A stretch of 64,000 bases of DNA from Pelosinus fermentans DSM 17108 (GTDB taxonomy: Bacteria > Bacillota > Negativicutes > DSM-13327): the NCBI RefSeq assembly GCF_000271485.2, contig NZ_AKVN02000001.1, positions 3,869,501 to 3,933,500 on the forward strand. The letters run 5' to 3'. Made by a program: the position numbers and the translations under genes. The notes under the pieces were generated by a model. That model saw nothing but the letters and a program-made list of their open reading frames with translations. It searched no databases and was not told the DNA's origin. Positions 1-64,000 of this stretch are shown piece by piece. The number at the start of each line of letters is the position of its first letter. Positions within the stretch are counted from its first letter, which is position 1.

Positions 1-1026
1 GGGATGCCCCTCTCCAGGCAGATAGGTACCCGTATCGGTTGAGGGCATGCCATAAGGATGGTTTAGTGCCATATAGATTTCTTCTTCAATTCCGGTAAAA
101 ACAACGACTGCCGTATGGGGATGATGTGTCCGAAGCTCATGATAGATATCCATCGTTAAGCGCTGACCATTATATTTTCCCGTTATGACTAAGATATCAT
201 CGAGCTTCCATCCATTGGTTTCCATATATTCTTCATTAAAGAGCACCGCGCCAATATGGGTCGCCCACTGGGTATACATGCCGCTGTCAAACCGTATGTC
301 TAATCCTTCGAATCTTGCTCTGTTAATTACAGAAAGGGCCTCTTCCATAACTCCCGTTCCATATTGGTATACAAAATGAGATACTTGGATACGAGCGCCC
401 GTTTGGCGGGCTATGGCGATGACTTCCACTAAGGAATACATATCAATGCCGGTAATCATCCGCGTATCTACGGCTACAATCCTGCCGTATCTGGCAGCAA
501 TCTTGCTCAGATTCATAATCTCATCATTAGAGCTGCCGGGTGCATAAGCCAGCCCCAAGGATAGGCCGCATGCCCCTTCTTCAAAAGCCTTCTCTACCAA
601 ATATTCCATTTGCCTTAATTGTTCAGGCGTAGCAGGTTTCAATGGATCTGTAGCTCCAACTTCTTCCCGCAGACTAATGGAATGACCAATTAATTCTGCT
701 TGATTGACGATAAAGCCTTGCTTTTCTTGAGCGGCAAAAAAAGAGTTTATGTCTAGCGGACTCAAGCCGCAATTTCCGCCGACAGTGGTGGTGATTCCCT
801 GTCTTAAGGAAAGCTCTCCGCAATAATCATCCCAATCTACATGTCCATGTATGTCAATGAAGCCAGGGCATACCATTTTGCCCTCCACATCAAACTCCTG
901 AAGTCCTTGGATATTCTCTTTTGTAATGATCTCTATTTTTCCATTTACGATTCCGATATTCCCTTGGAACCGAGTAAGGGTTTCTGGATCAATTAAAATC
1001 CCATTTGTAATTACTATGTCAAAAAT
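1..1026 (-). CDS. N-acyl-D-amino-acid deacylase family amidohydrolase (partial)
   Basis: Read on the minus strand, this is a continuous open frame that leaves the window at base 1, so the C-terminus is missing. The visible part has the amidohydrolase signature PGFIDIHGHVD (metal-binding HxH), then GITTTVGGNCGLSP and the D-aminoacylase-type segment ACGLSLGLAYAPG, followed by VSHF. These enzymes hydrolyse N-acyl-D-amino acids or related amides with one or two bound metals. The N-terminus is odd. The frame reads FDIVITNGILIDPET, but the only in-frame start near the family position is ATT at 1026, and an in-frame TGA lies just upstream at 1033-1035. Removing one T from the five-T run (1021-1025) would join it to a TTG at 1036, giving MKNYFDIVITNG. 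The start is therefore uncertain or frameshifted. Family call firm, substrate not determined. Confidence 0.75.
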   Translation of the reverse strand, partial: MFDIVITNGILIDPETLTRFQGNIGIVNGKIEIITKENIQGLQEFDVEGKMVCPGFIDIHGHVDWDDYCGELSLRQGITTTVGGNCGLSPLDINSFFAAQEKQGFIVNQAELIGHSISLREEVGATDPLKPATPEQLRQMEYLVEKAFEEGACGLSLGLAYAPGSSNDEIMNLSKIAARYGRIVAVDTRMITGIDMYSLVEVIAIARQTGARIQVSHFVYQYGTGVMEEALSVINRARFEGLDIRFDSGMYTQWATHIGAVLFNEEYMETNGWKLDDILVITGKYNGQRLTMDIYHELRTHHPHTAVVVFTGIEEEIYMALNHPYGMPSTDTGTYLPGEGHP

Positions 1027-1112
1027 AGTTCTTCAACCGCCTCTCATGTGGATCTGTTCAACGTATAGCAAGTTATGCTCTAATCTTAGAATATCTCGAT
1101 TATATAGAAATA

Positions 1113-1150
1113 GCAATAAGGTTACAAATTAAAATTTGCAACCTTATTGC
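1113..1150 (-). terminator. hairpin downstream of copA
   Basis: Inverted repeat GCAATAAGGTT...AACCTTATTGC with a short AT-rich loop, lying just past the copA stop codon. It has no long U-tract, so termination strength is uncertain. Confidence 0.5.
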
Positions 1151-1192
1151 ACCGTGAGGAAAAAGGAATTCAATATTCACTATTGTTTTTCC

Positions 1193-3622
1193 TTAATTAT
1201 ATGGCTTAAACCGTTTTAGCCTGAGTGCATTCATGACTACGGATACAGAGCTAAATGCCATAGCTGCCCCAGCTACTACAGGTGATAAATAGCCTGCAAC
1301 TGCCACTGGGATACCTAATGAGTTATAGATGAGCGCCCAGAAGAGATTTTGTTTAATATTGGTCATTGTCGCCTTACTCAGCTTAATAGCAGCAACAATT
1401 CCACTCAAATCTCCCCGCATCAGTGTAATGTCCGCTGCCTCGATTGCTACGTCAGTACCTGTTCCAATGGCAAACCCAACATCAGCAATCGCTAAAGCCG
1501 GAGCATCATTAATGCCGTCACCTACCATGGCTACTACCTTGCCTTCTTTTCTTAAGGATTCTACTTTTTGCGCTTTATGTTCCGGCAGAACTTCAAACAT
1601 CACATGTTCAATGCCGACTTGCGCAGCAATGGTGCGAGCCGTACGTTCATTATCACCAGTGATCATCCACACTTCCAGCCCTAATGCCTTAAGCTCAGAC
1701 ACTGCTTTTGCAGAATGTTCCTTTACGGTATCCGCTACAGCTAGCAGTCCTAGCATTTCTTTGTCTGAAGACATCAGCATAACTGTTTTTCCCTGCTCTT
1801 CCAGTCCCTCAATCTGGGGGATGAGAGCATCGATAGCAATATCATTTTCCCGCATTAATTTTCGCGTACCCACCAAGATTCTTTTTCCTTCAATCGCGGC
1901 TTCTACCCCATATCCAGGAATGGCAGTGAAGGAATCCGGATCAGTAACAGCGCTTCCCCGAATCTGACCAAATTTAACAATGGCCTGGGCCAAGGGATGT
2001 TCTGATTTTTTTTCTGCTCGCACCGCCAAGGCTAACAGTTCTTTTTCTGCTAGATCTGATAGGGGAATAATATCCGTTACATCGGGCTCGCCCTTAGTAA
2101 TCGTACCGGTTTTATCTAACACAATGGAAGTCAGCTTATGGGCATTTTCCAAGTGCTCAGCGCCTTTAATCAGAATGCCATTCTCAGCGCCTTTACCCGT
2201 TCCTACCATGATCGAGGTAGGCGTAGCCAATCCCAATGCACATGGGCAAGCAATGACCAATACAGCAGTACAATTAATCAGAGCACGAGAAAAATTACCT
2301 GGGTCCATGACAAAATACCATCCTAAGAAGGTCAGTACGGCAATACCGATGATCGTAGGCACAAAAAAACCTGAAACCACATCGGCAAAACGTTGAATCG
2401 GCGCTTTTGATCCTTGTGCCTCTTCCACAATCCGTACAATTTGGGCAAGGGCTGTATCTTTTCCCACCTTAGTGGCCTTAAAGGTAAAGGTACCAAATTT
2501 ATTAATGGTTGCACCAACGACTGTATCATCGACTTTTTTATCAACAGGAAGGCTTTCACCAGTCAGCATGGATTCATCAACTGCGGAATTTCCCTCCATA
2601 ATAATGCCATCTACAGGAATTTTTTCACCAGGTCGCACGACGATAAGGTCGCCGACTACTACGGCTTCGATCATAACATCCATTTCTTCGCCATTTCGGA
2701 TGACACGAGCCGTTTTCGCTTGCAGGCCCATAAGTGCTTTTATGGCTTCCGAAGTGTGTCCTTTAGCTCTTGCTTCCAGCAGCTTTCCTAAGATGATGAG
2801 GGTAATCAAAATAGCAGAGGTTTCAAAATACAATTCGGGTATACCGCGCACGATATTAGCGATACTATAAAAATATGCAGCGGACGTTCCTAGAGCTACC
2901 AATACATCCATATTCGAACTGCCATTGCGCAAAGCAGAATAAGCACCTCGATAGAACTGAAGCCCAGCCACAAACTGTACGGGTGTGGCTAAAACCAATT
3001 GCAAATATGGATTGTGCAATAAATCGGTAAGACCTCCCATAATACCCAGAACATGCAGCGTCATGCCTAGTAATAAAGGAAATGACAGCACTGCGGATAG
3101 TATCAGCCGTTTTTTTTGATGATTAAATTCGGTCTCTTTGGCTGTATCCTCCTGATTTGGATTATGATCCGTTATATCATGTGCTTTAAATCCTAATGCA
3201 TCCACTTTGGCTTTCATCTGTTCGATGGTTATTTCCCTGGGATCATACTCTACCGTCGCTTTTTCAGCAGCCAGGTTAACAACCGCACCGTAGATGCCCG
3301 GCAATTTATTCAGCCCTTTTTCAATACGATTGGCACAAGTAGCGCAACTCATACCTGTAATTTTAAAATTTACTTTATCTTTAATCACTTGGTAGCCAAG
3401 TTTTTCGATCTTTTCTCCAATCTCTTTCACACTCACCTGTGCCGGATCATAAGACACAGTGGCTTTCTCAGCAGCGAAATTCACCACCGCTTTATTTACA
3501 CCAGCTAGTTTTGTTAACCCTTTTTCGATCCGGCTTGCGCAGACAGCACAAGTCATACCGCCAATCTTAAAGGTACCTGATTGTAAATCAGCACTTGCCT
3601 GATTTTCTTTCAAAACCGTCAT
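1193..3622 (-). CDS. copA: copper-translocating P1B-type ATPase CopA
   Basis: An 809-residue ATP-driven Cu(I) exporter of the inner membrane. Two N-terminal heavy-metal-associated domains carry GMTCAVC (C25, C28) and GMSCATC (C93, C96). Eight predicted membrane segments, the transmembrane CPC motif (VIACPCALG), the phosphorylated aspartate in [10 protein letters not shown], and [10 protein letters not shown] complete the P1B-1 pattern. The start at 3622 was chosen because AAAGGA precedes it. A longer frame to 3664 exists, but it begins inside the operator region without a ribosome site. A strong promoter with a CsoR operator lies directly upstream, and the two-component system and csoR follow further upstream on the same strand. 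Identity is very secure. Confidence 0.95.
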
Positions 3623-3681
3623 GATTTTTCCACATCCTTTTACAGCAACTCGCTCTTGTCTCATGTATATCTACGACATAC

Positions 3682-3734
3682 TATACCCCTCTAGGGTATA
3701 TGTACATTATAAAACTATATTTTGTTCTGGTCAA
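3682..3734 (-). promoter_or_regulatory. copA promoter with CsoR operator
   Basis: On the minus strand, TTGACC (3729-3734) and TATAAT (3706-3711) are separated by 17 bp. Immediately downstream, at the expected transcription start, is a perfect 7-bp inverted repeat with a 5-bp spacer, TATACCC-N5-GGGTATA (3682-3700), which matches the known GC-centred CsoR operator type. Copper binding to CsoR should release it and switch on copA. Confidence 0.85.
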
Positions 3735-3758
3735 TATTATTAGCCAATTTCATTTCTT

Positions 3759-4916
3759 TCATGTGTAATGCTTACTCTCTTCTTCTAGCTCTATTGGCAG
3801 TAGTATTTCAAATACACTTCCTTCTCCTAATTGACTGCTTACTGCTACCTTGCCACCATGAATCTCTACCAGCTGCTTAACAACGGCCAGCCCGAGACCT
3901 GATCCACCACTTTTTCGATCCCGGGATTTGTCCCCCCGGTAAAAATGGTCAAAGAGGTATGGTATATCTTCCTGATCAATCCCCGGACCTTTGTCTGCCA
4001 CAGATATTTTAATCCATGACCGCCCCGCTGCTTCACTCTTCTCGGTTATGATTTTTACAGAGCCCTTAATAGGAGAATAGCGAATGGCATTCACAAAAAT
4101 ATTATAAAAAACTTGACTGATCCGATCTGCATCTGCTTCGATTTCGGGAAGGTCTTGTGCAAGTAAGCAGGAAACAGAGATCTCTTTTTCGTCAGATAAC
4201 GGCTTTAGCATATACACGGAGCGACTAATAATCTGATTAATATCAATTCTGCTTTTTTCCATCGCTAATTGGCGGACTTCAGCCAGGGACAAATCCCGCA
4301 GATCTGTAATCAGGCGATTTAGGCGAATCGCCTCTTCATGCAAAGAAGCAAGCTGTTCCTTGCTGGGATCAATCACTCCATCCACCATCCCCTCCAAGTG
4401 TCCCTGAATAATAGACAGTGGAGTGCGAAGCTCATGAGCAATATTGGCCAAAAACTGCCTACGAAGATTCGTATTGATTGTCAGCGTCTCAGCCATCCGG
4501 TTAAAAATAGCGGCCAAATGTCCGACTTCATCTTTGGTTTCAATGGGTACTTTCTGATTAAAATTACCTTGTTCAATTTGCTCAGCAGCACTGCTCAAAT
4601 TGCGCAAAGGCACAGTAATACTGCGAGCCAAAGCATAGCTCGCCGCCAGACCCGCGACTAAAACGGCCATCCCAACCCAAATAAGAGACTGGTGAACAGA
4701 GGCCAAAAACGTTTCTTCCAAAGACCCCATGACCATCATCATTGGATTTGGCGTATGCTTCATCATACCGTGCTGACCAGCTTCCATCTGCTGAACAATT
4801 AGATATTCTGTAAATTGCTCAGTCATCTGTACATTCATCAGATAGATCAGCAAGAACACGGTTAACGCCACTGCCAGAAACATGAGTCCTGTAATGCGAT
4901 AGGTAATGCTATTCAT
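3759..4916 (-). CDS. sensor histidine kinase, copper-associated two-component system
   Basis: A 385-residue membrane histidine kinase. It has a first membrane segment (about 10-28), an extracytoplasmic loop, a second membrane segment (about 76-96), HAMP, a HisKA domain with NIAHELRTPLS (H161), and a HATPase with GGSGLGLAVV. The loop (residues 44-63) is rich in Met and His (QHGMMKHTPNPMMMVM), which suggests direct Cu(I) sensing. This is inferred from composition and from the neighbouring copA and csoR. The start codon ATG at 4916 overlaps the response-regulator stop by 8 bases, so the two are translationally coupled. Kinase class firm, copper as ligand inferred. Confidence 0.85.
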   Translation of the reverse strand: MNSITYRITGLMFLAVALTVFLLIYLMNVQMTEQFTEYLIVQQMEAGQHGMMKHTPNPMMMVMGSLEETFLASVHQSLIWVGMAVLVAGLAASYALARSITVPLRNLSSAAEQIEQGNFNQKVPIETKDEVGHLAAIFNRMAETLTINTNLRRQFLANIAHELRTPLSIIQGHLEGMVDGVIDPSKEQLASLHEEAIRLNRLITDLRDLSLAEVRQLAMEKSRIDINQIISRSVYMLKPLSDEKEISVSCLLAQDLPEIEADADRISQVFYNIFVNAIRYSPIKGSVKIITEKSEAAGRSWIKISVADKGPGIDQEDIPYLFDHFYRGDKSRDRKSGGSGLGLAVVKQLVEIHGGKVAVSSQLGEGSVFEILLPIELEEESKHYT

Positions 4917-5604
4917 TGGTTTCACTGGCAAATTTATAGCCAATCCCGTATATTGTCTGTATATACTGAGGTTCCTTCGGATTGATTTCAACTTTCCGCC
5001 GCAAGTTCTTAATATGGGCATCAATCGTGCGCTCATACCCCTCAAAAGTATGCCCCTGGGTTTGTTCAACAATTTGCAACCGACTATAAACCCTGCCAGC
5101 ATTAGCAGCTAGTAATTCCAAAATTTTAAACTCCGTTGGCGTCAGCTCCAAGGCTAAGCCAGCCTTCGTAACCTGATGACGCTCTAAATCAATCATCAGC
5201 TTTCCCGCTATAATGAGCCCGCTGCGCACAACTTCCTTATTGGTACGGCGTAAGATCGCTTTTGCCCGCGCTACCACCTCTTTGGGACTAAATGGCTTCG
5301 TCACATAATCATCCGCACCAATTTCAAGCCCCACTAAGCGATCCTGCTCTTCATCACGAGCAGTAAGCATGAGAATTGGAATATCATTATCTTTGCGAAT
5401 TCTCCGGCAAACGTCCAAACCATCAAGACCAGGCAGCATCAAATCTAATATCATAATGTCCGGCTTTTGCTCTCGTACTACCTGCAAGGCATCCAACCCA
5501 TTCGCTGCAGAGTAAACAAGACAGCCCTCTTTTTCAAAGTAAGTTTGCAGCAGCTTTACTAGCTTTACGTCATCATCTACAATTAATACTGCATATTGAA
5601 TCAC
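4909..5604 (-). CDS. OmpR/PhoB-family response regulator
   Basis: A 231-residue DNA-binding response regulator. The receiver domain has the acidic pocket (VDDD, residues 9-12), the phospho-acceptor D54 in DLMLPG, and the conserved lysine in TKPFSPKE. A C-terminal winged helix reads ELTPTEFKILELL through RRKVEINPKEPQYIQTIYGIGYKF. Translation most likely starts at GTG 5604, which has AAAGGAGAG seven bases upstream. A longer in-frame extension covers the small upstream gene in another frame and is not credible. It forms an operon with the overlapping sensor kinase and probably activates copper or envelope-stress genes. Confidence 0.9.
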   Translation of the reverse strand: MIQYAVLIVDDDVKLVKLLQTYFEKEGCLVYSAANGLDALQVVREQKPDIMILDLMLPGLDGLDVCRRIRKDNDIPILMLTARDEEQDRLVGLEIGADDYVTKPFSPKEVVARAKAILRRTNKEVVRSGLIIAGKLMIDLERHQVTKAGLALELTPTEFKILELLAANAGRVYSRLQIVEQTQGHTFEGYERTIDAHIKNLRRKVEINPKEPQYIQTIYGIGYKFASETNE

Positions 5605-5640
5605 AATATCTCTCCTTTCATACACTCTTGTGCGAATAAT

Positions 5641-5673
5641 GGACACAGACTCCCATTGCAGAAGACTGTGTCC
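5641..5673 (-). other. intergenic hairpin before the response-regulator gene
   Basis: Inverted repeat GGACACAG...CTGTGTCC extended inward past one mismatch. It lies between the 46-residue peptide gene and the response-regulator start. There is no U-tract, so it looks more like a processing or operator element than a terminator. Confidence 0.4.
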
Positions 5674-5687
5674 ATTATTCATTCCTA

Positions 5688-5828
5688 TCAAAATTCCATC
5701 ATATGAGCAATAGCCATAAAGGAGGTTGCCCATGCTCCCCACCTTAGAAAGGTTAATATACTTTTTTGCCAAGGCGTATATTCAGATGATTCTTTTTCTA
5801 TATCTTCTGGAGATCGTTTCTCTTGCAT
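5688..5828 (-). CDS. 46-residue single-span membrane peptide, unknown function
   Basis: A small gene of 46 codons plus stop. It starts at ATG 5828 with a strong GGAGGG ribosome site eight bases upstream. The product begins with a charged segment (MQEKRSPEDIEKESSEYTPW), then a hydrophobic, Trp/Met-containing helix (ILTFLRWGAWATSFMAIAH), and ends MMEF. It resembles a one-pass membrane peptide with its N-terminus in the cytoplasm. It sits between csoR and the response-regulator/sensor pair on the same strand, which suggests a role in copper sensing or in modulating the kinase, but no family was recognised. The strong ribosome site and coding-like sequence argue that it is real. Confidence 0.6.
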   Translation of the reverse strand: MQEKRSPEDIEKESSEYTPWQKSILTFLRWGAWATSFMAIAHMMEF

Positions 5829-5949
5829 ATATTTTCCCTCCGTTCCGTTCATAAATTCCGTATTAACATTAATTGTACCATATTTTTGTGAATAACTTAT
5901 GAAGATCCTTGAAAATATTCCTTTTTTCGATCTTCTTATTCCATTCTCA

Positions 5950-6228
5950 TTATTTAGTAAATTGTTTCAAAAGCTGCATTAGTTCTTCAATACTTTGTTC
6001 GGCACGGTCTTCTTTGATCGCTGTAACCATACAGCTTTTTGCATGACTTTCCATAATAATGAGTGATACCTTATTTAAAGCAGCACGAGCTGCCAATATT
6101 TGCTGAACCACATCGACACAGTACCGTCCGTCATCCAACATTTTATCGATACCATTGATCTGCCCTGCAATTTTTTTCAGCCGTAATTTTAATTCACTTT
6201 TTTCTTTATCCGTTAACACAACATTCAC
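5950..6228 (-). CDS. csoR: copper-sensing transcriptional repressor CsoR
   Basis: A 92-residue all-helical metal-sensing repressor of the CsoR/RcnR (DUF156) family. The Cu(I) ligands of the family are present in the right order: C37 (GRYCVD), H62 and C66 (ESHAKSC). The N-terminal KKIAGQINGIDKML helix is typical. Copper binding releases it from GC-centred operators such as the one at 3682-3700 before copA. It lies upstream of copA and the two-component system, all on the minus strand, with its own promoter. Confidence 0.93.
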   Translation of the reverse strand: MNVVLTDKEKSELKLRLKKIAGQINGIDKMLDDGRYCVDVVQQILAARAALNKVSLIIMESHAKSCMVTAIKEDRAEQSIEELMQLLKQFTK

Positions 6229-6240
6229 TCCCTCTACTAC

Positions 6241-6291
6241 TATACCCCCCTACCGCATTTAATTATAGAACGGTATGCTTAACCTCGTCAA
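6241..6291 (-). promoter_or_regulatory. csoR promoter with a probable CsoR half-operator
   Basis: Minus strand TTGACG (6286-6291), 18-bp spacer, TATAAT (6262-6267). Downstream is a GGGGGGTATA tract (6241-6250) that resembles one arm of the copA operator, suggesting weak autoregulation. The second arm is degenerate. Confidence 0.6.
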
Positions 6292-6381
6292 TATTATAGA
6301 CTCATTACAGTAACAACTATTTTACTAGTGTACCTTTAAAAGTAAAAAATATGAGAGTAAGAAAGTACGCTTGACGTTCTA

Positions 6382-6674
6382 TCATTATCAAGAAAAGCCC
6401 TTTAAAAAGGGTATAGAAAATGCGTGGAGAAAAATAATCGAACCGCAGAGACGCAGAGAACACAGAGAAAAAATAGATAGGGTTAAAATCTCCTCAGCGT
6501 CCTCTGCGTCTCTGCGGTTAAATCGTTCTATTTGCTCTGTTCGTCATTATCAAAAAAGCCCCTTAAAAAAAGCATCTGATATCTTTTCTGACACTCCTGT
6601 GATTTATTTCATGGCCGTTGCGAGCGGAGCGCGGCAATGACAATCGCGTCAAGTGAACATTTTGGTATTGAACC
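6382..6674. repeat. ~290-bp composite intergenic repeat, copy A
   Basis: Almost identical to 48794-49080. Order of parts: a 30-bp segment beginning TCATTATCAAGAAAAGCCC; an 18-bp perfect inverted repeat pair AACCGCAGAGACGCAGAG (6441-6458 and 6502-6519); a second, diverged copy of the first segment (from 6543); then a short palindromic tail, CGTTGCGAGC...GCGGCAATGAC. It fills most of the gap between csoR and the S4 gene and encodes no protein. It may be a non-autonomous mobile element or a stacked REP-like unit. Confidence 0.85.
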
Positions 6675-6718
6675 GGAATAAACTTATACATTCTATAAAA
6701 TAAATTTCACAGAACAAT

Positions 6719-6751
6719 GATATTGAATATCATTATCATTAATGTTATACT
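6719..6751 (+). promoter_or_regulatory. promoter with Fur box before the S4 paralogue
   Basis: GATATTGAATATCATTATC (6719-6737) matches 16 of 19 positions of the classical Fur box. It covers the -35 element TTGAAT (6723-6728), which is 17 bp from TATACT (6746-6751). Iron- or metal-dependent repression of the downstream gene is therefore expected. Confidence 0.7.
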
Positions 6752-6817
6752 ATAAAGGTCAAGTTTTAAGAACGTATTCAGGAAAGACTAAAATTCGATA
6801 GAACAGGAGCATGTTAA

Positions 6818-7411
6818 ATGGCAACAAGAAGAGAACCAAGGTTTAAATTATGCAGAAGACTAGGTGTTAATATTTTTGGTCATCCTAAAGCAATGAATAA
6901 AGCAACGAGAGACAATAGCCGATCCGGCAGAAAGTTATCAAATTACGGGATTCAGCTTTTGGAAAAGCAAAAAATTAAAGCCTATTATGGACTTTTTGAA
7001 AAACAGTTTGTACGTTATGTTGATAAAGCGATGAAAAGCAAGGAAATCACAGGTACTGCCTTATTGAAAGCATTGGAATGCCGATTAGACAATCTCGTAT
7101 ATCGAATTGGTTTTGCCAGTTCCATTCGGCAGGCCCGGCAGCTAGTCAGTCATGGTCATATCCTCGTTAATGGACTGAGGGTAAATATCCCATCCTATGG
7201 AGTACCAGTTGATAGTGTTATCTCTTTAAGCGAAAAACAGCGGACAAATGAAATGATCGTTTCTAACTTCCTGGAACTTCAAAGTTTTGCATCACCTTAT
7301 ATTGAAAAGAACCTGGAAGATTTCAGCGGAAAATTGATACGGCTGCCAAATAGAGAAGAAATTCCTATTGAAGTAAATGAAATTTACGCAATTGAATTCT
7401 ATTCCAAATAA
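6818..7411 (+). CDS. rpsD: 30S ribosomal protein S4, alternative (zinc-independent-type) paralogue
   Basis: A 197-residue S4 protein. The N-terminal S4 domain ([12 protein letters not shown] through [17 protein letters not shown]) precedes the S4 RNA-binding domain ([35 protein letters not shown]). The amino-terminal region has only one cysteine (in KLCRR) in place of the four-cysteine zinc site of many S4 proteins. The gene stands alone, not in the usual alpha/rpoA ribosomal operon, and sits behind a Fur box. It is therefore best read as a metal-regulated substitute for the housekeeping S4, in the manner of other metal-starvation ribosomal paralogues. Identity firm, the substitution role inferred. 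Confidence 0.88.
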
Positions 7412-7474
7412 GAAAAGATCAACACTAAATTGTGTGCTTGACAGTGATTATTTGTTAATAAGGGGTCAAAATAA

Positions 7475-8125
7475 ATGTGTAAATACAATAATCATAATTA
7501 TTGGGAAGGTGCTTTATTAAAGAAGAAAGACCTTTGGACGAACTATTTTACTGATTTGGATTGTGCACAAGATGCTATTTTTATTAATACAGCGGTGATT
7601 GATTACTCCCGAGATACCGTAGATAATAATTGGGCATGTTACCCCGATGCAAAATCACTATTAGGATTTATCCAATATATCTATCTTCCAGTAGCCTTTT
7701 TTTATACGATCCACAAGGATAACCAAGATTTATTCATCCCCATATGTTCCAGCCACGCATTGATTGAGTCCATTACAGAATCAGATTCCGCTTATGTGGA
7801 TATCATGAAAAATGCGATAGAAGAATTAAACACGTACTGGGATTTAGAAAATTCATTATGTATGAAAAAGATCAAAGAATTTTGTGCTAACTTTAATGCT
7901 TTCTGGAATAAAGACAGCTATATTTTACATATCGGAGTCTTTGAAAGCACATTTGAAATTGCAGAGTACTTAGTAAGTACAAGAGAATTCACCGAAGTAT
8001 TAGAGGAAGATATCGGCTTGACGATTCAGCAGCTTTATAATATGTGTGCGATTTTTTATACAGATACGTTTATTCAAAAAACCTTTGTAAAAATCTTGAA
8101 CAATAAAATAGGATGTATCGTATGA
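7475..8125 (+). CDS. hypothetical protein, 216 residues
   Basis: Not recognised. A soluble, acidic protein with no signal peptide or membrane helix. It is rich in aromatic residues and Asn, with Cys at several positions (MCKYNN, DLDCAQ, NWACYP, SLCMKK, EFCANF, YNMCAIF, KIGCIV). It follows the S4 paralogue by 63 bp in the same direction with an AAGGGG ribosome site, and a terminator begins at its stop codon, so the pair is probably one Fur-controlled transcript. A role in metal limitation is an inference from position only. Confidence 0.6.
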   Translation: MCKYNNHNYWEGALLKKKDLWTNYFTDLDCAQDAIFINTAVIDYSRDTVDNNWACYPDAKSLLGFIQYIYLPVAFFYTIHKDNQDLFIPICSSHALIESITESDSAYVDIMKNAIEELNTYWDLENSLCMKKIKEFCANFNAFWNKDSYILHIGVFESTFEIAEYLVSTREFTEVLEEDIGLTIQQLYNMCAIFYTDTFIQKTFVKILNNKIGCIV

Positions 8126-8174
8126 AAAGGACTGTTTAGCGCTTGCAGGAAGCCAAATGCTAAACAGTCCTTTT
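8125..8174. terminator. bidirectional terminator
   Basis: AAAAGGACTGTTTAGC ... GCTAAACAGTCCTTTT is a 16-bp stem with A and T flanks. It serves the gene ending at 8125 on the plus strand and the helicase gene ending at 8188 on the minus strand. Confidence 0.85.
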
Positions 8175-8187
8175 ATCTTAAGGATCT

Positions 8188-11100
8188 TTACGCCTCAAAT
8201 AATTTACGAATCTCCTCTTCACTCATTTTAGCCAAGAAGTTTTCTCCTGGCTGAATTAGCGCATCAATCATCTCACGTTTTTTTTGCTGCAATTCATAAA
8301 TTTTTTCTTCAATCGTATTTTTCGTGATTAATTTACATACCTGTACTGAATTCTTCTGCCCGATGCGATACGCTCGATCAGTAGCTTGTTCTTCCACGGC
8401 AGGGTTCCACCAGGGATCATAATGAATGACCATATCCGCACCAGTCAGATTCAATCCTGTACCGCCGGCTTTTAGTGATATGAGAAAGACATCCTTCTCA
8501 CCCCCATTGAAAGAGTTGACGAGTTTGATACGTTCCTCTGCTTTAGTAGACCCATCCAGATAATAATATCCAATATTTCTGGATTCCAGCTCCTGTTTTA
8601 TAATGGCTAACATTCCCGTAAATTGAGAGAACAGCAAAATCCGATGTCCGCCGCTTACTGCATCCTCCAGCAGTTCTGTCAGCATCTCCAATTTACCACT
8701 GCCGCCATGATAGTTTGCGATAAAAAGAGACGGGTGACAGCATAATTGCCGCAGCCTGGTCAATAGGGACAGTATCTTGATCTGGCTTTTGGCAAAACCA
8801 TGATTCTGCACCTCATTTTCAAATTCTGTTTTCACTTGCAGGATCCAGGCAGCATATAATTTGGCCTGCTCCTCAGTCATTTCATTAACCATTCTACTTT
8901 CAATCTTTTCGGGAAGTTCTTTTAAAACTGCTTTTTTCATTCTTCTAAGAATAAAAGGCTTGATGCAGCGTCCAAGCTCCGTAAGAGCCTCTCCTTCCCG
9001 ATTCTTGCTAATGGGTATCTCAAATTGATTCGAAAAGAATTTATGGGTTTTTAGATAGCCAGGCATTATAAAATCAAAAATTGACCATAATTCTGTTAAT
9101 GTATTTTCAATCGGTGTTCCCGTCAGAGCAAAATATCCTTTTGCTCTAATTTTTTTTACCGACTTTGCATTTAGTGTATTTGGATTTTTAATATGCTGGG
9201 CTTCATCAATAAAGCAATACTTGAAGATTCGGCTCTCATAGAATTCAATATCACGTTTCATCAGCGCATAGGAGGTCACAGCCAAGTCCACTTCGTCAAT
9301 ATGATTCAATTGTTCCTGCCGTTCCTCTTGATTCCCGGAAATGATCATGACCTTTAAGGCAGGCGCGAACCGCTCTACTTCCTGCTGCCAATTGTAAACA
9401 AGAGAAGTAGGAGCAACGACTAAAGAAGGTATATTTTCACTTTCTTTCTCAGACATCAGGAAGGTAATGACTTGCAGGGTCTTCCCCAGGCCCATATCAT
9501 CAGCCAATATACCGCCAAAGCCATAACTGGCAAGAGACTTCAGCCATTTGAAACCGACTTTTTGATAGTCTCTGAGCTTCCCTTGAATCCCCTCTGGAAT
9601 CGGATATTCTACATCCTGGGGCTCCAAAATGTCCTGCACCATTTTCTTGAAAGAGTGATCCCGTCCCAAGTGAAAATCACTGGACTCTCTAGCCAGGCTG
9701 TCAATATACATGGCACGATATTTAGGCAATTCAATAACTTTATTTTCTATATCGGCAGGATTTAAATCAAGCTGTTCCAGCAGCGTATTCACGATCTGTA
9801 AGTCAGTCGAATCAAGAGGAATAAATGCGCCATTTTCCAATCGATGATAGCGTTTCTTTAGTTTATAGGACGCCAATAAGGCAAATAATTCACTGGGCTG
9901 CATATCTTCATAATGCAGAGAAAACTCCAGCATATCCGTTTTGGTATTCAGCTTCACTCCCGCGGAAACTCTACCCGTATAGGTAATTCTACTATTCTTA
10001 AAATCATCAGAATAAAAGACCTCTGCAAGATTTTGCAGCTGATGCAGTCCCTCCTGTAAGAAATCGTAGGTTTTCTCTTCATCTGCCTGCACAAGTTGCC
10101 CTTCCATTATCACAAAGCCATAGCGTTGAAAAAGGGTAAGTATTCGGTTTTCTTCTTTTTTCAAACGCAACAGCATTTTCCCAGAGATCGTATGCAAAGT
10201 TCCTTCAGATGGAGCTAAAGGATCAATGGTTAGATCACCATACTTAAAGCCAACCCTTGCACGAATGCCATCTGTAAACCGATCAAAATATATTTCTATT
10301 TCCAGTGGCTCCTTATGAAATTTTTTAAGAAGTGTGCTGCTAATATGAACCGTTCCAATGTTCTCTAAGGCAGGTACTACAGAGGAAAAGAAATTGGCTG
10401 CCTCCTCCTCTGGGATATACACTTCCGATTTCTTATTTTCATAAAAGCACTTCATCAACGGCCTGATACAACTGGCAAATAAGGGATCTACCTTATAGAT
10501 CGTCTTCTGATGATAAATATATTGAAAATCGGTATCCAATCCATAGAATACATCATTCCCTGTCTCCATCCTAAGCTTCAGGCCCCCTACAACCGCCTTC
10601 ACCGATAAATTGACGGCTGGCCGTTCCTTAACAATCTGGACACCAGAAACTTTCTCATGATTGATCTCCACGCAAAACGGAACCTCTTCCATGATCGTAA
10701 AAAACTTCAGCATATTCGAATTAGTCATTTTCAAACGCCGCGCATCACCAAAGGCAGATACAGTAGAAGCATAGGGATTCCAGTCTGCAAGTTGTTTATC
10801 ATCAGCATAAGCAGACTGCAATAAATGGAGTAACGACTTGGCTTGCTCATCAAACAGGGCTTCCCGTGGCTTTAATATAAAGTTTTTACCATAAATAATC
10901 TCCTCCTGGGTATCTAGAGCATCCAGAAGTTGAGGAATATTCTTCATAACATACAGTTTCTCGTTTCCAAGGGAAAACTCCAGCCAACTCCGTTTCCCTC
11001 TTGATTCTAAAGAAAAACCATAGGTAGGTATCATTCTAATGGGTACTGACTGATACGAGCTAGGTTCTAGCATGTCATGATTAAAAAAATCTAATAGTTC

Positions 11101-11439
11101 CTGGGCTGCATGAGTCAGAATGGTTGTCTTGCCTTTACCAAAATAAATTTCCCAATGGGCCTGCATTACCTTTAAGACAGCGACAATATGTTTGCACATT
11201 CCATGGTAATAACTAGAAAATGCCGGGCAATCACATTCATATCCGTCCACTTCGTGATAATTATTGAAATTAACCCTTACTGTATATACTTCACTTCCTA
11301 CTACCTGGGCTTTATACGCCTGTTCGTGCTGCGAATATTTTATATCCTTCACATTCCCGTTTCGATAATATTGGCAGCCCTTTACATAGGAACTGCTGGT
11401 TGCAGCTCTTTCTTGAATTTTTGCATCTGTTAGCACCAA
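8188..11439 (-). CDS. SWIM zinc-finger SNF2-family DEAD/DEAH helicase
   Basis: A 1083-residue ATP-dependent DNA translocase. The N-terminus carries a SWIM finger (CDCPAFSSYYHGMCKH, near residues 67-82), then a long bacterial SNF2-associated region. The C-terminal motor has Walker A DDMGLGKTLQ, DEAQ, TGTPIEN and QATDRAYRIGQ. Such proteins remodel protein-DNA complexes, and their specific bacterial role is poorly known. The start is TTG at 11439 (or GTG three bases on), with AGGAGGGG just upstream. Single-gene unit bounded by a terminator. Confidence 0.9.
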   Translation of the reverse strand: MVLTDAKIQERAATSSSYVKGCQYYRNGNVKDIKYSQHEQAYKAQVVGSEVYTVRVNFNNYHEVDGYECDCPAFSSYYHGMCKHIVAVLKVMQAHWEIYFGKGKTTILTHAAQELLDFFNHDMLEPSSYQSVPIRMIPTYGFSLESRGKRSWLEFSLGNEKLYVMKNIPQLLDALDTQEEIIYGKNFILKPREALFDEQAKSLLHLLQSAYADDKQLADWNPYASTVSAFGDARRLKMTNSNMLKFFTIMEEVPFCVEINHEKVSGVQIVKERPAVNLSVKAVVGGLKLRMETGNDVFYGLDTDFQYIYHQKTIYKVDPLFASCIRPLMKCFYENKKSEVYIPEEEAANFFSSVVPALENIGTVHISSTLLKKFHKEPLEIEIYFDRFTDGIRARVGFKYGDLTIDPLAPSEGTLHTISGKMLLRLKKEENRILTLFQRYGFVIMEGQLVQADEEKTYDFLQEGLHQLQNLAEVFYSDDFKNSRITYTGRVSAGVKLNTKTDMLEFSLHYEDMQPSELFALLASYKLKKRYHRLENGAFIPLDSTDLQIVNTLLEQLDLNPADIENKVIELPKYRAMYIDSLARESSDFHLGRDHSFKKMVQDILEPQDVEYPIPEGIQGKLRDYQKVGFKWLKSLASYGFGGILADDMGLGKTLQVITFLMSEKESENIPSLVVAPTSLVYNWQQEVERFAPALKVMIISGNQEERQEQLNHIDEVDLAVTSYALMKRDIEFYESRIFKYCFIDEAQHIKNPNTLNAKSVKKIRAKGYFALTGTPIENTLTELWSIFDFIMPGYLKTHKFFSNQFEIPISKNREGEALTELGRCIKPFILRRMKKAVLKELPEKIESRMVNEMTEEQAKLYAAWILQVKTEFENEVQNHGFAKSQIKILSLLTRLRQLCCHPSLFIANYHGGSGKLEMLTELLEDAVSGGHRILLFSQFTGMLAIIKQELESRNIGYYYLDGSTKAEERIKLVNSFNGGEKDVFLISLKAGGTGLNLTGADMVIHYDPWWNPAVEEQATDRAYRIGQKNSVQVCKLITKNTIEEKIYELQQKKREMIDALIQPGENFLAKMSEEEIRKLFEA

Positions 11440-11614
11440 ACTGCCCCTCCTTTCCTTATGGGGCCTATACTATAAATCATTTCTTCAACAACCCAACGTA
11501 AAACATCCATTAATTTTTATTCTTTCATCCTTACAAATTTACCTTTTTCTTATTTAATTTTTTATATACGAAATTCAGAAAAAATTTTTGCGCTCGTTCT
11601 TTTAAAAATATTTT

Positions 11615-11650
11615 TTCGTGTCTTCGCGTTTCAACGTTTTTTACATAACG
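11615..11650. repeat. one-arm remnant of the GAAACGCGAAGA hairpin family
   Basis: TTCGTGTCTTCGCGTTTCA followed by ACGTTTTTTACAT matches the right arm and tail of the complete hairpins at 42057-42152 and 54091-54174. No left arm is visible. It lies in the 303-bp gap between the helicase gene and the ABC operon. Confidence 0.6.
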
Positions 11651-11670
11651 TTATGCATTCTTCTAGCTAG

Positions 11671-11726
11671 AAATAAAGATCAAGCAGCTTTTTTCCTTCG
11701 AAAATCAGCCGCTTGATCTTTATTTT
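11671..11726. terminator. terminator of the amino-acid ABC operon
   Basis: AAATAAAGATCAAGC...GCTTGATCTTTATTT stem with T-rich flanks. It is placed directly after the last gene of the minus-strand operon. Confidence 0.8.
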
Positions 11727-11743
11727 ATAAGTATGAACAAGTC

Positions 11744-12616
11744 TTACTTCACTTTTCCGCCTTCTACTACAACGGTTTCTGGATCAATGGATTCACCATA
11801 AGCAGGTTTTAGAGTTGCATCATATGCTTTGTGAATGAAGTTCTCTTTACCCAACGTTTCTAATTCTGTATTCACCCAGTTAAGAAGTTCTGTATCACCT
11901 TTTTTAACTGCAGGAGCAATGGTATCAAGACTGCCCAATGAAGCTACACCAACGGAATAACCTGTGTTTTCTCTTGCCCAGGCAAATAACAATGTATTAT
12001 CATGAGCCAAAGCAACACCGCGTTTATCTTTTAATGCTTCAAAAGCTTCTGTATTTTGATCATATTTTAACAATTCGATATCTGGATAGTTCTTGGTGAA
12101 AAAGGTTTCAGCTGTTGTGCCTTTGTTGACAATCAATTTTTTACCTTTCAATTGGTCCACAGAAGTAATCGGTTCACCATTTGGAGACACTACGCCAAGA
12201 GCAACCTTCATGTATGGATTTGCAAAATCAACTTTTTGCTTGCGTTCATCTGTAACAGTGAAGTTAGCCAAAATCAGGTCAACTTTATTTGCTTGCAGAA
12301 ATTCAACTCTGCTTGCTGCTTCCACTAAAACAAACTCTACTTTTGATTCATCGCCCAACAGATCTTTAGCAAATCGTTTAGCAATGAACACATCAAAACC
12401 TTGATTCTTGCCATTGGCATCTACAAAGCCAAATGGAGGTTTGTCACTAAATACCCCAATTTTGATTTTCCCACGCTGTTTGATTTCCTCGATGCTGCTT
12501 TTTGCTGCTTGATCTTTCTTAGGCTCTGGTGTTGCTTTTGAGCCGCAGCCTGCTAAGATTCCTACTAATATAACGGCACTAAAGAAAACGGCTAGGATTT
12601 TTTTGATATTCTTCAT
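11744..12616 (-). CDS. amino-acid ABC transporter substrate-binding lipoprotein
   Basis: A 290-residue periplasmic binding protein (SBP_bac_3 family). A lipoprotein signal peptide ends in the lipobox LAGC (C24). The mature domain starts IKQRGKIKIGVFSDKPPFGFVDANGKNQGFD and includes the family hinge motif VDLILANFTVTDERKQKVDFANPY. It captures a polar amino acid, of Glu/Gln/Asp/Cys type, for the adjacent permease pair. It is the last gene of a four-gene operon (permease, permease, ATPase, binding protein), 26 bp after the ATPase gene. Exact ligand not determined. Confidence 0.88.
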   Translation of the reverse strand: MKNIKKILAVFFSAVILVGILAGCGSKATPEPKKDQAAKSSIEEIKQRGKIKIGVFSDKPPFGFVDANGKNQGFDVFIAKRFAKDLLGDESKVEFVLVEAASRVEFLQANKVDLILANFTVTDERKQKVDFANPYMKVALGVVSPNGEPITSVDQLKGKKLIVNKGTTAETFFTKNYPDIELLKYDQNTEAFEALKDKRGVALAHDNTLLFAWARENTGYSVGVASLGSLDTIAPAVKKGDTELLNWVNTELETLGKENFIHKAYDATLKPAYGESIDPETVVVEGGKVK

Positions 12617-12642
12617 GATACAACTTCCCTTCTTTTTTTGTT

Positions 12643-13392
12643 TTAAAATTGAAATATATTTAAAAATTGCTGAGCACGCTCTGTCTTGGGATTCGTAAAA
12701 AATTCTTTAGGTTCAGACATTTCACATACTTTCCCTTCATCAATAAACAAAATTCGATCGGCTACGGCCTGAGCAAATCCCATTTCATGAGTTACAATCA
12801 TCATGGTCATGCCCTGCTTTGCCAGCCCCAGTATAACATCTAACACTTCTCTTACCATTTCAGGATCAAGTGCTGCTGTAACCTCATCAAAAAGCATAAT
12901 TTCCGGATTCATACACAAGGCTCTTACGATGGCAATTCTTTGTTTTTGTCCCCCTGACAACTGACGGGGATAGGAATCTTTGCGATCAGATAATCCTACT
13001 CTTTCCAGCAGCTGGGTTGCCTGCTCCATCACCTCTTTCTTCTCTCTGTTTTGTACCTTGATTGGACCTAAAAGAATATTTTCAATGACTGTCATATGCG
13101 GAAAAAGTTCATAATTTTGAAAAACCATACCAATTTTTTGACGAGTTTTTTGCCAGTTCACATTGGGACCGACAAGACTTTCACCATCAAACTGGATATC
13201 GCCGCCTTGAATGCTTTCCAGCCCGTTTAAGCATCGCAATAATGTACTTTTCCCACAGCCTGACGGACCTAGTACCACGATCACTTCACCCTTATGCACC
13301 TGCAGATGAATGCCGTCCAATACGGTCCTTGTGTCATATTCTTTATGCAAATCTTTAATTTCAAGCAAGACTTGATGATTTTCTTTATTCAT
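12643..13392 (-). CDS. polar amino-acid ABC transporter ATP-binding protein
   Basis: A 249-residue GlnQ-like ATPase. It has Walker A GPSGCGKST, the Q-loop, signature LSGGQKQR, Walker B IMLFDEVTAALDPE and the H-loop TH. Two copies energise the permease pair encoded just upstream. In most relatives Walker B reads LFDEPTSALD. Here DEVTAALD has Val in place of Pro, a common variant of this subfamily. It sits 13 bp after the preceding permease gene. Confidence 0.92.
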   Translation of the reverse strand: MNKENHQVLLEIKDLHKEYDTRTVLDGIHLQVHKGEVIVVLGPSGCGKSTLLRCLNGLESIQGGDIQFDGESLVGPNVNWQKTRQKIGMVFQNYELFPHMTVIENILLGPIKVQNREKKEVMEQATQLLERVGLSDRKDSYPRQLSGGQKQRIAIVRALCMNPEIMLFDEVTAALDPEMVREVLDVILGLAKQGMTMMIVTHEMGFAQAVADRILFIDEGKVCEMSEPKEFFTNPKTERAQQFLNIFQF

Positions 13393-13405
13393 TGCAACCC
13401 CTTCT

Positions 13406-14083
13406 TTAATTTTCCCATTTTTCTTCCAGTTTCTTTGACAGCCTGGACAACGGATAACAGATAATGAAGTACAGGATAAAAATCAGTCCATAAACCCAAA
13501 AAGATGCAGTCGGCACTTTTATGACAGATCTTTCTATAATCTGCTGGCCTACCTTTATTACATCAATAACACCAATCATAACAACCAGAGATGTTGTTTT
13601 CACCATTCTTGTTGATAGATTAATCGCTCCAGGCAGCATGCGTCTTACAGCCTGGGGGATCAGCACATACCTGTAAAGTCCCCAAAAGCTAAGCCCAATA
13701 GCCTTTCCAGATTCAATTTGATGTTTAGGCAAGGATTCTAATGCTCCTCTGACAATGTCCCCCATTTCTGCTGCGCCCCACAGGCTGAATACAATCACGG
13801 CAACAATTTCACCATCTAGATGAATATCCAATGCATTTGTTACACCGAAATAAACAATAAACAGCCATACTAGAATTGGTATGATTCTAAAGACTTCAAG
13901 ATAAAAACGACAGATAAACTGTACGATTCTTGACTTGGATGTTCTCAGCAGCCCCATTCCTATACCTAAAAGAGATCCGATAATAATGGAGATAAACGCG
14001 ATTCCCGCTGTCATCATCAATCCTTCGAATAAACGCTGCAGTGTCGTTCCTTCAAATAGAACATTAATTCCCAAATTCTGCAT
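13406..14083 (-). CDS. amino-acid ABC transporter permease (second subunit)
   Basis: A 225-residue HisMQ-type membrane subunit with about five membrane helices. The EAA loop reads ESGKAIGLSFWGLYRYVLIPQAVRRMLPG, which is the ATPase docking site. It starts at ATG 14083 with AAGGAAGG upstream and overlaps the preceding permease gene by 20 bases, so the two are coupled and form a heterodimer. Confidence 0.9.
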   Translation of the reverse strand: MQNLGINVLFEGTTLQRLFEGLMMTAGIAFISIIIGSLLGIGMGLLRTSKSRIVQFICRFYLEVFRIIPILVWLFIVYFGVTNALDIHLDGEIVAVIVFSLWGAAEMGDIVRGALESLPKHQIESGKAIGLSFWGLYRYVLIPQAVRRMLPGAINLSTRMVKTTSLVVMIGVIDVIKVGQQIIERSVIKVPTASFWVYGLIFILYFIICYPLSRLSKKLEEKWEN

Positions 14084-14729
14084 AACGCACCTTCCTTTCT
14101 AACCAGGTTAGCAGGAATGATAAGGGCAGAATAATAATCAGATAGGCAACCACCAGCATAAACAGTGATTCAAATGTTTGATAATACATACCAATGACAT
14201 CTTGTGTTACGTGCATAAGCTCTGCAATGGCAATGGCTCCTACTATAGACGTTTCCTTAAATAAAAAGATGCAATTTGCTGCTAAGGATGGCATGGTTAC
14301 CGCAAATGCTTGAGGAAGAATTACATAGCGAATCAACTGCATTTGAGAAAGACCAATGCTCAAACCGGATTCAATTTGCGTCTTACTCACGGCTTCAATT
14401 CCACTGCGAAAGGCCTCTGACATGTAACTTCCGCCCAAAAACGCCAAACCGATAATGGCACAAGTGGTCTCACTCATGGTTATGCCTATTTTCGTCAGTC
14501 CAAAATATAAGAAAAATAGCTGTATTAATAAAGGAGTATTACGGGAAAGTTCAACATATATTCCAACAAGCTCTTTTAAAACCTTTATCCTAAAATATAA
14601 TATAATACTGCACACCAGACCAATGACTAAGGACAGCAGCGTACCCCAGAAACCAAGCTTTATCGTAATCCACGCTGCCTTTTGATATAAAGGCAGCGTG
14701 CTTATTATAAACTGCCAATTAATATCCAT
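14064..14729 (-). CDS. amino-acid ABC transporter permease (first subunit)
   Basis: A 221-residue HisMQ-type permease with an EAA loop, ESGLSIGLSQMQLIRYVILPQAFAVTMPS. It is the first gene of the operon. The start MDINWQF at 14729 fits the family length. The frame continues upstream to 14813, but that extension runs through the leader terminator and has no ribosome site, so it was not used. Expression appears to depend on read-through of the terminator at 14776-14824. Confidence 0.88.
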   Translation of the reverse strand: MDINWQFIISTLPLYQKAAWITIKLGFWGTLLSLVIGLVCSIILYFRIKVLKELVGIYVELSRNTPLLIQLFFLYFGLTKIGITMSETTCAIIGLAFLGGSYMSEAFRSGIEAVSKTQIESGLSIGLSQMQLIRYVILPQAFAVTMPSLAANCIFLFKETSIVGAIAIAELMHVTQDVIGMYYQTFESLFMLVVAYLIIILPLSFLLTWLERKVRYAEFGN

Positions 14730-14775
14730 ACATTCACCACCATCTACTTTCTTTACCCTTCTGGGGGAAAATATG

Positions 14776-14824
14776 AAAAATAAAAAAACCAAAAGAATGT
14801 AGTTAAAAACCACAGTTCTTTTGG
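14776..14824 (-). terminator. leader terminator (attenuator) of the amino-acid ABC operon
   Basis: On the minus strand, CCAAAAGAA ... TTCTTTTGG is followed at once by TTTTTTTA. It lies between the promoter at 14918-14946 and the first permease gene, with no upstream gene on that strand that it could serve, so it should regulate the operon by attenuation. Confidence 0.75.
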
Positions 14825-14911
14825 CCTTTAGTTTTCTAATCAGCCATTATTTATGTTTTCATAAGAGACAAACCTATGTAGTATGTTAAAAAAACAATAC
14901 AAATCTCTGTA
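14825..14911 (-). other. 5' leader RNA of the ABC operon, class not recognised
   Basis: About 90 nt of transcript between the promoter and the attenuator. Possible pairing CAGAGA...TCTCTT is visible, as is an ATG-AAA-ACA-TAA micro-frame. There is no T-box GGGTGG..ACCGCG and no known riboswitch core that I could identify. Confidence 0.45.
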
Positions 14912-14917
14912 AGAAGA

Positions 14918-14946
14918 ATTATAGTATTCTCCCTTGCATTTGTCAA
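14918..14946 (-). promoter_or_regulatory. consensus sigma-A promoter of the ABC operon
   Basis: TTGACA (14941-14946), exactly 17 bp, TATAAT (14918-14923) on the minus strand. It is a perfect consensus promoter facing the leader and permease gene. Confidence 0.85.
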
Positions 14947-15109
14947 TACATGAACGAGAATAATCCTTCACCATTATTTCCCATGATCTGGCATAAAATA
15001 ATAAGCACACAAATGATTTCAAAAAATACTAACATAATATGAACAAGCTTATCATATTTATAATTGAACCTGTTTATTCTTCATCTTGCTAATTTAGGGA
15101 GGAATCTTT

Positions 15110-16063
15110 GTGGAAGATGCATTAGCAACGATCGCTGCTGCTGTATGGACTGATAATTGGAATCATTTGATTAATTTTAAAGTTATCTTACTCAGTATTG
15201 TTATTGAGTCTTTTCCTTTTTTACTGATGAGTGTAATCGTATCAGCATTACTCAATAATTTTGTTTCGGAAAATACGATACGCAATATGATACCCAAAAG
15301 TAATATTCTAAGCATCTTCATGGCCTGTTTTCTGGGTATTCTTTTTCCCGTATGCGACTGCGGTATGGTACCGATTGTGCGGCGTTTGATTTTGAAAGGA
15401 GTCCCCTTGCCCGCGGCTATTGCTTTCATGCTGGCTGCTCCAATTGTAAATCCCGTTGTAAGCGCAGCAACAGCCTTTGCCTTTCAAAATAATATGTATA
15501 TCGTTTTATTGCGCCTTGGAACAGCATTTGGAGTAGCCCTGTGTACTGGATTATTACTTAACGGCTTTACTAGGGGCAGGCAGCTAAAATCACCAAGTCA
15601 AATCCATTCCCACGGATACTGTCAGCATACACTAAATAGCCACCATCCTGGACATTCTCACCTCCATAGATGGATCAATACTCTTCGAGATGCTTCCCAT
15701 GAGTTTTTTGAAATGGGAAAATATTTGGTAATAGGCGCTATGCTGGGATCATTATCACAGATCGCTATTCCTCGGGAAATATTGTTATCTCTGGGGCAAG
15801 ATTCATCTCTATCCATTGGAGTTATGATGGTTTTCGCCTTTTTTATCTCGGTATGCTCAGCTGCTGATGCATTTATCGCTGCTTCCTTTTCCAGTAGCTT
15901 TACATTAGGTTCTCTTGTAGCCTTTATGGTTTTTGGGCCTATGATTGACCTTAAAAATATTCTTATGCTGTTACATACGTTCCGCACCAAATTTGTATGT
16001 TGCCTCACATTGATCATTATCATGCTGTGCTCCAGTGCGGCCTATCTGATCAATCACTTGTAA
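15110..16063 (+). CDS. YcgR-type (DUF318) permease
   Basis: A 317-residue integral membrane protein of the permease/ArsP-like DUF318 family. It has about eight helices and the conserved FPVCDCGMVPIVRRLILKGVPLPAAIAFMLAAP block, including the CDCG cysteines. A His-rich cytoplasmic loop (HSHGYCQHTLNSHHPGHSH, about residues 167-185) looks metal-binding. The start is GTG 15110 with GGGAGGA upstream. It is followed after 16 bp by the YcgQ-type partner, the same order as the Bacillus ycgR-ycgQ pair. The substrate is unproven, and the His cluster suggests a metal or metal-ligand complex. Confidence 0.8.
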   Translation: MEDALATIAAAVWTDNWNHLINFKVILLSIVIESFPFLLMSVIVSALLNNFVSENTIRNMIPKSNILSIFMACFLGILFPVCDCGMVPIVRRLILKGVPLPAAIAFMLAAPIVNPVVSAATAFAFQNNMYIVLLRLGTAFGVALCTGLLLNGFTRGRQLKSPSQIHSHGYCQHTLNSHHPGHSHLHRWINTLRDASHEFFEMGKYLVIGAMLGSLSQIAIPREILLSLGQDSSLSIGVMMVFAFFISVCSAADAFIAASFSSSFTLGSLVAFMVFGPMIDLKNILMLLHTFRTKFVCCLTLIIIMLCSSAAYLINHL

Positions 16064-16079
16064 AAGGAGGTAGAGTTTA

Positions 16080-16862
16080 TTGCAACCTAGAAAAAGAAAT
16101 CTGCGGTCTTTCAACACCGGAGCTTGCATACAATCCATCATTCTTCTTGGTTTTATCATTTTACTCCTATGGCTTGATATTACAAAACAATTATCCCTAT
16201 ATATCAATCCAAAGTTTATAATACTCACTCAGCTATCCTATCTTTTATTAGTTCCTATGCTTGTCATACAAATCATAGATACGTTGCTGCCCACTTCTTA
16301 TGAGCAGTATTGCCATAAACATTCTGGCATCGGAAAATATACCCCTTTCTTTTTGATCCTCTTTTTAGCCTTTGCGGTACCCGAAAATACACTCAATGCA
16401 AATTTGGTCAGCAGTAAGGGACTCAATAGCCAATCCAGCGCTATTACTCATTCGATAAAAGATTTGCCGCGGCCTTTAGCACCAGTATTCAGTCAAATGG
16501 ATACCATTAAGGTTACAAATCTCAACTATACGGAAGCGATGTGCGAAATAAATAATTTCCCTAATGAATATGCAGGAAAAAAGATTACCATGACGGGATT
16601 TGTATTCCAAATTCCAGGGGCAACCAATAATCAAACTTCCTTGGTGCGTTATGTCGTTATGTGCTGTACTGCCGATTCTTTACCTTATGGAGTCATGTGT
16701 GAAGGGATTGAAACCCAAAAGTATCCTGATGGAACCTGGCTGTCTATTGAAGGTATCATTCAAATGGTTACATACGACGGCAAAGATGCTGCATCAATTA
16801 AAATTACCTCTCTGCAAAAAATTGAAGCACCAAAAGACCCTTACGTATATCCTTATAATTAG
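16080..16862 (+). CDS. YcgQ-type TIGR03943/DUF1980 membrane protein
   Basis: A 260-residue protein with two to three N-terminal membrane helices and a C-terminal soluble domain, ending in the family block FVFQIPGATNNQTSLVRYVVMCCTADSLPYGVMCEG. It is the usual partner of the YcgR-type permease encoded 16 bp upstream. The pair is thought to form one transport system. Translation starts at TTG 16080 behind AAGGAGGT. The CC in VMCCTAD and the Cys in VMCEG are conserved features of the family. Confidence 0.8.
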   Translation: MQPRKRNLRSFNTGACIQSIILLGFIILLLWLDITKQLSLYINPKFIILTQLSYLLLVPMLVIQIIDTLLPTSYEQYCHKHSGIGKYTPFFLILFLAFAVPENTLNANLVSSKGLNSQSSAITHSIKDLPRPLAPVFSQMDTIKVTNLNYTEAMCEINNFPNEYAGKKITMTGFVFQIPGATNNQTSLVRYVVMCCTADSLPYGVMCEGIETQKYPDGTWLSIEGIIQMVTYDGKDAASIKITSLQKIEAPKDPYVYPYN

Positions 16863-16867
16863 CATGT

Positions 16868-17461
16868 CTATTTTCCTTTTGACACAAAGGGATTGTCTTT
16901 AATAATAAATCTCCAAGGGTAATCTCTTGCCTCTTTAGCATAATCAATATTAATACGAGGAGTAGTTACTATATCTTCAGGCATAATCCTTTCACCATGT
17001 AATAAGAACATGCTTTCCCCACATAAATCCATCTCATTTTGCAGTTTTGTGATTCCCATTGCCTGACACAGCTTTCCTGGCCCGCTGCATAAATTTAAAA
17101 TGGCCTCGGCTTTCCGGCGCTTTTTCATGATCTCCAATCCTTCAATGGGTTCTAATGCTCTAATTAATACAGCTTCTGGATATGATTCTTGATTGGTTAC
17201 GATATTCATACAATAGTGCATACCATAAATTAAGTACACATACGCATGTCCACCTTTGCCAAACATAATTTTGGTTCGATTTGTGTATTTATTTTTATAA
17301 GCATGACATGCAGCATCAATGGAACCCACATACGCCTCAACCTCTACAATTTTGCCAACTGTCCTGCCATCATGGGCCTCATGAACCATGTATTTTCCTA
17401 ATAAGTCTTTTGCAACTTCTAAAGTAGCCCGCTCATAGAAACTTCTCTCTAACTTTTTCAA
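16868..17461 (-). CDS. 3-methyladenine DNA glycosylase (AAG/MPG type)
   Basis: A 197-residue monofunctional alkyl-base glycosylase that starts base-excision repair by removing 3-methyladenine, hypoxanthine and related bases. Diagnostic segments are LGKYMVHEAHDGRTVGKIVEVEAYVG (with the catalytic Glu), DAACHAYKNKYTNRTKIMFGKGGHAYVYLIYGMHYCMN, and LCSGPGKLCQAMGI. It is convergent with the YcgQ-type gene, with only a few bases between stop codons. Identity secure. Confidence 0.92.
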   Translation of the reverse strand: MKKLERSFYERATLEVAKDLLGKYMVHEAHDGRTVGKIVEVEAYVGSIDAACHAYKNKYTNRTKIMFGKGGHAYVYLIYGMHYCMNIVTNQESYPEAVLIRALEPIEGLEIMKKRRKAEAILNLCSGPGKLCQAMGITKLQNEMDLCGESMFLLHGERIMPEDIVTTPRINIDYAKEARDYPWRFIIKDNPFVSKGK

Positions 17462-17559
17462 AATAACACCTTCTTCCCAGGGATTTGATTTCGTATCATT
17501 CTTCTATAGTATCTTTTATCTTCATCTCTGTGATTCCTGCTGATACATTAAAACTGGAA

Positions 17560-17617
17560 AAACAATTGAAAACGCGAAGGAACGAATTCTTCGCGTTTTC
17601 AATTGTTTTATTTTTTT
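17560..17617 (+). terminator. perfect 20-bp hairpin with U-tract upstream of the permease gene
   Basis: AAACAATTGAAAACGCGAAG (17560-17579) pairs perfectly with 17589-17608 around a 9-base loop and is followed by TATTTTTTT. It faces the permease gene and follows no plus-strand gene closely. It may attenuate the permease gene or be a hairpin-family member (AACGCGAAG arm) acting as a terminator. Confidence 0.7.
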
Positions 17618-17693
17618 GCTAATTTTAAGTATAACAAAACTAACAATCAGTAAAAATACAAGGTAACGATTTATATCCCAGGAGGTTGATCCT

Positions 17694-19037
17694 TTGACAG
17701 CATTTAATAAAAAAGACTTTATCGTTATGGCTTTAGGCAATATTATCGGGTCAGGCATCTTTTTGGCCAGCAGCCTTGTAATCGGCGTTGCAGGTATATG
17801 GGCACCTTTTGCCTACCTATTTGGCGGACTCGTTATGATGATGGAAGTATCTTTTATCATTGAGATGACAATCGCAAACCCTGTTTCAGGTTCTTTTAAG
17901 GCACATGCCCAAGAAGTCTTTGGCGAGTGGTGGGGTTTTATGATTGGTTGGATGTTTTGGGTCAGCGGTGTATTAGGAATGGCTGGTGAGGTTACGGCTT
18001 GCGCTATCTTTCTTCGCTTATGGCTGCCTTCGGTTCCGTTATGGGTCTGCAGCCTACTATTTGCCTTAGGAATTACGCTGTTAAATTTCAATGATGTGAA
18101 AGGCTTAAGTAAAATTGAATTAGGGCTTGCTATTACAAAAGTAGCTACCCTCGTGATATTTGTTATTATGGGCTTTACGGTTATAGCAGGTATTTCCATC
18201 GGAGATGCCAACACAGAATTTATGCCCTTCCAATCCCTCCTTCAAGCTCCCTTAGAAGGATTCTCAGGTATGCTGGGTGCTATGCTCCTTATTTTATTTG
18301 CTTATACAGGAACAGGTATTATTGGAATCGCTGCGGTAGAAACAGAAAAGCCGGAAAAAACCGTCCCTCCAGCAGCTAAATTTATCACTATTTCAGTAAC
18401 GCTGCTCTATACTCTATCGGCTTTTCTGATTATTTCCTTGCTGCCTTTAGATTTATTGGATGAAACCATCAGTCCCTTTGTACAGCTATTTACGATTTTT
18501 AAAATTCCCTATGCAGGGGATCTTGTAAACTTCATTCTTTTAACCGCTGGGGTTTCTGCTCTTAATTCTCAGGTTTATTCCTCCTCCCGTATGCTGTTCT
18601 CTTTAGCCAAAGAAAACCAAGCACCCCAGATCGCCAAATATCAAAATAGTAAGGGGGTTCCCATCGCAGCGGTTACGATTAGTGGCGTTGTGCTGTTATG
18701 CGGAGCCATACTCTCTTATTATCTGCCTGATAAAATATTTATTTATACCGTCAGTGCCAGCGGATTCCTGGCACTTATCAATTGGATGAGCGTATCCGCT
18801 ACCCATTATTATTATCGCAAGAAAATCCTTGCCAAAAGTCCAGAGAAATTAAAATATAAGGCTCCCTTTTATCCCTATCTCTCTTGGATTTGTTTTTTTA
18901 TTATCTTCGTTTCGATCCTTTCCACTCCTTTGTATCCAGATCAGCTGCCAGGTCTGTACTCAGGTTTACTGCTCATGTTACTCATTAGTATTGCCTATTT
19001 GATCCGCAATCTGTGGATCAATAAAAAAGATCGTTAA
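17694..19037 (+). CDS. APC-family amino acid permease
   Basis: A 447-residue transporter with about twelve membrane helices. The first helix has the substrate-binding signature ALGNIIGSGIFLASSLV, typical of the APC superfamily, and helix 6 carries LFAYTGTGIIGIAAVETEKPEKTVP. It probably imports or exchanges an amino acid using an ion gradient. The start is TTG 17694 behind CAGGAGG. A terminator-like hairpin precedes it. Family certain, substrate unknown. Confidence 0.9.
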   Translation: MTAFNKKDFIVMALGNIIGSGIFLASSLVIGVAGIWAPFAYLFGGLVMMMEVSFIIEMTIANPVSGSFKAHAQEVFGEWWGFMIGWMFWVSGVLGMAGEVTACAIFLRLWLPSVPLWVCSLLFALGITLLNFNDVKGLSKIELGLAITKVATLVIFVIMGFTVIAGISIGDANTEFMPFQSLLQAPLEGFSGMLGAMLLILFAYTGTGIIGIAAVETEKPEKTVPPAAKFITISVTLLYTLSAFLIISLLPLDLLDETISPFVQLFTIFKIPYAGDLVNFILLTAGVSALNSQVYSSSRMLFSLAKENQAPQIAKYQNSKGVPIAAVTISGVVLLCGAILSYYLPDKIFIYTVSASGFLALINWMSVSATHYYYRKKILAKSPEKLKYKAPFYPYLSWICFFIIFVSILSTPLYPDQLPGLYSGLLLMLLISIAYLIRNLWINKKDR

Positions 19038-19172
19038 TTATTGCATATTCTCTATAATAAAAAGATAAACTCAATTATAATATAACTATATTAACAGAAA
19101 ATTACGTCATATTTTCAATCCGAAACAACCTACAGATCTAATGAGTAAAACACATAATAATGAGGTGATGGT

Positions 19173-20966
19173 ATTAAAGCGATAGCAGAAACGTTCTATG
19201 TTCGTGATATGTACTGTATAACCTGCGAGAACCGAATTGAAAAAGCTGTAACTAAAGTTGCCGGCGTAATTAAGGTGAAAGCCAGTTATGAAGAAAATAA
19301 GGTATATGTCGAATATGATTCCCTCCTTACCAGCCAGGCAGTCATCAATGAAGCAATTCTATCTGCAGGTTACTTCGTTGGAAAAAAACAGGCATCAAAT
19401 CCTATAAAGCCGATACTGGGTATCTCCCTTATCTTCTTAGCGATTCTTCTCTTAGGGCAGAATGTCAGTGAATTTGACATGAGTTCTAAGTTAAAGGGTG
19501 AAGTTACATATTTCGTTTTATTTATCATTGGTATTTTTACCTCTTTTCATTGTATCGGTATGTGCGGCGGGATTATGTTATCACAAATTCTATCAAGCAG
19601 TACAAACCATAAAGCCCAATCCTTTCTCCCTTCCTTACATTATAATATGGGGCGAGTACTTGGCTATACGGCACTTGGCGGAATAGTCGGCGCACTTGGA
19701 TCGGTCCTTTCTTTATCGATAGGGTTTATGGCTGGTATTTCTATCTTCGCCGGTATTTTTATGATGATTATGGGTCTTAACATGGCGGGATTAAATCTAT
19801 TTCGCAGCTACCTAAGAATACCACTGCCTGCCTTTTCTATTATGCCAAAGGCCAAAACCCCTTTTGCAGTGGGAATCCTAAATGGCCTCATGCCTTGCGG
19901 TCCTTTGCAAACGATGCAGCTTTATGCCTTAGGCACAGGCAGCGCAATACTCGGAGCCTCCTCGATGCTGGTTTTTTCCTTAGGTACTGTACCATTGATG
20001 CTGTCTTTTGGCAGTATCTCCGGTTTTTTCAGTAAGAACTCGACGAAGCGGATTCTAAAATTAAGCGGTGTGTTGGTCATTGTTTTAGGAATGATCATGA
20101 CCAATCGCGGCTTAGCAATCGCAGGTTTCAATCTTCCACTTTTTAATTTACCTGCCCAAAGCAGGAGCGGAACTTCGATGGCAGCAAAAGCACAACTTGA
20201 AAATGGCATTCAAACGTTACGCATGTCTGCAAGCAATCAGGGCTATGCCCCTAATGTTCTCTATGTACAAAAAGGCGTACCTGTAAAATGGATTATTACC
20301 GGAGAGCAAATTAATTCATGTAATAATGAAGTCATTGTGCCTTCCTTGCAAATTAAGAAAAAACTACTTCCCGGGGAAAATATCATTGAATTCACTCCTC
20401 AGGATCAGGACCTGCCATTCAGCTGCTGGATGGGCATGATTCGAGGGCTGATTAAAGTTGTCGATGATGTAAATGCAGTGGACGTGGCTAAGGATACAAC
20501 AGCTATTCCTGCTGGAAGTGGCTGCTGCAGCACAAATGGATCTTCCTCATGCTGCAGTAAACCACCTCAAGATAGTATCTATGGTGATGATCTCAGCAAA
20601 GTACCAACGGAAAAAATAATTCATAGAGCCACTCTACAAAATAAACTGCAAACCATAAATATAAAGGGAATCGGCTACGAATTTGATCCCTTAATTATGG
20701 TTTTAGCAGCGGAAACCACAGCAAAAATGACCATTGATCTAACGAAGTTTGATGACCCTGAAGGTACTTGGGATATCGTTGATTATCAGGAAAAGAAAAT
20801 CATTGCATCATTCGAAGGGAAAAAGGGAATTGTGGAAGTAACATTCAATCCTCCATCACTTGGCACCTTCGGCGTCTACAAAAATCGACAAGCAACTAGT
20901 ATTATTGAAGTAGTCGAAGAACTTGAAAAGACAAATATTGAGAAAATTAGAGCAAAATTCCTATAG
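19173..20966 (+). CDS. HMA domain / sulfite-exporter-like membrane domain / cupredoxin fusion protein
   Basis: About 597 residues. Order of parts: a heavy-metal-associated domain (FYVRDMYCITCENRIEKAV, Cys pair CITC); a six-helix TauE/SafE or DsbD-like membrane domain with FHCIGMCGGIM and the paired NGLMPCGPLQTMQLYA; then an exported cupredoxin-like domain (APNVLYVQKGVPVKW through PFSCWMGMIRGLIKV); and a Cys-rich linker, GSGCCSTNGSSSCCSKP. This layout fits copper handling across the membrane. The first ATG (19209) would cut off the first HMA strand. In-frame ATT 19173 with GAGGTG upstream, or a one-base shift joining ATG 19168, restores it. Architecture clear, start uncertain. Confidence 0.8.
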   Translation: MKAIAETFYVRDMYCITCENRIEKAVTKVAGVIKVKASYEENKVYVEYDSLLTSQAVINEAILSAGYFVGKKQASNPIKPILGISLIFLAILLLGQNVSEFDMSSKLKGEVTYFVLFIIGIFTSFHCIGMCGGIMLSQILSSSTNHKAQSFLPSLHYNMGRVLGYTALGGIVGALGSVLSLSIGFMAGISIFAGIFMMIMGLNMAGLNLFRSYLRIPLPAFSIMPKAKTPFAVGILNGLMPCGPLQTMQLYALGTGSAILGASSMLVFSLGTVPLMLSFGSISGFFSKNSTKRILKLSGVLVIVLGMIMTNRGLAIAGFNLPLFNLPAQSRSGTSMAAKAQLENGIQTLRMSASNQGYAPNVLYVQKGVPVKWIITGEQINSCNNEVIVPSLQIKKKLLPGENIIEFTPQDQDLPFSCWMGMIRGLIKVVDDVNAVDVAKDTTAIPAGSGCCSTNGSSSCCSKPPQDSIYGDDLSKVPTEKIIHRATLQNKLQTINIKGIGYEFDPLIMVLAAETTAKMTIDLTKFDDPEGTWDIVDYQEKKIIASFEGKKGIVEVTFNPPSLGTFGVYKNRQATSIIEVVEELEKTNIEKIRAKFL

Positions 20967-21002
20967 AAAACTAGACAGGATAAAAGAATCTGATACGAAA
21001 TC

Positions 21003-21107
21003 GAACCACAAAGACGCAAAGGACACAACAGGGTTTGTGTGTTGCATTGCGAGCAGAGTTAAGCAATCCTCTTAGTCAGTAGGATTGCTTCGCTCTGCTC
21101 GCAATGA
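21003..21107. repeat. dispersed-repeat block with long GCAATGAC-type hairpin
   Basis: A one-arm remnant of the AACCGCAGAGACGCAAAG family (21003-21027) is followed by a long hairpin (21046-21107). Arms CATTGCGAGCAGAG/CTCTGCTCGCAATG and an inner GCAATCCT/AGGATTGC stem flank a 10-base loop. The tail of the 290-bp repeats (GTTGCGAGC...GGCAATGAC) belongs to the same type. Confidence 0.7.
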
Positions 21108-21120
21108 CGGATCTATGCTA

Positions 21121-21182
21121 AAATAAAGGAGCAGTTTTGCTAGGATTCCTTTGGAACCTCAGCAAAACTGCTCCTTTATTTT
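21121..21182 (+). terminator. terminator of the HMA/cupredoxin fusion gene
   Basis: AAATAAAGGAGCAGTTTTGC ... GCAAAACTGCTCCTTTATTT is a 20-bp stem with T-rich flank. It sits between the fusion gene and the sensor kinase gene. Confidence 0.85.
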
Positions 21183-21347
21183 GCTTTAAACTATTATACA
21201 TAACGAAAAAGGATTTTGCCATTTATTGGCGAAGTAAAATTACTAATCAAGAAAATTTGTACATTTCTAGAAAAACGTGGAAATAATTGTAGAAATTTGT
21301 AGAATTATCTTCATGTATTGAAAATGTGCATTAGAGGTGCCAAAACA

Positions 21348-22781
21348 GTGAAAAAAATAAACCTAACAACAAAGCTTAATTTTAAAATCATTTGTGTTGT
21401 TTTGTTGCTCATGATCACTGTTACCGTTCATAATCTTTGGCTGTCTTTGCAAGAAGAAAATGAGAAAAATGCCCTGTGGCTTGTATCTATTACTGATTTT
21501 CTTATTCAAAAAAAACCTGAAGGTTCTTTTAGTGATATTGCCGCTAACCATGGTGCCCTTCAATCAACTCAGCAAGAAATTATGACCATAAATCATGAAC
21601 TTCAACCTGTCTTACAATCTGTACTCGTACCATCCAATATCATAAAATTCGGTTTTTATTCTCTGAAACACGAAAGTATTGTAGCCATTGGTCCCCATTC
21701 TGATGTTTCCATATTATTGGGAATCGATGGGAAACCCTTTAAGAAGGTTTTTTACACTGATACAGAAAAATTCATAGAACGAAAAAATTCACTAGTATGG
21801 CATGGTGCCAACACGCTCATTCATGTTAGACCAGTCACAGATCGTAATGGCAACATTATCGGTCATGCTTTCGCTGCAATCAATCAAGATGCTGTAAATG
21901 CAGCCATGTGTAAGCGAACGGTAAATACTCTAGGGGCAGCCGTTTTTATGCTATTGGTATGTATTGTAATTTTTCGTGAACTCTTCAATAAGTTGAAAAA
22001 GGATATGCAGCTATTTGCTGAAGGAATTCTGCATGGATGCACTAGTGACTTTAATAGTGAATTAGCCGAATTTACTCCTATATTAAAATATATCAGTGAG
22101 CAAACAGAGAAGATGACTCGTCTCGATCGCTTGAATATTATTGGCGAAATGGCGGCAGGTATTGCTCATGAAGTACGAAACCCCATGACGACAGTAAGAG
22201 GTTTACTACAGTTTATGGGAAATAAGCAAGAGTTCGCTAACCAGAAGGAAAAGTTTAGTCTAATGATCGATGAAATTGATCGCGCAAATAAGATTATTAC
22301 AGAATTCCTAGCCCTGGCCAAAAATAGAGCCATGAATTTCTCGGAAAATAACTTAAATGATATTATTTGCGATATTTATCCTTTAATACAGGCAGATGCT
22401 TTACGCAATAATAGTGATATTAAAATTTCTCTAGGTGACATTCCACTTCTGTTTTTAGATCAGGACAGTATCCACCAGTTGATTTTCAACATGGTTCGGA
22501 ATGGATTAGATGCCATGCCTGCCGGTGGTTTAATCCACATCAGCACCAAACAGAATGAGCAGCAAAACGTAGTCTTATCCATAAAAGATCATGGTCTTGG
22601 TATACCAAAAGAAGATATAGATAAACTGGGAACACCCTTTTTTACTACAAAAGATCATGGAACGGGCTTAGGACTAGCCGTTTGCTACCGTATCGTACAT
22701 CGCCATGCAGCAACCCTTTCCATTACTAGCGAACTGGAAGAAGGTACTACCTTTACAATTGAATTTCAATCCATTTTATAA
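21348..22781 (+). CDS. membrane sensor histidine kinase
   Basis: A 477-residue kinase with a first membrane helix near residues 10-30, an extracytoplasmic sensing domain of about 160 residues, a second helix (AAVFMLLVCIVIF), and a HisKA domain with EMAAGIAHEVRNPMTTVRGLL. The ATPase domain has NGLDAMPAGG, DHGLGIP and HGTGLGLAVCYRIV. The N-terminal GTG at 21348 has GAGGTG eight bases upstream. There is no response regulator beside it. It precedes a tricarboxylate transporter operon by 60 bp in the same direction and may sense its substrate or feed a distant regulator such as Spo0A or Spo0F. That link is inferred. Confidence 0.88.
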   Translation: MKKINLTTKLNFKIICVVLLLMITVTVHNLWLSLQEENEKNALWLVSITDFLIQKKPEGSFSDIAANHGALQSTQQEIMTINHELQPVLQSVLVPSNIIKFGFYSLKHESIVAIGPHSDVSILLGIDGKPFKKVFYTDTEKFIERKNSLVWHGANTLIHVRPVTDRNGNIIGHAFAAINQDAVNAAMCKRTVNTLGAAVFMLLVCIVIFRELFNKLKKDMQLFAEGILHGCTSDFNSELAEFTPILKYISEQTEKMTRLDRLNIIGEMAAGIAHEVRNPMTTVRGLLQFMGNKQEFANQKEKFSLMIDEIDRANKIITEFLALAKNRAMNFSENNLNDIICDIYPLIQADALRNNSDIKISLGDIPLLFLDQDSIHQLIFNMVRNGLDAMPAGGLIHISTKQNEQQNVVLSIKDHGLGIPKEDIDKLGTPFFTTKDHGTGLGLAVCYRIVHRHAATLSITSELEEGTTFTIEFQSIL

Positions 22782-22840
22782 AATACTGTATCTTCTAAAA
22801 TAATACCAGTATAAGCATTATCAAAATAAAGGTGGTAAGC

Positions 22841-23260
22841 ATGATTGAGAAAATAATTTCTCTGCTATTTTTGATTAGCAGCTTAACGTATTTGTACTGG
22901 GCACAAGAATTCACTTTCGGGACTCTTAGCTCGCCTAAATCTGGATTCTTGCCAAATCTAGCGGGAGTCACTGCTTTGCTATTATCTTTGCTTCTCATTT
23001 TTCGCCAATTTCAATCAAAAAAGACTACCAATAAAGAAGCCGTAAACTGGATAAAATTTTTATTTATCCTTATTGGTTTGATGTTTTATCTGATGATCTT
23101 AACTATTGTCGGCTATTTCGTTGCAACCTTTCTATTCCTATTTTATTTATTTAAGTTAGCTGACACATCAGGCTGGAGGGTTCCCTTAGCGATTTCCTTT
23201 TGTGCCTCTTCTGCATTTCATCTATTATTCACCTATTATTTAAGAGTCGCATTACCATAG
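22841..23260 (+). CDS. tctB: tripartite tricarboxylate transporter small membrane subunit TctB
   Basis: A 139-residue protein with four membrane helices of the TctB family. It starts ATG 22841 just after AAAGGTGG. The conserved early segment AQEFTFGTLSSPKSGFLPNLAG is present. With TctA it forms the membrane part of a secondary, binding-protein-dependent carboxylate importer. The large subunit gene follows after 16 bp. Confidence 0.85.
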   Translation: MIEKIISLLFLISSLTYLYWAQEFTFGTLSSPKSGFLPNLAGVTALLLSLLLIFRQFQSKKTTNKEAVNWIKFLFILIGLMFYLMILTIVGYFVATFLFLFYLFKLADTSGWRVPLAISFCASSAFHLLFTYYLRVALP

Positions 23261-23276
23261 AATTGGAGGTAAGGAA

Positions 23277-24788
23277 TTGGATATCTTGAACCTGCTGCTC
23301 CAAGGAGTTTCCGTAAGTATTCTTCCAGCAAATTTATTATCTTGTATCATTGGAGTTTTAATTGGCACATTAGTAGGTGTATTGCCAGGAATTGATACTG
23401 TTAGTGCCATTGCCTTACTACTCCCTTTTAGCTACGGTATGGACAGCACTGCCGCACTCATTATGTTTGCAGGGATCTATTATGGCTCTAAATACGGAGG
23501 CTCTACCACTTCTATCTTAATCAACGTACCTGGAGAGGCAGCTTCCGTGGTTACTTGCTTAGACGGCTATCCTATGGGGCAAAAGGGACGGGCTGGAGCA
23601 GCGTTAGCCATTTCTGCTATTGGTTCTTTTATCGCTGGCACCATCGGTCTTATCGGACTCACCTTGCTAGCTCCGCCGTTAGCTCAGGCTGCCCTGGCCT
23701 TTGGACCACCTGAATATTTTTCCCTTGCCCTAGTCGGCTTAATCCTATTATCCAAACTAACTGGAACTTCTACACTTAAATCTGCTCTCATGGCTGTCAT
23801 CGGTATCATGCTAAGTACCATCGGACTAGACAGCTTGTCTGGCATCAGCCGTTTTACCTTTGGCATTGATGAATTAGACCGAGGTTTCGACTTATCCATT
23901 ATAGCCATGGGACTCTTTGGTATTGGAGAAATTCTAACGGCTATGACTCATGCTGATGCGAAACCAGATATCCCTTCCGTAAAATTTCGCGATTTATATC
24001 CTACGAAAGAAGAATGGCAGCGTTCTATAACTCCTATGTTTCGCGGAGGGATTGTCGGTTTTCTGGTAGGTTTATTACCGGGTCCTGCAGCAACCATATC
24101 GAGTTTCATATCTTATGGGCTGGAAAAGCGCTACAGTAAACATCCTGAGGAGTTTGGCCACGGTGCTATCGAGGGAGTCGCAGGTCCAGAAGCGGCCAAT
24201 AACTCAGCTATTTCGGCTACAATGATACCCTTACTCTCTTTAGGGCTGCCCTTTTGCGGAGCAACTGCAATTTTACTCAGTGGCTTTATGATTCATGGCA
24301 TTACTCCCGGTCCATCATTAATAACCGAACGACCTGAGCTTTTTTGGGGACTTATTGCCAGTATGTATATAGGCAACGTCCTTTTATTAATCATTAATTT
24401 ACCTCTTATCGGAGTTTTCGTTCAATTGCTTAAAACTCCGCTCAATATCCTTATGCCTTTAGTGGCAGTAGTCACCCTCACCGGTGCCTACTCCATTAAT
24501 AACAGCATGTTTGATTTGCTATGGGTCATTTTTTTCGGCATTATGGGATTCTTGCTGCAACGTTCAGGTTTTGAACCAAGTCCTTTGATCATCGGCTTAG
24601 TGTTAGGACCAGAATTAGAACGAGGATTGACCCAAGGGTTAATCATTTGCAATGGCAGTATATGGGCATTGATTACCCGCCCACTTGCAGCCGCCATTCT
24701 ATCTCTAGGAGCGATTGTTATTTTGTATAACTTCGTTACATGGTTTACCAGACGCAATCACAAGAGAAAGGAGTTAGATGTTAACTAA
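23277..24788 (+). CDS. tctA: tripartite tricarboxylate transporter large membrane subunit TctA
   Basis: A 503-residue, roughly twelve-helix TctA permease. Family motifs are GVLPGIDTVSAIALLLPFSYGMD, YYGSKYGGSTTSILINVPGEAASVVTCLDGYPM and a second GLLPGPAATISSF. It moves citrate or another carboxylate using an ion gradient, with TctB and a TctC binding protein. The start TTG 23277 follows GGAGGTAAGGAA. It is the third gene of the kinase-tctB-tctA-tctC-tctC run. Confidence 0.93.
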   Translation: MDILNLLLQGVSVSILPANLLSCIIGVLIGTLVGVLPGIDTVSAIALLLPFSYGMDSTAALIMFAGIYYGSKYGGSTTSILINVPGEAASVVTCLDGYPMGQKGRAGAALAISAIGSFIAGTIGLIGLTLLAPPLAQAALAFGPPEYFSLALVGLILLSKLTGTSTLKSALMAVIGIMLSTIGLDSLSGISRFTFGIDELDRGFDLSIIAMGLFGIGEILTAMTHADAKPDIPSVKFRDLYPTKEEWQRSITPMFRGGIVGFLVGLLPGPAATISSFISYGLEKRYSKHPEEFGHGAIEGVAGPEAANNSAISATMIPLLSLGLPFCGATAILLSGFMIHGITPGPSLITERPELFWGLIASMYIGNVLLLIINLPLIGVFVQLLKTPLNILMPLVAVVTLTGAYSINNSMFDLLWVIFFGIMGFLLQRSGFEPSPLIIGLVLGPELERGLTQGLIICNGSIWALITRPLAAAILSLGAIVILYNFVTWFTRRNHKRKELDVN

Positions 24789-24808
24789 TACATAAAGGAG
24801 AGGATGTC

Positions 24809-25828
24809 GTGAGAAGAAAAACATTGATTTCTTTGCTTACATGTCTATTGGTTTTTTCAATCATAATAGGAGGTTGTACGAGTATGGAAAACAAAGTGGT
24901 TCCTGCAGCTACCAAATACCCAGAAAAACCCATCACCCTGATTGTTCCCTTTGGAGTTGGGGGTGGAATAGATCTCGTCGCTCGTACAGTAGAAAAATCA
25001 GCCTCTACGCATTTAGGACAACCCTTGGTAGTAGTTAACAAGCCAGGAGGAACTGGCACAATTGGATGGAATGAGGTAGCTGGTGCTCCTCCAGATGGTT
25101 ATACTCTTGCAATGACAGGAATTGAAATCATATTGCAGCCATTGTATGGTACAACCAAGTATCATTATCCAAGTGCGTTGGAGCCAATTGCGCAGATTAC
25201 TGAATTATCCTTAATTATGGCAGTCCAATCCAATCAACCTTGGAATAGTCTTGAAGATTTAATTGCTTATGCAAAAAATCACCCGGGAGAAATAAAATTT
25301 GGTCACCCTGGTATAGGTGGCATAAACCATGTACTTGGAGAAACATTTGCAAAAGCCGCCAATATTCAATTAGAGCAAGTACCTTTCCAGAGTGGTGCAG
25401 AAGCAATGTCAAGCTTATTAGGCGGTCATATCCAGGTTGTTTTCCTCAACCCAGCAGCAGTGAAAGAACAATTAAGAAGCGGAAAGGTAAAAGCACTAGC
25501 ATTGGGAGGCGAAAAGCGGCTAACTGACCCAGTCTTTACAAATATACCTACCTTTAGGGAACAAGGCTTAGATGTAGTTTGTAATAGCTGGAATGGAATC
25601 GCCGCACCTAAGGGACTACCTGATGACGTAAAAAAGAAATTGAGCGAAGGAATAAAAAAAGTAATTGACGATCCAGAATTTCAAAAGAATATGGAGAATT
25701 TAGGATTACAAATTACTTATCTTGGGCCAGAGGAATCCGGGAAAAAATGGCTGATAGATAGTCAAAGGTTAACTAAAACGGTACAAGAAACCGGTATTGC
25801 TGAAAAGATTAAAACACAGAAAAAATAA
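24809..25828 (+). CDS. tctC: tricarboxylate-binding lipoprotein TctC (first copy)
   Basis: A 339-residue TctC/Bug-family binding protein. A lipoprotein signal ends IIGGC (C23). The mature part shows the family blocks YPEKPITLIVPFGVGGGIDLVAR, VVVNKPGGTGTIGWNEVAG and FGHPGIGGINHVLGETFAK, where a bound carboxylate is held. It starts GTG 24809. It is about 70 percent similar by eye to the next gene, so this is a tandem duplication whose two products may give different ligand ranges to one TctAB channel. Confidence 0.92.
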   Translation: MRRKTLISLLTCLLVFSIIIGGCTSMENKVVPAATKYPEKPITLIVPFGVGGGIDLVARTVEKSASTHLGQPLVVVNKPGGTGTIGWNEVAGAPPDGYTLAMTGIEIILQPLYGTTKYHYPSALEPIAQITELSLIMAVQSNQPWNSLEDLIAYAKNHPGEIKFGHPGIGGINHVLGETFAKAANIQLEQVPFQSGAEAMSSLLGGHIQVVFLNPAAVKEQLRSGKVKALALGGEKRLTDPVFTNIPTFREQGLDVVCNSWNGIAAPKGLPDDVKKKLSEGIKKVIDDPEFQKNMENLGLQITYLGPEESGKKWLIDSQRLTKTVQETGIAEKIKTQKK

Positions 25829-25888
25829 TTTGAGTCATTCCTCTTTTAAACTTTGTATAACATGATAACAACAATAGGAGGTCATGAA

Positions 25889-26905
25889 GTGCCAAAAAAA
25901 TCTTTCATATTATTTGTATCTTGCCTATTAAGTATTTTAATATTAGGAGGTTGTACGAGTATGGAAAACAAAACGGCAACTACAGCAAAGATATATCCTG
26001 ATAAACCTATTACTTTGATTGTTCCCTTCGGTGTCGGTGGTGGCATGGATTTAGTAGCCCGTTTACTGGAAAAAAGCGCACCCGTTAATTTAGGACAACC
26101 CTTAATTATTATTAATAAACCAGGAGGAGCAGGTACGATTGGATGGAATGAATTGGCAAGTGCAAGTCCCGACGGCTATACTCTTGGTATGACAGGTGTA
26201 GAAGTAATATTACAGCCTCTATATGGAACAACCAAATATAATTATCCTACTGCTTTAGATCCCCTTGTACATATTGCAGATTTATCAATGGTAATGGTGG
26301 TTAAAGCTGAAGGACCTTTACAAAACATCATTGATCTAATTTCTTATGCGAAGCAGCACCCAGGAGAAATCAAATTTGGACATGGCGGTATGGGCACAAT
26401 AGGTCATGTCACTGGGGAAACCTTTGCTAAAGCTGCTAATATTCAAATTGAACAAGTCCCTTATCAAAGTGCAGCCGAAGCAATGGCAAGTTTGCTAGGT
26501 GGACACATTCAAGTTGCCTTTCTTAACCCGGCATCTGTTAAAGAACAGCTGAAAAATGGAATGGTCAAAGTCTTGGCTGTGGCAAGTGAGCAACGACTAG
26601 ATGAACCAGATTTTATAAATGTTCCTACGTTTAAAGAACAGAATTTAGACGTTGTATGTACTAACTGGTATGGGATAGCCGCCCCTAAAGATTTACCAGA
26701 TGAAGCCAAGATAAAATTAACTCAAGGATTGAAAGCAATGATTAATGATCCTGAGTTTGTAAAAAACATGAAAAATCTTGGTTTAAAGGTAACTTATTTA
26801 GGTCCTAAAGAATCACAAGAGAAATGGTTAACAGAACGACAAAAATTATCTAAAACGGTACAAGAAACCGGTATTGCTGAAAAGATCAAAGCACAAAAGA
26901 AATAG
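25889..26905 (+). CDS. tctC: tricarboxylate-binding lipoprotein TctC (second copy)
   Basis: A 338-residue paralogue of the preceding gene. Lipobox LGGC (C22). Blocks YPDKPITLIVPFGVGGGMDLVAR, IINKPGGAGTIGWNELAS and FGHGGMGTIGHVTGETFAK. The start GTG 25889 is preceded by AGGAGG with seven-base spacing, which is better than the upstream ATG at 25853. Both products end with the identical segment KTVQETGIAEKIK, which shows recent duplication. Last gene of the operon, followed by a terminator. Confidence 0.92.
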   Translation: MPKKSFILFVSCLLSILILGGCTSMENKTATTAKIYPDKPITLIVPFGVGGGMDLVARLLEKSAPVNLGQPLIIINKPGGAGTIGWNELASASPDGYTLGMTGVEVILQPLYGTTKYNYPTALDPLVHIADLSMVMVVKAEGPLQNIIDLISYAKQHPGEIKFGHGGMGTIGHVTGETFAKAANIQIEQVPYQSAAEAMASLLGGHIQVAFLNPASVKEQLKNGMVKVLAVASEQRLDEPDFINVPTFKEQNLDVVCTNWYGIAAPKDLPDEAKIKLTQGLKAMINDPEFVKNMKNLGLKVTYLGPKESQEKWLTERQKLSKTVQETGIAEKIKAQKK

Positions 26906-26939
26906 CGTCAACTTATTAACAAGTCACGATTTACTTAAG

Positions 26940-26972
26940 AAAGGTGATGGCTCTTTTACCATCACCTTTTTT
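26940..26972 (+). terminator. terminator of the tripartite transporter operon
   Basis: AAAGGTGATGG ... CCATCACCTTTTTT: an 11-bp stem, 8-base loop and U-tract. Confidence 0.9.
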
Positions 26973-26988
26973 CTATAACTCTATTCTC

Positions 26989-27573
26989 CTACTTTTCTGG
27001 AATTTTTCTCAGTTTCAAACCAACCGAATGTGATTTTTCCAAAGCATGACCAATGCGATAGTACATTCTTTCCGGCGCACTAAAGATAAACGGATTTACT
27101 TTTTCTAACGTTGGTACTCCTTTTTCATCAAGCACATGTTCTTCTGCCTTTACATCTACAATTTCTCCGATAAACTGTGTGTGCATGCCAAGTTCGATTG
27201 CTTGTAATAACTTACATTCTAATATTAAAGGAAATTCCTGCACATAAGGAGCATCCACAAGATCACTTTTAACAACGGTTAACTTTGCAACTGAAAATTT
27301 ATCTGAATTTTTTCCGCTGGCTATCCCTACATAATCCGTTTCAACTAAATGAATGCTGGAGGGTATACTGATGGTAAATGCTTGGTGATTTAAAATGTTT
27401 TGATATGTAGCCCGCGGTTTCTGTAAGGATACTGCCACACACGGCGGAGCGGAGCAACAAATACCGCCCCAAGCAGCTGTCATGATATTAGGCTCACCAC
27501 CTTCGCCATAAGAACCCACTACCCACACGGGAGATGGCATAGCGAACGTATTTGCACCTAATGACTTTTTCAT
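26989..27573 (-). CDS. flavin reductase domain (flavoredoxin-like) FMN protein
   Basis: A 194-residue FMN-binding split-barrel protein. It has the family opening NTFAMPSPVWVVGSYGEGGEPNIMTAAWGGICCSAPPCVAVSLQ and a central FTISIPSSIHLVETDYVGIASGKNSDKF. Related proteins are flavoredoxins and NADH:FMN oxidoreductases of anaerobes. It is divergent from an HxlR regulator 168 bp away, which probably controls it. It ends against the terminator of the transporter operon. Confidence 0.85.
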   Translation of the reverse strand: MKKSLGANTFAMPSPVWVVGSYGEGGEPNIMTAAWGGICCSAPPCVAVSLQKPRATYQNILNHQAFTISIPSSIHLVETDYVGIASGKNSDKFSVAKLTVVKSDLVDAPYVQEFPLILECKLLQAIELGMHTQFIGEIVDVKAEEHVLDEKGVPTLEKVNPFIFSAPERMYYRIGHALEKSHSVGLKLRKIPEK

Positions 27574-27673
27574 ATTGTTACCTCCTTCTTTTTAGACCCA
27601 AAATAGCAATATTATTTTTCCTATACCGAAAATATTTTTCATGATATAATATTAGACAATAAAAGTGGCTAAA

Positions 27674-27690
27674 ACAAGTACGCACTTATT
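27674..27690 (+). promoter_or_regulatory. probable HxlR operator
   Basis: ACAAGTACGCACTTATT in the gap between the flavin reductase and hxlR genes. It is repeated with two mismatches on the minus strand at 48009-48025, upstream of another flavoprotein gene. A plus-strand TATAAT lies at about 27647-27652, just upstream. Confidence 0.5.
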
Positions 27691-27741
27691 CGCAAGGTAG
27701 TATCTTTTTTTATACTGTTATGTCATTAGGAGTGAAATAAT

Positions 27742-28125
27742 ATGATTCAATTCAAAAATATTCAATACCAATGTTCTATGGAATTAACCTTAGATCTCAT
27801 TGGTGGGAAATGGAAATCCTTGATTCTTTGGCATTTAGGTGAAAATACACTGCGCTTTAGTGAACTGAAAAGAACCTTACCGCAAATCACCCAAAAAATG
27901 TTGACACAGCAATTAAGAGACTTAGAAGCGGATGGACTTGTACATCGTTACATTTATACACAGATCCCCCCTAAAGTAGAATACTCCCTTACAGAAGCCG
28001 GAAAAAGTCTTTTGCCTATATTAGCTACTTTATGCCAATGGGGACTTAACTATGCAAACGATGTTGAAGTCGCTGCGAAAGATTTGACCTGTGAGCAGTC
28101 CGCGCCTTCCTCTCTGTCGCAATAA
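27742..28125 (+). CDS. HxlR-family transcriptional regulator
   Basis: A 127-residue winged-helix protein with the family hallmark ELTLDLIGGKWKSLILWHLGENTLRFSELKRTLPQITQKMLTQQLRDLEADGLVHR. Cys11 lies in the N-terminal segment IQYQCSMELT, the position of the redox-active cysteine in several HxlR/YodB-type sensors. It likely represses the divergent flavin reductase gene and is relieved by electrophiles or oxidants. That role is inferred from the family and position. Confidence 0.9.
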   Translation: MIQFKNIQYQCSMELTLDLIGGKWKSLILWHLGENTLRFSELKRTLPQITQKMLTQQLRDLEADGLVHRYIYTQIPPKVEYSLTEAGKSLLPILATLCQWGLNYANDVEVAAKDLTCEQSAPSSLSQ

Positions 28126-28136
28126 CTTTTTTACTT

Positions 28137-28182
28137 ATAAACAAGGTCTGGATTTCACTATGAAATCCAGACCTTGTTTATA
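28137..28182. terminator. bidirectional terminator containing the cobN stop
   Basis: ATAAACAAGGTCTGGATTTCA pairs with its complement around a 4-base loop. The cobN stop codon (28178-28180) lies inside the right arm. It serves hxlR and cobN. Confidence 0.88.
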
Positions 28183-31100
28183 TCTCTTCTTCAATATCTC
28201 CTTCGACCTGGAGAAAGGCTTGTCGTAATGTTTTCATTTCTTCATCAGTTGGTTTCCAATATCCTCTTTTGTTGCATTCCATCAGTCTTTCCAGCATGCT
28301 GAAATAAGCCCAACGATTATTGTTTACCATCTTTTGGCGCATGATCGGATCAGCAACATAGGTTTTATACATGTCGCTAAAAATCCAATTCTCAACCTGA
28401 TTGGTAGTCGCAGCTAATCCCAGTATATTTTCAAATCGGTCATTTATTTTTTGCGCTCCATGATAAGAATGTTCCAGCATTCCATTAATCCATTTTGGAT
28501 TTAGGAGCCTGGTGCGTACACCACGGGCGATGGACTTATCTACTGTTTCGGTCTGAACCTTTTCTCCTGTGGTATCCGTAATGTATACTTTTACTTTTTC
28601 TCCTTTAGCTGTCTCAACGGATTTAGACAGTCCTCCAAAGTACTCGTAATAATGATCAAGATCAGTAACCTCATATTCATGATTGCTGCGAACCTGAGAT
28701 ACAATGTCGACCGCCGCTAGATGGCTGTTGAAGAGGCCTTCAATGGTCTTGCCCCGATAATTTTTGCTGTATACATGCTGCAAATTTTTCGTATAGGTTT
28801 GACCTAGTTCTTTTTCATCTTCCCATGTTTTTAGCTCAATCATTTTAGATACTTTACTCCCATATTCCGCTTCTGCAGGCCCAAATATGCGAGCGCAGGA
28901 CAGTTCTTTTGCTTCCTGAGAAGAATATCCTTCTCCCAGTAAATTTTTATAAAGAGAATATGAAGCCGCTTTGAGATAATTGTTTTCATTTTTCTCATCT
29001 AACTCCGCTACTGCTTGGAATACATCGTGCAATTCTCCAATCAGCATAGGAAACATATCACGAAAAAATCCGCAAATATTGATCACTACATTGATGCGCG
29101 GATGCTCCAATTCCTCTTGAGGAATAATGATAAAGGAAGGAGAAAATTGATTTTTCCTGCGCTCCACACTCACGCCTAAATAATAAAGAATCTGCCCTAA
29201 GGTTTCTCCCTGAGTACGAGATGTCTCCAGTCCCCATAAAATTATAGCTGTACTTTTAGGATAACAGCCATGTTCTTTCCAGTATTGCTCTAACGTATTC
29301 TTCGCAATTCTGGCACCTCGTTCTATGGCAATCGCGCTGGGAACCAAACGAGGATCGAATTGGTACAAGTTATATCCAGTGGGCAGAATATCAGGATTCC
29401 TGACCATGTCTCCTGCCAGGCGAGCGGGTAAGTAACGGCCCGCCAGCACTTTGAGCAAGCCGCCTTCTTCTTGGCACTCTCTACTATTTTTAAAGACAGC
29501 CATTCCAAATTCCAATATTGCTTCACAGCTTTTTCTTACTCTTTGATCTTGTAATAACCCTTTAGATATGGAACGCTTCTCGATATAGCCATTTATGATC
29601 ATCCTGGACTTCTGATCCAGTGAAGCAAGGATCAGCACCTGATCTTGCTCCTGTAATTGATCATAGTCCAGCCCCTCATCCTGAGCTATAATGCGCTGCA
29701 ACGCTGGCAGCTCCCCGCGATCATAACGCAAAATAAAGTTCACAAAATCCTTGGCCTCATCGAGGCTGAATCCTTGTCCAAAAACATGTAATCCTCGTGG
29801 AATCAGGGAGCGTCTCATGCGATAGAGTTCGTGCTCTAATTCTTCTATATTGCATGGAAGATTTTGCTCCTTTGCTTTGCTGCAAATCAGCTTTTCAAGA
29901 GCGGGTAATCGACTAGGATCAAGGAGCTCTGCTTCTTGCCGCTGGTGAATGAATCCTTCTAATTCAGCCAAATCACCATATAGCTCACTTTCCGTAAAAG
30001 GAGGCGACTGATAACTTACCAATACGGCATGAGACCGACGTTTGGCAGTCATGGCTTCTGCGGGATTGCCAGCATAGTATAAATAAACATGAGGCAGATC
30101 CTGTAAAAGATAATCCGGCAGACAATCACCTGACATCCCACACTCTTTACCTTGCAGAAATTCTAATGTACCGTGAGTACCTACATGTATAATCACATCG
30201 GCTTTGAATTCGTCCTTTAGCCATTGATAAAATGCAATGTATTGATGATGAGGCAGTAAAGCCTTATCATGATAAAATTGTTCAGGCTGCTCATGTATCC
30301 CCCGGGAGGGCTGCAGTCCAACAAAAATATGATCAAATATTTTTCCTGGGATTAATAAATTTTCGGCTTCACTCATAATTTCCCCTGGATCTTGCCCCCA
30401 TTGCCTGACTAGTTCATCACTCCACTTGGTGCTGCCTAATCGCTGGCGATAGGTTCTACTGGGGTAACGAATAAAAGGCACATCAGCAGTTTCTTCTCCC
30501 CAACGTCCAGAATTCACTAATTTGCCTGCTGTAAAGGTTTCACGCAATGCAGCTTCTGTAACCGGTTCCACTTGGTATCCTTCTCTATGTAACATTCCCA
30601 GTATTTTTTCTACAGAAACAAAGGTATCCAAAAAGGCTCCACCAAAGAGATTATCCTCACCAGGAGGATAGTTATAGCAAATGATTGCTACCTTTTTTTC
30701 TTTATTTGGCTTATGGCGAAGAGCCAGCCATTTTTGAATACGGCTTACTACTTTATTGGCTCGCTCTTCAATTAAGGTAAGTTCTTGAATCCTGATTTCC
30801 AAATCAGCGTCATAAACAGCAGAAGCCAGCGCTCCTATGGGTATTGTCTCTATGCAGCCATCCAGTTCCGGAAGCATCATTTGAATCAGAAATTCTGTAG
30901 AGTTGATTCCCTGGGGAGATTGTTCCCATTCTGCCATTTCTCTGCGTGACATAAAAAAAGGATGCATAAAGGGAACATCTAATTCTTCCAGCAGTTGTAC
31001 AGCAGACTCGGCATCTCCCCCCATGGGGCCTGCCCCTAATCGAAAAGCCAGAAAACTTACTACAAGATCTATTTTTTTCTCTGTCTGCACAGATAAAATA

Positions 31101-31915
31101 TCTCTTAATTTCGCTATATCGCGACTGGTTGTACGAGCGAAGGCAATGGGTAATAGATTTGCAAAAGATTTGCATTTCTCCATAAAAGCAGCCACACAGC
31201 CTCTTGTTCGGTTTGGATAGTTATGTCCGTAAAATAACAGAGCAATTGTTGGTTTTTGTTCATCAAAATTACTGCTGCACCGATATTCTGCTACGCTGGA
31301 AAAATATTGAGATGCCGTTGGATCAAAAATCCCAGTATCTTCTGCTCCTACAGGATCTTTTGGCTTAGGAAAGTCTCGATTTTTACCATAATCTCTTCCA
31401 ATCAAATACAACATATTTCGAATGTTTTCTTCTTCTGCATTTTTCCAATATTTAATGATTTGTATATAGTTCTTTATATCTTTCAATTTCCCCACAGGAA
31501 GCATTTTTCCCAGCTTTTCTGCCATATTGGACATGCGCACCATGGAATCAAGAGATGCACGAGCACTTGGCTGCATACCATTTTGCATATCTTTACCAGA
31601 AAAGCTGCCTAACCTGAGAAGTCTGCGAATTTCTTCCTTATCACCGCCAATGGGAAGAATCTGACAAGTCTTTTCTTGGCAGGCTTCAATAACAAGCTCT
31701 TCGTATTCACGAGAGGCTCCCATCAAATCCAGGAGAATAAAATCCGCATGTTGAATTCCTTGACAAATTCGCTCTGCTTCTCCTTTATGGAAATGCTTGG
31801 CTGCATAAAATAAACTCAGCTGTAAAGCATCCGGAAATTCCTTATTTATATCTCGCAGCACATGTACGATATCTGCTAAGGCCGCATTGGAAACGGTTAA
31901 TATAACTATTTTCAT
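28178..31915 (-). CDS. cobN: CobN-like cobaltochelatase large subunit
   Basis: A 1245-residue CobN/magnesium-chelatase H-type protein, close to the usual family length. Visible family blocks include ALLFYGHNYPNRT, VAIICYNYPPGEDNLFGGAFLDTF, ADVIIHVGTHGTLEFLQGKECGMSGDCLPDYL, and the C-terminal LLNPKWINGMLEHSYHGAQKINDRFENILGLAATT. CobN inserts cobalt into hydrogenobyrinate diamide together with CobS and CobT, but neither partner is here. The gene sits after a B12/siderophore binding protein and behind a TonB receptor with B12 riboswitches. A solitary CobN in this setting may serve uptake or remodelling of cobalamin or another tetrapyrrole. Family certain, role inferred. Confidence 0.88.
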   Translation of the reverse strand: MKIVILTVSNAALADIVHVLRDINKEFPDALQLSLFYAAKHFHKGEAERICQGIQHADFILLDLMGASREYEELVIEACQEKTCQILPIGGDKEEIRRLLRLGSFSGKDMQNGMQPSARASLDSMVRMSNMAEKLGKMLPVGKLKDIKNYIQIIKYWKNAEEENIRNMLYLIGRDYGKNRDFPKPKDPVGAEDTGIFDPTASQYFSSVAEYRCSSNFDEQKPTIALLFYGHNYPNRTRGCVAAFMEKCKSFANLLPIAFARTTSRDIAKLRDILSVQTEKKIDLVVSFLAFRLGAGPMGGDAESAVQLLEELDVPFMHPFFMSRREMAEWEQSPQGINSTEFLIQMMLPELDGCIETIPIGALASAVYDADLEIRIQELTLIEERANKVVSRIQKWLALRHKPNKEKKVAIICYNYPPGEDNLFGGAFLDTFVSVEKILGMLHREGYQVEPVTEAALRETFTAGKLVNSGRWGEETADVPFIRYPSRTYRQRLGSTKWSDELVRQWGQDPGEIMSEAENLLIPGKIFDHIFVGLQPSRGIHEQPEQFYHDKALLPHHQYIAFYQWLKDEFKADVIIHVGTHGTLEFLQGKECGMSGDCLPDYLLQDLPHVYLYYAGNPAEAMTAKRRSHAVLVSYQSPPFTESELYGDLAELEGFIHQRQEAELLDPSRLPALEKLICSKAKEQNLPCNIEELEHELYRMRRSLIPRGLHVFGQGFSLDEAKDFVNFILRYDRGELPALQRIIAQDEGLDYDQLQEQDQVLILASLDQKSRMIINGYIEKRSISKGLLQDQRVRKSCEAILEFGMAVFKNSRECQEEGGLLKVLAGRYLPARLAGDMVRNPDILPTGYNLYQFDPRLVPSAIAIERGARIAKNTLEQYWKEHGCYPKSTAIILWGLETSRTQGETLGQILYYLGVSVERRKNQFSPSFIIIPQEELEHPRINVVINICGFFRDMFPMLIGELHDVFQAVAELDEKNENNYLKAASYSLYKNLLGEGYSSQEAKELSCARIFGPAEAEYGSKVSKMIELKTWEDEKELGQTYTKNLQHVYSKNYRGKTIEGLFNSHLAAVDIVSQVRSNHEYEVTDLDHYYEYFGGLSKSVETAKGEKVKVYITDTTGEKVQTETVDKSIARGVRTRLLNPKWINGMLEHSYHGAQKINDRFENILGLAATTNQVENWIFSDMYKTYVADPIMRQKMVNNNRWAYFSMLERLMECNKRGYWKPTDEEMKTLRQAFLQVEGDIEEEI

Positions 31916-31948
31916 GGTATCCTCCTCATCCTCATGTTCTCAGCCAGT

Positions 31949-32914
31949 CTATTGAATAATACCATATGTCTCAGGGTACACAATCTTTGCCATATACGCA
32001 ACTGCTTCATCATAACGTATTCCTGGGTTTAGTAAAAATAATTCCATGGAAAGATAAAAAACTTGCTTATTTTGCACCGCTCGAAGACCATTCCAGGCAG
32101 GATTGCTTTCCACCTCCAGCTTTAGCCGTTTCTCAATATCAGCTTTTTCACCCATGAAGGTAATCAAAATAATATCAGGATCTTTTTCTACTAATTTCTC
32201 TATGCTGTAAGGCGTGGATTCTGGATTTCCATCTAAAGGTATACTATCCGCTGCTACATTTTTCAGTTTAATGATCTTAGCCACATCCCCGGCAATACTA
32301 TTTTCCAGCTGTACTGTTACACTGTTGCCAGTGGCATGGAGAATCACTGCACTCTTGGAAGTTGAAGGAAGCTGATCCACTACTTTTTTTATTCGCTGGT
32401 TCATTTGGTCTGCAACGATTCGAGCTTGCTCTCTCCTGCCTGCAATACCTCCAAAAAGATTAATATTCTTGATAACATCATCATAGGTTTTTATTTTTAC
32501 TATTATGAAGGGGATATTACTGCTTTCCATAATCGGAATGTTTTTTTCATGCAGTCCCTGATATCCAATTACTAAATCGGGCTGCAGGGACATTACCTTC
32601 TCGGTATTTATATTAGCAACATGGCCTACTTCAGGCAGGATTTGCATATCTTTAGGTAAAGTTCCTGTCCGCGAGCTGGGCCTGCCTGCTGCGCTCCCGC
32701 CAACAGCATAAAGCAGATCTACCAAGCTTTGAGAAAGAGGTACAATTCGCTCTGGTTTTTTCGGTAATATCACTTGGCGTCCAGCATCATCTTGAATACT
32801 AAGATAATTGGAACTGCCAGTTGCTGGCACTCCCCCATTCTGCTTCTGAGCGCATCCCATAATGCCAAAAATAAAAAAAACGGTAAGAAAAATTAATAGC
32901 ATTTTATACTTCAC
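31949..32914 (-). CDS. B12/iron-siderophore-type ABC substrate-binding lipoprotein
   Basis: A 321-residue TroA/BtuF-superfamily binding protein. A lipoprotein signal ends IMGC (C21). The fold is marked by DDAGRQVILPKKPERIVPLSQSLVDLLYAVGG, EVGHVANINTEKVMSLQPDLVIGY and KPDxI-like VEKDPDIILITFMG. The start is GTG 32914 with GAGGG upstream. No permease or ATPase is in the window, so it must borrow a transporter. It is 33 bp ahead of cobN, and the locus is under B12 riboswitch control through the upstream receptor region. Ligand probably a corrinoid. Confidence 0.85.
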   Translation of the reverse strand: MKYKMLLIFLTVFFIFGIMGCAQKQNGGVPATGSSNYLSIQDDAGRQVILPKKPERIVPLSQSLVDLLYAVGGSAAGRPSSRTGTLPKDMQILPEVGHVANINTEKVMSLQPDLVIGYQGLHEKNIPIMESSNIPFIIVKIKTYDDVIKNINLFGGIAGRREQARIVADQMNQRIKKVVDQLPSTSKSAVILHATGNSVTVQLENSIAGDVAKIIKLKNVAADSIPLDGNPESTPYSIEKLVEKDPDIILITFMGEKADIEKRLKLEVESNPAWNGLRAVQNKQVFYLSMELFLLNPGIRYDEAVAYMAKIVYPETYGIIQ

Positions 32915-33003
32915 GATAATCCCTCATTATTTAAATGATTTATCATGTTTTTTATGATTATTATAATCTCATAAAAAGATTTAATTCTTTTATGAAAAGA
33001 AAA

Positions 33004-33033
33004 CCACCTGAAGACAACACAACATTCAGGTGA
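33004..33033 (-). terminator. terminator after the TonB receptor gene
   Basis: On the minus strand, CACCTGAA...TTCAGGTG is followed by GTTTTCTTTT. It separates the receptor from the binding-protein/cobN pair, which therefore needs read-through or its own promoter. Confidence 0.8.
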
Positions 33034-33083
33034 TTTCTATTTTTTAGATCAATTTGTTAGTTGTTACACTCTAACCTTATCCT

Positions 33084-34952
33084 CTAGAATGAATGTTTTA
33101 CACCAAACTCAACAGTTCGCGGCGCTGCATAATAGTAACTGCTACTATTTGTCGTTACATCATTACGATTTAACACGTTTCTTATGGTAGCAAATACAGC
33201 AGTTTCAGGTTTTAACTGGTAATTGACCATCAGACTGACTGGCAGAGCATTTAGTGCCTTATTGGATCGATCAGCAGTATAGTTAGCCGCTAAATTAGCT
33301 GTCAGCTTGTCCAAGGTATAGCGAAGTGTGAGATTTCCCTGAATGCGGCTATATGCTCGAATCCACTCACCTGTTGCATCCTTTTCTCGTGGATTACCAT
33401 AAACACCGCCAACAGTATAACTATATTTATCTGATAACCTTTGTTGCCAGCTGACTTCGATTCCTTCATTTTTAAATTTGCTAAAGTTTTGAAACATCTT
33501 TGAAGAATCAGTATCAATATGGTTGTCAATATTCATCATAAAGATAGTTGTTTTTAGCGTGCCAATTTGACTTTCTTTTTTCCAACCAGTCTCATACGTC
33601 CATCCACTTTCTGGCTTTAAATTAGAATTAGATGTAAAGTTACTGGTTGTACCTGTATGCAATTCAGTAAGAGTCGGTAATCGAAAAGCTTTTCCGACAT
33701 TGACAAACCAGGAACTATCCTGCCTCAACTTTTGATTGTATTGTATTTGTGGTAAAAATTGATTGTACTCATCACCGCTCTCTGTTCTGGCATGTTGTCC
33801 CCTAAGACCTAAAATCAGTTTTTTATTTTCATTAAAATCCTTAGTTCCTTGGGTATAAAGAGACGTAACTGTTCGTTCATAAGTTCCCTTTGAATTTTCT
33901 GGTTTTACAAAATCTATTGTTTTATATTTTTCCTGCTCTAGTGTAATACCTGCCAAATAGTGTATTTGCTGATCATCCCATGATTTATTGGCATCCAGTC
34001 CATATTTTGATGATTTTAAATTGATATTGGAAGCATAGGCTCCTGTGCTGACGGTTTTAGTAGTGTAATCGAGATCGCGGAATGAACCATAAAGCATAGC
34101 TTTCCAATCCTTATCGTTATACTGAAAATTAATTCGATCCAGATTTTCCTGATCATTATATAAACTAGTCACCTTCTTTGTCATTAGGCTTCTTCTTTCT
34201 TTGTTCAATTCATCTTCGGTATGGGTATAATATAATGTCATTTTATCATTAAATTGATAAGTAGCATTAAAACTCTGCTTTTCACCTCCAAGAAAATTGT
34301 CATATGTTGATTTAGCAGGGTTAGAATCCACGGTTTTAGTAAGATTATTCACTTCTCCTGTATCAACAAATGAACTGCTAAATGCTAATTTTCCTGATTG
34401 GAAATTAAGATTATAATTTTGCTGCCCTTTATTACCTGTGGAAACGGTAATGGAATTATTCACTTGTTTCTTAGTCATAATATTAATAACGCCGCCAAAA
34501 GCATCACTGCCATACATAACGGATCCTGGTCCTCTAACAACCTCTATTTTTTCTACATTCTCCAGCAGAATATTATCAAGCTGGAACATACCATTCATAT
34601 TAATTGGGGCACCATCTACCATGATCAGCGTACCTTTTTTTATGCCTCTCATAACAAGCTCGCTGCTCATTCTCCCTGCGGACTGTCCGTATGGATTTTG
34701 GGAGTAAATATTAATACCTTCCACAAATTGCAATGCATCAATGACAGTCTTTGCTCCAGTGGCTCGCAGTTCATCTCCGGATTTTACCGTTACATTTGCA
34801 GGGGTATCCAGCTCTTTGCTTTCTCCTCGCAAGGCCGTTACAATCATTGGATCAAACTCAAAACTCTTATCCTCTTCAGCTTGTACACAGGGCATGACCA
34901 TAAATCCTAAGGCTAACGCCGCAATCATCTTTTTAGTTACATTTCTCTTCAA
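33084..34952 (-). CDS. TonB-dependent outer-membrane receptor, BtuB-like
   Basis: About 622 residues. A signal peptide (KRNVTKKMIAALALGFMVMPCVQA) is followed by a TonB-box-like FDPMIVTALRG and a plug domain (PANVTVKSGDELRATGAKTVIDALQFVEGINI, EKIEVVRGPGSVMYGSDAFGGVINIMTKK). A 22-strand barrel ends with the aromatic AAPRTVEFGVKHSF. The product brings corrinoids through the outer membrane using TonB energy. Tandem cobalamin riboswitches upstream support B12 as cargo. The start TTG 34952 follows GAGGAG, and an ATG six codons earlier lacks a ribosome site. It proves a diderm cell plan. Confidence 0.9.
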   Translation of the reverse strand: MKRNVTKKMIAALALGFMVMPCVQAEEDKSFEFDPMIVTALRGESKELDTPANVTVKSGDELRATGAKTVIDALQFVEGINIYSQNPYGQSAGRMSSELVMRGIKKGTLIMVDGAPINMNGMFQLDNILLENVEKIEVVRGPGSVMYGSDAFGGVINIMTKKQVNNSITVSTGNKGQQNYNLNFQSGKLAFSSSFVDTGEVNNLTKTVDSNPAKSTYDNFLGGEKQSFNATYQFNDKMTLYYTHTEDELNKERRSLMTKKVTSLYNDQENLDRINFQYNDKDWKAMLYGSFRDLDYTTKTVSTGAYASNINLKSSKYGLDANKSWDDQQIHYLAGITLEQEKYKTIDFVKPENSKGTYERTVTSLYTQGTKDFNENKKLILGLRGQHARTESGDEYNQFLPQIQYNQKLRQDSSWFVNVGKAFRLPTLTELHTGTTSNFTSNSNLKPESGWTYETGWKKESQIGTLKTTIFMMNIDNHIDTDSSKMFQNFSKFKNEGIEVSWQQRLSDKYSYTVGGVYGNPREKDATGEWIRAYSRIQGNLTLRYTLDKLTANLAANYTADRSNKALNALPVSLMVNYQLKPETAVFATIRNVLNRNDVTTNSSSYYYAAPRTVEFGVKHSF

Positions 34953-35055
34953 AATACTTTCACTCCTCATGCTGCTATTTATATATAAGTATAATTTCGG
35001 GTTGCATGGGGAGGGCAGACTAAAAGAGCAATCTAAATAAAAAGATGCCTATAAA

Positions 35056-35249
35056 TCCCCTCCCCATCGCTCGTGGGTAAAACGGTGACTGTTAGATAGG
35101 CAGTTCTTCTGGCTTTGGGTCATTGCTTGCCAAACCTTCCCAAGAATTGATTCTCAGTGGTATAACTTGGCTCACTCTCCATCACAGTGGCGGGACCGCG
35201 TCGGCATCATACCGACTTCCCTATTAAGCCCCGTAGGGCACCTATCTCC
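35056..35249 (-). ncRNA. cobalamin riboswitch (proximal copy)
   Basis: Minus strand order: GGTGCCC, GGGAAG, GCCGACGCGGTCCCGCCACTGT, and the B12 box AAGCCAGAAGAACTGCCT (35098-35115), then CCCACGAGCGATGGGG. All core blocks of the B12 element are present. It leads into the TonB receptor gene, where GGGGAGGGG and CCCTCCCC downstream can pair as part of the switch. Confidence 0.93.
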
Positions 35250-35305
35250 ATATATGTACTTGTTAATTCTGCTGAAAACACCTCCTTGATTATGCTTTGC
35301 CGAAC

Positions 35306-35335
35306 AAAAAAATGCCTCCCACATAAGCAGGAGAC
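35306..35335 (-). terminator. terminator between the two cobalamin riboswitches
   Basis: On the minus strand, GTCTCCTGC...GTGGGAGGC is followed by ATTTTTTT. It could be the expression platform of the distal riboswitch, giving transcriptional control ahead of the second switch. Confidence 0.65.
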
Positions 35336-35418
35336 AGACATAAGTACTATCTTTTATATCCATAACAATCCCAGCACGCTGCGCCGGGAAGAAATAGGTT
35401 ACAATGTTAGATACTTAA

Positions 35419-35611
35419 TCGCCTCCCCATCGCTCGTGGGTGTAACGGTGATTGTCAAATAGGCAGTTCTCCTGGCTCTAGTTCATTGCTCTGCCAGCCT
35501 TCCCAGGATCTTACCCCAGTGGCACCTATGGCTTTGCTCCCTATTACAGTGGCGGGACCGCGTCGGCATTGCACCGAACTTCCCTATTAAGCCCCGTAGG
35601 GCACCTATTTC
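35419..35611 (-). ncRNA. cobalamin riboswitch (distal copy)
   Basis: Same core as the proximal copy. GGTGCCC, GGGAAG, GCCGACGCGGTCCCGCCACTGT and the B12 box GAGCCAGGAGAACTGCCT (35461-35478) are followed by the same CCCACGAGCGATGGGG end. The two copies are about 170 bp apart, in tandem, on the receptor's coding strand. Confidence 0.93.
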
Positions 35612-35728
35612 ATTATTATTTAATTGTTTGTAAAAGCATAATATTCTGTAATTCTTAATCATGATATCATCTTCTTCGACAACATGTCAAAGGATTTTCA
35701 AATCAAATACAAAGAAAAAAACTTGAAG

Positions 35729-36682
35729 CTAATATTCTATCTCAGCTTCGTTGATAACCTTTACTCCAGAATTTTCTTTTAGCTTTTCCATTAAGGAAAA
35801 TAGTGCCAAATCCTTTTCTTTTGCTTCTATCATAACATCAAAATCACGGCTGCACTTCTTCGCTATGTTTAAAAATCTCAAAAATTCATCCACAGCAATA
35901 TGATCCGCATGTGCTCTTTTATTTGCGCTTTCTCTTGCGCTGGAAAAATGAATTTTAGGTATCTGACTTCCCCAAGTTGCAAATATTTCTGGCAGAATAT
36001 CTTCAAGATGTATTCCTTCATTGCAGCAATGATCATGATGTACATCTAATACCATAGGTGCTTTTATCTCCTGGCAAAGAGTGAGTACATCCTTGGCAGT
36101 ATAAGATTTATCATCATTTTCAATAATAATCCGTTCCCGAATAGTATCAGGAAGCTGCTGAAATATTACTTTAAAACGTTCGATTGACTGCACTTTGTCT
36201 TTATATAATCCCCCTACATGCAGCACTAATTTAGATTCGGCTCCCAATTCCATAGCCTCAAAAAGATTCACATGATACCGCAAATCTGCAAGGGCCGCTT
36301 CTACTACATGTTCAAGTGGACTATTCAAAATCGTAAAATGATCGGGATGAGCGCTAACCCGTAATCCATGCCTTTTTACAATATCACCAATGGCAAGCAA
36401 TTCTGAGCGAAAATCCTCACAATAATCCCACCCAAAGGCAACGGGATGAGTCGCTAGAGGGATTAGCTGCGAAGTAATCCGAAATACTTGAATGTGATGA
36501 GCTGCATTATAACGCATCACACGCAGCTGCGTAGCTAAATTTTCTTCTGCCAAGCGTCTGAGTTTACTAAGCTGATCCTTTTTGTCCTTAATTTTAGTTA
36601 AATTAAGGACAGTAGTTGTTTTATTGGGAGATCCTTGAGAAATGCCTAAAGCTATGGCTACATACCCCAAGCGGATGCGCAT
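35729..36682 (-). CDS. uvsE: UV DNA damage endonuclease UvsE
   Basis: A 317-residue UVDE-family TIM-barrel endonuclease that nicks 5' of UV photoproducts and other lesions. Family opening MRIRLGYVAIALGI. Metal-ligand blocks include SAHPDHFTILNSP, LVLHVGGLYKDK, IIIENDDKSYT, PMVLDVHHDHCC and KIHFSSARESANKRAHADHI. Common in spore-forming Firmicutes. A monocistronic unit reading away from the B12 locus leader region. Confidence 0.93.
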   Translation of the reverse strand: MRIRLGYVAIALGISQGSPNKTTTVLNLTKIKDKKDQLSKLRRLAEENLATQLRVMRYNAAHHIQVFRITSQLIPLATHPVAFGWDYCEDFRSELLAIGDIVKRHGLRVSAHPDHFTILNSPLEHVVEAALADLRYHVNLFEAMELGAESKLVLHVGGLYKDKVQSIERFKVIFQQLPDTIRERIIIENDDKSYTAKDVLTLCQEIKAPMVLDVHHDHCCNEGIHLEDILPEIFATWGSQIPKIHFSSARESANKRAHADHIAVDEFLRFLNIAKKCSRDFDVMIEAKEKDLALFSLMEKLKENSGVKVINEAEIEY

Positions 36683-36848
36683 AAACTAACCCCTTTCACA
36701 CCAAAAATCATCAATTTTAGTCTGTCCAAAAGTACCTAACTTTACAATTCCTATTCCTAATAGTATGCCTCAATCCTAAAATTTTAAGATATTTCTGCAA
36801 CGATATTATATTTTTAGCATAATTTAACATGATTTACTACGAATAAGA

Positions 36849-36878
36849 TTGACTATTTCCTATTTATGTTATTATAAT
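36849..36878 (+). promoter_or_regulatory. promoter of the chemotaxis-receptor leader
   Basis: TTGACT (36849-36854), 18 bp, TATAAT (36873-36878). Transcription should begin near 36885. Confidence 0.75.
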
Positions 36879-36884
36879 AGTTAT

Positions 36885-36971
36885 AGTACAATTTAATACA
36901 AAACATTTTGTCGCAATGCTGCGACAGCAAAGTACATGCTTATTAAAGCTGGCTCAACTGCCAGCTTTTTT
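36885..36971 (+). ncRNA. two-hairpin leader or small RNA with terminator, class unknown
   Basis: About 85 nt. A TGTCGCA-ATGC-TGCGACA hairpin, then an unpaired AGCAAAGTACATGC, then AAGCTGGC...GCCAGCTT with a T7 tract (36946-36971). It lies between a good promoter and the chemotaxis receptor gene, so it is either an attenuating leader or a free small RNA. Confidence 0.55.
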
Positions 36972-37042
36972 TATATATAAATGTCTTTTTCTAAACTTAA
37001 TATGTAACTTTTTATTTTTTTAAAAAAGGAGGCGCTCTCATT

Positions 37043-38725
37043 ATGACAATCAGAATAAAAATTTTAAGTGGATTTATGGTGGTCATCGCTTTAGTATTTA
37101 TTATGAGTGCATTTACTTATTTTCAAGTGGGTGAATTAAATTCAACTTCAAAAGAAATCATGAGAGATAGTCTCTATCAGCTTGAGCTGGTTGAGGAACT
37201 TGCCATAGACGTATCAAATGAGGCTGTGGCTATGCGTCGTTTTAATTTCACAGGTGATTTGGCTGACGTAGCTACCTTTGATAACTATCGCAAATATGGC
37301 GATGATAAGATCAACAAACTCCAAGCTGCATTGTCCTTTCAAAATTCCCAGGCGGTCTTAGAAACGTTAAAGAAAGAAAAGCTGGCCTTTGATACCATTG
37401 CAGCAAAATCCATTGAAGCAAAACGTGCCAACAATATTGAACAGGTTGGTATTTACATGCAGCAGGCAGGCAAACCGTCTGAGAATTCCATAGCAGCAAC
37501 CAAAGAGCTTATATTATTAGTAAAAGGATATGTAAGAGAGCAAGAAGAACATAGTACGCAAAAAGCTAGTGAAGTACAACTGCTGCTAGTTCTCGTTAGC
37601 CTTTTCGTTGCAGCGATTGCCATTGGCATTAGCATCTATATCAGCCGGGGAATCTCCATACCTGCAAAACTGGTTGCACAGGCTGCCTCAGAAATTACAC
37701 TCGGCAACCTTGCAGTAGATGATATTAAAACACGATCTTCCGACGAACTGGGCCAGCTGGCGGCTTCCTTTAATCAAATGAAAAGTAATCTGCGTCTTGT
37801 AATTGAAAAAGTTGCCCATGCAGCTGATCAAGTCATGACCTCTTCCCAGCAGCTCACAGCAAGTGCCTCTCATTCCACGCAAGCTGCTGGCCAAATAGCG
37901 GCTTCCATTTCCGATATGGCCCAGGGCGCTGAAATGCAGCTAACAACTTTTACTGAAACAACGGTTGCCGTACAACAAATGTCTGTCGGCATTCAACAAA
38001 TTGCCAACAATGCTACGATTGTAGCGGGGAAATCCTCTCAAGCCTCTGAGACCGCGATCAAAGGCGGCGAATCAATAGAAAAGGCCATTAACCAAATGGC
38101 GCAAATCGAAAAAACAGTAAATACCTCAGCCCAAGTTATCACAAAATTGGGAGAACAATCTAAAGAAATTGGACAAATCGTCAGTACCATATCCGGTATT
38201 GCAGGACAGACAAACCTACTAGCGTTAAATGCTGCTATAGAGGCGGCCAGGGCCGGTGAACAAGGCAGAGGATTTGCTGTAGTTGCCGAAGAAGTAAGAA
38301 AACTAGCTGAACAGTCGCAAGAAGCCGCGAAGAAAATAGCTCAACTGATTGGAGAAATTCAAGGTGATACTACAGAAGCTGTGATTGCCATGACCAAGGG
38401 CACTACTGAAGTAAAAATAGGAGCCGAGGTTGTAGATGTGGCAGGAAAGTCATTCCAGGAAATTGCTCAACTCATACTTGAAGTATCAACACAGATCAAA
38501 GATATTTCATCAGCCATACAGCAGATCGCCGATGGCAGCCAAGTCATCGTACTATCGGTAAAAGAAATTGATGCTTTAAGTAAAAAGACTTCTGAAGAAA
38601 CACAAACGGTCTCAGCAGCCACCCAGGAACAATCAGCATCCATGGAAGAAATCGCTTCCTCCAGCCAGATTTTGGGCGAAATGGCGCAGAACCTGCAGGA
38701 AGTCGTAAATAAATTCCGTTTTTAA
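37043..38725 (+). CDS. methyl-accepting chemotaxis protein
   Basis: A 560-residue transducer. It has an N-terminal membrane helix ([18 protein letters not shown]), a four-helix-bundle ligand domain (about residues 30-180), a second membrane helix near 182-200, HAMP, and a long cytoplasmic coiled coil. The highly conserved hairpin tip contains [41 protein letters not shown]. It signals to CheA/CheW and controls flagellar or other motility. Ligand unknown. AAAAAAGGAGG precedes the start. No other chemotaxis genes lie in the window. Confidence 0.93.
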
Positions 38726-38786
38726 CAGGTTTTTTCATTGACAGATACCTGTATTATCTGTTACAATACGTTAAAATGCATATTCA

Positions 38787-39077
38787 TTATCGATGAACAG
38801 GAAGAGTACACAATACACAAAGGGTTACAGCGAGCCAATGACAGTGGAAGTTTGGCACTACTCGGTATGTGGAATGGGCCTGGGAGATACAGTCTGATCC
38901 GTATGTACGGGGTAGGCGCTGTCGGGATTCTTCCGCCGTTATCAGGAAGCAGGTATCGGATTGAATTTTATCCTGTATCTTGTAAAGCTGAGCTTTTTTC
39001 AAAAGCTAATCAGGGTGGCACCGCGAGTTAACTCCTCGTCCCTATATATGCACATGCATGTATAGAGACGAGGTTTT
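38787..39077 (+). ncRNA. T-box leader with tryptophan specifier
   Basis: The T-box sequence AGGGTGGCACCGCGAG (39012-39027) is complete. Stem I ends with GGAATGGGCC, so the specifier after GAA is TGG (38875-38877), a tryptophan codon. A terminator (CCTCGTC...GACGAGG plus TTTTTT) ends at 39077. Uncharged tRNA-Trp should open the leader and turn on the transporter operon. Confidence 0.92.
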
Positions 39078-39106
39078 TTATTTTAAAATGAAGGAGCACG
39101 ATTACG

Positions 39107-39676
39107 ATGGAATTAGAAAAAAATGAATCAGAATTAACCATCCATGATAAAAATAAAGGCGGTCGCTATCGCTGGGTTACGATTACAACCTTACTTTTGG
39201 CTATTGGTGCCATTTTGCATTTAGTCAGTCCAAATATTGGCGGCGTAACTCCCAACTGGACCATTGCCATGTATTGTATTGCTATTAATTTAACCAAACC
39301 TACCCTTAAACAATCGTTCGGTATCGGTCTGGTTGCTGCAGCCATTAATATCCCAACTTCGAAGTCTGCTTTTCCTTATGGTAACCTATTGAGTGAGCCC
39401 GTCGGTGCTATTATATGTACATTGCTCGTCTGCCACACTTTTAATATGACATTAGGCAAGCTCAACATTAAGCCTGCCGTAACAGGATTTATCAGCACCA
39501 TAGCTAGCGGTATGACCTTCATCACCATACTCAAAGTCGTACTTTCCCTACCTTTGTCTGTATATCTATACGCTATGATACCTGTCGTATTTACAGTAGC
39601 TGCTGCCAATGCCGCCATCACGCAAATCCTGTATTTCCCCGCAAAAAAATTATTTGACTTGAAAGGTGATCAATAA
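39107..39676 (+). CDS. trpP: ECF transporter substrate-binding component, tryptophan-type (TrpP-like)
   Basis: A 189-residue membrane protein with about five or six helices after a charged 25-residue N-terminus. The helices have the small-residue pattern of ECF S-components (ITTLLLAIGAILHLVSPNIGGVTPNW, SFGIGLVAAAINIPTSKSAFPYGNLLSEPVGAIICTLL) and match the tryptophan-transporter TrpP type. The Trp T-box upstream and the complete energising module downstream point to tryptophan uptake. Its stop overlaps the next start. The symbol rests on family resemblance plus the regulatory signal. Confidence 0.75.
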   Translation: MELEKNESELTIHDKNKGGRYRWVTITTLLLAIGAILHLVSPNIGGVTPNWTIAMYCIAINLTKPTLKQSFGIGLVAAAINIPTSKSAFPYGNLLSEPVGAIICTLLVCHTFNMTLGKLNIKPAVTGFISTIASGMTFITILKVVLSLPLSVYLYAMIPVVFTVAAANAAITQILYFPAKKLFDLKGDQ

Positions 39677-40539
39677 TGCCAGCCATTGCCCTGCAAAAAT
39701 TCAGCTACGCCTACAATCATCCCAAAAAGGTCCTTGACAACATAACGATTTCCATTGAAAAAGGATCCTTTTCTGTTATATTAGGTCCAAGCGGGGCAGG
39801 AAAAACAACACTTTGTCTAGCAGTAGCAGGAGCCGTTCCCCACTACTTTGGCGGCAGTTCTGCTGGAAAAGTCTACGTCACTGGAATTCATACACAAGAA
39901 TCGTCTATGCAGCAATTGGCACTTACAGTCGGTACTGTTTTACAAGACTATGAAACTCAATTAGTGACCATGACTGTAGAAGAAGAAGTTGCTTTCAGTC
40001 TTGAAAACTTAGGGATTGCTCCCGAAGAAATTACGCAAAGAGTCGAAGAGGTACTCGCCAAAGTTGGTTTGACAGGTTATGAAAAACAAGCCGTTACTGA
40101 TTTATCCGGAGGGCAGAAACAACGTCTGGTCCTTGCCAGCGTTCTGGCAACCAATCCAAAAATACTCGTTCTGGACGAACCAACTTCCGCTCTGGACCCT
40201 GAAGGAACTCACTCATTATATAAGCTCCTCAGTGACTTAAATCAAGAGCATGGTATCACAATACTGGTAGTCGAACATGATATTGCCACCGTTCTTCCCT
40301 ATGCAGATCAATTTATTCTGTTAGAAAACGGTCAATTGATTTTGAATGATACTCCTGAAAATGTACTCAGCTTCATGGCAAAAAAACAAATTTTTGCAGA
40401 AGCGATACCGCCCCTATGGCAGTTAAAGCTTATGATAGAAGAGCTTGCGACAAGGCAATTCCCTCCCTGGCATACAGAGGAAGAAGCCATCACACAGTTG
40501 GGCAAAGCGCTAGAGGAGGAGGCTCGGAAAAATGCTTGA
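39676..40539 (+). CDS. ECF transporter ATPase (first)
   Basis: A 287-residue ABC ATPase. Walker A GPSGAGKTT, signature LSGGQKQR, Walker B ILVLDEPTSALDPEGT and the H-loop EHD. It forms the energising dimer with the next gene product. A C-terminal extension of about 60 residues (IPPLWQLKLMIEEL through EEAITQLGKALEEE) is typical of EcfA. Coupled by overlap with both neighbours. Confidence 0.9.
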   Translation: MPAIALQKFSYAYNHPKKVLDNITISIEKGSFSVILGPSGAGKTTLCLAVAGAVPHYFGGSSAGKVYVTGIHTQESSMQQLALTVGTVLQDYETQLVTMTVEEEVAFSLENLGIAPEEITQRVEEVLAKVGLTGYEKQAVTDLSGGQKQRLVLASVLATNPKILVLDEPTSALDPEGTHSLYKLLSDLNQEHGITILVVEHDIATVLPYADQFILLENGQLILNDTPENVLSFMAKKQIFAEAIPPLWQLKLMIEELATRQFPPWHTEEEAITQLGKALEEEARKNA

Positions 40540-41377
40540 ACTAAAAAATGTTTACTTCTCCTATAAAGCACAATCTCACGACATTCATGATGTTTCTTTA
40601 AGGGTAAATCCAGGAGAATTCTTGGCCATCGTTGGACGCAACGGCAGCGGCAAAACCACTCTGACCCGTCTGATGATGACATTAAAAAAACCATCGAAAG
40701 GTGAGCTTTTCTTTCAAGGAAATAGTTTAGCAACCGCAACTCCCGCTAGAATGGCACATCACATTGGTTATGTTTTTCAAAATCCTGACCGTCAGATCTT
40801 TCATGATACAGTAGCAGAAGAAGTAGCCTACGGTCCCAAGCAAATAGGCTGTAGTCCAGAACAAATCCAGACTTTCGTTACCCAGGCGCTAGAAGTCACT
40901 GGACTCTCTCATTTAGCTGCTGCGTATCCTCTCTCCCTATCCAAAGGACAAAAGCAACGCCTTACCATTGCCTCTGCTTTGGCTATGCAGCCTAAAATAC
41001 TGATCCTGGATGAACCTACGAGCGGTCAGGATGCTAGGGAACGTGAGCAATTATTGCAATTGTTATTAAAACTGCATCAACAAGGTACTACTATCTTGTT
41101 AGTCACTCATGATATGGAATTCTTGTCTTCCTGTGCCCAAAGGGCTGTCGTTATGAAAAAAGGGCAAAAAGTATTCGATGGTACTGTAGCTGAATTGTTC
41201 CATGACACGAACCAACTAACAGACTGGGGACTAATCGAACCCGCTGCTCTAAAAATTTCCCGCCAGCTTGCTTCTTTCCAAATATCACAGACGAATTCTA
41301 TCACACAGCTAGGCAATCAAATTGCAACTCTTTTAAGGAGGAATGATGACCATGCAGAAAATAGCCCCCATCACTAA
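40532..41377 (+). CDS. ECF transporter ATPase (second)
   Basis: A 281-residue ABC ATPase. Walker A GRNGSGKTT and Walker B ILILDEPTSGQDARE are normal. The signature is LSKGQKQR instead of LSGGQKQR, so one ATP site of the heterodimer may be asymmetric. It overlaps the first ATPase gene by 8 bases and the EcfT gene by about 26. Confidence 0.9.
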   Translation: MLELKNVYFSYKAQSHDIHDVSLRVNPGEFLAIVGRNGSGKTTLTRLMMTLKKPSKGELFFQGNSLATATPARMAHHIGYVFQNPDRQIFHDTVAEEVAYGPKQIGCSPEQIQTFVTQALEVTGLSHLAAAYPLSLSKGQKQRLTIASALAMQPKILILDEPTSGQDAREREQLLQLLLKLHQQGTTILLVTHDMEFLSSCAQRAVVMKKGQKVFDGTVAELFHDTNQLTDWGLIEPAALKISRQLASFQISQTNSITQLGNQIATLLRRNDDHAENSPHH

Positions 41378-42026
41378 ATTAGCATTGACAATCTTTGTCA
41401 CCATATGGTCCATTGTATTACAATCTCTTCCTGCCTTAACAGCACTGATTGTTTGCCAATTAATTCTTCTGGCTATTGCAAAAGTTGGCTCAAGTGTTTA
41501 TAAGGGGATTGCCAGCTTATTTGTCTTTGCTGCCATTTTAGCTGGTATGCAGTACGCCATCAATAATGATATACTGCTTGCCGCCATTACTGCCAGCAAG
41601 ATGATTGCTATGACTCTCGTCTTCTTCATTTTATTGGCGACCACAAGAATGCAGGACTTGTCAGCAGCTTTGGTTTTGCAATGCCATATTCCTTATGAAT
41701 ATGCATTTATGCTAACCGCAGCACTGCGGTTCATTCCCGATTTTTTAGCAGAGAGCAAAGCAATCCAAGAAGCCCAAGCTTGCCGGGGTTATTCCCCCCA
41801 AGGCAATGTACTGCAGCGTTTCTTCTCCTATATGGCGGTTATCAAACCTCTTGTTCTTAAGGCCGTTACCAAATCAGAGACAATGGCACTCAGCTTAGAA
41901 TTGCGCGGTTTTGGCAGCCGAAAAACACGAAGTTTTAAGAACAATGTCACCCTCGCCCTGCAAGACTACGCAATGCTGCTTTCGATGATCCTATTCACCT
42001 CTTACCTTGTGATACAAATCTACTAA
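41352..42026 (+). CDS. ecfT: ECF transporter transmembrane component EcfT
   Basis: About 224 residues with five membrane helices. The two Ala-Arg-Gly-type coupling motifs are visible as QACRGYSPQG and LELRGFGSRK, which contact the ATPases. The start at 41352 was chosen because AAGGAGG lies ten bases upstream. ATGs at 41343 and 41346 are too close to the ribosome site. Completes an S-A-A-T operon, so this ECF transporter has its own module instead of sharing one. Confidence 0.88.
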   Translation: MQKIAPITKLALTIFVTIWSIVLQSLPALTALIVCQLILLAIAKVGSSVYKGIASLFVFAAILAGMQYAINNDILLAAITASKMIAMTLVFFILLATTRMQDLSAALVLQCHIPYEYAFMLTAALRFIPDFLAESKAIQEAQACRGYSPQGNVLQRFFSYMAVIKPLVLKAVTKSETMALSLELRGFGSRKTRSFKNNVTLALQDYAMLLSMILFTSYLVIQIY

Positions 42027-42056
42027 AAAGCAGTACTGCTATAAAATAAAACCTGT

Positions 42057-42152
42057 TGAAACGCGAAGATGCGAAGATATACGAAGAACACGAAGGTAGT
42101 AGGTGTATTACTTATCCTTCATAGTCTTCAAATCTTCGCATCTTCGCGTTTC
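42057..42152. repeat. intergenic hairpin, GAAACGCGAAGA family
   Basis: TGAAACGCGAAGATGCGAAG pairs with its complement at the right end (to 42152), with about 50 bp between, followed by CGTTTTTTACATC. It lies between the EcfT and HD-protein genes, which converge. Confidence 0.8.
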
Positions 42153-42164
42153 ACGTTTTTTACA

Positions 42165-42638
42165 TCAATGACTTATTTCCTCTAAGATAGTCTTTAATCG
42201 AGCTCTTTGTTCTTCTCGATCCAGGGGCATTCCATACTGATAGCAGTCAAATACATCTGCGTCTTTGACGATTTCTTCAATAGGGCTCCCTACTTCTTTT
42301 TTGCTGCTATGTTTTTTTGCAGCTGTTGCTAGTAATTCAACCTCATCTGGGGTAAAACAGCCGCTCTCTTCAAGAAATAGTTTGAGAGGTTCATACCCTG
42401 CCATAGCATGATCCCGCTGCTTTCCTGTGATGATACGACCATAATCATGTACTGAACAGGCTATGGCACTCAATTCAGGATCAGCGCCGCGCTTCAATGC
42501 AAGAATTCGTCCCACTGCTGCGCAGCTTGCCAAATGTATTCTCTCCCAGCTTAACGTTATATCTCTTTGTATATCTGCACTTTCAAATTCCGCAATTTTA
42601 TCCAGAATTTTTTCTTGAATCTCAAATACTCGATTCAT
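42165..42638 (-). CDS. HD-domain phosphohydrolase-like protein
   Basis: A 157-residue protein with the HD pattern: H near 41 (ERIHLASC), HD in SVHDYGR, H in DHAM, KKHSS, and D in VKDADVFDCYQYG. This fits a metal-dependent nucleotide or phosphate-ester hydrolase. The start at 42638 has GGAGG eight bases upstream. Substrate unknown. Alone on its strand between the hairpin and the DUF1634 gene. Confidence 0.8.
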   Translation of the reverse strand: MNRVFEIQEKILDKIAEFESADIQRDITLSWERIHLASCAAVGRILALKRGADPELSAIACSVHDYGRIITGKQRDHAMAGYEPLKLFLEESGCFTPDEVELLATAAKKHSSKKEVGSPIEEIVKDADVFDCYQYGMPLDREEQRARLKTILEEISH

Positions 42639-42668
42639 AAAAAGAACCTCCAAATCTACTTCACTTTT

Positions 42669-43052
42669 CTATTTGCCAAAGAAAAATCCACTAACTAGAA
42701 TTATAAAAACTACTGCTGATATACCAACGTACAACCAATCTTTTTCCTTCAGAAATACTAATGCGGAAATTCCCACACGCATAATGGGCGTGCAAATCAA
42801 TAAAACTAAGCCTGCTAAGATAATTCCGAAAGGTTTCATATCAAAAGCGCCTGCAAAAATATCTCTAAGCCGTGTCGGATAAGAGTCTCCCGGATAGCCA
42901 CCTTCCCCACTGCTTAAAAAGAGGACTAGACCTATCAAAATAACCGCACCACTTAACAGCACGCCAAAACGCAAAGACTTACTAACAAAAATTTCAACTT
43001 CATTAGGCTCTTTAGAAGGCCCCTGCGTATCTTTATTCATCATTTCACTCAC
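42669..43052 (-). CDS. DUF1634 membrane protein
   Basis: A 127-residue protein with three membrane helices of the DUF1634 family (VEIFVSKSLRFGVLLSGAVILIGLVLFL, GIILAGLVLLICTPIMRVGISALVFLKEKDWLYVGISAVVFIIL). Such proteins are usually encoded beside a TauE/SafE-type exporter, as here, where the start overlaps the exporter stop by four bases (ATGA). The function is unproven, and it may be an accessory subunit of the exporter. Confidence 0.85.
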   Translation of the reverse strand: MSEMMNKDTQGPSKEPNEVEIFVSKSLRFGVLLSGAVILIGLVLFLSSGEGGYPGDSYPTRLRDIFAGAFDMKPFGIILAGLVLLICTPIMRVGISALVFLKEKDWLYVGISAVVFIILVSGFFFGK

Positions 43053-43888
43053 AATTTAACCCCCAATCCCTGTGCCATCATTTGTATGGCTACATACATG
43101 AGAACCGGAATAAATAGTTTACGAATGGTTTTACTTTTCAAACGCTGCATAATCTTTGCTCCAATGGTAGCTCCTATCAATACGCCAATTGCCACTGGTG
43201 CCGATATAATGGGACTTATATCGCCCCTATACAAATAAATTCCCGCACTGGCAGCTCCGGTAACACCCATCATGAAATTGCTTGTTGCACTGGAGACTTT
43301 TAAAGGAAGCTTCATAAAAACATCCATTGCCATTACTTTAAAGCTCCCGCTTCCGATACCCAGCAGTCCAGATATAATGCCAGCTCCATACATCACGCCG
43401 AAACCGCTATAAACATTATCCACATTATAGGAAACATTTTTCTTTAGCGCTTTATCATAATACTCCCCTTGCAGCTTTAACGTCTTTGCTACATTATGTA
43501 GAGGCACTTCTTCAGGCAATTCTTCTTTGCTTTTCTTAAGCATAGCCAGAGCAGAATACAACAATAACAGACCAAAAATGATATACAAAAGATTTGGCGA
43601 AATTAAGCCTGCAACTAAAGCTCCTGTAATAGCACCTACTGTTGTCGCTATTTCTAAAAACATGCCCACTCGAATGTTTGTTATTCCATCCTTGATGTAT
43701 GCAACTGCTGCACCGCTGGAGGTAGCAATAACAGAGATAAGACTTGCTCCAATGGCATGTTGAATATCCACTCCAAATAATAATGTCAAAGCAGGTGTCA
43801 CAATAATCCCGCCGCCAAGACCTAAGATAGAGCCAAGTGCACCTGCCGAAATAGAAACAAGCAGTATCTTAATAGCTACAATCGTCAC
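43049..43888 (-). CDS. TauE/SafE-family (TSUP) anion exporter
   Basis: About 279 residues with eight helices. The two repeat signatures are ISAGALGSILGLGGGIIVTPAL and AGIISGLLGIGSGSFKVMAM. TSUP proteins move sulfite, sulfoacetate or other organic anions. The start used is GTG 43888, with GGGGTGAG upstream. A longer frame to ATG 43945 is possible. Divergent from an Lrp-type regulator that likely controls it. Confidence 0.85.
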   Translation of the reverse strand: MTIVAIKILLVSISAGALGSILGLGGGIIVTPALTLLFGVDIQHAIGASLISVIATSSGAAVAYIKDGITNIRVGMFLEIATTVGAITGALVAGLISPNLLYIIFGLLLLYSALAMLKKSKEELPEEVPLHNVAKTLKLQGEYYDKALKKNVSYNVDNVYSGFGVMYGAGIISGLLGIGSGSFKVMAMDVFMKLPLKVSSATSNFMMGVTGAASAGIYLYRGDISPIISAPVAIGVLIGATIGAKIMQRLKSKTIRKLFIPVLMYVAIQMMAQGLGVKL

Positions 43889-44095
43889 ATTTCTCACCCC
43901 AATAATTAAAATACCTAGAATAGCCACTACTCTAGATTTCTCCATGTAATTCTACTCATTATATTAAGTAGAATTAAAATAAAGTTTCTTTTAACCTCTA
44001 ACACAAGTATAATATAATACATACATTCGATCAATATTTATATGTTTTTTTTTACGTTGTAATAAAAAAATTAGTGTTTGAAAGGAAGATGCACT

Positions 44096-44551
44096 ATGCA
44101 ATTCAAGAACCTAGATGAAGTGGATAGAAAAATCCTTAAATTTTTATCAGAAAATGGACGTCTGAGCAACGCAGAACTCGGTCGTCTTTTGAATTTAACG
44201 CGTGCGGCTGTCAGAGAACGTATTAACCAATTAATCGATCATGGAATTATTGATCGTTTTACCATTGTAGTCAACCCTCTTAAAGCTGGAAAGATGGTCT
44301 CCATGTACTTTAACATCAATGTCGAATGGTCTAAGATCGACTCCATCGCCGAAAAACTCTTTGCTGACCAGGAAATAACAAATGTATATCAGATGAGTGG
44401 TCACCCCCACTTACATGTACATGCCCTCTTTGATAACCAAGAACAAGGAAATCACTATATGCGCAAGCTGCAATCCATTGATGGAATTCAAAGCGTAGAT
44501 TCTGAATTTTTAATCACCCGTTATAAAGAACGAGGTGCTTTACTCCTCTAA
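44096..44551 (+). CDS. Lrp/AsnC-family transcriptional regulator
   Basis: A 151-residue regulator. The N-terminal winged helix reads LDEVDRKILKFLSENGRLSNAELGRLLNLTRAAVRERINQLIDHGIIDRF, followed by an RAM ligand-binding domain. Family members respond to amino acids or their derivatives as octamers. ATG 44096 has AAGGAAG seven bases upstream. It is divergent from the DUF1634/TSUP pair, which suggests that the exported anion derives from an amino acid. Confidence 0.92.
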   Translation: MQFKNLDEVDRKILKFLSENGRLSNAELGRLLNLTRAAVRERINQLIDHGIIDRFTIVVNPLKAGKMVSMYFNINVEWSKIDSIAEKLFADQEITNVYQMSGHPHLHVHALFDNQEQGNHYMRKLQSIDGIQSVDSEFLITRYKERGALLL

Positions 44552-44674
44552 ATCTCGACATTCATCTGGTAGCAAGTATACCCTTTAGACGATGAAAAAT
44601 ACAAAAAATCACAGGTGTATAACATTTTTTTTCGCAAACACTATATCATAATAACCTCATTAAAGGAGGATACT

Positions 44675-45292
44675 ATGATGAATCATAAAAACAAGCGTCA
44701 TCGCACAATTTCGCGTTTTCAGAAAAAATTCAAGAATATAGCGGCAGCCGCTGTAGCTGGCGCCGCTATATTGTCTGGAGCTATGCTGCCAGGACTTGCA
44801 GCACCTGTTGCACATGCTTCAGCAGATCCATCCAATGCAGATCCGCCAGCTGTTACCGAACAAGCTAAAGATACTAATACTTCCAAGCATATGGAGAAAT
44901 CAACTCCAAATCAAGGTGATCAGCAAAAATCTAAAGACAGCAAGTCCAAAGACACATCCTCCAAAACACCCAGTAAGTATGAAGACGTCTTGCATATCAC
45001 TGCCACTGCTTATGCGCCAGGAGCTCATGACAATGATCAATGGGGTGATAAAACCTATTTGGGCACACAGATACGTCCTGGTGTAGTTGCCGTTGACCCG
45101 GATGTAATTCCACTAGGATCGCGCCTCTACATTCAGTATCCTGATGGACATGGTGAATACGCCGTAGCAGAGGATACTGGTGGAGCGATTAAGGGCAATC
45201 GTATCGATATTGCCAAAACATCCGTAGACAAAGCCCAGGATTTTGGCATGAAAGACGTAAAAGTATTTGTTGTCGAAAAAGGCGATGCATAA
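44675..45292 (+). CDS. secreted 3D-domain cell-wall protein
   Basis: About 205 residues. A positively charged start and hydrophobic signal segment (IAAAAVAGAAILSGAMLPGLAAPVAHA) precede a polar low-complexity linker (about residues 45-95). The C-terminal 3D domain (LHITATAYAP through DTGGAIKGNRIDIA) carries the three aspartates of the MltA-like double-psi barrel that cleaves or binds peptidoglycan. Relatives include YocH and spore-cortex proteins. Start 44675 has AAAGGAGG upstream. Followed by a terminator. Confidence 0.88.
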   Translation: MMNHKNKRHRTISRFQKKFKNIAAAAVAGAAILSGAMLPGLAAPVAHASADPSNADPPAVTEQAKDTNTSKHMEKSTPNQGDQQKSKDSKSKDTSSKTPSKYEDVLHITATAYAPGAHDNDQWGDKTYLGTQIRPGVVAVDPDVIPLGSRLYIQYPDGHGEYAVAEDTGGAIKGNRIDIAKTSVDKAQDFGMKDVKVFVVEKGDA

Positions 45293-45297
45293 ATTTG

Positions 45298-45336
45298 ACA
45301 CCCCTATCCTCCAATATTTGAAGAATAGGGGTGCTT
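45298..45336. terminator. terminator between the 3D-protein gene and CoA-transferase genes
   Basis: CACCCCTATcCTccaatatttgaagaATAGGGGTG: 9-bp stem with a short T-rich tail on the plus strand. It can act on both strands. Confidence 0.75.
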
Positions 45337-45339
45337 TAT

Positions 45340-45996
45340 CTAAATAGCAATACCGTCTTTTGGTAAAATCAGTCTCGCACCTGTTGAAGACAATACTTCT
45401 TCTACAGTAGTACCTTCACCAATTTCCAGCAGATGCAGGCCATCTGACTGAACTGCAATGACTGCCATGTCGGTTACGATTAAATCGACTTCTCCCTTTG
45501 CTGTTAAAGGCATTGTACATTCCTTGACAATTTTGGGCGAGCCATCTTTATTTACATGTTCCATGGCAATTATTACTTTTTTTGCACCTGTAACTAAATC
45601 CATGGCTCCCCCCATACCAGTAACCTTTTTGCCTGGTACCATCCAATTTGCTAAGTTTCCTTTTTCATCTACTTCCAATGCACCAAGTACGGTTACATCC
45701 ACATGCCCCCCACGTATAATCGCAAAGGACATGGCACTGTCAAAGCAACTGCCATTGGGTAAGATACTAACGGATTTTCCCCCGGCATTGACCAAATCTT
45801 TATCTTCTTTTCCACACTCTGGTTCTGCGCCAATACCTAGAAAACCATTCTCTGAGTGAAGAATAATAGCAATTCCCTGAGGCAGATAATTGGCAACTAA
45901 AGTAGGCAAACCAATACCTAAGTTGACCACTTCACCATTCTTAAGTTCTTGAGCAACTCGCTGAGCCACCCGAATACGCTTATCCATTCCTGCCAT
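45340..45996 (-). CDS. 3-oxoacid/acyl CoA-transferase subunit B
   Basis: A 218-residue beta subunit of a family I CoA-transferase. The active-site glutamate is in [12 protein letters not shown]. Other family blocks are [44 protein letters not shown] and [14 protein letters not shown]. With subunit A it moves CoA between acetoacetate (or butyrate/acetate) and succinate or acetate. It overlaps the subunit A gene by 17 bases. Confidence 0.93.
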
Positions 45997-46651
45997 ACTC
46001 GATGTCCCCTTTGACTATAAAATCCACAAAAATACCGGGTGTTATCACCTGATCAGGGTCGATGGCTCCTACAGGAACAATTTCTTCGACTTCTGCAATC
46101 ACAATCTTGGCCGCTGTCGCCATAATGGGATTAAAATTTCTGGCACAACGGCGGTAGACTAAATTCCCGCTGGTATCAGCCTGATGTGCTTTAATGAATG
46201 CCACATCAGCGGACAAGGCAAGTTCCATAAGATACGTCTTATCATGAATAACCACTTCCTGCTTTCCTTGAGCAGCTATCGTTCCCACACCTGTAGGGGT
46301 TAATACTCCCCCTAAACCTGCTCCAGCCGCACGGATTTGCTCTGCCAGCGTTCCCTGGGGTACTAGAACAACTTCAACTTCGCCTGAGTCCATACACTGA
46401 CCATATGCCGGATGTCCTCCTACATAAGAAGTATAAACTTTGGCAACTTGTTTATGATCTTGCAATTTTCCAATCCCTTTACCTGCAAACCCTGTATCAT
46501 TGGAAATAATCGTTAAATTCTTAACACCTTTTTCAACTAAAGCCTGTATCAAATTCTCTGGCGCACCTACATTGAGAAAACCGCCAATCATAATTGACAT
46601 CCCTTCTGAAATACTTTCTACCGCCTCTTTCGCTGTGCAGATTTTTACCAT
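45980..46651 (-). CDS. 3-oxoacid/acyl CoA-transferase subunit A
   Basis: A 223-residue alpha subunit. Blocks [57 protein letters not shown] and [27 protein letters not shown] are typical. The start chosen at 46651 gives the family N-terminus [11 protein letters not shown]. The frame is open to 46702, but the extra residues have no counterpart. It is the first gene of a two-gene operon. Confidence 0.93.
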
Positions 46652-46899
46652 ACTTTCCCCCACTTCATTATTGTCATATCCTATGGACTTCTTATTGCCC
46701 ACAGTATATCATCTAATTACAATCATTAAAAATCATTGGTTTATATCATTTTGATCACTTTTAAATATAGAATAAAAGAGGAACAATACGAAAAAGGTAT
46801 TACAGATTTTCAATTTTACAAAAACTGGTGTACAACCGGGTTATGGATACCAGGCTAAACAATTTAAGATTTAAAGCTTATTTCATTTATCTTTCTGGT

Positions 46900-47835
46900 C
46901 TAATAAAATTCCTGAATTACTTTTTTTCTATATTCGTCAACTTCTTGAGTTAAATTATAGTTATTATTTTTCACGAGTACTGTATACTCTACCATAATCT
47001 TAGAAAAGCTGCCGCTGCCGCTGCCACTCCATGTAGAGTGTGAATATATTTCTTTAGCTTCGGGCGACATTTGCTTATCCTCATATTGAAATAAAGGTGT
47101 ATTATTCGTTCCATATAGGGCAAAAACAAGGTAATTTTTAAGTAGTTTCTTTACATCAGCTGCTTTAGGAGAATTGTGATACTCTTGTATAAACTTTTCC
47201 TGACTTATGCCGCGTTTAATAATTTCTTCCCAGCCAATCATAAGTGCGGCATCTTTGACAGGAGTGATATCCGATTCAATAGCCATGATGTCGATATAAG
47301 CAGCAATATCTGGCGTTACATTCGAGTGATACTGCTTATATAGGGAATAATCAAGAACAGGAAAATAGAAACCTTCTGCTGTCTCCACTTTAAAGCCATT
47401 GCTTTTCGTCTTCAGCAATAATTCTTTTGTTTCCCGATCTTGTATTCCCTGTAAAGAACTGTCTGTAAGATCTCCTTTAAACTCTTTTACCAGTTTTTGT
47501 TGTATTGCATCAGCCTCGTAAGTGTCTTTCATTTTAATCAATGCAGCTTGTTGCTTATTTTCAAGGGCATTGAGCATAATTGATGCACTTTGCGGTGTAA
47601 CAGCAGCTATCTTTTTATTAACAAATTCGAATACGTCTTTTACTTCACTATTATCTTTTTGCAGCAATGCATTAAATTCATCCATAATAATCTTATCTTC
47701 TTTGACACGACTTTCCTCTATTGTTTGATTACTGACTCCCTTTTGCTTTTCAGAGCCAGTACAGCCGCTTAAGACCGCCAACAGCACCAGCATGATCATA
47801 CTAAAAACGATTTTTATATGAAAAGAGTTTTTCAA
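46900..47835 (-). CDS. predicted lipoprotein, unknown function
   Basis: A 311-residue exported protein with a lipoprotein signal ending LSGC (C25). The mature part is helical, charged and rich in Lys/Glu, with no recognised domain. It ends in a region with a Ser-rich turn (YSHSTWSGSGSGSFSKIMVEY) and a final helix. Stands alone between the CoA-transferase operon and a flavoprotein gene. Possibly an envelope adaptor, not assigned. Confidence 0.65.
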   Translation of the reverse strand: MKNSFHIKIVFSMIMLVLLAVLSGCTGSEKQKGVSNQTIEESRVKEDKIIMDEFNALLQKDNSEVKDVFEFVNKKIAAVTPQSASIMLNALENKQQAALIKMKDTYEADAIQQKLVKEFKGDLTDSSLQGIQDRETKELLLKTKSNGFKVETAEGFYFPVLDYSLYKQYHSNVTPDIAAYIDIMAIESDITPVKDAALMIGWEEIIKRGISQEKFIQEYHNSPKAADVKKLLKNYLVFALYGTNNTPLFQYEDKQMSPEAKEIYSHSTWSGSGSGSFSKIMVEYTVLVKNNNYNLTQEVDEYRKKVIQEFY

Positions 47836-47982
47836 TCGTTATCACCTTTGCCTTTCAACTTATTAACATAAATTTTATCGTTTGCCTACCAAAAAAGCAA
47901 CTGACATATATATTCAATTTTTATAAGACAACACCAGCACAGGTCGCCCCCTCCATTTCACAATTCATTTATTTTATAGTGA

Positions 47983-48025
47983 GCTTACTTTTTAGTAAGC
48001 ACCCTACCAAAAAGTGCGTTCTTGT
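47983..48025. promoter_or_regulatory. operator region upstream of the flavoprotein gene
   Basis: A perfect palindrome GCTTACT-TTTT-AGTAAGC (47983-48000) is followed by a minus-strand ACAAGAACGCACTTTTT (48009-48025). The latter differs at two positions from the hxlR site at 27674-27690. It is probably a binding site for an HxlR- or MarR-type repressor. Confidence 0.5.
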
Positions 48026-48112
48026 CATTTGTGTTGAATTACTATAGACTAAACCAAATAAATACTGGTCGCCTGGCTTCAAGTACAAAGGCGATACAAG
48101 AAGGAGGAACTA

Positions 48113-48748
48113 ATGAAAGTCATCGCTATTAATGGAAGTCCAAACAGCAAGGGTAATACATATCATTCATTAGAACAAGTAGGGGAAGCATTACTAGCTG
48201 AGGGAATTGAGTTTGAAATCATCCATATTGGCAATAAAATCATCAGAGGCTGCTTAGCCTGTGGAGGCTGTGCTAAGAACCTGAATGAACGCTGTGTCAT
48301 TCCAAATGATGAAGTCAATGAATCTATCCAGAAAATCAAAGAAGCCGATGGTATTTTGCTGGGATCTCCTGTACATTTTTCAGGCATTGCCGGCACTATG
48401 AAATCCTTTTTAGATCGTGTATTTTATGTAACAAGTGTAAATGGAGGATTACTCCGCCACAAAGTCGGAGCAACCCTTGCGGCAGTCCGCCGTTCCGGCG
48501 GTGTAGCAACTTTCGATGCTCTAAACCATTATATTAACTATGCTGAAATGATTATGCCAGCCTCTAACTACTGGAATGTAATCCATGGTACAGCACCCGC
48601 AGAAGTCAAAGATGATCATGAAGGTCAGCAAATTCTTAGAGTTCTAGGCAAAAATATGGCTTGGCTTATGAAAACACTAGCTGCTGGGAAAACGCAAATA
48701 CCACCTCTTCCTCAAGAAGAAAAGGTATTTACAAATTTCATACGATAA
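48113..48748 (+). CDS. NADPH-dependent FMN reductase / iron-sulfur flavoprotein-like protein
   Basis: A 211-residue flavodoxin-fold protein. The FMN phosphate loop is NGSPNSKGNTYHSL. A cysteine cluster, RGCLACGGCAKNLNERCVI, follows, as in the iron-sulfur flavoprotein family. GSPVHFSGIAGTMKSFLDRVF is the second family block. It catalyses electron transfer or quinone/metal reduction in anaerobes. It starts ATG 48113 with AGGAGG just upstream and has its own operator region. Confidence 0.88.
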   Translation: MKVIAINGSPNSKGNTYHSLEQVGEALLAEGIEFEIIHIGNKIIRGCLACGGCAKNLNERCVIPNDEVNESIQKIKEADGILLGSPVHFSGIAGTMKSFLDRVFYVTSVNGGLLRHKVGATLAAVRRSGGVATFDALNHYINYAEMIMPASNYWNVIHGTAPAEVKDDHEGQQILRVLGKNMAWLMKTLAAGKTQIPPLPQEEKVFTNFIR

Positions 48749-48758
48749 AGCTGGCTAT

Positions 48759-48787
48759 ATGCAGATGAAGTTTCACTTCATCTGCAT
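48759..48787 (+). terminator. terminator of the flavoprotein gene
   Basis: ATGCAGATGAAG-TTTCA-CTTCATCTGCAT: a 12-bp perfect stem with a 5-base loop, just after the stop codon. There is no U-tract. Confidence 0.65.
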
Positions 48788-48793
48788 CCTTTG

Positions 48794-49080
48794 TCATTAT
48801 CAAGAAAAGCCCTTTAAAAAGGGTATAGAAAATGCGTGGAAAAATAATCGAACCGCAGAGACGCAGAGAACACAGAGAAAAGATAGGGTTAAAAATCTCC
48901 TCAGCGTCCTCTGCGTCTCTGCGGTTAAATCGTTCTATTTGCTCTGTTCGTCATTATCAAAAAAGTCCCTTAAAAAAAGCATCGGATGTCTTTTCTGACA
49001 CTCCTGTGATTTATTTCATGGCCGTTGCGAGCGGAGCGCGGCAATGACAATAGCGTCAAGTGGACATTTGGTGTTGAGCC
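48794..49080. repeat. ~290-bp composite intergenic repeat, copy B
   Basis: Matches 6382-6674 nearly base for base, with a few substitutions and small indels in A-runs. Inner inverted arms AACCGCAGAGACGCAGAG at 48851-48868 and complement to 48926. It contains only frames that mirror the repeat and are not counted as genes. Confidence 0.85.
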
Positions 49081-49083
49081 ATA

Positions 49084-49127
49084 AAAAATAAGCAGAAAAA
49101 CATATACATGTTTTTCTGCTTATTTTT
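49084..49127. terminator. bidirectional terminator before the peroxiredoxin gene
   Basis: AAAAATAAGCAGAAAAACAT pairs with ATGTTTTTCTGCTTATTTTT around a 4-base loop, with A/T runs on both flanks. It serves the peroxiredoxin gene on the minus strand. Confidence 0.85.
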
Positions 49128-49170
49128 ATGTTCAAACAGAGCAATTTGCTCTGTGAATCATTTATGTAAA

Positions 49171-49707
49171 TTATAGTGTTTTCTCACCGGGCTGCCAATC
49201 GATTGGGCATAATCCGCCAGTTTGGAAAGCTTTTAATACCCGCAATATTTCATCCACACTGCGTCCTACATTTAAATCGCTAACGATTTGATAACGAATT
49301 ATACCTTCTGGATCAATGATAAACAAACCTCGCAGAGACACACCTTGTTCTTCAATTAAAACATCATAATCTCTGGATACTTGTTTTGTAATATCAGATG
49401 CAAGTGGATAGCTAAGTTCACCTAATCCGCCTTCTTCTCTTGAAGCTCTAATCCAAGCACGATGTGAATATACACTGTCAGTACTAACACCAAGGATTTC
49501 TGCATTAATCTTCTTGAATTCATCTAACTTAGAATTAAATCCTTTGATTTCTGTTGGGCAAACGAATGTAAAATCTAAGGGATAAAAGAAAAGAACCAGC
49601 CATTTTCCTTGATAATCTTCAAGCTTTACAACATGCTCCAATGTTTCTATATTCTCTGTAGTAGACATAGTGAAATGCGGGGCTTTTTGACCAACTTTAG
49701 CTGACAT
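49171..49707 (-). CDS. 2-Cys peroxiredoxin (AhpC/TSA family)
   Basis: A 178-residue thiol peroxidase. The peroxidatic Cys is C50 in PLDFTFVCPTEI and the resolving Cys is C167 in GGLCPIDW. It reduces H2O2 and alkyl hydroperoxides using thioredoxin or rubredoxin-type reductants. The start at 49707 (MSAKVGQKAPHF) has GGAG upstream. A Fur/PerR-like box lies at 49726-49745. Start selection excludes a 20-residue upstream extension without homology. Confidence 0.93.
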   Translation of the reverse strand: MSAKVGQKAPHFTMSTTENIETLEHVVKLEDYQGKWLVLFFYPLDFTFVCPTEIKGFNSKLDEFKKINAEILGVSTDSVYSHRAWIRASREEGGLGELSYPLASDITKQVSRDYDVLIEEQGVSLRGLFIIDPEGIIRYQIVSDLNVGRSVDEILRVLKAFQTGGLCPIDWQPGEKTL

Positions 49708-49725
49708 GTAACCACTCCTTCTATC

Positions 49726-49745
49726 GATAATAATTATTGTTATTA
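49726..49745 (-). promoter_or_regulatory. possible PerR/Fur-type box before the peroxiredoxin gene
   Basis: GATAATAATTATTGTTATTA matches the Fur-type inverted repeat at about 14 of 19 positions and has the AT-rich symmetry of PerR sites. Because the DNA is AT-rich, the match is only suggestive. Confidence 0.45.
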
Positions 49746-49912
49746 AATAAATTCTATATTTTGTCAATAGCTTTTGTAATCTTTTTCTTTTAATTAACTT
49801 TATTTGATAAAGGATTTTTCATAATCAGTAATTTAAATATAATGAAATTGAATTCTATAGATGATAATATGAATAATTTTATATCCTTTATTTAAAAGCT
49901 ATTAAGATTACA

Positions 49913-50350
49913 TTATTTTTTCTTGCCGAAATCAGTCGTGGCGTATCCTCTAGTTGGGAAAGCACAATTTTCTGGAGCAATATTGCTATCTTCTGTCCGA
50001 GCAAATCCCTTACCTGCCGTACTGCAATCTTTTATATTATTATCTTCTTGTACAGGTTCGTCCTGCTTGCCAAAATCAGTATTACCATAGCCTCTAGGTG
50101 GTAATCCGCAGCTCTCTGAAGCGATATTACTATCTTCCGTCCGAGCAAACCCCTTACCTGCTGTGCTGCAATCTAGTTTACTATCATCCTCTTTCAGAGC
50201 TTCATTCTTTTTGCCAAAATCAGTATTACCATAACCTCTAGGTGGTAATCCACAACTCTCTGAAGCAATATTACTATCTTCCGTTCGAGCAAATCCCTTA
50301 CCTGCGGTACTGCAATCTGGCATATTACCCTCATTTTTTTTGGTTGTCAT
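49913..50350 (-). CDS. three-repeat cysteine-containing protein, unknown
   Basis: A 145-residue soluble protein built from three 36-residue units at an exact 48-residue period (residues 12-47, 60-95, 108-143), joined by acidic 12-residue linkers. Each unit runs DCSTAGKGFARTEDSNIA ... CGLPPRGYGNTDFGK and holds two cysteines. Units 1 and 2 are identical in protein although they differ at nine bases, and unit 3 is slightly diverged. There is no signal peptide, helix or known domain. It has an AAGGAGG-type ribosome site. It lies beside the peroxiredoxin gene on the same strand. A metal- or redox-linked scaffold, or a multi-core peptide precursor, are possibilities. Neither is shown. Confidence 0.75.
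   Translation of the reverse strand: MTTKKNEGNMPDCSTAGKGFARTEDSNIASESCGLPPRGYGNTDFGKKNEALKEDDSKLDCSTAGKGFARTEDSNIASESCGLPPRGYGNTDFGKQDEPVQEDNNIKDCSTAGKGFARTEDSNIAPENCAFPTRGYATTDFGKKK
49922..50317 (-). repeat. three 144-bp tandem coding repeats
   Basis: Units at 50210-50317, 50066-50173 and 49922-50029, each 108 bp, with 36-bp linkers. The first two differ only at synonymous third positions. Confidence 0.9.
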
Positions 50351-50553
50351 TGAATATACTCCTCCTTTTTTTTAGTAACTTATTTCGAAAGGCAACATTA
50401 ATATATTTAATTAGATCTATGTTTTCCTTTCTCTATTAAAACTATTCAACATTATTTTGTTTATTCCTTCTTAATTTTAAAATTTTATTAATTTTTTTTT
50501 GTCTTTAATAATAATTATCCATAAAGTTAGACAATGAGGATTTAATACAAAAC

Positions 50554-50587
50554 AGACCGCCGGTAAAGAATTCCTCACCAGCAGTCT
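50554..50587 (-). terminator. terminator of the metallophosphoesterase gene
   Basis: On the minus strand, AGACTGCTGGT...ACCGGCGGTCT (with G-U pairs) is followed by GTTTTGT. Confidence 0.75.
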
Positions 50588-50602
50588 ATGCTTTATTGCT
50601 CC

Positions 50603-51748
50603 TTATGCTTCTTTATCAAAATGGATCATCAAATCAATAATTTCTGGACAATTACCAATTCGTATCGGAGGGCCCCATGTACCAAAACCGCAAGAGACAA
50701 TTACCTGATAACGATCTTTTTTCAAATAACCCCAGTCAATTTCAAACATGCGCTTGGTTATATACTGATTAGGGAAAAACTGTCCATGATGGGTATGCCC
50801 GGATAACTGCAGATCAACACCATTAAGCTGTCCTTCAGTCAATTTGAAGGGTTGATGATCAAGTAAAATAATAGGCAGATTTGTATCAATACCTTGCATT
50901 ACCGCAGACAGATCCAGCCGCTGCTGTCCCCTTACCTTAACTGATGTAGGATCATCCCGTCCAACGATATAAAACTGATTATTCACCAACTGGTATTCAT
51001 CACGCAGTACGCAGACACCAGACTGTTTTAATTGCTCTATTGCAATCTGGCTGTCACTTCCGAGATATTCATGATTTCCAAGCACTGCAAATACACCATA
51101 TTGGGAATTCAATTTTTTTAAGCCTTCTGACATTTTCATCTTGATGAAACGCTGTACATCTTCATCAATGGTATCTCCTACCAGAAATACAATATCAGGA
51201 TTTAGTTCGTTAATTGTATTGACCATTTTTTCAAGACGAGTATTGTCAACAATCGTACCAAGATGCACATCTGACACCATAACTGCATGAATACTTGATA
51301 AATTACTCACATCCTTTGGAATCACCACATCATAACGCTGAACACGAGGATTACAAGCATTCCATCTCCCGTAAATCAAAAGCAATCCAACTAACATCAG
51401 CATAATCAAACCTAACGATGGCCCTTGGATGATCGGCCTATGAAACAATACATCACTTAGAAAATTTCCAAAGTCGATTATAATCCAGAATAGAAAAAAG
51501 TAATACGCTGCCGCAAGCCAGTAATCCCCAATAATAATAATGATATCATTCGCAAAGCCCGGAAATTTTCTTCTCCCGATTCTTCCCACCAATTTAGAAA
51601 TTGCTAAAAAAGCATATCCGCTCCAATAAAACACCGTATAAGGTTCTATTATGCTGCGGAAAGATTGAAAAAAGCGTAAACCAATATAATAATTACCTGC
51701 AGCATAAACCAATAACAATACACCCAATATCAGAATATAAGAATTCAT
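50603..51748 (-). CDS. membrane-anchored metallophosphoesterase
   Basis: A 381-residue protein with four N-terminal membrane helices (about residues 1-140) and a C-terminal calcineurin-like domain. Metal-binding motifs appear in order: MVSDVHLGT, FLVGDTIDED, VLGNHEYLG, LDHQPF and SGHTHHGQF. This is the YkuE/YaeI type, which includes UDP-2,3-diacylglucosamine hydrolase-like and other envelope phosphodiesterases. Monocistronic. Confidence 0.9.
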   Translation of the reverse strand: MNSYILILGVLLLVYAAGNYYIGLRFFQSFRSIIEPYTVFYWSGYAFLAISKLVGRIGRRKFPGFANDIIIIIGDYWLAAAYYFFLFWIIIDFGNFLSDVLFHRPIIQGPSLGLIMLMLVGLLLIYGRWNACNPRVQRYDVVIPKDVSNLSSIHAVMVSDVHLGTIVDNTRLEKMVNTINELNPDIVFLVGDTIDEDVQRFIKMKMSEGLKKLNSQYGVFAVLGNHEYLGSDSQIAIEQLKQSGVCVLRDEYQLVNNQFYIVGRDDPTSVKVRGQQRLDLSAVMQGIDTNLPIILLDHQPFKLTEGQLNGVDLQLSGHTHHGQFFPNQYITKRMFEIDWGYLKKDRYQVIVSCGFGTWGPPIRIGNCPEIIDLMIHFDKEA

Positions 51749-51862
51749 CTATGACTCCTATTCCTTTCTGTCCATCGAAATAAGTTTACAAATAGAAGCA
51801 CGCAATTGACTGGCAAATTTAATAGGATTTAGAATTCTTAGGATAACAACTTTTTAGTTTTT

Positions 51863-52336
51863 TTATTCAAATTTAGCAAATCGAGATTTCTTTGCTTCAT
51901 TCAATCCCATTAACTCATCCAAACTATATCTGCCTGGTCCAATAAAGAATGCTGCAAAGAAACTTCCTCCATTTTCAAAGGATTGAGAAGCCTTCATTAA
52001 TCCTTTGTCACTCAACATCTGAGTAGAAAAAGCAACAAGCATATTGCTCGCTAACAATAAAGACATGGGACGATATAAAAATCCAATGGCAAAAAACAAT
52101 CCTCCAAAGAATTCTGCAAATGCAGACATAAAGCCCCAAAAAGCTGGAGCAAATGCAATGCCAAATACCTCCATCGATTTCCCCAGAGCAGCCCATTTTT
52201 CAACTCCGCCAGCAATCTTAGGATATCCATGCCACATAAACATACCACCTAGTACCAAACGAAATACTAACAATCCAAGATCAATATAAGAAACGCTCCA
52301 TTGATTAAGCCAAATCAAAAGTTTTTTCATATCCAT
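51863..52336 (-). CDS. DoxX-family membrane protein
   Basis: A 157-residue, four-helix DoxX protein. Family pattern VFRLVLGGMFMWHGYPKIAGGVEKW, FGIAFAPAFWGFMSAFAEFFGGLFFAIGF and SFENGGSFFAAFFIGPGRYSLDE. Members include thiosulfate:quinone oxidoreductase subunits and stress-related proteins. The role here is open. Starts ATG 52336 behind AGGGG. Confidence 0.88.
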   Translation of the reverse strand: MDMKKLLIWLNQWSVSYIDLGLLVFRLVLGGMFMWHGYPKIAGGVEKWAALGKSMEVFGIAFAPAFWGFMSAFAEFFGGLFFAIGFLYRPMSLLLASNMLVAFSTQMLSDKGLMKASQSFENGGSFFAAFFIGPGRYSLDELMGLNEAKKSRFAKFE

Positions 52337-52601
52337 TATCCCCTCTTTTCTATGTATTCTAATCTAAATCATTAACTATAAAGACTATATTTCTTTTTAT
52401 TTTACATTATAATGCAAAATCCTGCTGGAGGTCTATCCCTAACGATTATTTCTCACCATAAGGACACGCTGCTTTTATAGACATTATTTTACTAGGTCTA
52501 TGGAAAATCTAAACAAATCACAATTATGTCTTGACTATGAACTAGATAAAGACTTATAATATCTATATATTAACTAGATATTTTAAAGAGGTGTCTATAA
52601 C

Positions 52602-53366
52602 ATGAACAACATTCCAGAATTATTTTGGCATGCAACGCAAAATGAAATCAAACAAGGGTATTTGTACAATGAAGATGCCGATGAATTTACATGCCTCATC
52701 TGCGGCGAAAATATCCAAAATGGCATCATCTATCCTGAGAATAATATTCTATATGAAGCAAAAAAATATATTGAAATTCATATTGCCAAATACCATCATT
52801 CATCTTTTCACTTTTTGCTTAATCTAGATAAAAAATTAACCGGATTGACTGATCATCAAAAGCTAATTCTTGAGCTTTTCTATGAGGGAAATAGTGATAA
52901 TGATGTAGCAAAAGTATTGGAGACAGGCAGTACATCAACCATCCGCAATCATCGTTTTTCCTTACGGGAAAAGCAGAAACAAGCCAAAATCTTTTTAGCA
53001 ATTATGGAGCTGCTAGGAGAACAAACACCAAAGAAACAAAGTTTTATTGACATTCCGCGTAATGCAAAGCAAGTGGATGAGCGCTTTGCAATTACAGAGC
53101 AGGAGAACGAAAGTATTTTAAACAGTTATTTTAAACAAGGGCTTAACGGTCCTTTAGATTCCTTTCCTCTCAAAGAAAAAAAACGAGTAGCTATCCTGCG
53201 GCATATTCTTAAGAAATTTACTGCCAATCAGCGTTATACTGAAAAAGAAGTAAACGCCATACTAAAACCTTTATATGAAGATTATGTGCTTTTGCGCCGT
53301 CTTCTTATCGATTATGGATTTATGGCACGAACTCAGGATGGCAGTTCCTACTGGCTTACATTGTAA
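52602..53366 (+). CDS. DUF2087-domain regulator with zinc-finger-like N-terminus
   Basis: A 254-residue protein in three parts. A C2H2-like segment (C31, C34, H60, H65). A LuxR-type helix-turn-helix (LTDHQKLILELFYEGNSDNDVAKVLETGSTSTIRNHRFSLREKQKQAK). A C-terminal DUF2087 domain (DSFPLKEKKRVAILRHILKKF through LLRRLLIDYGFMARTQDGSSYWL). Such proteins are predicted transcriptional regulators, with DUF2087 as a probable nucleic-acid-linked domain. Signal unknown. GAGGTG precedes the start. Confidence 0.85.
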   Translation: MNNIPELFWHATQNEIKQGYLYNEDADEFTCLICGENIQNGIIYPENNILYEAKKYIEIHIAKYHHSSFHFLLNLDKKLTGLTDHQKLILELFYEGNSDNDVAKVLETGSTSTIRNHRFSLREKQKQAKIFLAIMELLGEQTPKKQSFIDIPRNAKQVDERFAITEQENESILNSYFKQGLNGPLDSFPLKEKKRVAILRHILKKFTANQRYTEKEVNAILKPLYEDYVLLRRLLIDYGFMARTQDGSSYWLTL

Positions 53367-53452
53367 TTAAACAACCAAAGACTTAATTGGAGCTGGAGTA
53401 TTTCCACCTGATAAGTTAATTCAATGTTTAGGATATCCGCTTTTTAATTTTT

Positions 53453-53541
53453 GAACCGCGAAGCTGGGAAGATTACGAAGAACGGAATGTAACTATATTA
53501 CTTTTCGTGCGCTACGTAGTTCTTCGCGCCTTCGCGGTTTA
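53453..53541. repeat. intergenic hairpin, AACCGCGAAG family
   Basis: GAACCGCGAAG ... CTTCGCGGTT(TA) with about 65 bp between the arms, followed by TCTTTTTTACAC. It lies in the 296-bp gap between the DUF2087 regulator and EVE genes. Confidence 0.78.
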
Positions 53542-53663
53542 TCTTTTTTACACAATACTTTCTTTCTGCTCTCATAAATAAGATTAGATTTATATTTCTG
53601 CTAAAATGGTAAATACTATATAATAAAGACATGCATTAGATCAATCAAATAAGGAGTGATACT

Positions 53664-54131
53664 ATGGCTTATTGGCTTGCAAAAACAGAACCGGAAAGTT
53701 TCAGTTATGGTGATCTTGAGAAGTTGGGGCAGGACCGCTGGAATGGTGTAAAAAACTTTGCAGCATTAAAGCATATGAAGCAAATGAAATTAGGCGACCT
53801 TGTCTTTATTTATCATACTGGAAAAGAAAAAGCAATTATCGGAGTGGCTGAAGTCATCTCAACTTTTTATCCTGATCCAAATGAGACTGATGAACGGTTC
53901 ATCGTAGTCGATGTTAAACCACGTTATCCCTTAAACAGGCCAGTAACATTAAAAAAAATTAAAAGTAATGCTCTCTTTCAAGAATGGGAACTCGTGCGTC
54001 AATCACGTCTTTCCGTTATGCCTGTAAGTGAAGAACACTGGAACTACATACTAGAGCTAAGCAAGCTGCACTATGAGGAAAAAAACATTTTGAAACGCGA
54101 AGAGGCGAAGGTTATGAAGAATAAGGAATAA
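53664..54131 (+). CDS. EVE-domain protein
   Basis: A 155-residue PUA-like EVE protein (MAYWLAKTEPESFSYGDLEKLGQDRWNGVKNFAALKHMKQMKLGDLVFIYHTGKEKAIIGVAEV). EVE domains bind modified bases in DNA or RNA. The last 13 residues, LKREEAKVMKNKE, are encoded by the left arm of an intergenic hairpin repeat (54091-54174) that has invaded the 3' end and supplies the stop. The domain itself ends at about residue 140, so the tail is an add-on. Confidence 0.9.
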   Translation: MAYWLAKTEPESFSYGDLEKLGQDRWNGVKNFAALKHMKQMKLGDLVFIYHTGKEKAIIGVAEVISTFYPDPNETDERFIVVDVKPRYPLNRPVTLKKIKSNALFQEWELVRQSRLSVMPVSEEHWNYILELSKLHYEEKNILKREEAKVMKNKE

Positions 54132-54174
54132 ATTCCATCGTGTTCTTTGTACATCTTCGTGTCTTCGCGTTTCA
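54091..54174. repeat. GAAACGCGAAGA hairpin overlapping the EVE gene end
   Basis: TGAAACGCGAAGA (54091-54103) pairs with TCTTCGCGTTTCA (54162-54174), followed by TCATTTTTTCC. The left arm is coding. Confidence 0.85.
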
Positions 54175-54251
54175 TCATTTTTTCCATACTTACCAAAAGC
54201 ATAAAGCAAAAGCTAACGGAATAAATCCGCTAGCCTTAAAAAGAGCCCGTA

Positions 54252-54686
54252 ATGATCTACGCTACAGCCAATACCGATCATTACATACCTATACGCAATC
54301 TTTCGACTACCCACAAGCATTACACAACCGATACTGACCTTTGCTCGACTGCCACAGATACCTACCGAACCGGTCGCAATCTCCCGACAACGGCCGACCC
54401 TTATCATTTCAGAACCCATGGCAGTCTTAGCTCGACCGCTATACATCCCTTTCGACCACACGACAACAGTTGGGCTGCCGTACAGCCTTACAAGACATAT
54501 AACGATCTGCCCGCCGACTACTGCCGAACCTCTCGACCCGACAATACTCTTTGGCCGACCAATACCGAACCGATTAAGATCCGATACCAGTCTTGGCTCA
54601 ACCATTACGAACCCTTTACACTACATATTATGAGCGCAATGAAAAAAACTAATACCTGGAAGTTTCTGGTGATTTTAAAATGGTAA
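54252..54686 (+). CDS. orphan ORF with degenerate ~87-bp repeats, status doubtful
   Basis: An open frame of 144 codons in a 665-bp gap. The product is rich in Thr, Tyr, His, Asp, Pro and Arg, and short on hydrophobic residues. Weakly repeating units of about 28 residues can be aligned: TDHYIPIRNLSTTHKHYTT, then TDTYRTGRNLPTTADPYHF, then two more distant ones. There is no good ribosome site before ATG 54252. The DNA is visibly richer in C and G than its surroundings. A 130-codon minus-strand frame overlaps. It could be a decayed or foreign gene, or non-coding repeat DNA. Confidence 0.3.
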   Translation: MIYATANTDHYIPIRNLSTTHKHYTTDTDLCSTATDTYRTGRNLPTTADPYHFRTHGSLSSTAIHPFRPHDNSWAAVQPYKTYNDLPADYCRTSRPDNTLWPTNTEPIKIRYQSWLNHYEPFTLHIMSAMKKTNTWKFLVILKW

Positions 54687-54797
54687 TTTATCAGTTAAAG
54701 AGCATACTATGAAATAAATCCACAATGATAATATACAGTATTACAAAGTATTGATTTGGGGAGACTATAGCATCATTATCTTTGAAGAGGTGTAAAC

Positions 54798-55652
54798 ATG
54801 AACCAGCAAAGCTTCCCACCACAACATCAGGATCAGCAGCCGGGAATTGAATCACAAATGAATCCCCGCCCCATTTCCATTAGTGATAACTACCGATCCA
54901 GCAGTAAGCTGGAAAATAAAGTAGCTTTAATCAGCGGCGGAGACAGCGGCATCGGTCGCGCTGTAGCATTAGCCTTTGCCAAAGAGGGCGCCAATGTGGT
55001 TATCTCCTATCTTAATGAGCATGCTGACGCAGGCGAGACAAAAAACTTGGTGGAGGAAACAGGAAAACGCTGTTTAATAATTGCCGGCGACATTGGCAAT
55101 GAAACCTTCTGCCAGCAAGTCGTCGCAGAAACAGTAAAAGAATTTGGCCAATTAGACATACTCGTCAATAATGCAGCTGAACAGCATGTACAGACAAGCC
55201 TTCAGAATATTTCCGCCTTACAGCTGGAAAGAACCTTTCGGACCAATATTTTTTCTTATTTCTACCTTAGTAAAGCTGCACTGCCACATTTAAAATATGG
55301 CAGTGCCATTATTAATACTGCTTCGGTCACTGCCTATGAAGGAAATGAACAATTAATTGACTACTCTGCAACAAAAGGTGCTATTGTTTCTTTTACCCGT
55401 TCCTTATCTCAATCTTTAATAGGACAAGGCATCCGTGTCAATGGCGTAGCCCCTGGTCCCATTTGGACACCTTTGATACCTGCTTCCTTTAACGATCAGC
55501 ATGTAGCACAGTTCGGGCAAAATACCCCAATGAAACGTGCAGGTCAGCCAGCGGAAGTAGCCCCTTGCTATGTATTTCTCGCTTCCGCTGACTCAAGCTA
55601 TATGTCAGGACAAATCCTTCACGTCAATGGCGGTACCATTGTAAATGGCTAA
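54798..55652 (+). CDS. SDR-family oxidoreductase (glucose dehydrogenase/YhdF type)
   Basis: A 284-residue NAD(P)-dependent short-chain dehydrogenase. Cofactor motif ALISGGDSGIGRAVALAFAKEGANV, NNAAEQ, catalytic Ser in NTASVTAYEG, and Tyr-Lys in DYSATKG (YxxxK). A 35-residue Gln/Pro-rich N-terminal tail (NQQSFPPQHQDQQPGIESQMNPRP) is typical of the stress-induced GSP39/YhxC group of Bacillus and relatives. Substrate unknown. GAGGTG precedes the start. Confidence 0.9.
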   Translation: MNQQSFPPQHQDQQPGIESQMNPRPISISDNYRSSSKLENKVALISGGDSGIGRAVALAFAKEGANVVISYLNEHADAGETKNLVEETGKRCLIIAGDIGNETFCQQVVAETVKEFGQLDILVNNAAEQHVQTSLQNISALQLERTFRTNIFSYFYLSKAALPHLKYGSAIINTASVTAYEGNEQLIDYSATKGAIVSFTRSLSQSLIGQGIRVNGVAPGPIWTPLIPASFNDQHVAQFGQNTPMKRAGQPAEVAPCYVFLASADSSYMSGQILHVNGGTIVNG

Positions 55653-55725
55653 TCCGCTAACCATACCTACAACTTGCTACATTTTACTCACAAAATTGTA
55701 AGAATAACGATAGCGCATCTTTTTT

Positions 55726-55782
55726 AACCGCAGAGGCGCAGAGAACACTGTTTCCCTCAGCGCACTCTGCGCCTCTGCGGTT
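55726..55782. repeat. intergenic hairpin, AACCGCAGAGGCGCAGAG
   Basis: An 18-bp perfect inverted repeat, arms 55726-55743 and 55765-55782, with a 21-bp middle. It has the same arm sequence as the core of the 290-bp composite repeats apart from one base. It lies between the SDR and nitroreductase genes, which converge. Confidence 0.85.
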
Positions 55783-55889
55783 ACACCATTCTTTCCTCTC
55801 TTTTCCACTAGAAACTATACTTAAAAACGATCTTCGTGGTTCGCACATTTCCCCAATTATAATACTAATTGCCTTATTCCATCCCTATG

Positions 55890-56690
55890 TCATAGCCAAG
55901 TGACATCTAAGGGGTTGCGATCTACCAGTCTTTGGTACTTATATTGTGGATAGCCAACCATCACGGTGCCGGTTATTTCTTTTCCTTCTGGTATATTCAG
56001 CAATTCCAGTAAAGGTTTATAACCTGAAAACGCACATATTTCAAACAGTCCAGCCCAGCAAGATCCGAGGCCCAAGGTCGTTGCATACAATTCCAGGTAT
56101 GTTAAAGCGAAAACAGTATTCTCACGCCCGCGGGAAAAATCTTTATTGGCAGTTGCCAAAATGATGTGGGGAGCCCCTCGAAAGATTGTGTCTTTCTTAT
56201 CTTCTCTATATGCTTTCACATGAAGAAGAAAACTCCAGTGTACAGAAATTTGGCTCTCCATCCATTCAATTACTACTTCTATTAACTTCTCAATTAACTC
56301 TTTATTCTCTATAATTATATAAGATACACCCTGCCCATTGCTGGCAGTCGGCGCAAAACGAGCGATTTCAATTAACTGTAATAATTGCTCGCGGGGCACA
56401 GATCTTTCTTTGTATTTACGAATGGATCGTCGGGATCTAAGAAATAATTGAGCCTTTTGTGCAGGCAACGCTGGAAATTCCGCTAACGCAATCTGCTTAT
56501 TGAGAGGTGCTTTCTTATTATCTAGCGCTTGATGTGGACATACAGCTACACAATGTCCGCAGGCAATACAGACCTCAGGAGCAATTGCTTCCGGACCATT
56601 TTCACTCATAGCTAACACCCGCGTAGGACATACGTCAGTACAAATTCCACATCGGGTACAGCGTTCTTGGTTAACTTCAATTAACCCCAT
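55890..56690 (-). CDS. ferredoxin-nitroreductase fusion
   Basis: A 266-residue protein. The N-terminus holds two [4Fe-4S] motifs (CTRCGICTDVCP and CIACGHCVAVCP). The rest is a nitroreductase-type FMN domain (RSRRSIRKYKERSVPREQLLQLIEIARFAPTASNGQ, LGLGSCWAGLFEIC). This type reduces nitro compounds, quinones or other acceptors with electrons from its clusters. Start 56690 has AGGAGG eight bases upstream. It overlaps the next flavoprotein gene by 14 bases, so the two form an operon. Confidence 0.9.
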   Translation of the reverse strand: MGLIEVNQERCTRCGICTDVCPTRVLAMSENGPEAIAPEVCIACGHCVAVCPHQALDNKKAPLNKQIALAEFPALPAQKAQLFLRSRRSIRKYKERSVPREQLLQLIEIARFAPTASNGQGVSYIIIENKELIEKLIEVVIEWMESQISVHWSFLLHVKAYREDKKDTIFRGAPHIILATANKDFSRGRENTVFALTYLELYATTLGLGSCWAGLFEICAFSGYKPLLELLNIPEGKEITGTVMVGYPQYKYQRLVDRNPLDVTWL

Positions 56691-57339
56691 CGGACTTGCC
56701 TCCTGCAAAACGGACCCCCATATCAAATGCCTTACTGCAATCTATGGGAAATACTTCTTCCTTTCGTTTCGCTTTTTCCACTGGATTAAATGAAGTTACC
56801 ACATACTTGGAATAATCACTAAATTGGTAGGTATCCGTAACTAACAATGATTCTGAGCTCCCAAAGGTTCTGGCTAATGCCATTTGGGTATTGCCAAAAT
56901 GCTGTTCGTATCCCATATCCTTCAGCCGTTTTTCATCCACATTCATTGTATAAATGAAACCTGTCGGTATCTTCTTGGGAAAAAGGCTGGAGTAATTCAG
57001 ATCATAGACTAGAAAAGGAAAAACGAATCGCTCTAGAAAGGATCTCATCTCACCAGTAGCTGCTCCTAGATAGACAGGTGAACCAAGAATAATTGCATCG
57101 GCTTCGGCTGCTTTTTCTAAAACCGGCGTCAACTCATCTTGATAAGCACACTTTCCATAACTTTTACCGCCTTTTAATTTACAGGCGAAACAGCTTATAC
57201 AGCCTTTAAAGTTTAGGTCATACAGATGGATAAGCTCTGTGTCTGCACCTTGAGATGCAGCCCCCTCCAGAGCATGCTTTAGCAGGATTTCTGTATTCCA
57301 TCCCTTTCTTGGACTTCCATTCAACGCCAATACTTTCAT
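56677..57339 (-). CDS. flavodoxin-family iron-sulfur flavoprotein-like NAD(P)H oxidoreductase
   Basis: A 220-residue flavoprotein. FMN loop LNGSPRKGWNTEILL, cysteine cluster GCISCFACKLKGGKSYGKCAY, and IILGSPVYLGAATGEMRSFLERFVFP. It resembles the iron-sulfur flavoproteins of anaerobes. The start 57339 has GGAGG upstream. It precedes the ferredoxin-nitroreductase gene in a two-gene unit. Confidence 0.88.
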   Translation of the reverse strand: MKVLALNGSPRKGWNTEILLKHALEGAASQGADTELIHLYDLNFKGCISCFACKLKGGKSYGKCAYQDELTPVLEKAAEADAIILGSPVYLGAATGEMRSFLERFVFPFLVYDLNYSSLFPKKIPTGFIYTMNVDEKRLKDMGYEQHFGNTQMALARTFGSSESLLVTDTYQFSDYSKYVVTSFNPVEKAKRKEEVFPIDCSKAFDMGVRFAGGKSDGVN

Positions 57340-57500
57340 AAAACTACCTCCATTTTGTATTCTATTACCTATACTTCTCCATTTCATTGTATCTTATTTC
57401 CTTAAAAAAGATAGTATGCACTTTTAAGTCAGATACTACCCAAAAGGATACCTCGAAACAAATCCTGCTAGTAGGTAACGTTCTTTAAGAACATAGAAAA

Positions 57501-57556
57501 AGCAATGACCGCGAAAAGATGAAGATGATTCCAACCTTCTCTTCGTGGTTCATTGT
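57501..57556. repeat. degraded hairpin of the GCGAAGA family
   Basis: GCAATGACCGCGAAAAGATG...CTTCTCTTCGTGGTTCATTG: the arms pair with mismatches, followed by TTTTTTTAATG. It lies between the PLP-enzyme gene and the flavoprotein operon. Confidence 0.55.
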
Positions 57557-57566
57557 TTTTTTAATG

Positions 57567-58745
57567 TTATAGTAATCCTGCTTTTTTCAATGCCTGTTTT
57601 AAATCGTTAATAATATCATCAGCCTCTTCCAGGCCGACGCTAAAGCGAAGATGTCCATTCTTAAATTCTTCTGGATAGAAATGATTTCTTTCATCTGTCG
57701 GCCCTGTATAAACAATAAGGCTTTCGTCATGACCAATGGATACAGCCGGAACAATCAAGTTAAGGGAGTTCACAAATTTATTATGAATATTTACATCACC
57801 TTTAAGGCCAAATGATATCACGCCGGAAAACATCGTCATTTGTTTTTTTGCAATTTCATGCTGAGGATGGCTTGCAAGACCAGGATAAGCAACAAATGCG
57901 ATTGCGGGATGTTCCTCCAGAAAATGGGCAATTTTTAAGGCACTTTCACTATGCTGTTTCATACGTAATGGCAATGTTACAACACCACGCATAATCAGCC
58001 ATGCATTAAAAGGGCTGATCGCTCCTCCCAAATTCACCATAGCTTGGCGTTTTATTTTATCAATCAGTTCCTTTCCTCCAATGACGGCTCCACCCATAGC
58101 ATCACCGTGACCATTGATATACTTGGTTAAACTATGTATAACAAGATCAGCTCCCAATTCAAGAGGACGCTGCAAGAAAGGAGAGGCAAAAGTGCTATCT
58201 ACCGTAAGTAAAGCACCGACAGCTTTAGCGATCTTTGCGATTTCAGCAATATCGCTGACTCTTGTCGTAGGATTGCCAGGGGTTTCAATATGAATAATCT
58301 TTGTATTTGGGCGTACTGCTTTTTTGATTTCATCCAAATTCGCAGTATCGAGCAGCGTCACTTCCACTCCATATTTATCTGGAAAATACTCATGCAAAAG
58401 TCGATACACAGCTACATAGGAAACATTCGAACAAATAATATGTGCATTTTGATCTAAGAATGTAAAAAAGACTCCTGCTAGTGCCGCAACACCAGTTCCC
58501 AGTACTACGCAATCTTCTCCGCCTTCCAAAGCAGCTAATTTTTCCTGCAAATAAATCTGATTTGCAGAAGTATTTCTCGTATAAACAAGCTGATTGGGGT
58601 CACTCCAATTCAAAGTGGATGCATCTTCTGGAAGTCTGTAACTGTTTGCCATGGTAATAGGACGTCTGATACTTCCCGTTTCCTTATCAATACCATTTCC
58701 TGTGTGAACACATTTTGTCCGAAAAGCAATTTTTTCCTGATCCAT
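57567..58745 (-). CDS. cystathionine gamma-synthase/methionine gamma-lyase family PLP enzyme
   Basis: A 392-residue Cys/Met metabolism PLP enzyme. Family blocks are TNLG-like LVYTRNTSANQIYLQEKLAALEGGEDCVVLGTGVAAL, IHIETPGNPTTRVSDIAEIAKIAK, DSTFASPFLQRPLELGADLVIHSLTKYINGHGDAMGG (Lys is the Schiff-base residue), and C-terminal LRFSVGLEEADDIINDLKQAL. It carries out elimination or replacement at sulfur amino acids, but which one cannot be told from the sequence alone. Upstream sits a strong terminator. Confidence 0.9.
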   Translation of the reverse strand: MDQEKIAFRTKCVHTGNGIDKETGSIRRPITMANSYRLPEDASTLNWSDPNQLVYTRNTSANQIYLQEKLAALEGGEDCVVLGTGVAALAGVFFTFLDQNAHIICSNVSYVAVYRLLHEYFPDKYGVEVTLLDTANLDEIKKAVRPNTKIIHIETPGNPTTRVSDIAEIAKIAKAVGALLTVDSTFASPFLQRPLELGADLVIHSLTKYINGHGDAMGGAVIGGKELIDKIKRQAMVNLGGAISPFNAWLIMRGVVTLPLRMKQHSESALKIAHFLEEHPAIAFVAYPGLASHPQHEIAKKQMTMFSGVISFGLKGDVNIHNKFVNSLNLIVPAVSIGHDESLIVYTGPTDERNHFYPEEFKNGHLRFSVGLEEADDIINDLKQALKKAGLL

Positions 58746-58805
58746 TTTTTAGCACCTTCCTTTATATTTTTTGTTTCTAGTAAAAGGACTTGCAACTTCC
58801 GACGC

Positions 58806-58851
58806 AAAAAAAGACCTCACCAATTCTTTTTCAAAAAGTGGCGAAGCCTTT
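58806..58851 (-). terminator. terminator between the flavodoxin-ferredoxin and PLP-enzyme genes
   Basis: On the minus strand, AAAGGCTTCGCCA pairs with TGGTGAGGTCTTT (some G-U pairs), with an inner CTTTTT/AAAAAG stem, followed by T7. Confidence 0.82.
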
Positions 58852-58977
58852 GGTTTTCCAATCAGCTTATTTAACTTATTATTTCTGTTATCGTACATCA
58901 ATTCATATTTTGTGTCAACTGCCAACTTCACTATGCACCAGATATCATTCATAATAGAAAGACTTGCTGTAGACCGA

Positions 58978-60045
58978 TTAGTCATCGATGATACTCCGTT
59001 GATTGAGGTTCTTTACGCTTACATTGGGAGCATGATACCTACGAAAATAGCGAGTATGAGTAAGCTTGCTAAAGATTATGCAGAAAAAGCGCCAGCCTAG
59101 AGCAGCATGCAGCAGCAAATATGCTAGAAAAACAGAACTTAGAACATAAATATATTGTATGATTCCATCCCAATTGATCGGCAGCCAAGAAAAAGGCAGG
59201 GTAACAAAATGGTTCAGTATATAGGTTGAAATCGGTATTGTACCTATAAAATAGAATATAATTCCGATAATTGGACTTACCTCTACAGCTTCATAAGGGC
59301 AATAATTCATGCAAGCCATGCAACTGTCGCAGGAGTAAGTCCAGTAAGGACGCTTTCTTTTTGCTCCAACCATTAAAATTGCCTGTTTAGGGCAAAGGTC
59401 AGCACATTGCTGGCAGCCTATACACTTGTCTGAGGCAAAGAACAATTTACTAAGTATTAACTGTCCCAGAATCAAATACATTACAGAAATAGGAGCTAGC
59501 CATAACCCTAACGCTAAAGGAACAATCCCATGAAAAGATTTTTGTCCATTTAAAATCACTTTAGCAAAATGCTTCACTTTTGGCTCTGCTGCTGAAATAA
59601 TAAACTCTTTATTTTCTTTGTTTAATCCCCAATGGACTGCAGTCCAGTTGCTAGGCATATCTACACCGATAACGCCTTTTACCCTATACCCTTTCAAAAA
59701 TAATAGACAAGCCGTTAGATAACCAGCTGTTCCTTCCATTCCCGGAAGTGAAATTCCTTTGATCCTAGTGCCAGCTCGCGAAGGAAGAACCACAGCAGCC
59801 GTCCCCTTGCCCCTAGGAAGATATAAAATCTGTTTTAATAATAACCAAGGGGCTGTAAATCCATGAGTAGGAAATGTAAATACACACAGCGTTCTACGAT
59901 TAGGTTCAATAGAAAGTTTTGTCACTTTAATTTGCTGCACTTGCGTTTCTATACCGAGTGCAGCTGCTTCCTCTACAAACCATGCAGCTACCTGATATGA
60001 ATTTCCGGTACCTGTCATAAAAAATACAACTATTTTATCAAACAC
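58978..60045 (-). CDS. EFR1-like flavodoxin/ferredoxin membrane protein
   Basis: A 355-residue protein in four parts. A flavodoxin-fold N-terminus (MFDKIVVFFMTGTGNSYQVA). A hydrophobic stretch (PLALGLWLAPISVMYLILG). Two [4Fe-4S] motifs (CIGCQQCADLCPKQAI and CDSCMACMNYCPYEAV). A C-terminal membrane pair. The start is GTG 60045 with GAGGTG upstream. It belongs to the EFR1 group of anaerobe electron-transfer proteins. It ends close to the AraC regulator, whose gene lies upstream. Confidence 0.85.
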   Translation of the reverse strand: MFDKIVVFFMTGTGNSYQVAAWFVEEAAALGIETQVQQIKVTKLSIEPNRRTLCVFTFPTHGFTAPWLLLKQILYLPRGKGTAAVVLPSRAGTRIKGISLPGMEGTAGYLTACLLFLKGYRVKGVIGVDMPSNWTAVHWGLNKENKEFIISAAEPKVKHFAKVILNGQKSFHGIVPLALGLWLAPISVMYLILGQLILSKLFFASDKCIGCQQCADLCPKQAILMVGAKRKRPYWTYSCDSCMACMNYCPYEAVEVSPIIGIIFYFIGTIPISTYILNHFVTLPFSWLPINWDGIIQYIYVLSSVFLAYLLLHAALGWRFFCIIFSKLTHTRYFRRYHAPNVSVKNLNQRSIIDD

Positions 60046-60073
60046 GCACTTCACCTCGTGTAATGATTTTAGA

Positions 60074-60874
60074 TTATATTTTTTCATACTTTTCTGGAGT
60101 AATCCCAGTATGGCTTTTAAAAACTTTATGGAAATGACTTTGATCATAAAATCCTGCTTCTAATGCTACCTCAGTGATTTGCCTTTGCTTGCGAAGCTGT
60201 CTTTTTGCATAATTGATTCGTAACAAGGTTTGATACATATGGGGAGGTATGCCAAATTCCTCTTTGAAGAGACGAATCAGATGAAATTTATTAATCCCTG
60301 AAACCAGCTCTAAGTCATCCAATGTAATTCTTTCACAAAAATTACTATGCAAATATTCTTTAATGACTTTCAATTTAGGAAGTTCCTGTTTGATCTTTAT
60401 ATTCTTCCTCTGGTCTGCGTGGACGGCCATCTTGTCAAAAAGAGCAATGATGCTGCCTTCTTTTTCTAAAGGACTTGCATGTTCCATTAGATTTTCCATC
60501 ATCTTACTGGTCATTTTAAATATTTCTGGATCAGAGATCGCCTCAACAATTGGATTCTGGAAAAGAAATCTTTCTTTACTATCCATGAAACGATGTACCC
60601 ATGCTGCATTGATAAACAGCATTTTATATTTCCATTGATCCTCCTGCTGTGGATTACAAGAATGTACTAAATTGGGAGGAATAAAAACAATTGTTTTCGG
60701 ATTTACGTCTTCCCACTTACCTTCATACCAAAATGAGCTTGTTCCTTTATCTACAATGCCTAATGAATATTCCTCGTGAGCGTGCTTTCTATAGGAAAGC
60801 TGGCTGGTATCGCATAACTTTAATTCAAAATACGGCAACTCTTCATCACGGTAAAATTGTACTCCATTCATCAT
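60074..60874 (-). CDS. AraC-family transcriptional regulator
   Basis: A 266-residue regulator. An N-terminal cupin-like ligand domain (YFELKLCDTSQLSYRKHAHEEYSLGIVDKGTSSFWYEG) and a C-terminal pair of helix-turn-helix motifs (ITLDDLELVSGINKFHLIRLFKEEFGIPPHMYQTLLRINYAKRQL, ITEVALEAGFYDQSHFHKVFKSHTGITPEKY). Overlaps the MFS gene by four bases (ATGA) and likely regulates it. Confidence 0.92.
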   Translation of the reverse strand: MMNGVQFYRDEELPYFELKLCDTSQLSYRKHAHEEYSLGIVDKGTSSFWYEGKWEDVNPKTIVFIPPNLVHSCNPQQEDQWKYKMLFINAAWVHRFMDSKERFLFQNPIVEAISDPEIFKMTSKMMENLMEHASPLEKEGSIIALFDKMAVHADQRKNIKIKQELPKLKVIKEYLHSNFCERITLDDLELVSGINKFHLIRLFKEEFGIPPHMYQTLLRINYAKRQLRKQRQITEVALEAGFYDQSHFHKVFKSHTGITPEKYEKI

Positions 60875-62067
60875 CCTGCCCTTTCCTTCCCTTCAAAACC
60901 ACCTACCTTTCTCTTTATCACTGCAACAGCGATGGTAGTGATGGCTATGCAGATAGCGATACTATAATAAGAATAATGCACACCAATGGTATCATTCCCT
61001 ATCCCCATCAGCATGTTGACAACCATTGCAATTAACGTGCCGCACATTAACATCAAACCGGTAACATAGGATGCTGCTTCCTTAAACACTCCATGGGCCG
61101 TGGTAATGATCGTGGGATAAATGATGGAATAAAATAAACCTGCAGCAGAAAATATAAGTAATCCTGCCTCTCCTAATAGAATCCCCACGGTAGATAAAAA
61201 AGACGCTGCACAGCCAAACAGCAGCATGCCTTTAAAAGCTCCTAACCGATCTACAATAAATCCGCCAAACAATCTGCCCACTGTTTCAAGACCAAAGAAC
61301 AATGCGGCATAGAATGCCCTGTTATCTGCATCTAAGTTAAATTCTTCTCCCATATAATTCACAAACCAGTTTCCAATGCCATATTCTGAGGCTAGATAAA
61401 AACCTAAAGCAATAATATACAGATATAACACTTTATTTCTAAATAAATCTTTTTTTTGATACTGCACTTTTTCACTAGTGGGAGTATAAGGTATTTTAAT
61501 GATTAGTAAATAGATCAATAAGGCCCCGCAGAACAGCAGCATGAAGACGTAGAATTGAGTCCATGGTATTCCTTTTGATAACAGATTCCCTGCAATTTTT
61601 TGTATTGCTGTATTACTGGCACCATAGGAAAAATTCACAAAATTCATGAGGACGGCAGTTGAAGCGACGGTCAATACCGGTCCTAATGTATTGACCCCAA
61701 CATTAAACATAGCCATACCAACATTTAAGCCAAATAATCCAATGAGTAATATGATGTATGTCTTGCAAGTAATTAAAAGAATCAAAGAGGCCATCCCTAC
61801 TATGAAACCAAAAACTATGACTTTCTTATAGCCTACCTTCTCAATAAAAATACCGCCAACATACTGGAACACTGCATAGGCCAAAAAACCTGCTGTCAGG
61901 ACATAGCCAATCTGCGTATTATTAATACCAAAATCATCTTTGAAAAAAGGCACAAAAATACCTTTAAAATTATCGCTCATGGCCACGACTACATACATGA
62001 GGACTAATAAGATAATAATAGGAGTATTGCTAAATTGCCTAGTTTGAAGTTCTTTCGTATTCTTCAT
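60871..62067 (-). CDS. major facilitator superfamily transporter
   Basis: A 398-residue, twelve-helix MFS protein. It shows MSDNFKGIFVPFFKDDFGINNTQIGYVLTAGFLAYAVFQYVGG in helices 1-2 and a second half starting DLFRNKVLYLYIIALGFYLASEYGIGNWF. It resembles the FucP/sugar or NarK-like subgroups. Start 62067 is preceded by AAAGGAG. Coupled to the AraC regulator, which suggests a carbohydrate or aromatic substrate. Not determined. Confidence 0.88.
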   Translation of the reverse strand: MKNTKELQTRQFSNTPIIILLVLMYVVVAMSDNFKGIFVPFFKDDFGINNTQIGYVLTAGFLAYAVFQYVGGIFIEKVGYKKVIVFGFIVGMASLILLITCKTYIILLIGLFGLNVGMAMFNVGVNTLGPVLTVASTAVLMNFVNFSYGASNTAIQKIAGNLLSKGIPWTQFYVFMLLFCGALLIYLLIIKIPYTPTSEKVQYQKKDLFRNKVLYLYIIALGFYLASEYGIGNWFVNYMGEEFNLDADNRAFYAALFFGLETVGRLFGGFIVDRLGAFKGMLLFGCAASFLSTVGILLGEAGLLIFSAAGLFYSIIYPTIITTAHGVFKEAASYVTGLMLMCGTLIAMVVNMLMGIGNDTIGVHYSYYSIAICIAITTIAVAVIKRKVGGFEGKERAG

Positions 62068-62160
62068 AAATAGCTCCTTTATTGTACAATTGGCGGATTC
62101 CATATTGAAATTTGAGCTTCCTATATCTTGCAAAGATTCTTATATTGTTCTATTTACTAT

Positions 62161-62214
62161 AAAAATACAAACTCCTGCAAGATATCAACAGTCACCTTGC
62201 AGAAGTTTGTATTT
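62161..62214 (-). terminator. terminator of the cyclase gene
   Basis: AAATACAAACT...AGTTTGTATTT long stem with inner CTGCAAG/CTTGCAG. T-run on the minus strand. Confidence 0.8.
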
Positions 62215-62248
62215 ACATCTTCTATTTTATTCATTACTTGCTGTACAA

Positions 62249-62800
62249 TTAAAACTCTGCTATGACTCTGCAGGATAAACCTGTTGAATCCAAAAGATTT
62301 AAAGGAAAGCAATAGACCGTAAAGCTGTTGTTTCTTACCTTTTCATAAAGAGTATCGATGTTGCACAAATTCTCGATTACGAAAATATTATGATCTGCAC
62401 AATGCTGATCTACTTCCCCATGTTTGGAAGCTTTCTGCAGTCCTGGCGCATCTACCCCAATCAAGCTTACTTTTTTCTCAATCAGAAAATCAATGACTGA
62501 ATCGGATAGTTCTGCACTTTTTATTTGATACTCTTTTGCTCCATATCCATTTATTTTCAAATGATCTGTTTTAAATATTACAAAATCATTTTTTTCAATT
62601 TCAATATTGATATCCGTAATATTGACTTCCCTGTCTTTTATATTACTAATATCAATAATTTTACCCACTCTTTTAATATTTTCCAACAGAAATTCCTTAT
62701 TCATAACATCACAATGAGTACCAAAATGTCCTAATTTTCTTGATGGATCATCTGTGATAAAATCAGATTTACTCATCTTAAGTGTTAAATCAATCAACAT
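62249..62800 (-). CDS. cyclase/kynurenine-formamidase-like family protein
   Basis: A 183-residue protein of the cyclase family. The metal-binding HxGTHxD motif is present as GHFGTHCDV, with DxPGLQKASKHGEVDQHCADHNIFVIEN as the second block. Members hydrolyse formylkynurenine or act on lactones and other cyclic compounds. ATG start at 62800 behind GGAGG. No neighbours suggest tryptophan breakdown, so the substrate stays open. Confidence 0.82.
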   Translation of the reverse strand: MLIDLTLKMSKSDFITDDPSRKLGHFGTHCDVMNKEFLLENIKRVGKIIDISNIKDREVNITDINIEIEKNDFVIFKTDHLKINGYGAKEYQIKSAELSDSVIDFLIEKKVSLIGVDAPGLQKASKHGEVDQHCADHNIFVIENLCNIDTLYEKVRNNSFTVYCFPLNLLDSTGLSCRVIAEF

Positions 62801-63096
62801 TACTTTCTACCTCCTGAATTTGCAGCGACAAATGAATGTCTAATTCCTTCATCCAATATAAGGATAAAGAGACATTTAAATCATTGTGTATATTCCACAC
62901 AAACACTCACATTTCCTTGTCAGCATACCATAAAGAAGCTTTTTCTTTACAGATTTTTGCATTTAAATAAAAGCAAATTATATTTAGTTGAATTTTATAA
63001 GTATTTTTGATAAGATTTGGTTTGAGTTAAAACGTTTTTTAATAACGTTTACTTTTCCCAGCTGGCTAAATATTAATATGGAAAAAGGGTGACAAC

Positions 63097-63858
63097 ATGT
63101 TACATCAGTTCTCTAGAACCGAATTATTAATCGGGGCAGAAGCCTTAGAAAAATTGAAACAAAGTAAAGTAGCTGTCTTCGGTATTGGCGGTGTAGGCTC
63201 CTATACCGTGGAAGGTCTGGTCCGTGCTGGTGTAGGCAAGCTGGTATTGATTGATGATGACTGTGTGTGTCTTACAAATATTAACCGTCAATTGCTTGCG
63301 ACTCGAAAAACCGTGGGTAAAGCGAAAGTCGAAGTAATGAAAGAACGAATCTTAGAGATTAACCCGGATGCAGAAGTTACGATCTTTCAAAAATTTTATA
63401 TGCCAGACACTGCTGCTGAGTTAATCTTTGACGACTACGATTACATTGTAGACGCTATTGACACGGTAACGGGAAAAATTGATTTGATCGAAAAAGCCAA
63501 GGCTAACAATATTCCTATTATCAGCTGCATGGGAGCAGGCAATAAGCTTGATCCTACGAAATTCGAAGTAGCCGATATTTATAAAACATCCGTATGTCCT
63601 TTGGCAAAAGTTATGCGTAAAGAACTAAAAAAACGCGGCGTGCATTCCTTAAAGGTAGTCTACTCCAAAGAATTGCCTGTAACCCCAATCGAAACAGAAG
63701 GTTCTAATTGTGCAACTGGTTGTATCTGCCCCTCTGGCACTACCCGTAAATGCACCATCCGCCGCCAAATTCCTGGCAGCATCTCCTTTGTACCATCAGT
63801 CGCCGGATTAATCATTGCCGGCGAAGTCGTAAAAGATATTGCTTTTAAAGTAAAATGA
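63097..63858 (+). CDS. tcdA: tRNA threonylcarbamoyladenosine dehydratase TcdA
   Basis: A 253-residue E1/ThiF-fold enzyme (formerly CsdL/YgdL, YrvM in Bacillus) that converts t6A37 in tRNA to cyclic ct6A using ATP. ATP-binding loop VFGIGGVGSYTVEGLVRAGVGKLVLIDDD, INRQ, the DAIDTVTGK segment and CMGAGNKLDPTKFEVADIYKTSVCPLAKVMRKELKKRG are present. The C-terminal cysteine cluster NCATGCICPSGTTRKC fits the family. ATG 63097 follows GGGTG. Confidence 0.93.
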   Translation: MLHQFSRTELLIGAEALEKLKQSKVAVFGIGGVGSYTVEGLVRAGVGKLVLIDDDCVCLTNINRQLLATRKTVGKAKVEVMKERILEINPDAEVTIFQKFYMPDTAAELIFDDYDYIVDAIDTVTGKIDLIEKAKANNIPIISCMGAGNKLDPTKFEVADIYKTSVCPLAKVMRKELKKRGVHSLKVVYSKELPVTPIETEGSNCATGCICPSGTTRKCTIRRQIPGSISFVPSVAGLIIAGEVVKDIAFKVK

Positions 63859-63859
63859 A

Positions 63860-63882
63860 CCCAGGCAGGATTTTTCCCTGGG
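63860..63882 (+). terminator. hairpin after tcdA
   Basis: CCCAGG...CCTGGG around a T-rich loop, just past the stop codon. There is no U-tract, so weak. Confidence 0.5.
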
Positions 63883-63885
63883 CAG

Positions 63886-63914
63886 TTGCATATTTTTATT
63901 TCTATGGGTATAAT
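63886..63914 (+). promoter_or_regulatory. promoter of the terminal structured RNA
   Basis: TTGCAT (63886-63891), 17 bp, TATAAT (63909-63914). Confidence 0.75.
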
Positions 63915-63920
63915 ATAAGA

Positions 63921-64000
63921 AAAGGACTGACGTGCTCGACACACGCCAGCCCTGCAGATTGTCTAACCGAAGGGTTAGGCCTAAAGTAAGAGTTATTAGG
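63921..64000 (+). ncRNA. start of a structured RNA, possibly 6S RNA (partial)
   Basis: From about 63921 the transcript has GGACTGACGTG...CACGCCAGCC (mostly paired) and CTAACC-GAAG-GGTTAG (perfect stem with a GAAG tetraloop), then runs off the window. In Bacillus the 6S-1 RNA gene lies next to yrvM (tcdA) and aspS, so synteny suggests 6S RNA. An aspS or other leader is the alternative. Confidence 0.35.

Follow-up and report, generated by a model that had tools for sequence, protein, structure and literature searches.

In clostridia, PerR controls rubrerythrins and other oxygen-defence genes, and in C. difficile an operon rbr1-perR-rbo is known, as outlined in the regulon account of PMC11841134. 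A different point of comparison is CP12, a conditionally disordered chloroplast protein that is described, in PMC9406205, PMC10253348 and PMC8151241, as small, charged, poor in hydrophobic residues and subject to a redox transition of its cysteines. The PerR regulon and redox-controlled disordered proteins are already known, and the family of small repeat proteins analysed here is, as far as our searches show, new.

The repeat protein gene lies on the minus strand at positions 49913..50350 (stop codon included) of the window, by which we mean the whole stretch of 64,000 nucleotides from Pelosinus fermentans DSM 17108 that was analysed. It was delimited from the list of open reading frames, the tandem repeat and the family searches; it encodes 145 amino acids and is preceded on the same strand by a Shine-Dalgarno sequence GGAGGA (GGAGG) at 50360..50365. 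The sequence repeats every 144 nt in three tandem copies (49922-50065, 50066-50209 and 50210-50353), and the corresponding 48 residues consist of a 36-residue core, referred to as the unit, and a 12-residue linker of variable sequence, the full linker being absent after unit 3. Repeat alignment and the A/B typing described below place unit 1 (DCSTAGKGFARTEDSNIASESCGLPPRGYGNTDFGK, type A) at 50210..50317 and unit 3 (DCSTAGKGFARTEDSNIAPENCAFPTRGYATTDFGK, type B) at 49922..50029; unit 2, identified by repeat alignment as a type A duplicate, occupies 50066..50173, and all three are on the minus strand.

The two halves of a unit resemble each other, C-S-T-A-G-K-G-F-A-R-T-E being matched by C-G-L-P-P-R-G-Y-G-N-T-D. 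Over 17 units this likeness gave p ~6e-4 in a column-permutation test, and the half-unit pattern common to the family is C-x5-G[FY]-[AG]-x-T-[DE]; in members from family f18 the second half is longer ahead of its GF. Across 12 two-unit proteins, the positions that never vary are, in the first unit, S, G, G-F-A-R-T, E and G-F and, in the second, C, S, G, G-F-A-R, C, P and F. The stretch before the first unit is 8-17 residues long and variable among members. Both cysteines of the pair are present in 23 of 24 aligned units, neither in one and a single one in none, a count that leaves out the truncated second unit of a short copy in G008. The first unit of G048 has lost both, so the first-unit cysteines are slightly less constrained than GxGFAR and cysteines are not required in every unit.

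Two-unit proteins predominate; they begin with a type A unit (mostly ...ESCGLP.RGF) and end with a type B unit (mostly ...ENCA[FN]P.RGF). When units were compared across taxonomic families, 15 of 17 had their closest counterpart in a unit of their own type, both misses being units of G048; this comparison omits members from f18, the second copies of G050 and of G008, G002 and the near-duplicates. Because the types agree across families, A-B is likely the ancestral plan, with the window protein arranged as A-A-B. At the level of residue alignment, a half-repeat origin of the unit and the A/B architecture are thus both demonstrated.

The first-pass annotation had described three 48-residue repeats kept identical by selection, the first two of which differed at nine bases, all synonymous, and had not just been copied recently. 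The nine differences were reproduced exactly: units 1 and 2 share all 36 amino acids and differ only at synonymous sites (Nei-Gojobori dS 0.52, dN 0), and nine out of nine has p ~1.3e-6 under random placement of changes over sites. This substitution pattern demonstrates strong purifying selection on the protein sequence of the unit, as had been claimed. There are indeed three repeats, but only two of them are identical because unit 3 differs from units 1 and 2 at 7 of 36 residues (dN 0.095, dS 0.76-1.21), and the linker varies. The statement on age was mostly borne out. G004, the sister genome, shares the A-A-B order, and between the two genomes the adjoining peroxiredoxin has diverged by a dS of only 0.05, far less than units 1 and 2 from each other (0.52), from which the unit duplication looks older than the split of the genomes. 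Same-position units of the window genome and G004 have dS of 0.09-0.52 and dN up to 0.012, and the dS among A units is 0.19-0.52 between the two genomes and 0.24-0.52 within genomes. The A units, however, are not cleanly orthologous, so that sequence exchange among them is possible.

No known domain had been recognised in the protein, and no described family was matched in our searches either. Pfam, inspected over its whole range to E 10, returned only NDUFB11 at E 0.16 and no CP12 family; no NCBIfam model matched, and the PDB contained no credible relative (best E 0.84 and 0.41, chance-like). A plasmid search gave no match, Rfam nothing within window positions 49000-51500, and a literature text search for peptide fragments of the motif no paper containing the fragments searched.

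Relatives of the repeat protein were found by a whole-protein search in six of the 10 genomes of its own family and in 15 of 300 genomes of its class, including G154, whose match (E 0.0019, not recovered by the unit profile) was treated as chance. The unit profile matched 16 of 380 class genomes, and 14 of these were counted as carriers; G294 and G151 were dropped at E 0.002-0.003, one being a partial match in a long frame and one carrying a stop. A second profile, in which a divergent paralogue was included, recovered the same 14 genomes together with two divergent one-unit paralogues, followed by a gap to E 0.002. Some match at E <=0.5 was present in 98 of the 380 genomes, but the other 84 had a best E of 0.002 or worse with short partial matches, some with stops, and were regarded as chance. 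The one-unit paralogues, at E 1e-15 and 1e-13, lie inside the carrier genomes G008 (G008:C4) and G006 (G006:C1), and both are taken as real divergent paralogues; the one in G008 had itself been built into the second profile, its earlier unit-profile score being E 0.0035. They are 63 aa long and occur in two species (L132:1305-1496 and L147:1085-1276), and the G006 copy (L147) is situated close to an ORF that encodes FCWPR-type Cys-rich repeats and has a coat-like appearance.

Of 398 genomes sampled across the phylum, among them the window genome and at least 13 further members of its class, the window genome alone matched, and a degenerate-pattern scan of named genome contigs returned one relative, the MAG contig of G004. 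The 14 carriers, which include the near-duplicates G000/G004, G006/G008 and G017/G034, span six taxonomic families (f1, f9, f16, f18, f24 and f31) and provided the 16 loci analysed. Repeat number, counted across these relatives, ranges from one to three units per member. The Cys-Gly-Tyr pattern singled out in the first-pass annotation is conserved, as Cys-Gly-Phe/Tyr, across the six families, which, together with the lack of a match to any described family, leaves that annotation unrefuted. In one relative, the draft MAG G004 (L020 / L002), a frameshift, either an assembly error or a real truncation, separates units 2 and 3. The second, short copy in G008 (L025:8014-8211) comprises one full unit and the truncated start of another; its neighbours encode a universal stress protein and a member of the low-molecular-weight phosphatase family. 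In two congeners, G005 and G009, the metallophosphoesterase-peroxiredoxin neighbourhood is present and the repeat gene is missing (L118 1317-1501 and L119 2034-2245), and G003 lacks both peroxiredoxin locus and repeat gene. Since G005 and G009 retain the peroxiredoxin locus without it, the repeat gene is dispensable.

Upstream of the repeat gene, a PerR-like box GATAATTATTATTA at 50506..50519 on the minus strand is a perfect match, equalled in 0 of 300 shuffles. A second PerR-like box, GATAATAATTATTG on the plus strand at 49726..49739, has one mismatch to the scan pattern and is located ~18 nt ahead of the start codon of the peroxiredoxin gene, which is on the minus strand. Scanning the window genome with GATAATNATTATYA at <=1 mismatch gave 120 matches versus 81 for the reversed control (palindromes counted twice), so that loose matches mean little. 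The perfect matches fall into two classes, symmetric (...TCA) and ...TTA. Four of the five perfect GATAATNATTATTA (...TTA) sites precede rubrerythrin with a divergent redoxin, ferritin, Fe-SOD and the repeat gene, and the fifth lies inside a ytxC-like gene. Seven positions carry the symmetric GATAATNATTATCA; the three whose neighbours were tested stand before genes for a TonB receptor, a periplasmic binding protein and FeoA, as would be expected of Fur sites, and the others have small or untested ORFs as neighbours, stand before a dehydrogenase-like ORF, fall within a gene or have no ORF in range.

Other carriers served as an independent check. Exact TAATAATNATTATC occurs at 11 sites in G017, G048 and G050 versus one for the reversed control. 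Seven of the sites have A or T in the middle and stand before CydA (cytochrome bd subunit I), rubrerythrin, AhpC (twice), MsrB with a divergent nitroreductase, the G017 repeat gene and a PerR homologue, the last being a FUR-family protein with 2fe3 (PerR) as its best PDB match. The four with C in the middle stand before FeoB, ExbB, a STAS-domain protein and one further ORF. Considering the window genome and three others together, PerR-like boxes stand before rubrerythrin, SOD, ferritin, AhpC, MsrB, cytochrome bd and, once, a PerR homologue.

At the 16 loci, a box was defined as the 13-mer AATAATNATTATC with <=1 mismatch within 300 nt, the 13-mer having been fixed after inspection of the sites. 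By this definition a PerR-like box lies ahead of the repeat gene in seven loci and ahead of an operon-heading peroxiredoxin in three more (10/16), with peroxiredoxin and repeat gene ~60 to 210 nt apart in the three presumed operons. PerR-type boxes also occur where the repeat gene and the peroxiredoxin are not linked (G017, G034) and in genomes without a peroxiredoxin ortholog (G048, G050a). Six of the 16 loci (G006, G008a, G008b, G050b, G114 and G002) have no convincing box; the adjoining peroxiredoxin of G006 and G008 has a 2-mismatch box only, equalled by 42 and 64 of 300 shuffles. A perfect TTGACA is found upstream of the box in seven of the 10 boxed promoters, giving them sigma-70-type hexamers. 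The regulator was looked for in two genomes and found in both: the window genome encodes four FUR proteins, of which L116, by its best PDB match (2fe3, Peroxide operon regulator, E 1.6e-24), is its PerR, and L151 of G048 matches 2fe3 at E 4.4e-26. Read from the DNA, these boxes establish a PerR-type operator on the repeat gene, and the gene very probably belongs to the PerR regulon.

Two AlphaFold2 runs on shallow alignments yielded no predicted fold, with pLDDT 52 and pTM 0.13 for the window protein (15-sequence alignment) and pLDDT 51 and pTM 0.14 for a two-unit member (12-sequence alignment). In a charge-hydropathy analysis, 8 of 15 members fell on the disordered side, near the boundary, and the peroxiredoxin and redoxin controls fell on the folded side. 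At this alignment depth the lack of a predicted fold fits a flexible chain without proving it, and the charge-hydropathy values do not separate the members clearly; the repeat protein is probably a flexible chain.

We suggest that the gene encodes a small protein, probably cytosolic, that belongs to the peroxide (PerR) regulon. Judging from the operator-like sites, PerR would repress the gene until peroxide or oxygen lifts repression, and derepression would occur together with that of rubrerythrin, SOD, ferritin and AhpC/peroxiredoxin. The product would be a chain of short, near-invariant stations (S-x-x-G-x-G-F-A-R-T ... E-x-C ... G-F) on variable linkers, in which the GxGFART motif may dock a conserved partner and several stations per chain may confer avidity. 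By analogy with CP12, the two cysteines of each unit might act as a pair that responds to redox state or metal and so switches the chain between a closed and an open form. Peroxiredoxin would be a frequent companion and no obligate partner. The regulation is well supported by the sequence comparisons, and the mechanism is inferred. We therefore offer the overall reading, a peroxide-induced flexible multivalent protein with GxGFART docking and paired cysteines responding to redox or metal, tentatively and with somewhat less than even confidence. The first-pass annotation had considered a metal- or redox-binding scaffold; the redox side of that proposal is favoured by the PerR-type operator, seen also where no peroxiredoxin is linked, and by the joint retention of the cysteine pair. 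We consider it unlikely that the protein represents a new type of stress factor, namely a peroxide-induced multivalent linear-motif protein whose GF(A/G)xT stations each bind a conserved target and whose peroxide-driven intra-unit disulfides lock or release the assembly. Its target would then perhaps be an oxygen-sensitive enzyme or RNA, and the protein might be a bacterial counterpart of CP12 in principle or a redox-gated condensate in which [KR]G[FY] plus Cys act as stickers and acidic stretches as spacers.

The metal side of the scaffold proposal leads to a rather unlikely alternative, in which the unit is a metal buffer or chaperone that holds Fe(II) or Zn(II) via its two cysteines and acidic side chains and limits Fenton chemistry under peroxide. 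Consistent with such a role, ferritin has the same type of box, the unit cysteines are kept or lost jointly, extra linker cysteines (CGCGPTDC, CCQGC) occur just before the second unit in the f9 members G017, G034 and G050a, and the linkers of G026 and G039 have one extra cysteine each. Ligands are scarce, however, with two cysteines per core unit and 0-2 His per whole protein; the invariant residues are those of GxGFAR rather than ligands, and one unit lacks both cysteines.

We surveyed the ORFs of the 16 loci in 14 genomes by mutual similarity and reading by eye, with some neighbours run against Pfam. The peroxiredoxin neighbour reported in the first-pass annotation is real, as are the Fur/PerR-like boxes: a typical 2-Cys peroxiredoxin (AhpC/TSA, PF00578, 178 aa) is encoded downstream of the repeat gene at 49171..49707 on the minus strand. 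Such a peroxiredoxin is the commonest companion, adjacent in 8 of 16 loci in families f1, f16 and f18 and on either side, and its ortholog (>=75% identity) is present in 10 of 14 carriers versus 14 of 366 other class genomes, relatedness being ignored in this comparison. Adjacency and co-occurrence would both fit a dedicated electron carrier or substrate of this enzyme that passes thiol equivalents. That role is nevertheless improbable: four carriers have no peroxiredoxin ortholog and two have it unlinked, 14 genomes have the peroxiredoxin without the repeat gene (24 of 380 class genomes carry the ortholog at E <=1e-60, 10 of them being carriers), and no CxxC motif common to the core units was found. 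The peroxiredoxin probably accompanies the repeat protein as a member of the same regulon and not as an obligatory partner.

Other features of these neighbourhoods were recorded. LysR-type, EamA-type and ABC-type proteins, assigned by eye, recur in up to four loci, mostly kilobases off. An old-yellow-enzyme-family FMN oxidoreductase (PF00724) adjoins the repeat gene in G048 and G114, from two other families (L031:8069-9166 and L027:2133-3143), one being downstream of the repeat gene and one divergent. Selenocysteine peroxiredoxins are known enzymes, and the peroxiredoxin orthologs of G011 and G031, which belong to one genus, have an in-frame TGA at the catalytic Cys of FTFVCPTE (FTFV-stop-PTE), at L130 near 1640-1660 on the plus strand and in L131 on the minus strand; they are probably selenocysteine peroxiredoxins.

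Carriers are mostly spore-forming bacteria, and the protein could instead be a forespore or spore component guarding spores against peroxide. Genes for small acid-soluble spore proteins (SASP, PF00269) were detected in 13 of 14 carriers versus 18 of 36 non-carriers, the latter hand-chosen and not random, and the divergent one-unit paralogue in G006 has the gene with Cys-rich FCWPR-type repeats nearby. In the 5'UTR (window 50360-50500), a stretch around GTTGAATA..TTTA..AGAGAAAGGAGAACAT is kept, by alignment, upstream of the repeat gene within the genus and partly kept at the unlinked second copy in G008. We take this element to resemble a forespore-type promoter consensus; it fits a forespore-sigma-like consensus with 0-1 mismatches at five loci, four of which form two near-identical pairs. 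The spore role is quite improbable in our assessment: G024 has the repeat gene and no detected SASP, the 18 SASP-positive genomes among the chosen non-carriers lack the repeat gene, the boxed promoters have sigma-70-type hexamers, and the sigma-like element is equalled by 1-18 of 300 single-base shuffles, with two more loci matching at unrelated positions. The spore link of the 5'UTR element is a lead only.

Multi-core RiPP precursors contain repeated conserved cores with spacers. Such a precursor, with cores modified and cut out, had been the other suggestion of the first-pass annotation, and its tandem conserved cores, variable linkers and variable copy number agree with it, but we regard it as highly improbable because no recurring maturase, protease or exporter was recognised in the 16 neighbourhoods by eye and mutual similarity, the variable N-terminus offers no conserved leader, NCBIfam gave no match, and the PerR-type operator is one common to detoxification genes.

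If the reading as a peroxide-induced multivalent docking protein is correct, the peroxide regulon of these bacteria would include, besides enzymes, an uncharacterised tandem-repeat cysteine protein under tight selection, which would provide a new testable route to oxygen or peroxide tolerance. The presence of the gene in the window genome and its absence from G005 and G009 of the same genus offer a ready natural comparison, and the motif is short enough to serve as bait for a partner.

Compared with multi-core RiPP precursors, the repeat protein has the repeated conserved cores and the spacers, but it is without a conserved leader and without a recognised linked modifying enzyme. The regulon account in PMC11841134 mentions, in the passages considered here, no repeat protein of this kind, and the box in the window was inferred from sequence alone. 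The likeness to the PerR regulon of anaerobic Firmicutes (C. acetobutylicum, C. difficile) lies in the control by PerR of rubrerythrin and other detoxification genes, which would apply here as well. The repeat protein differs from CP12 in having tandem units, in having no sequence relation to it (no CP12 family match in Pfam) and in that no oxygenic photosynthesis is involved, yet it shares with CP12 a small size, charge, few hydrophobic residues, cysteines and probable disorder.
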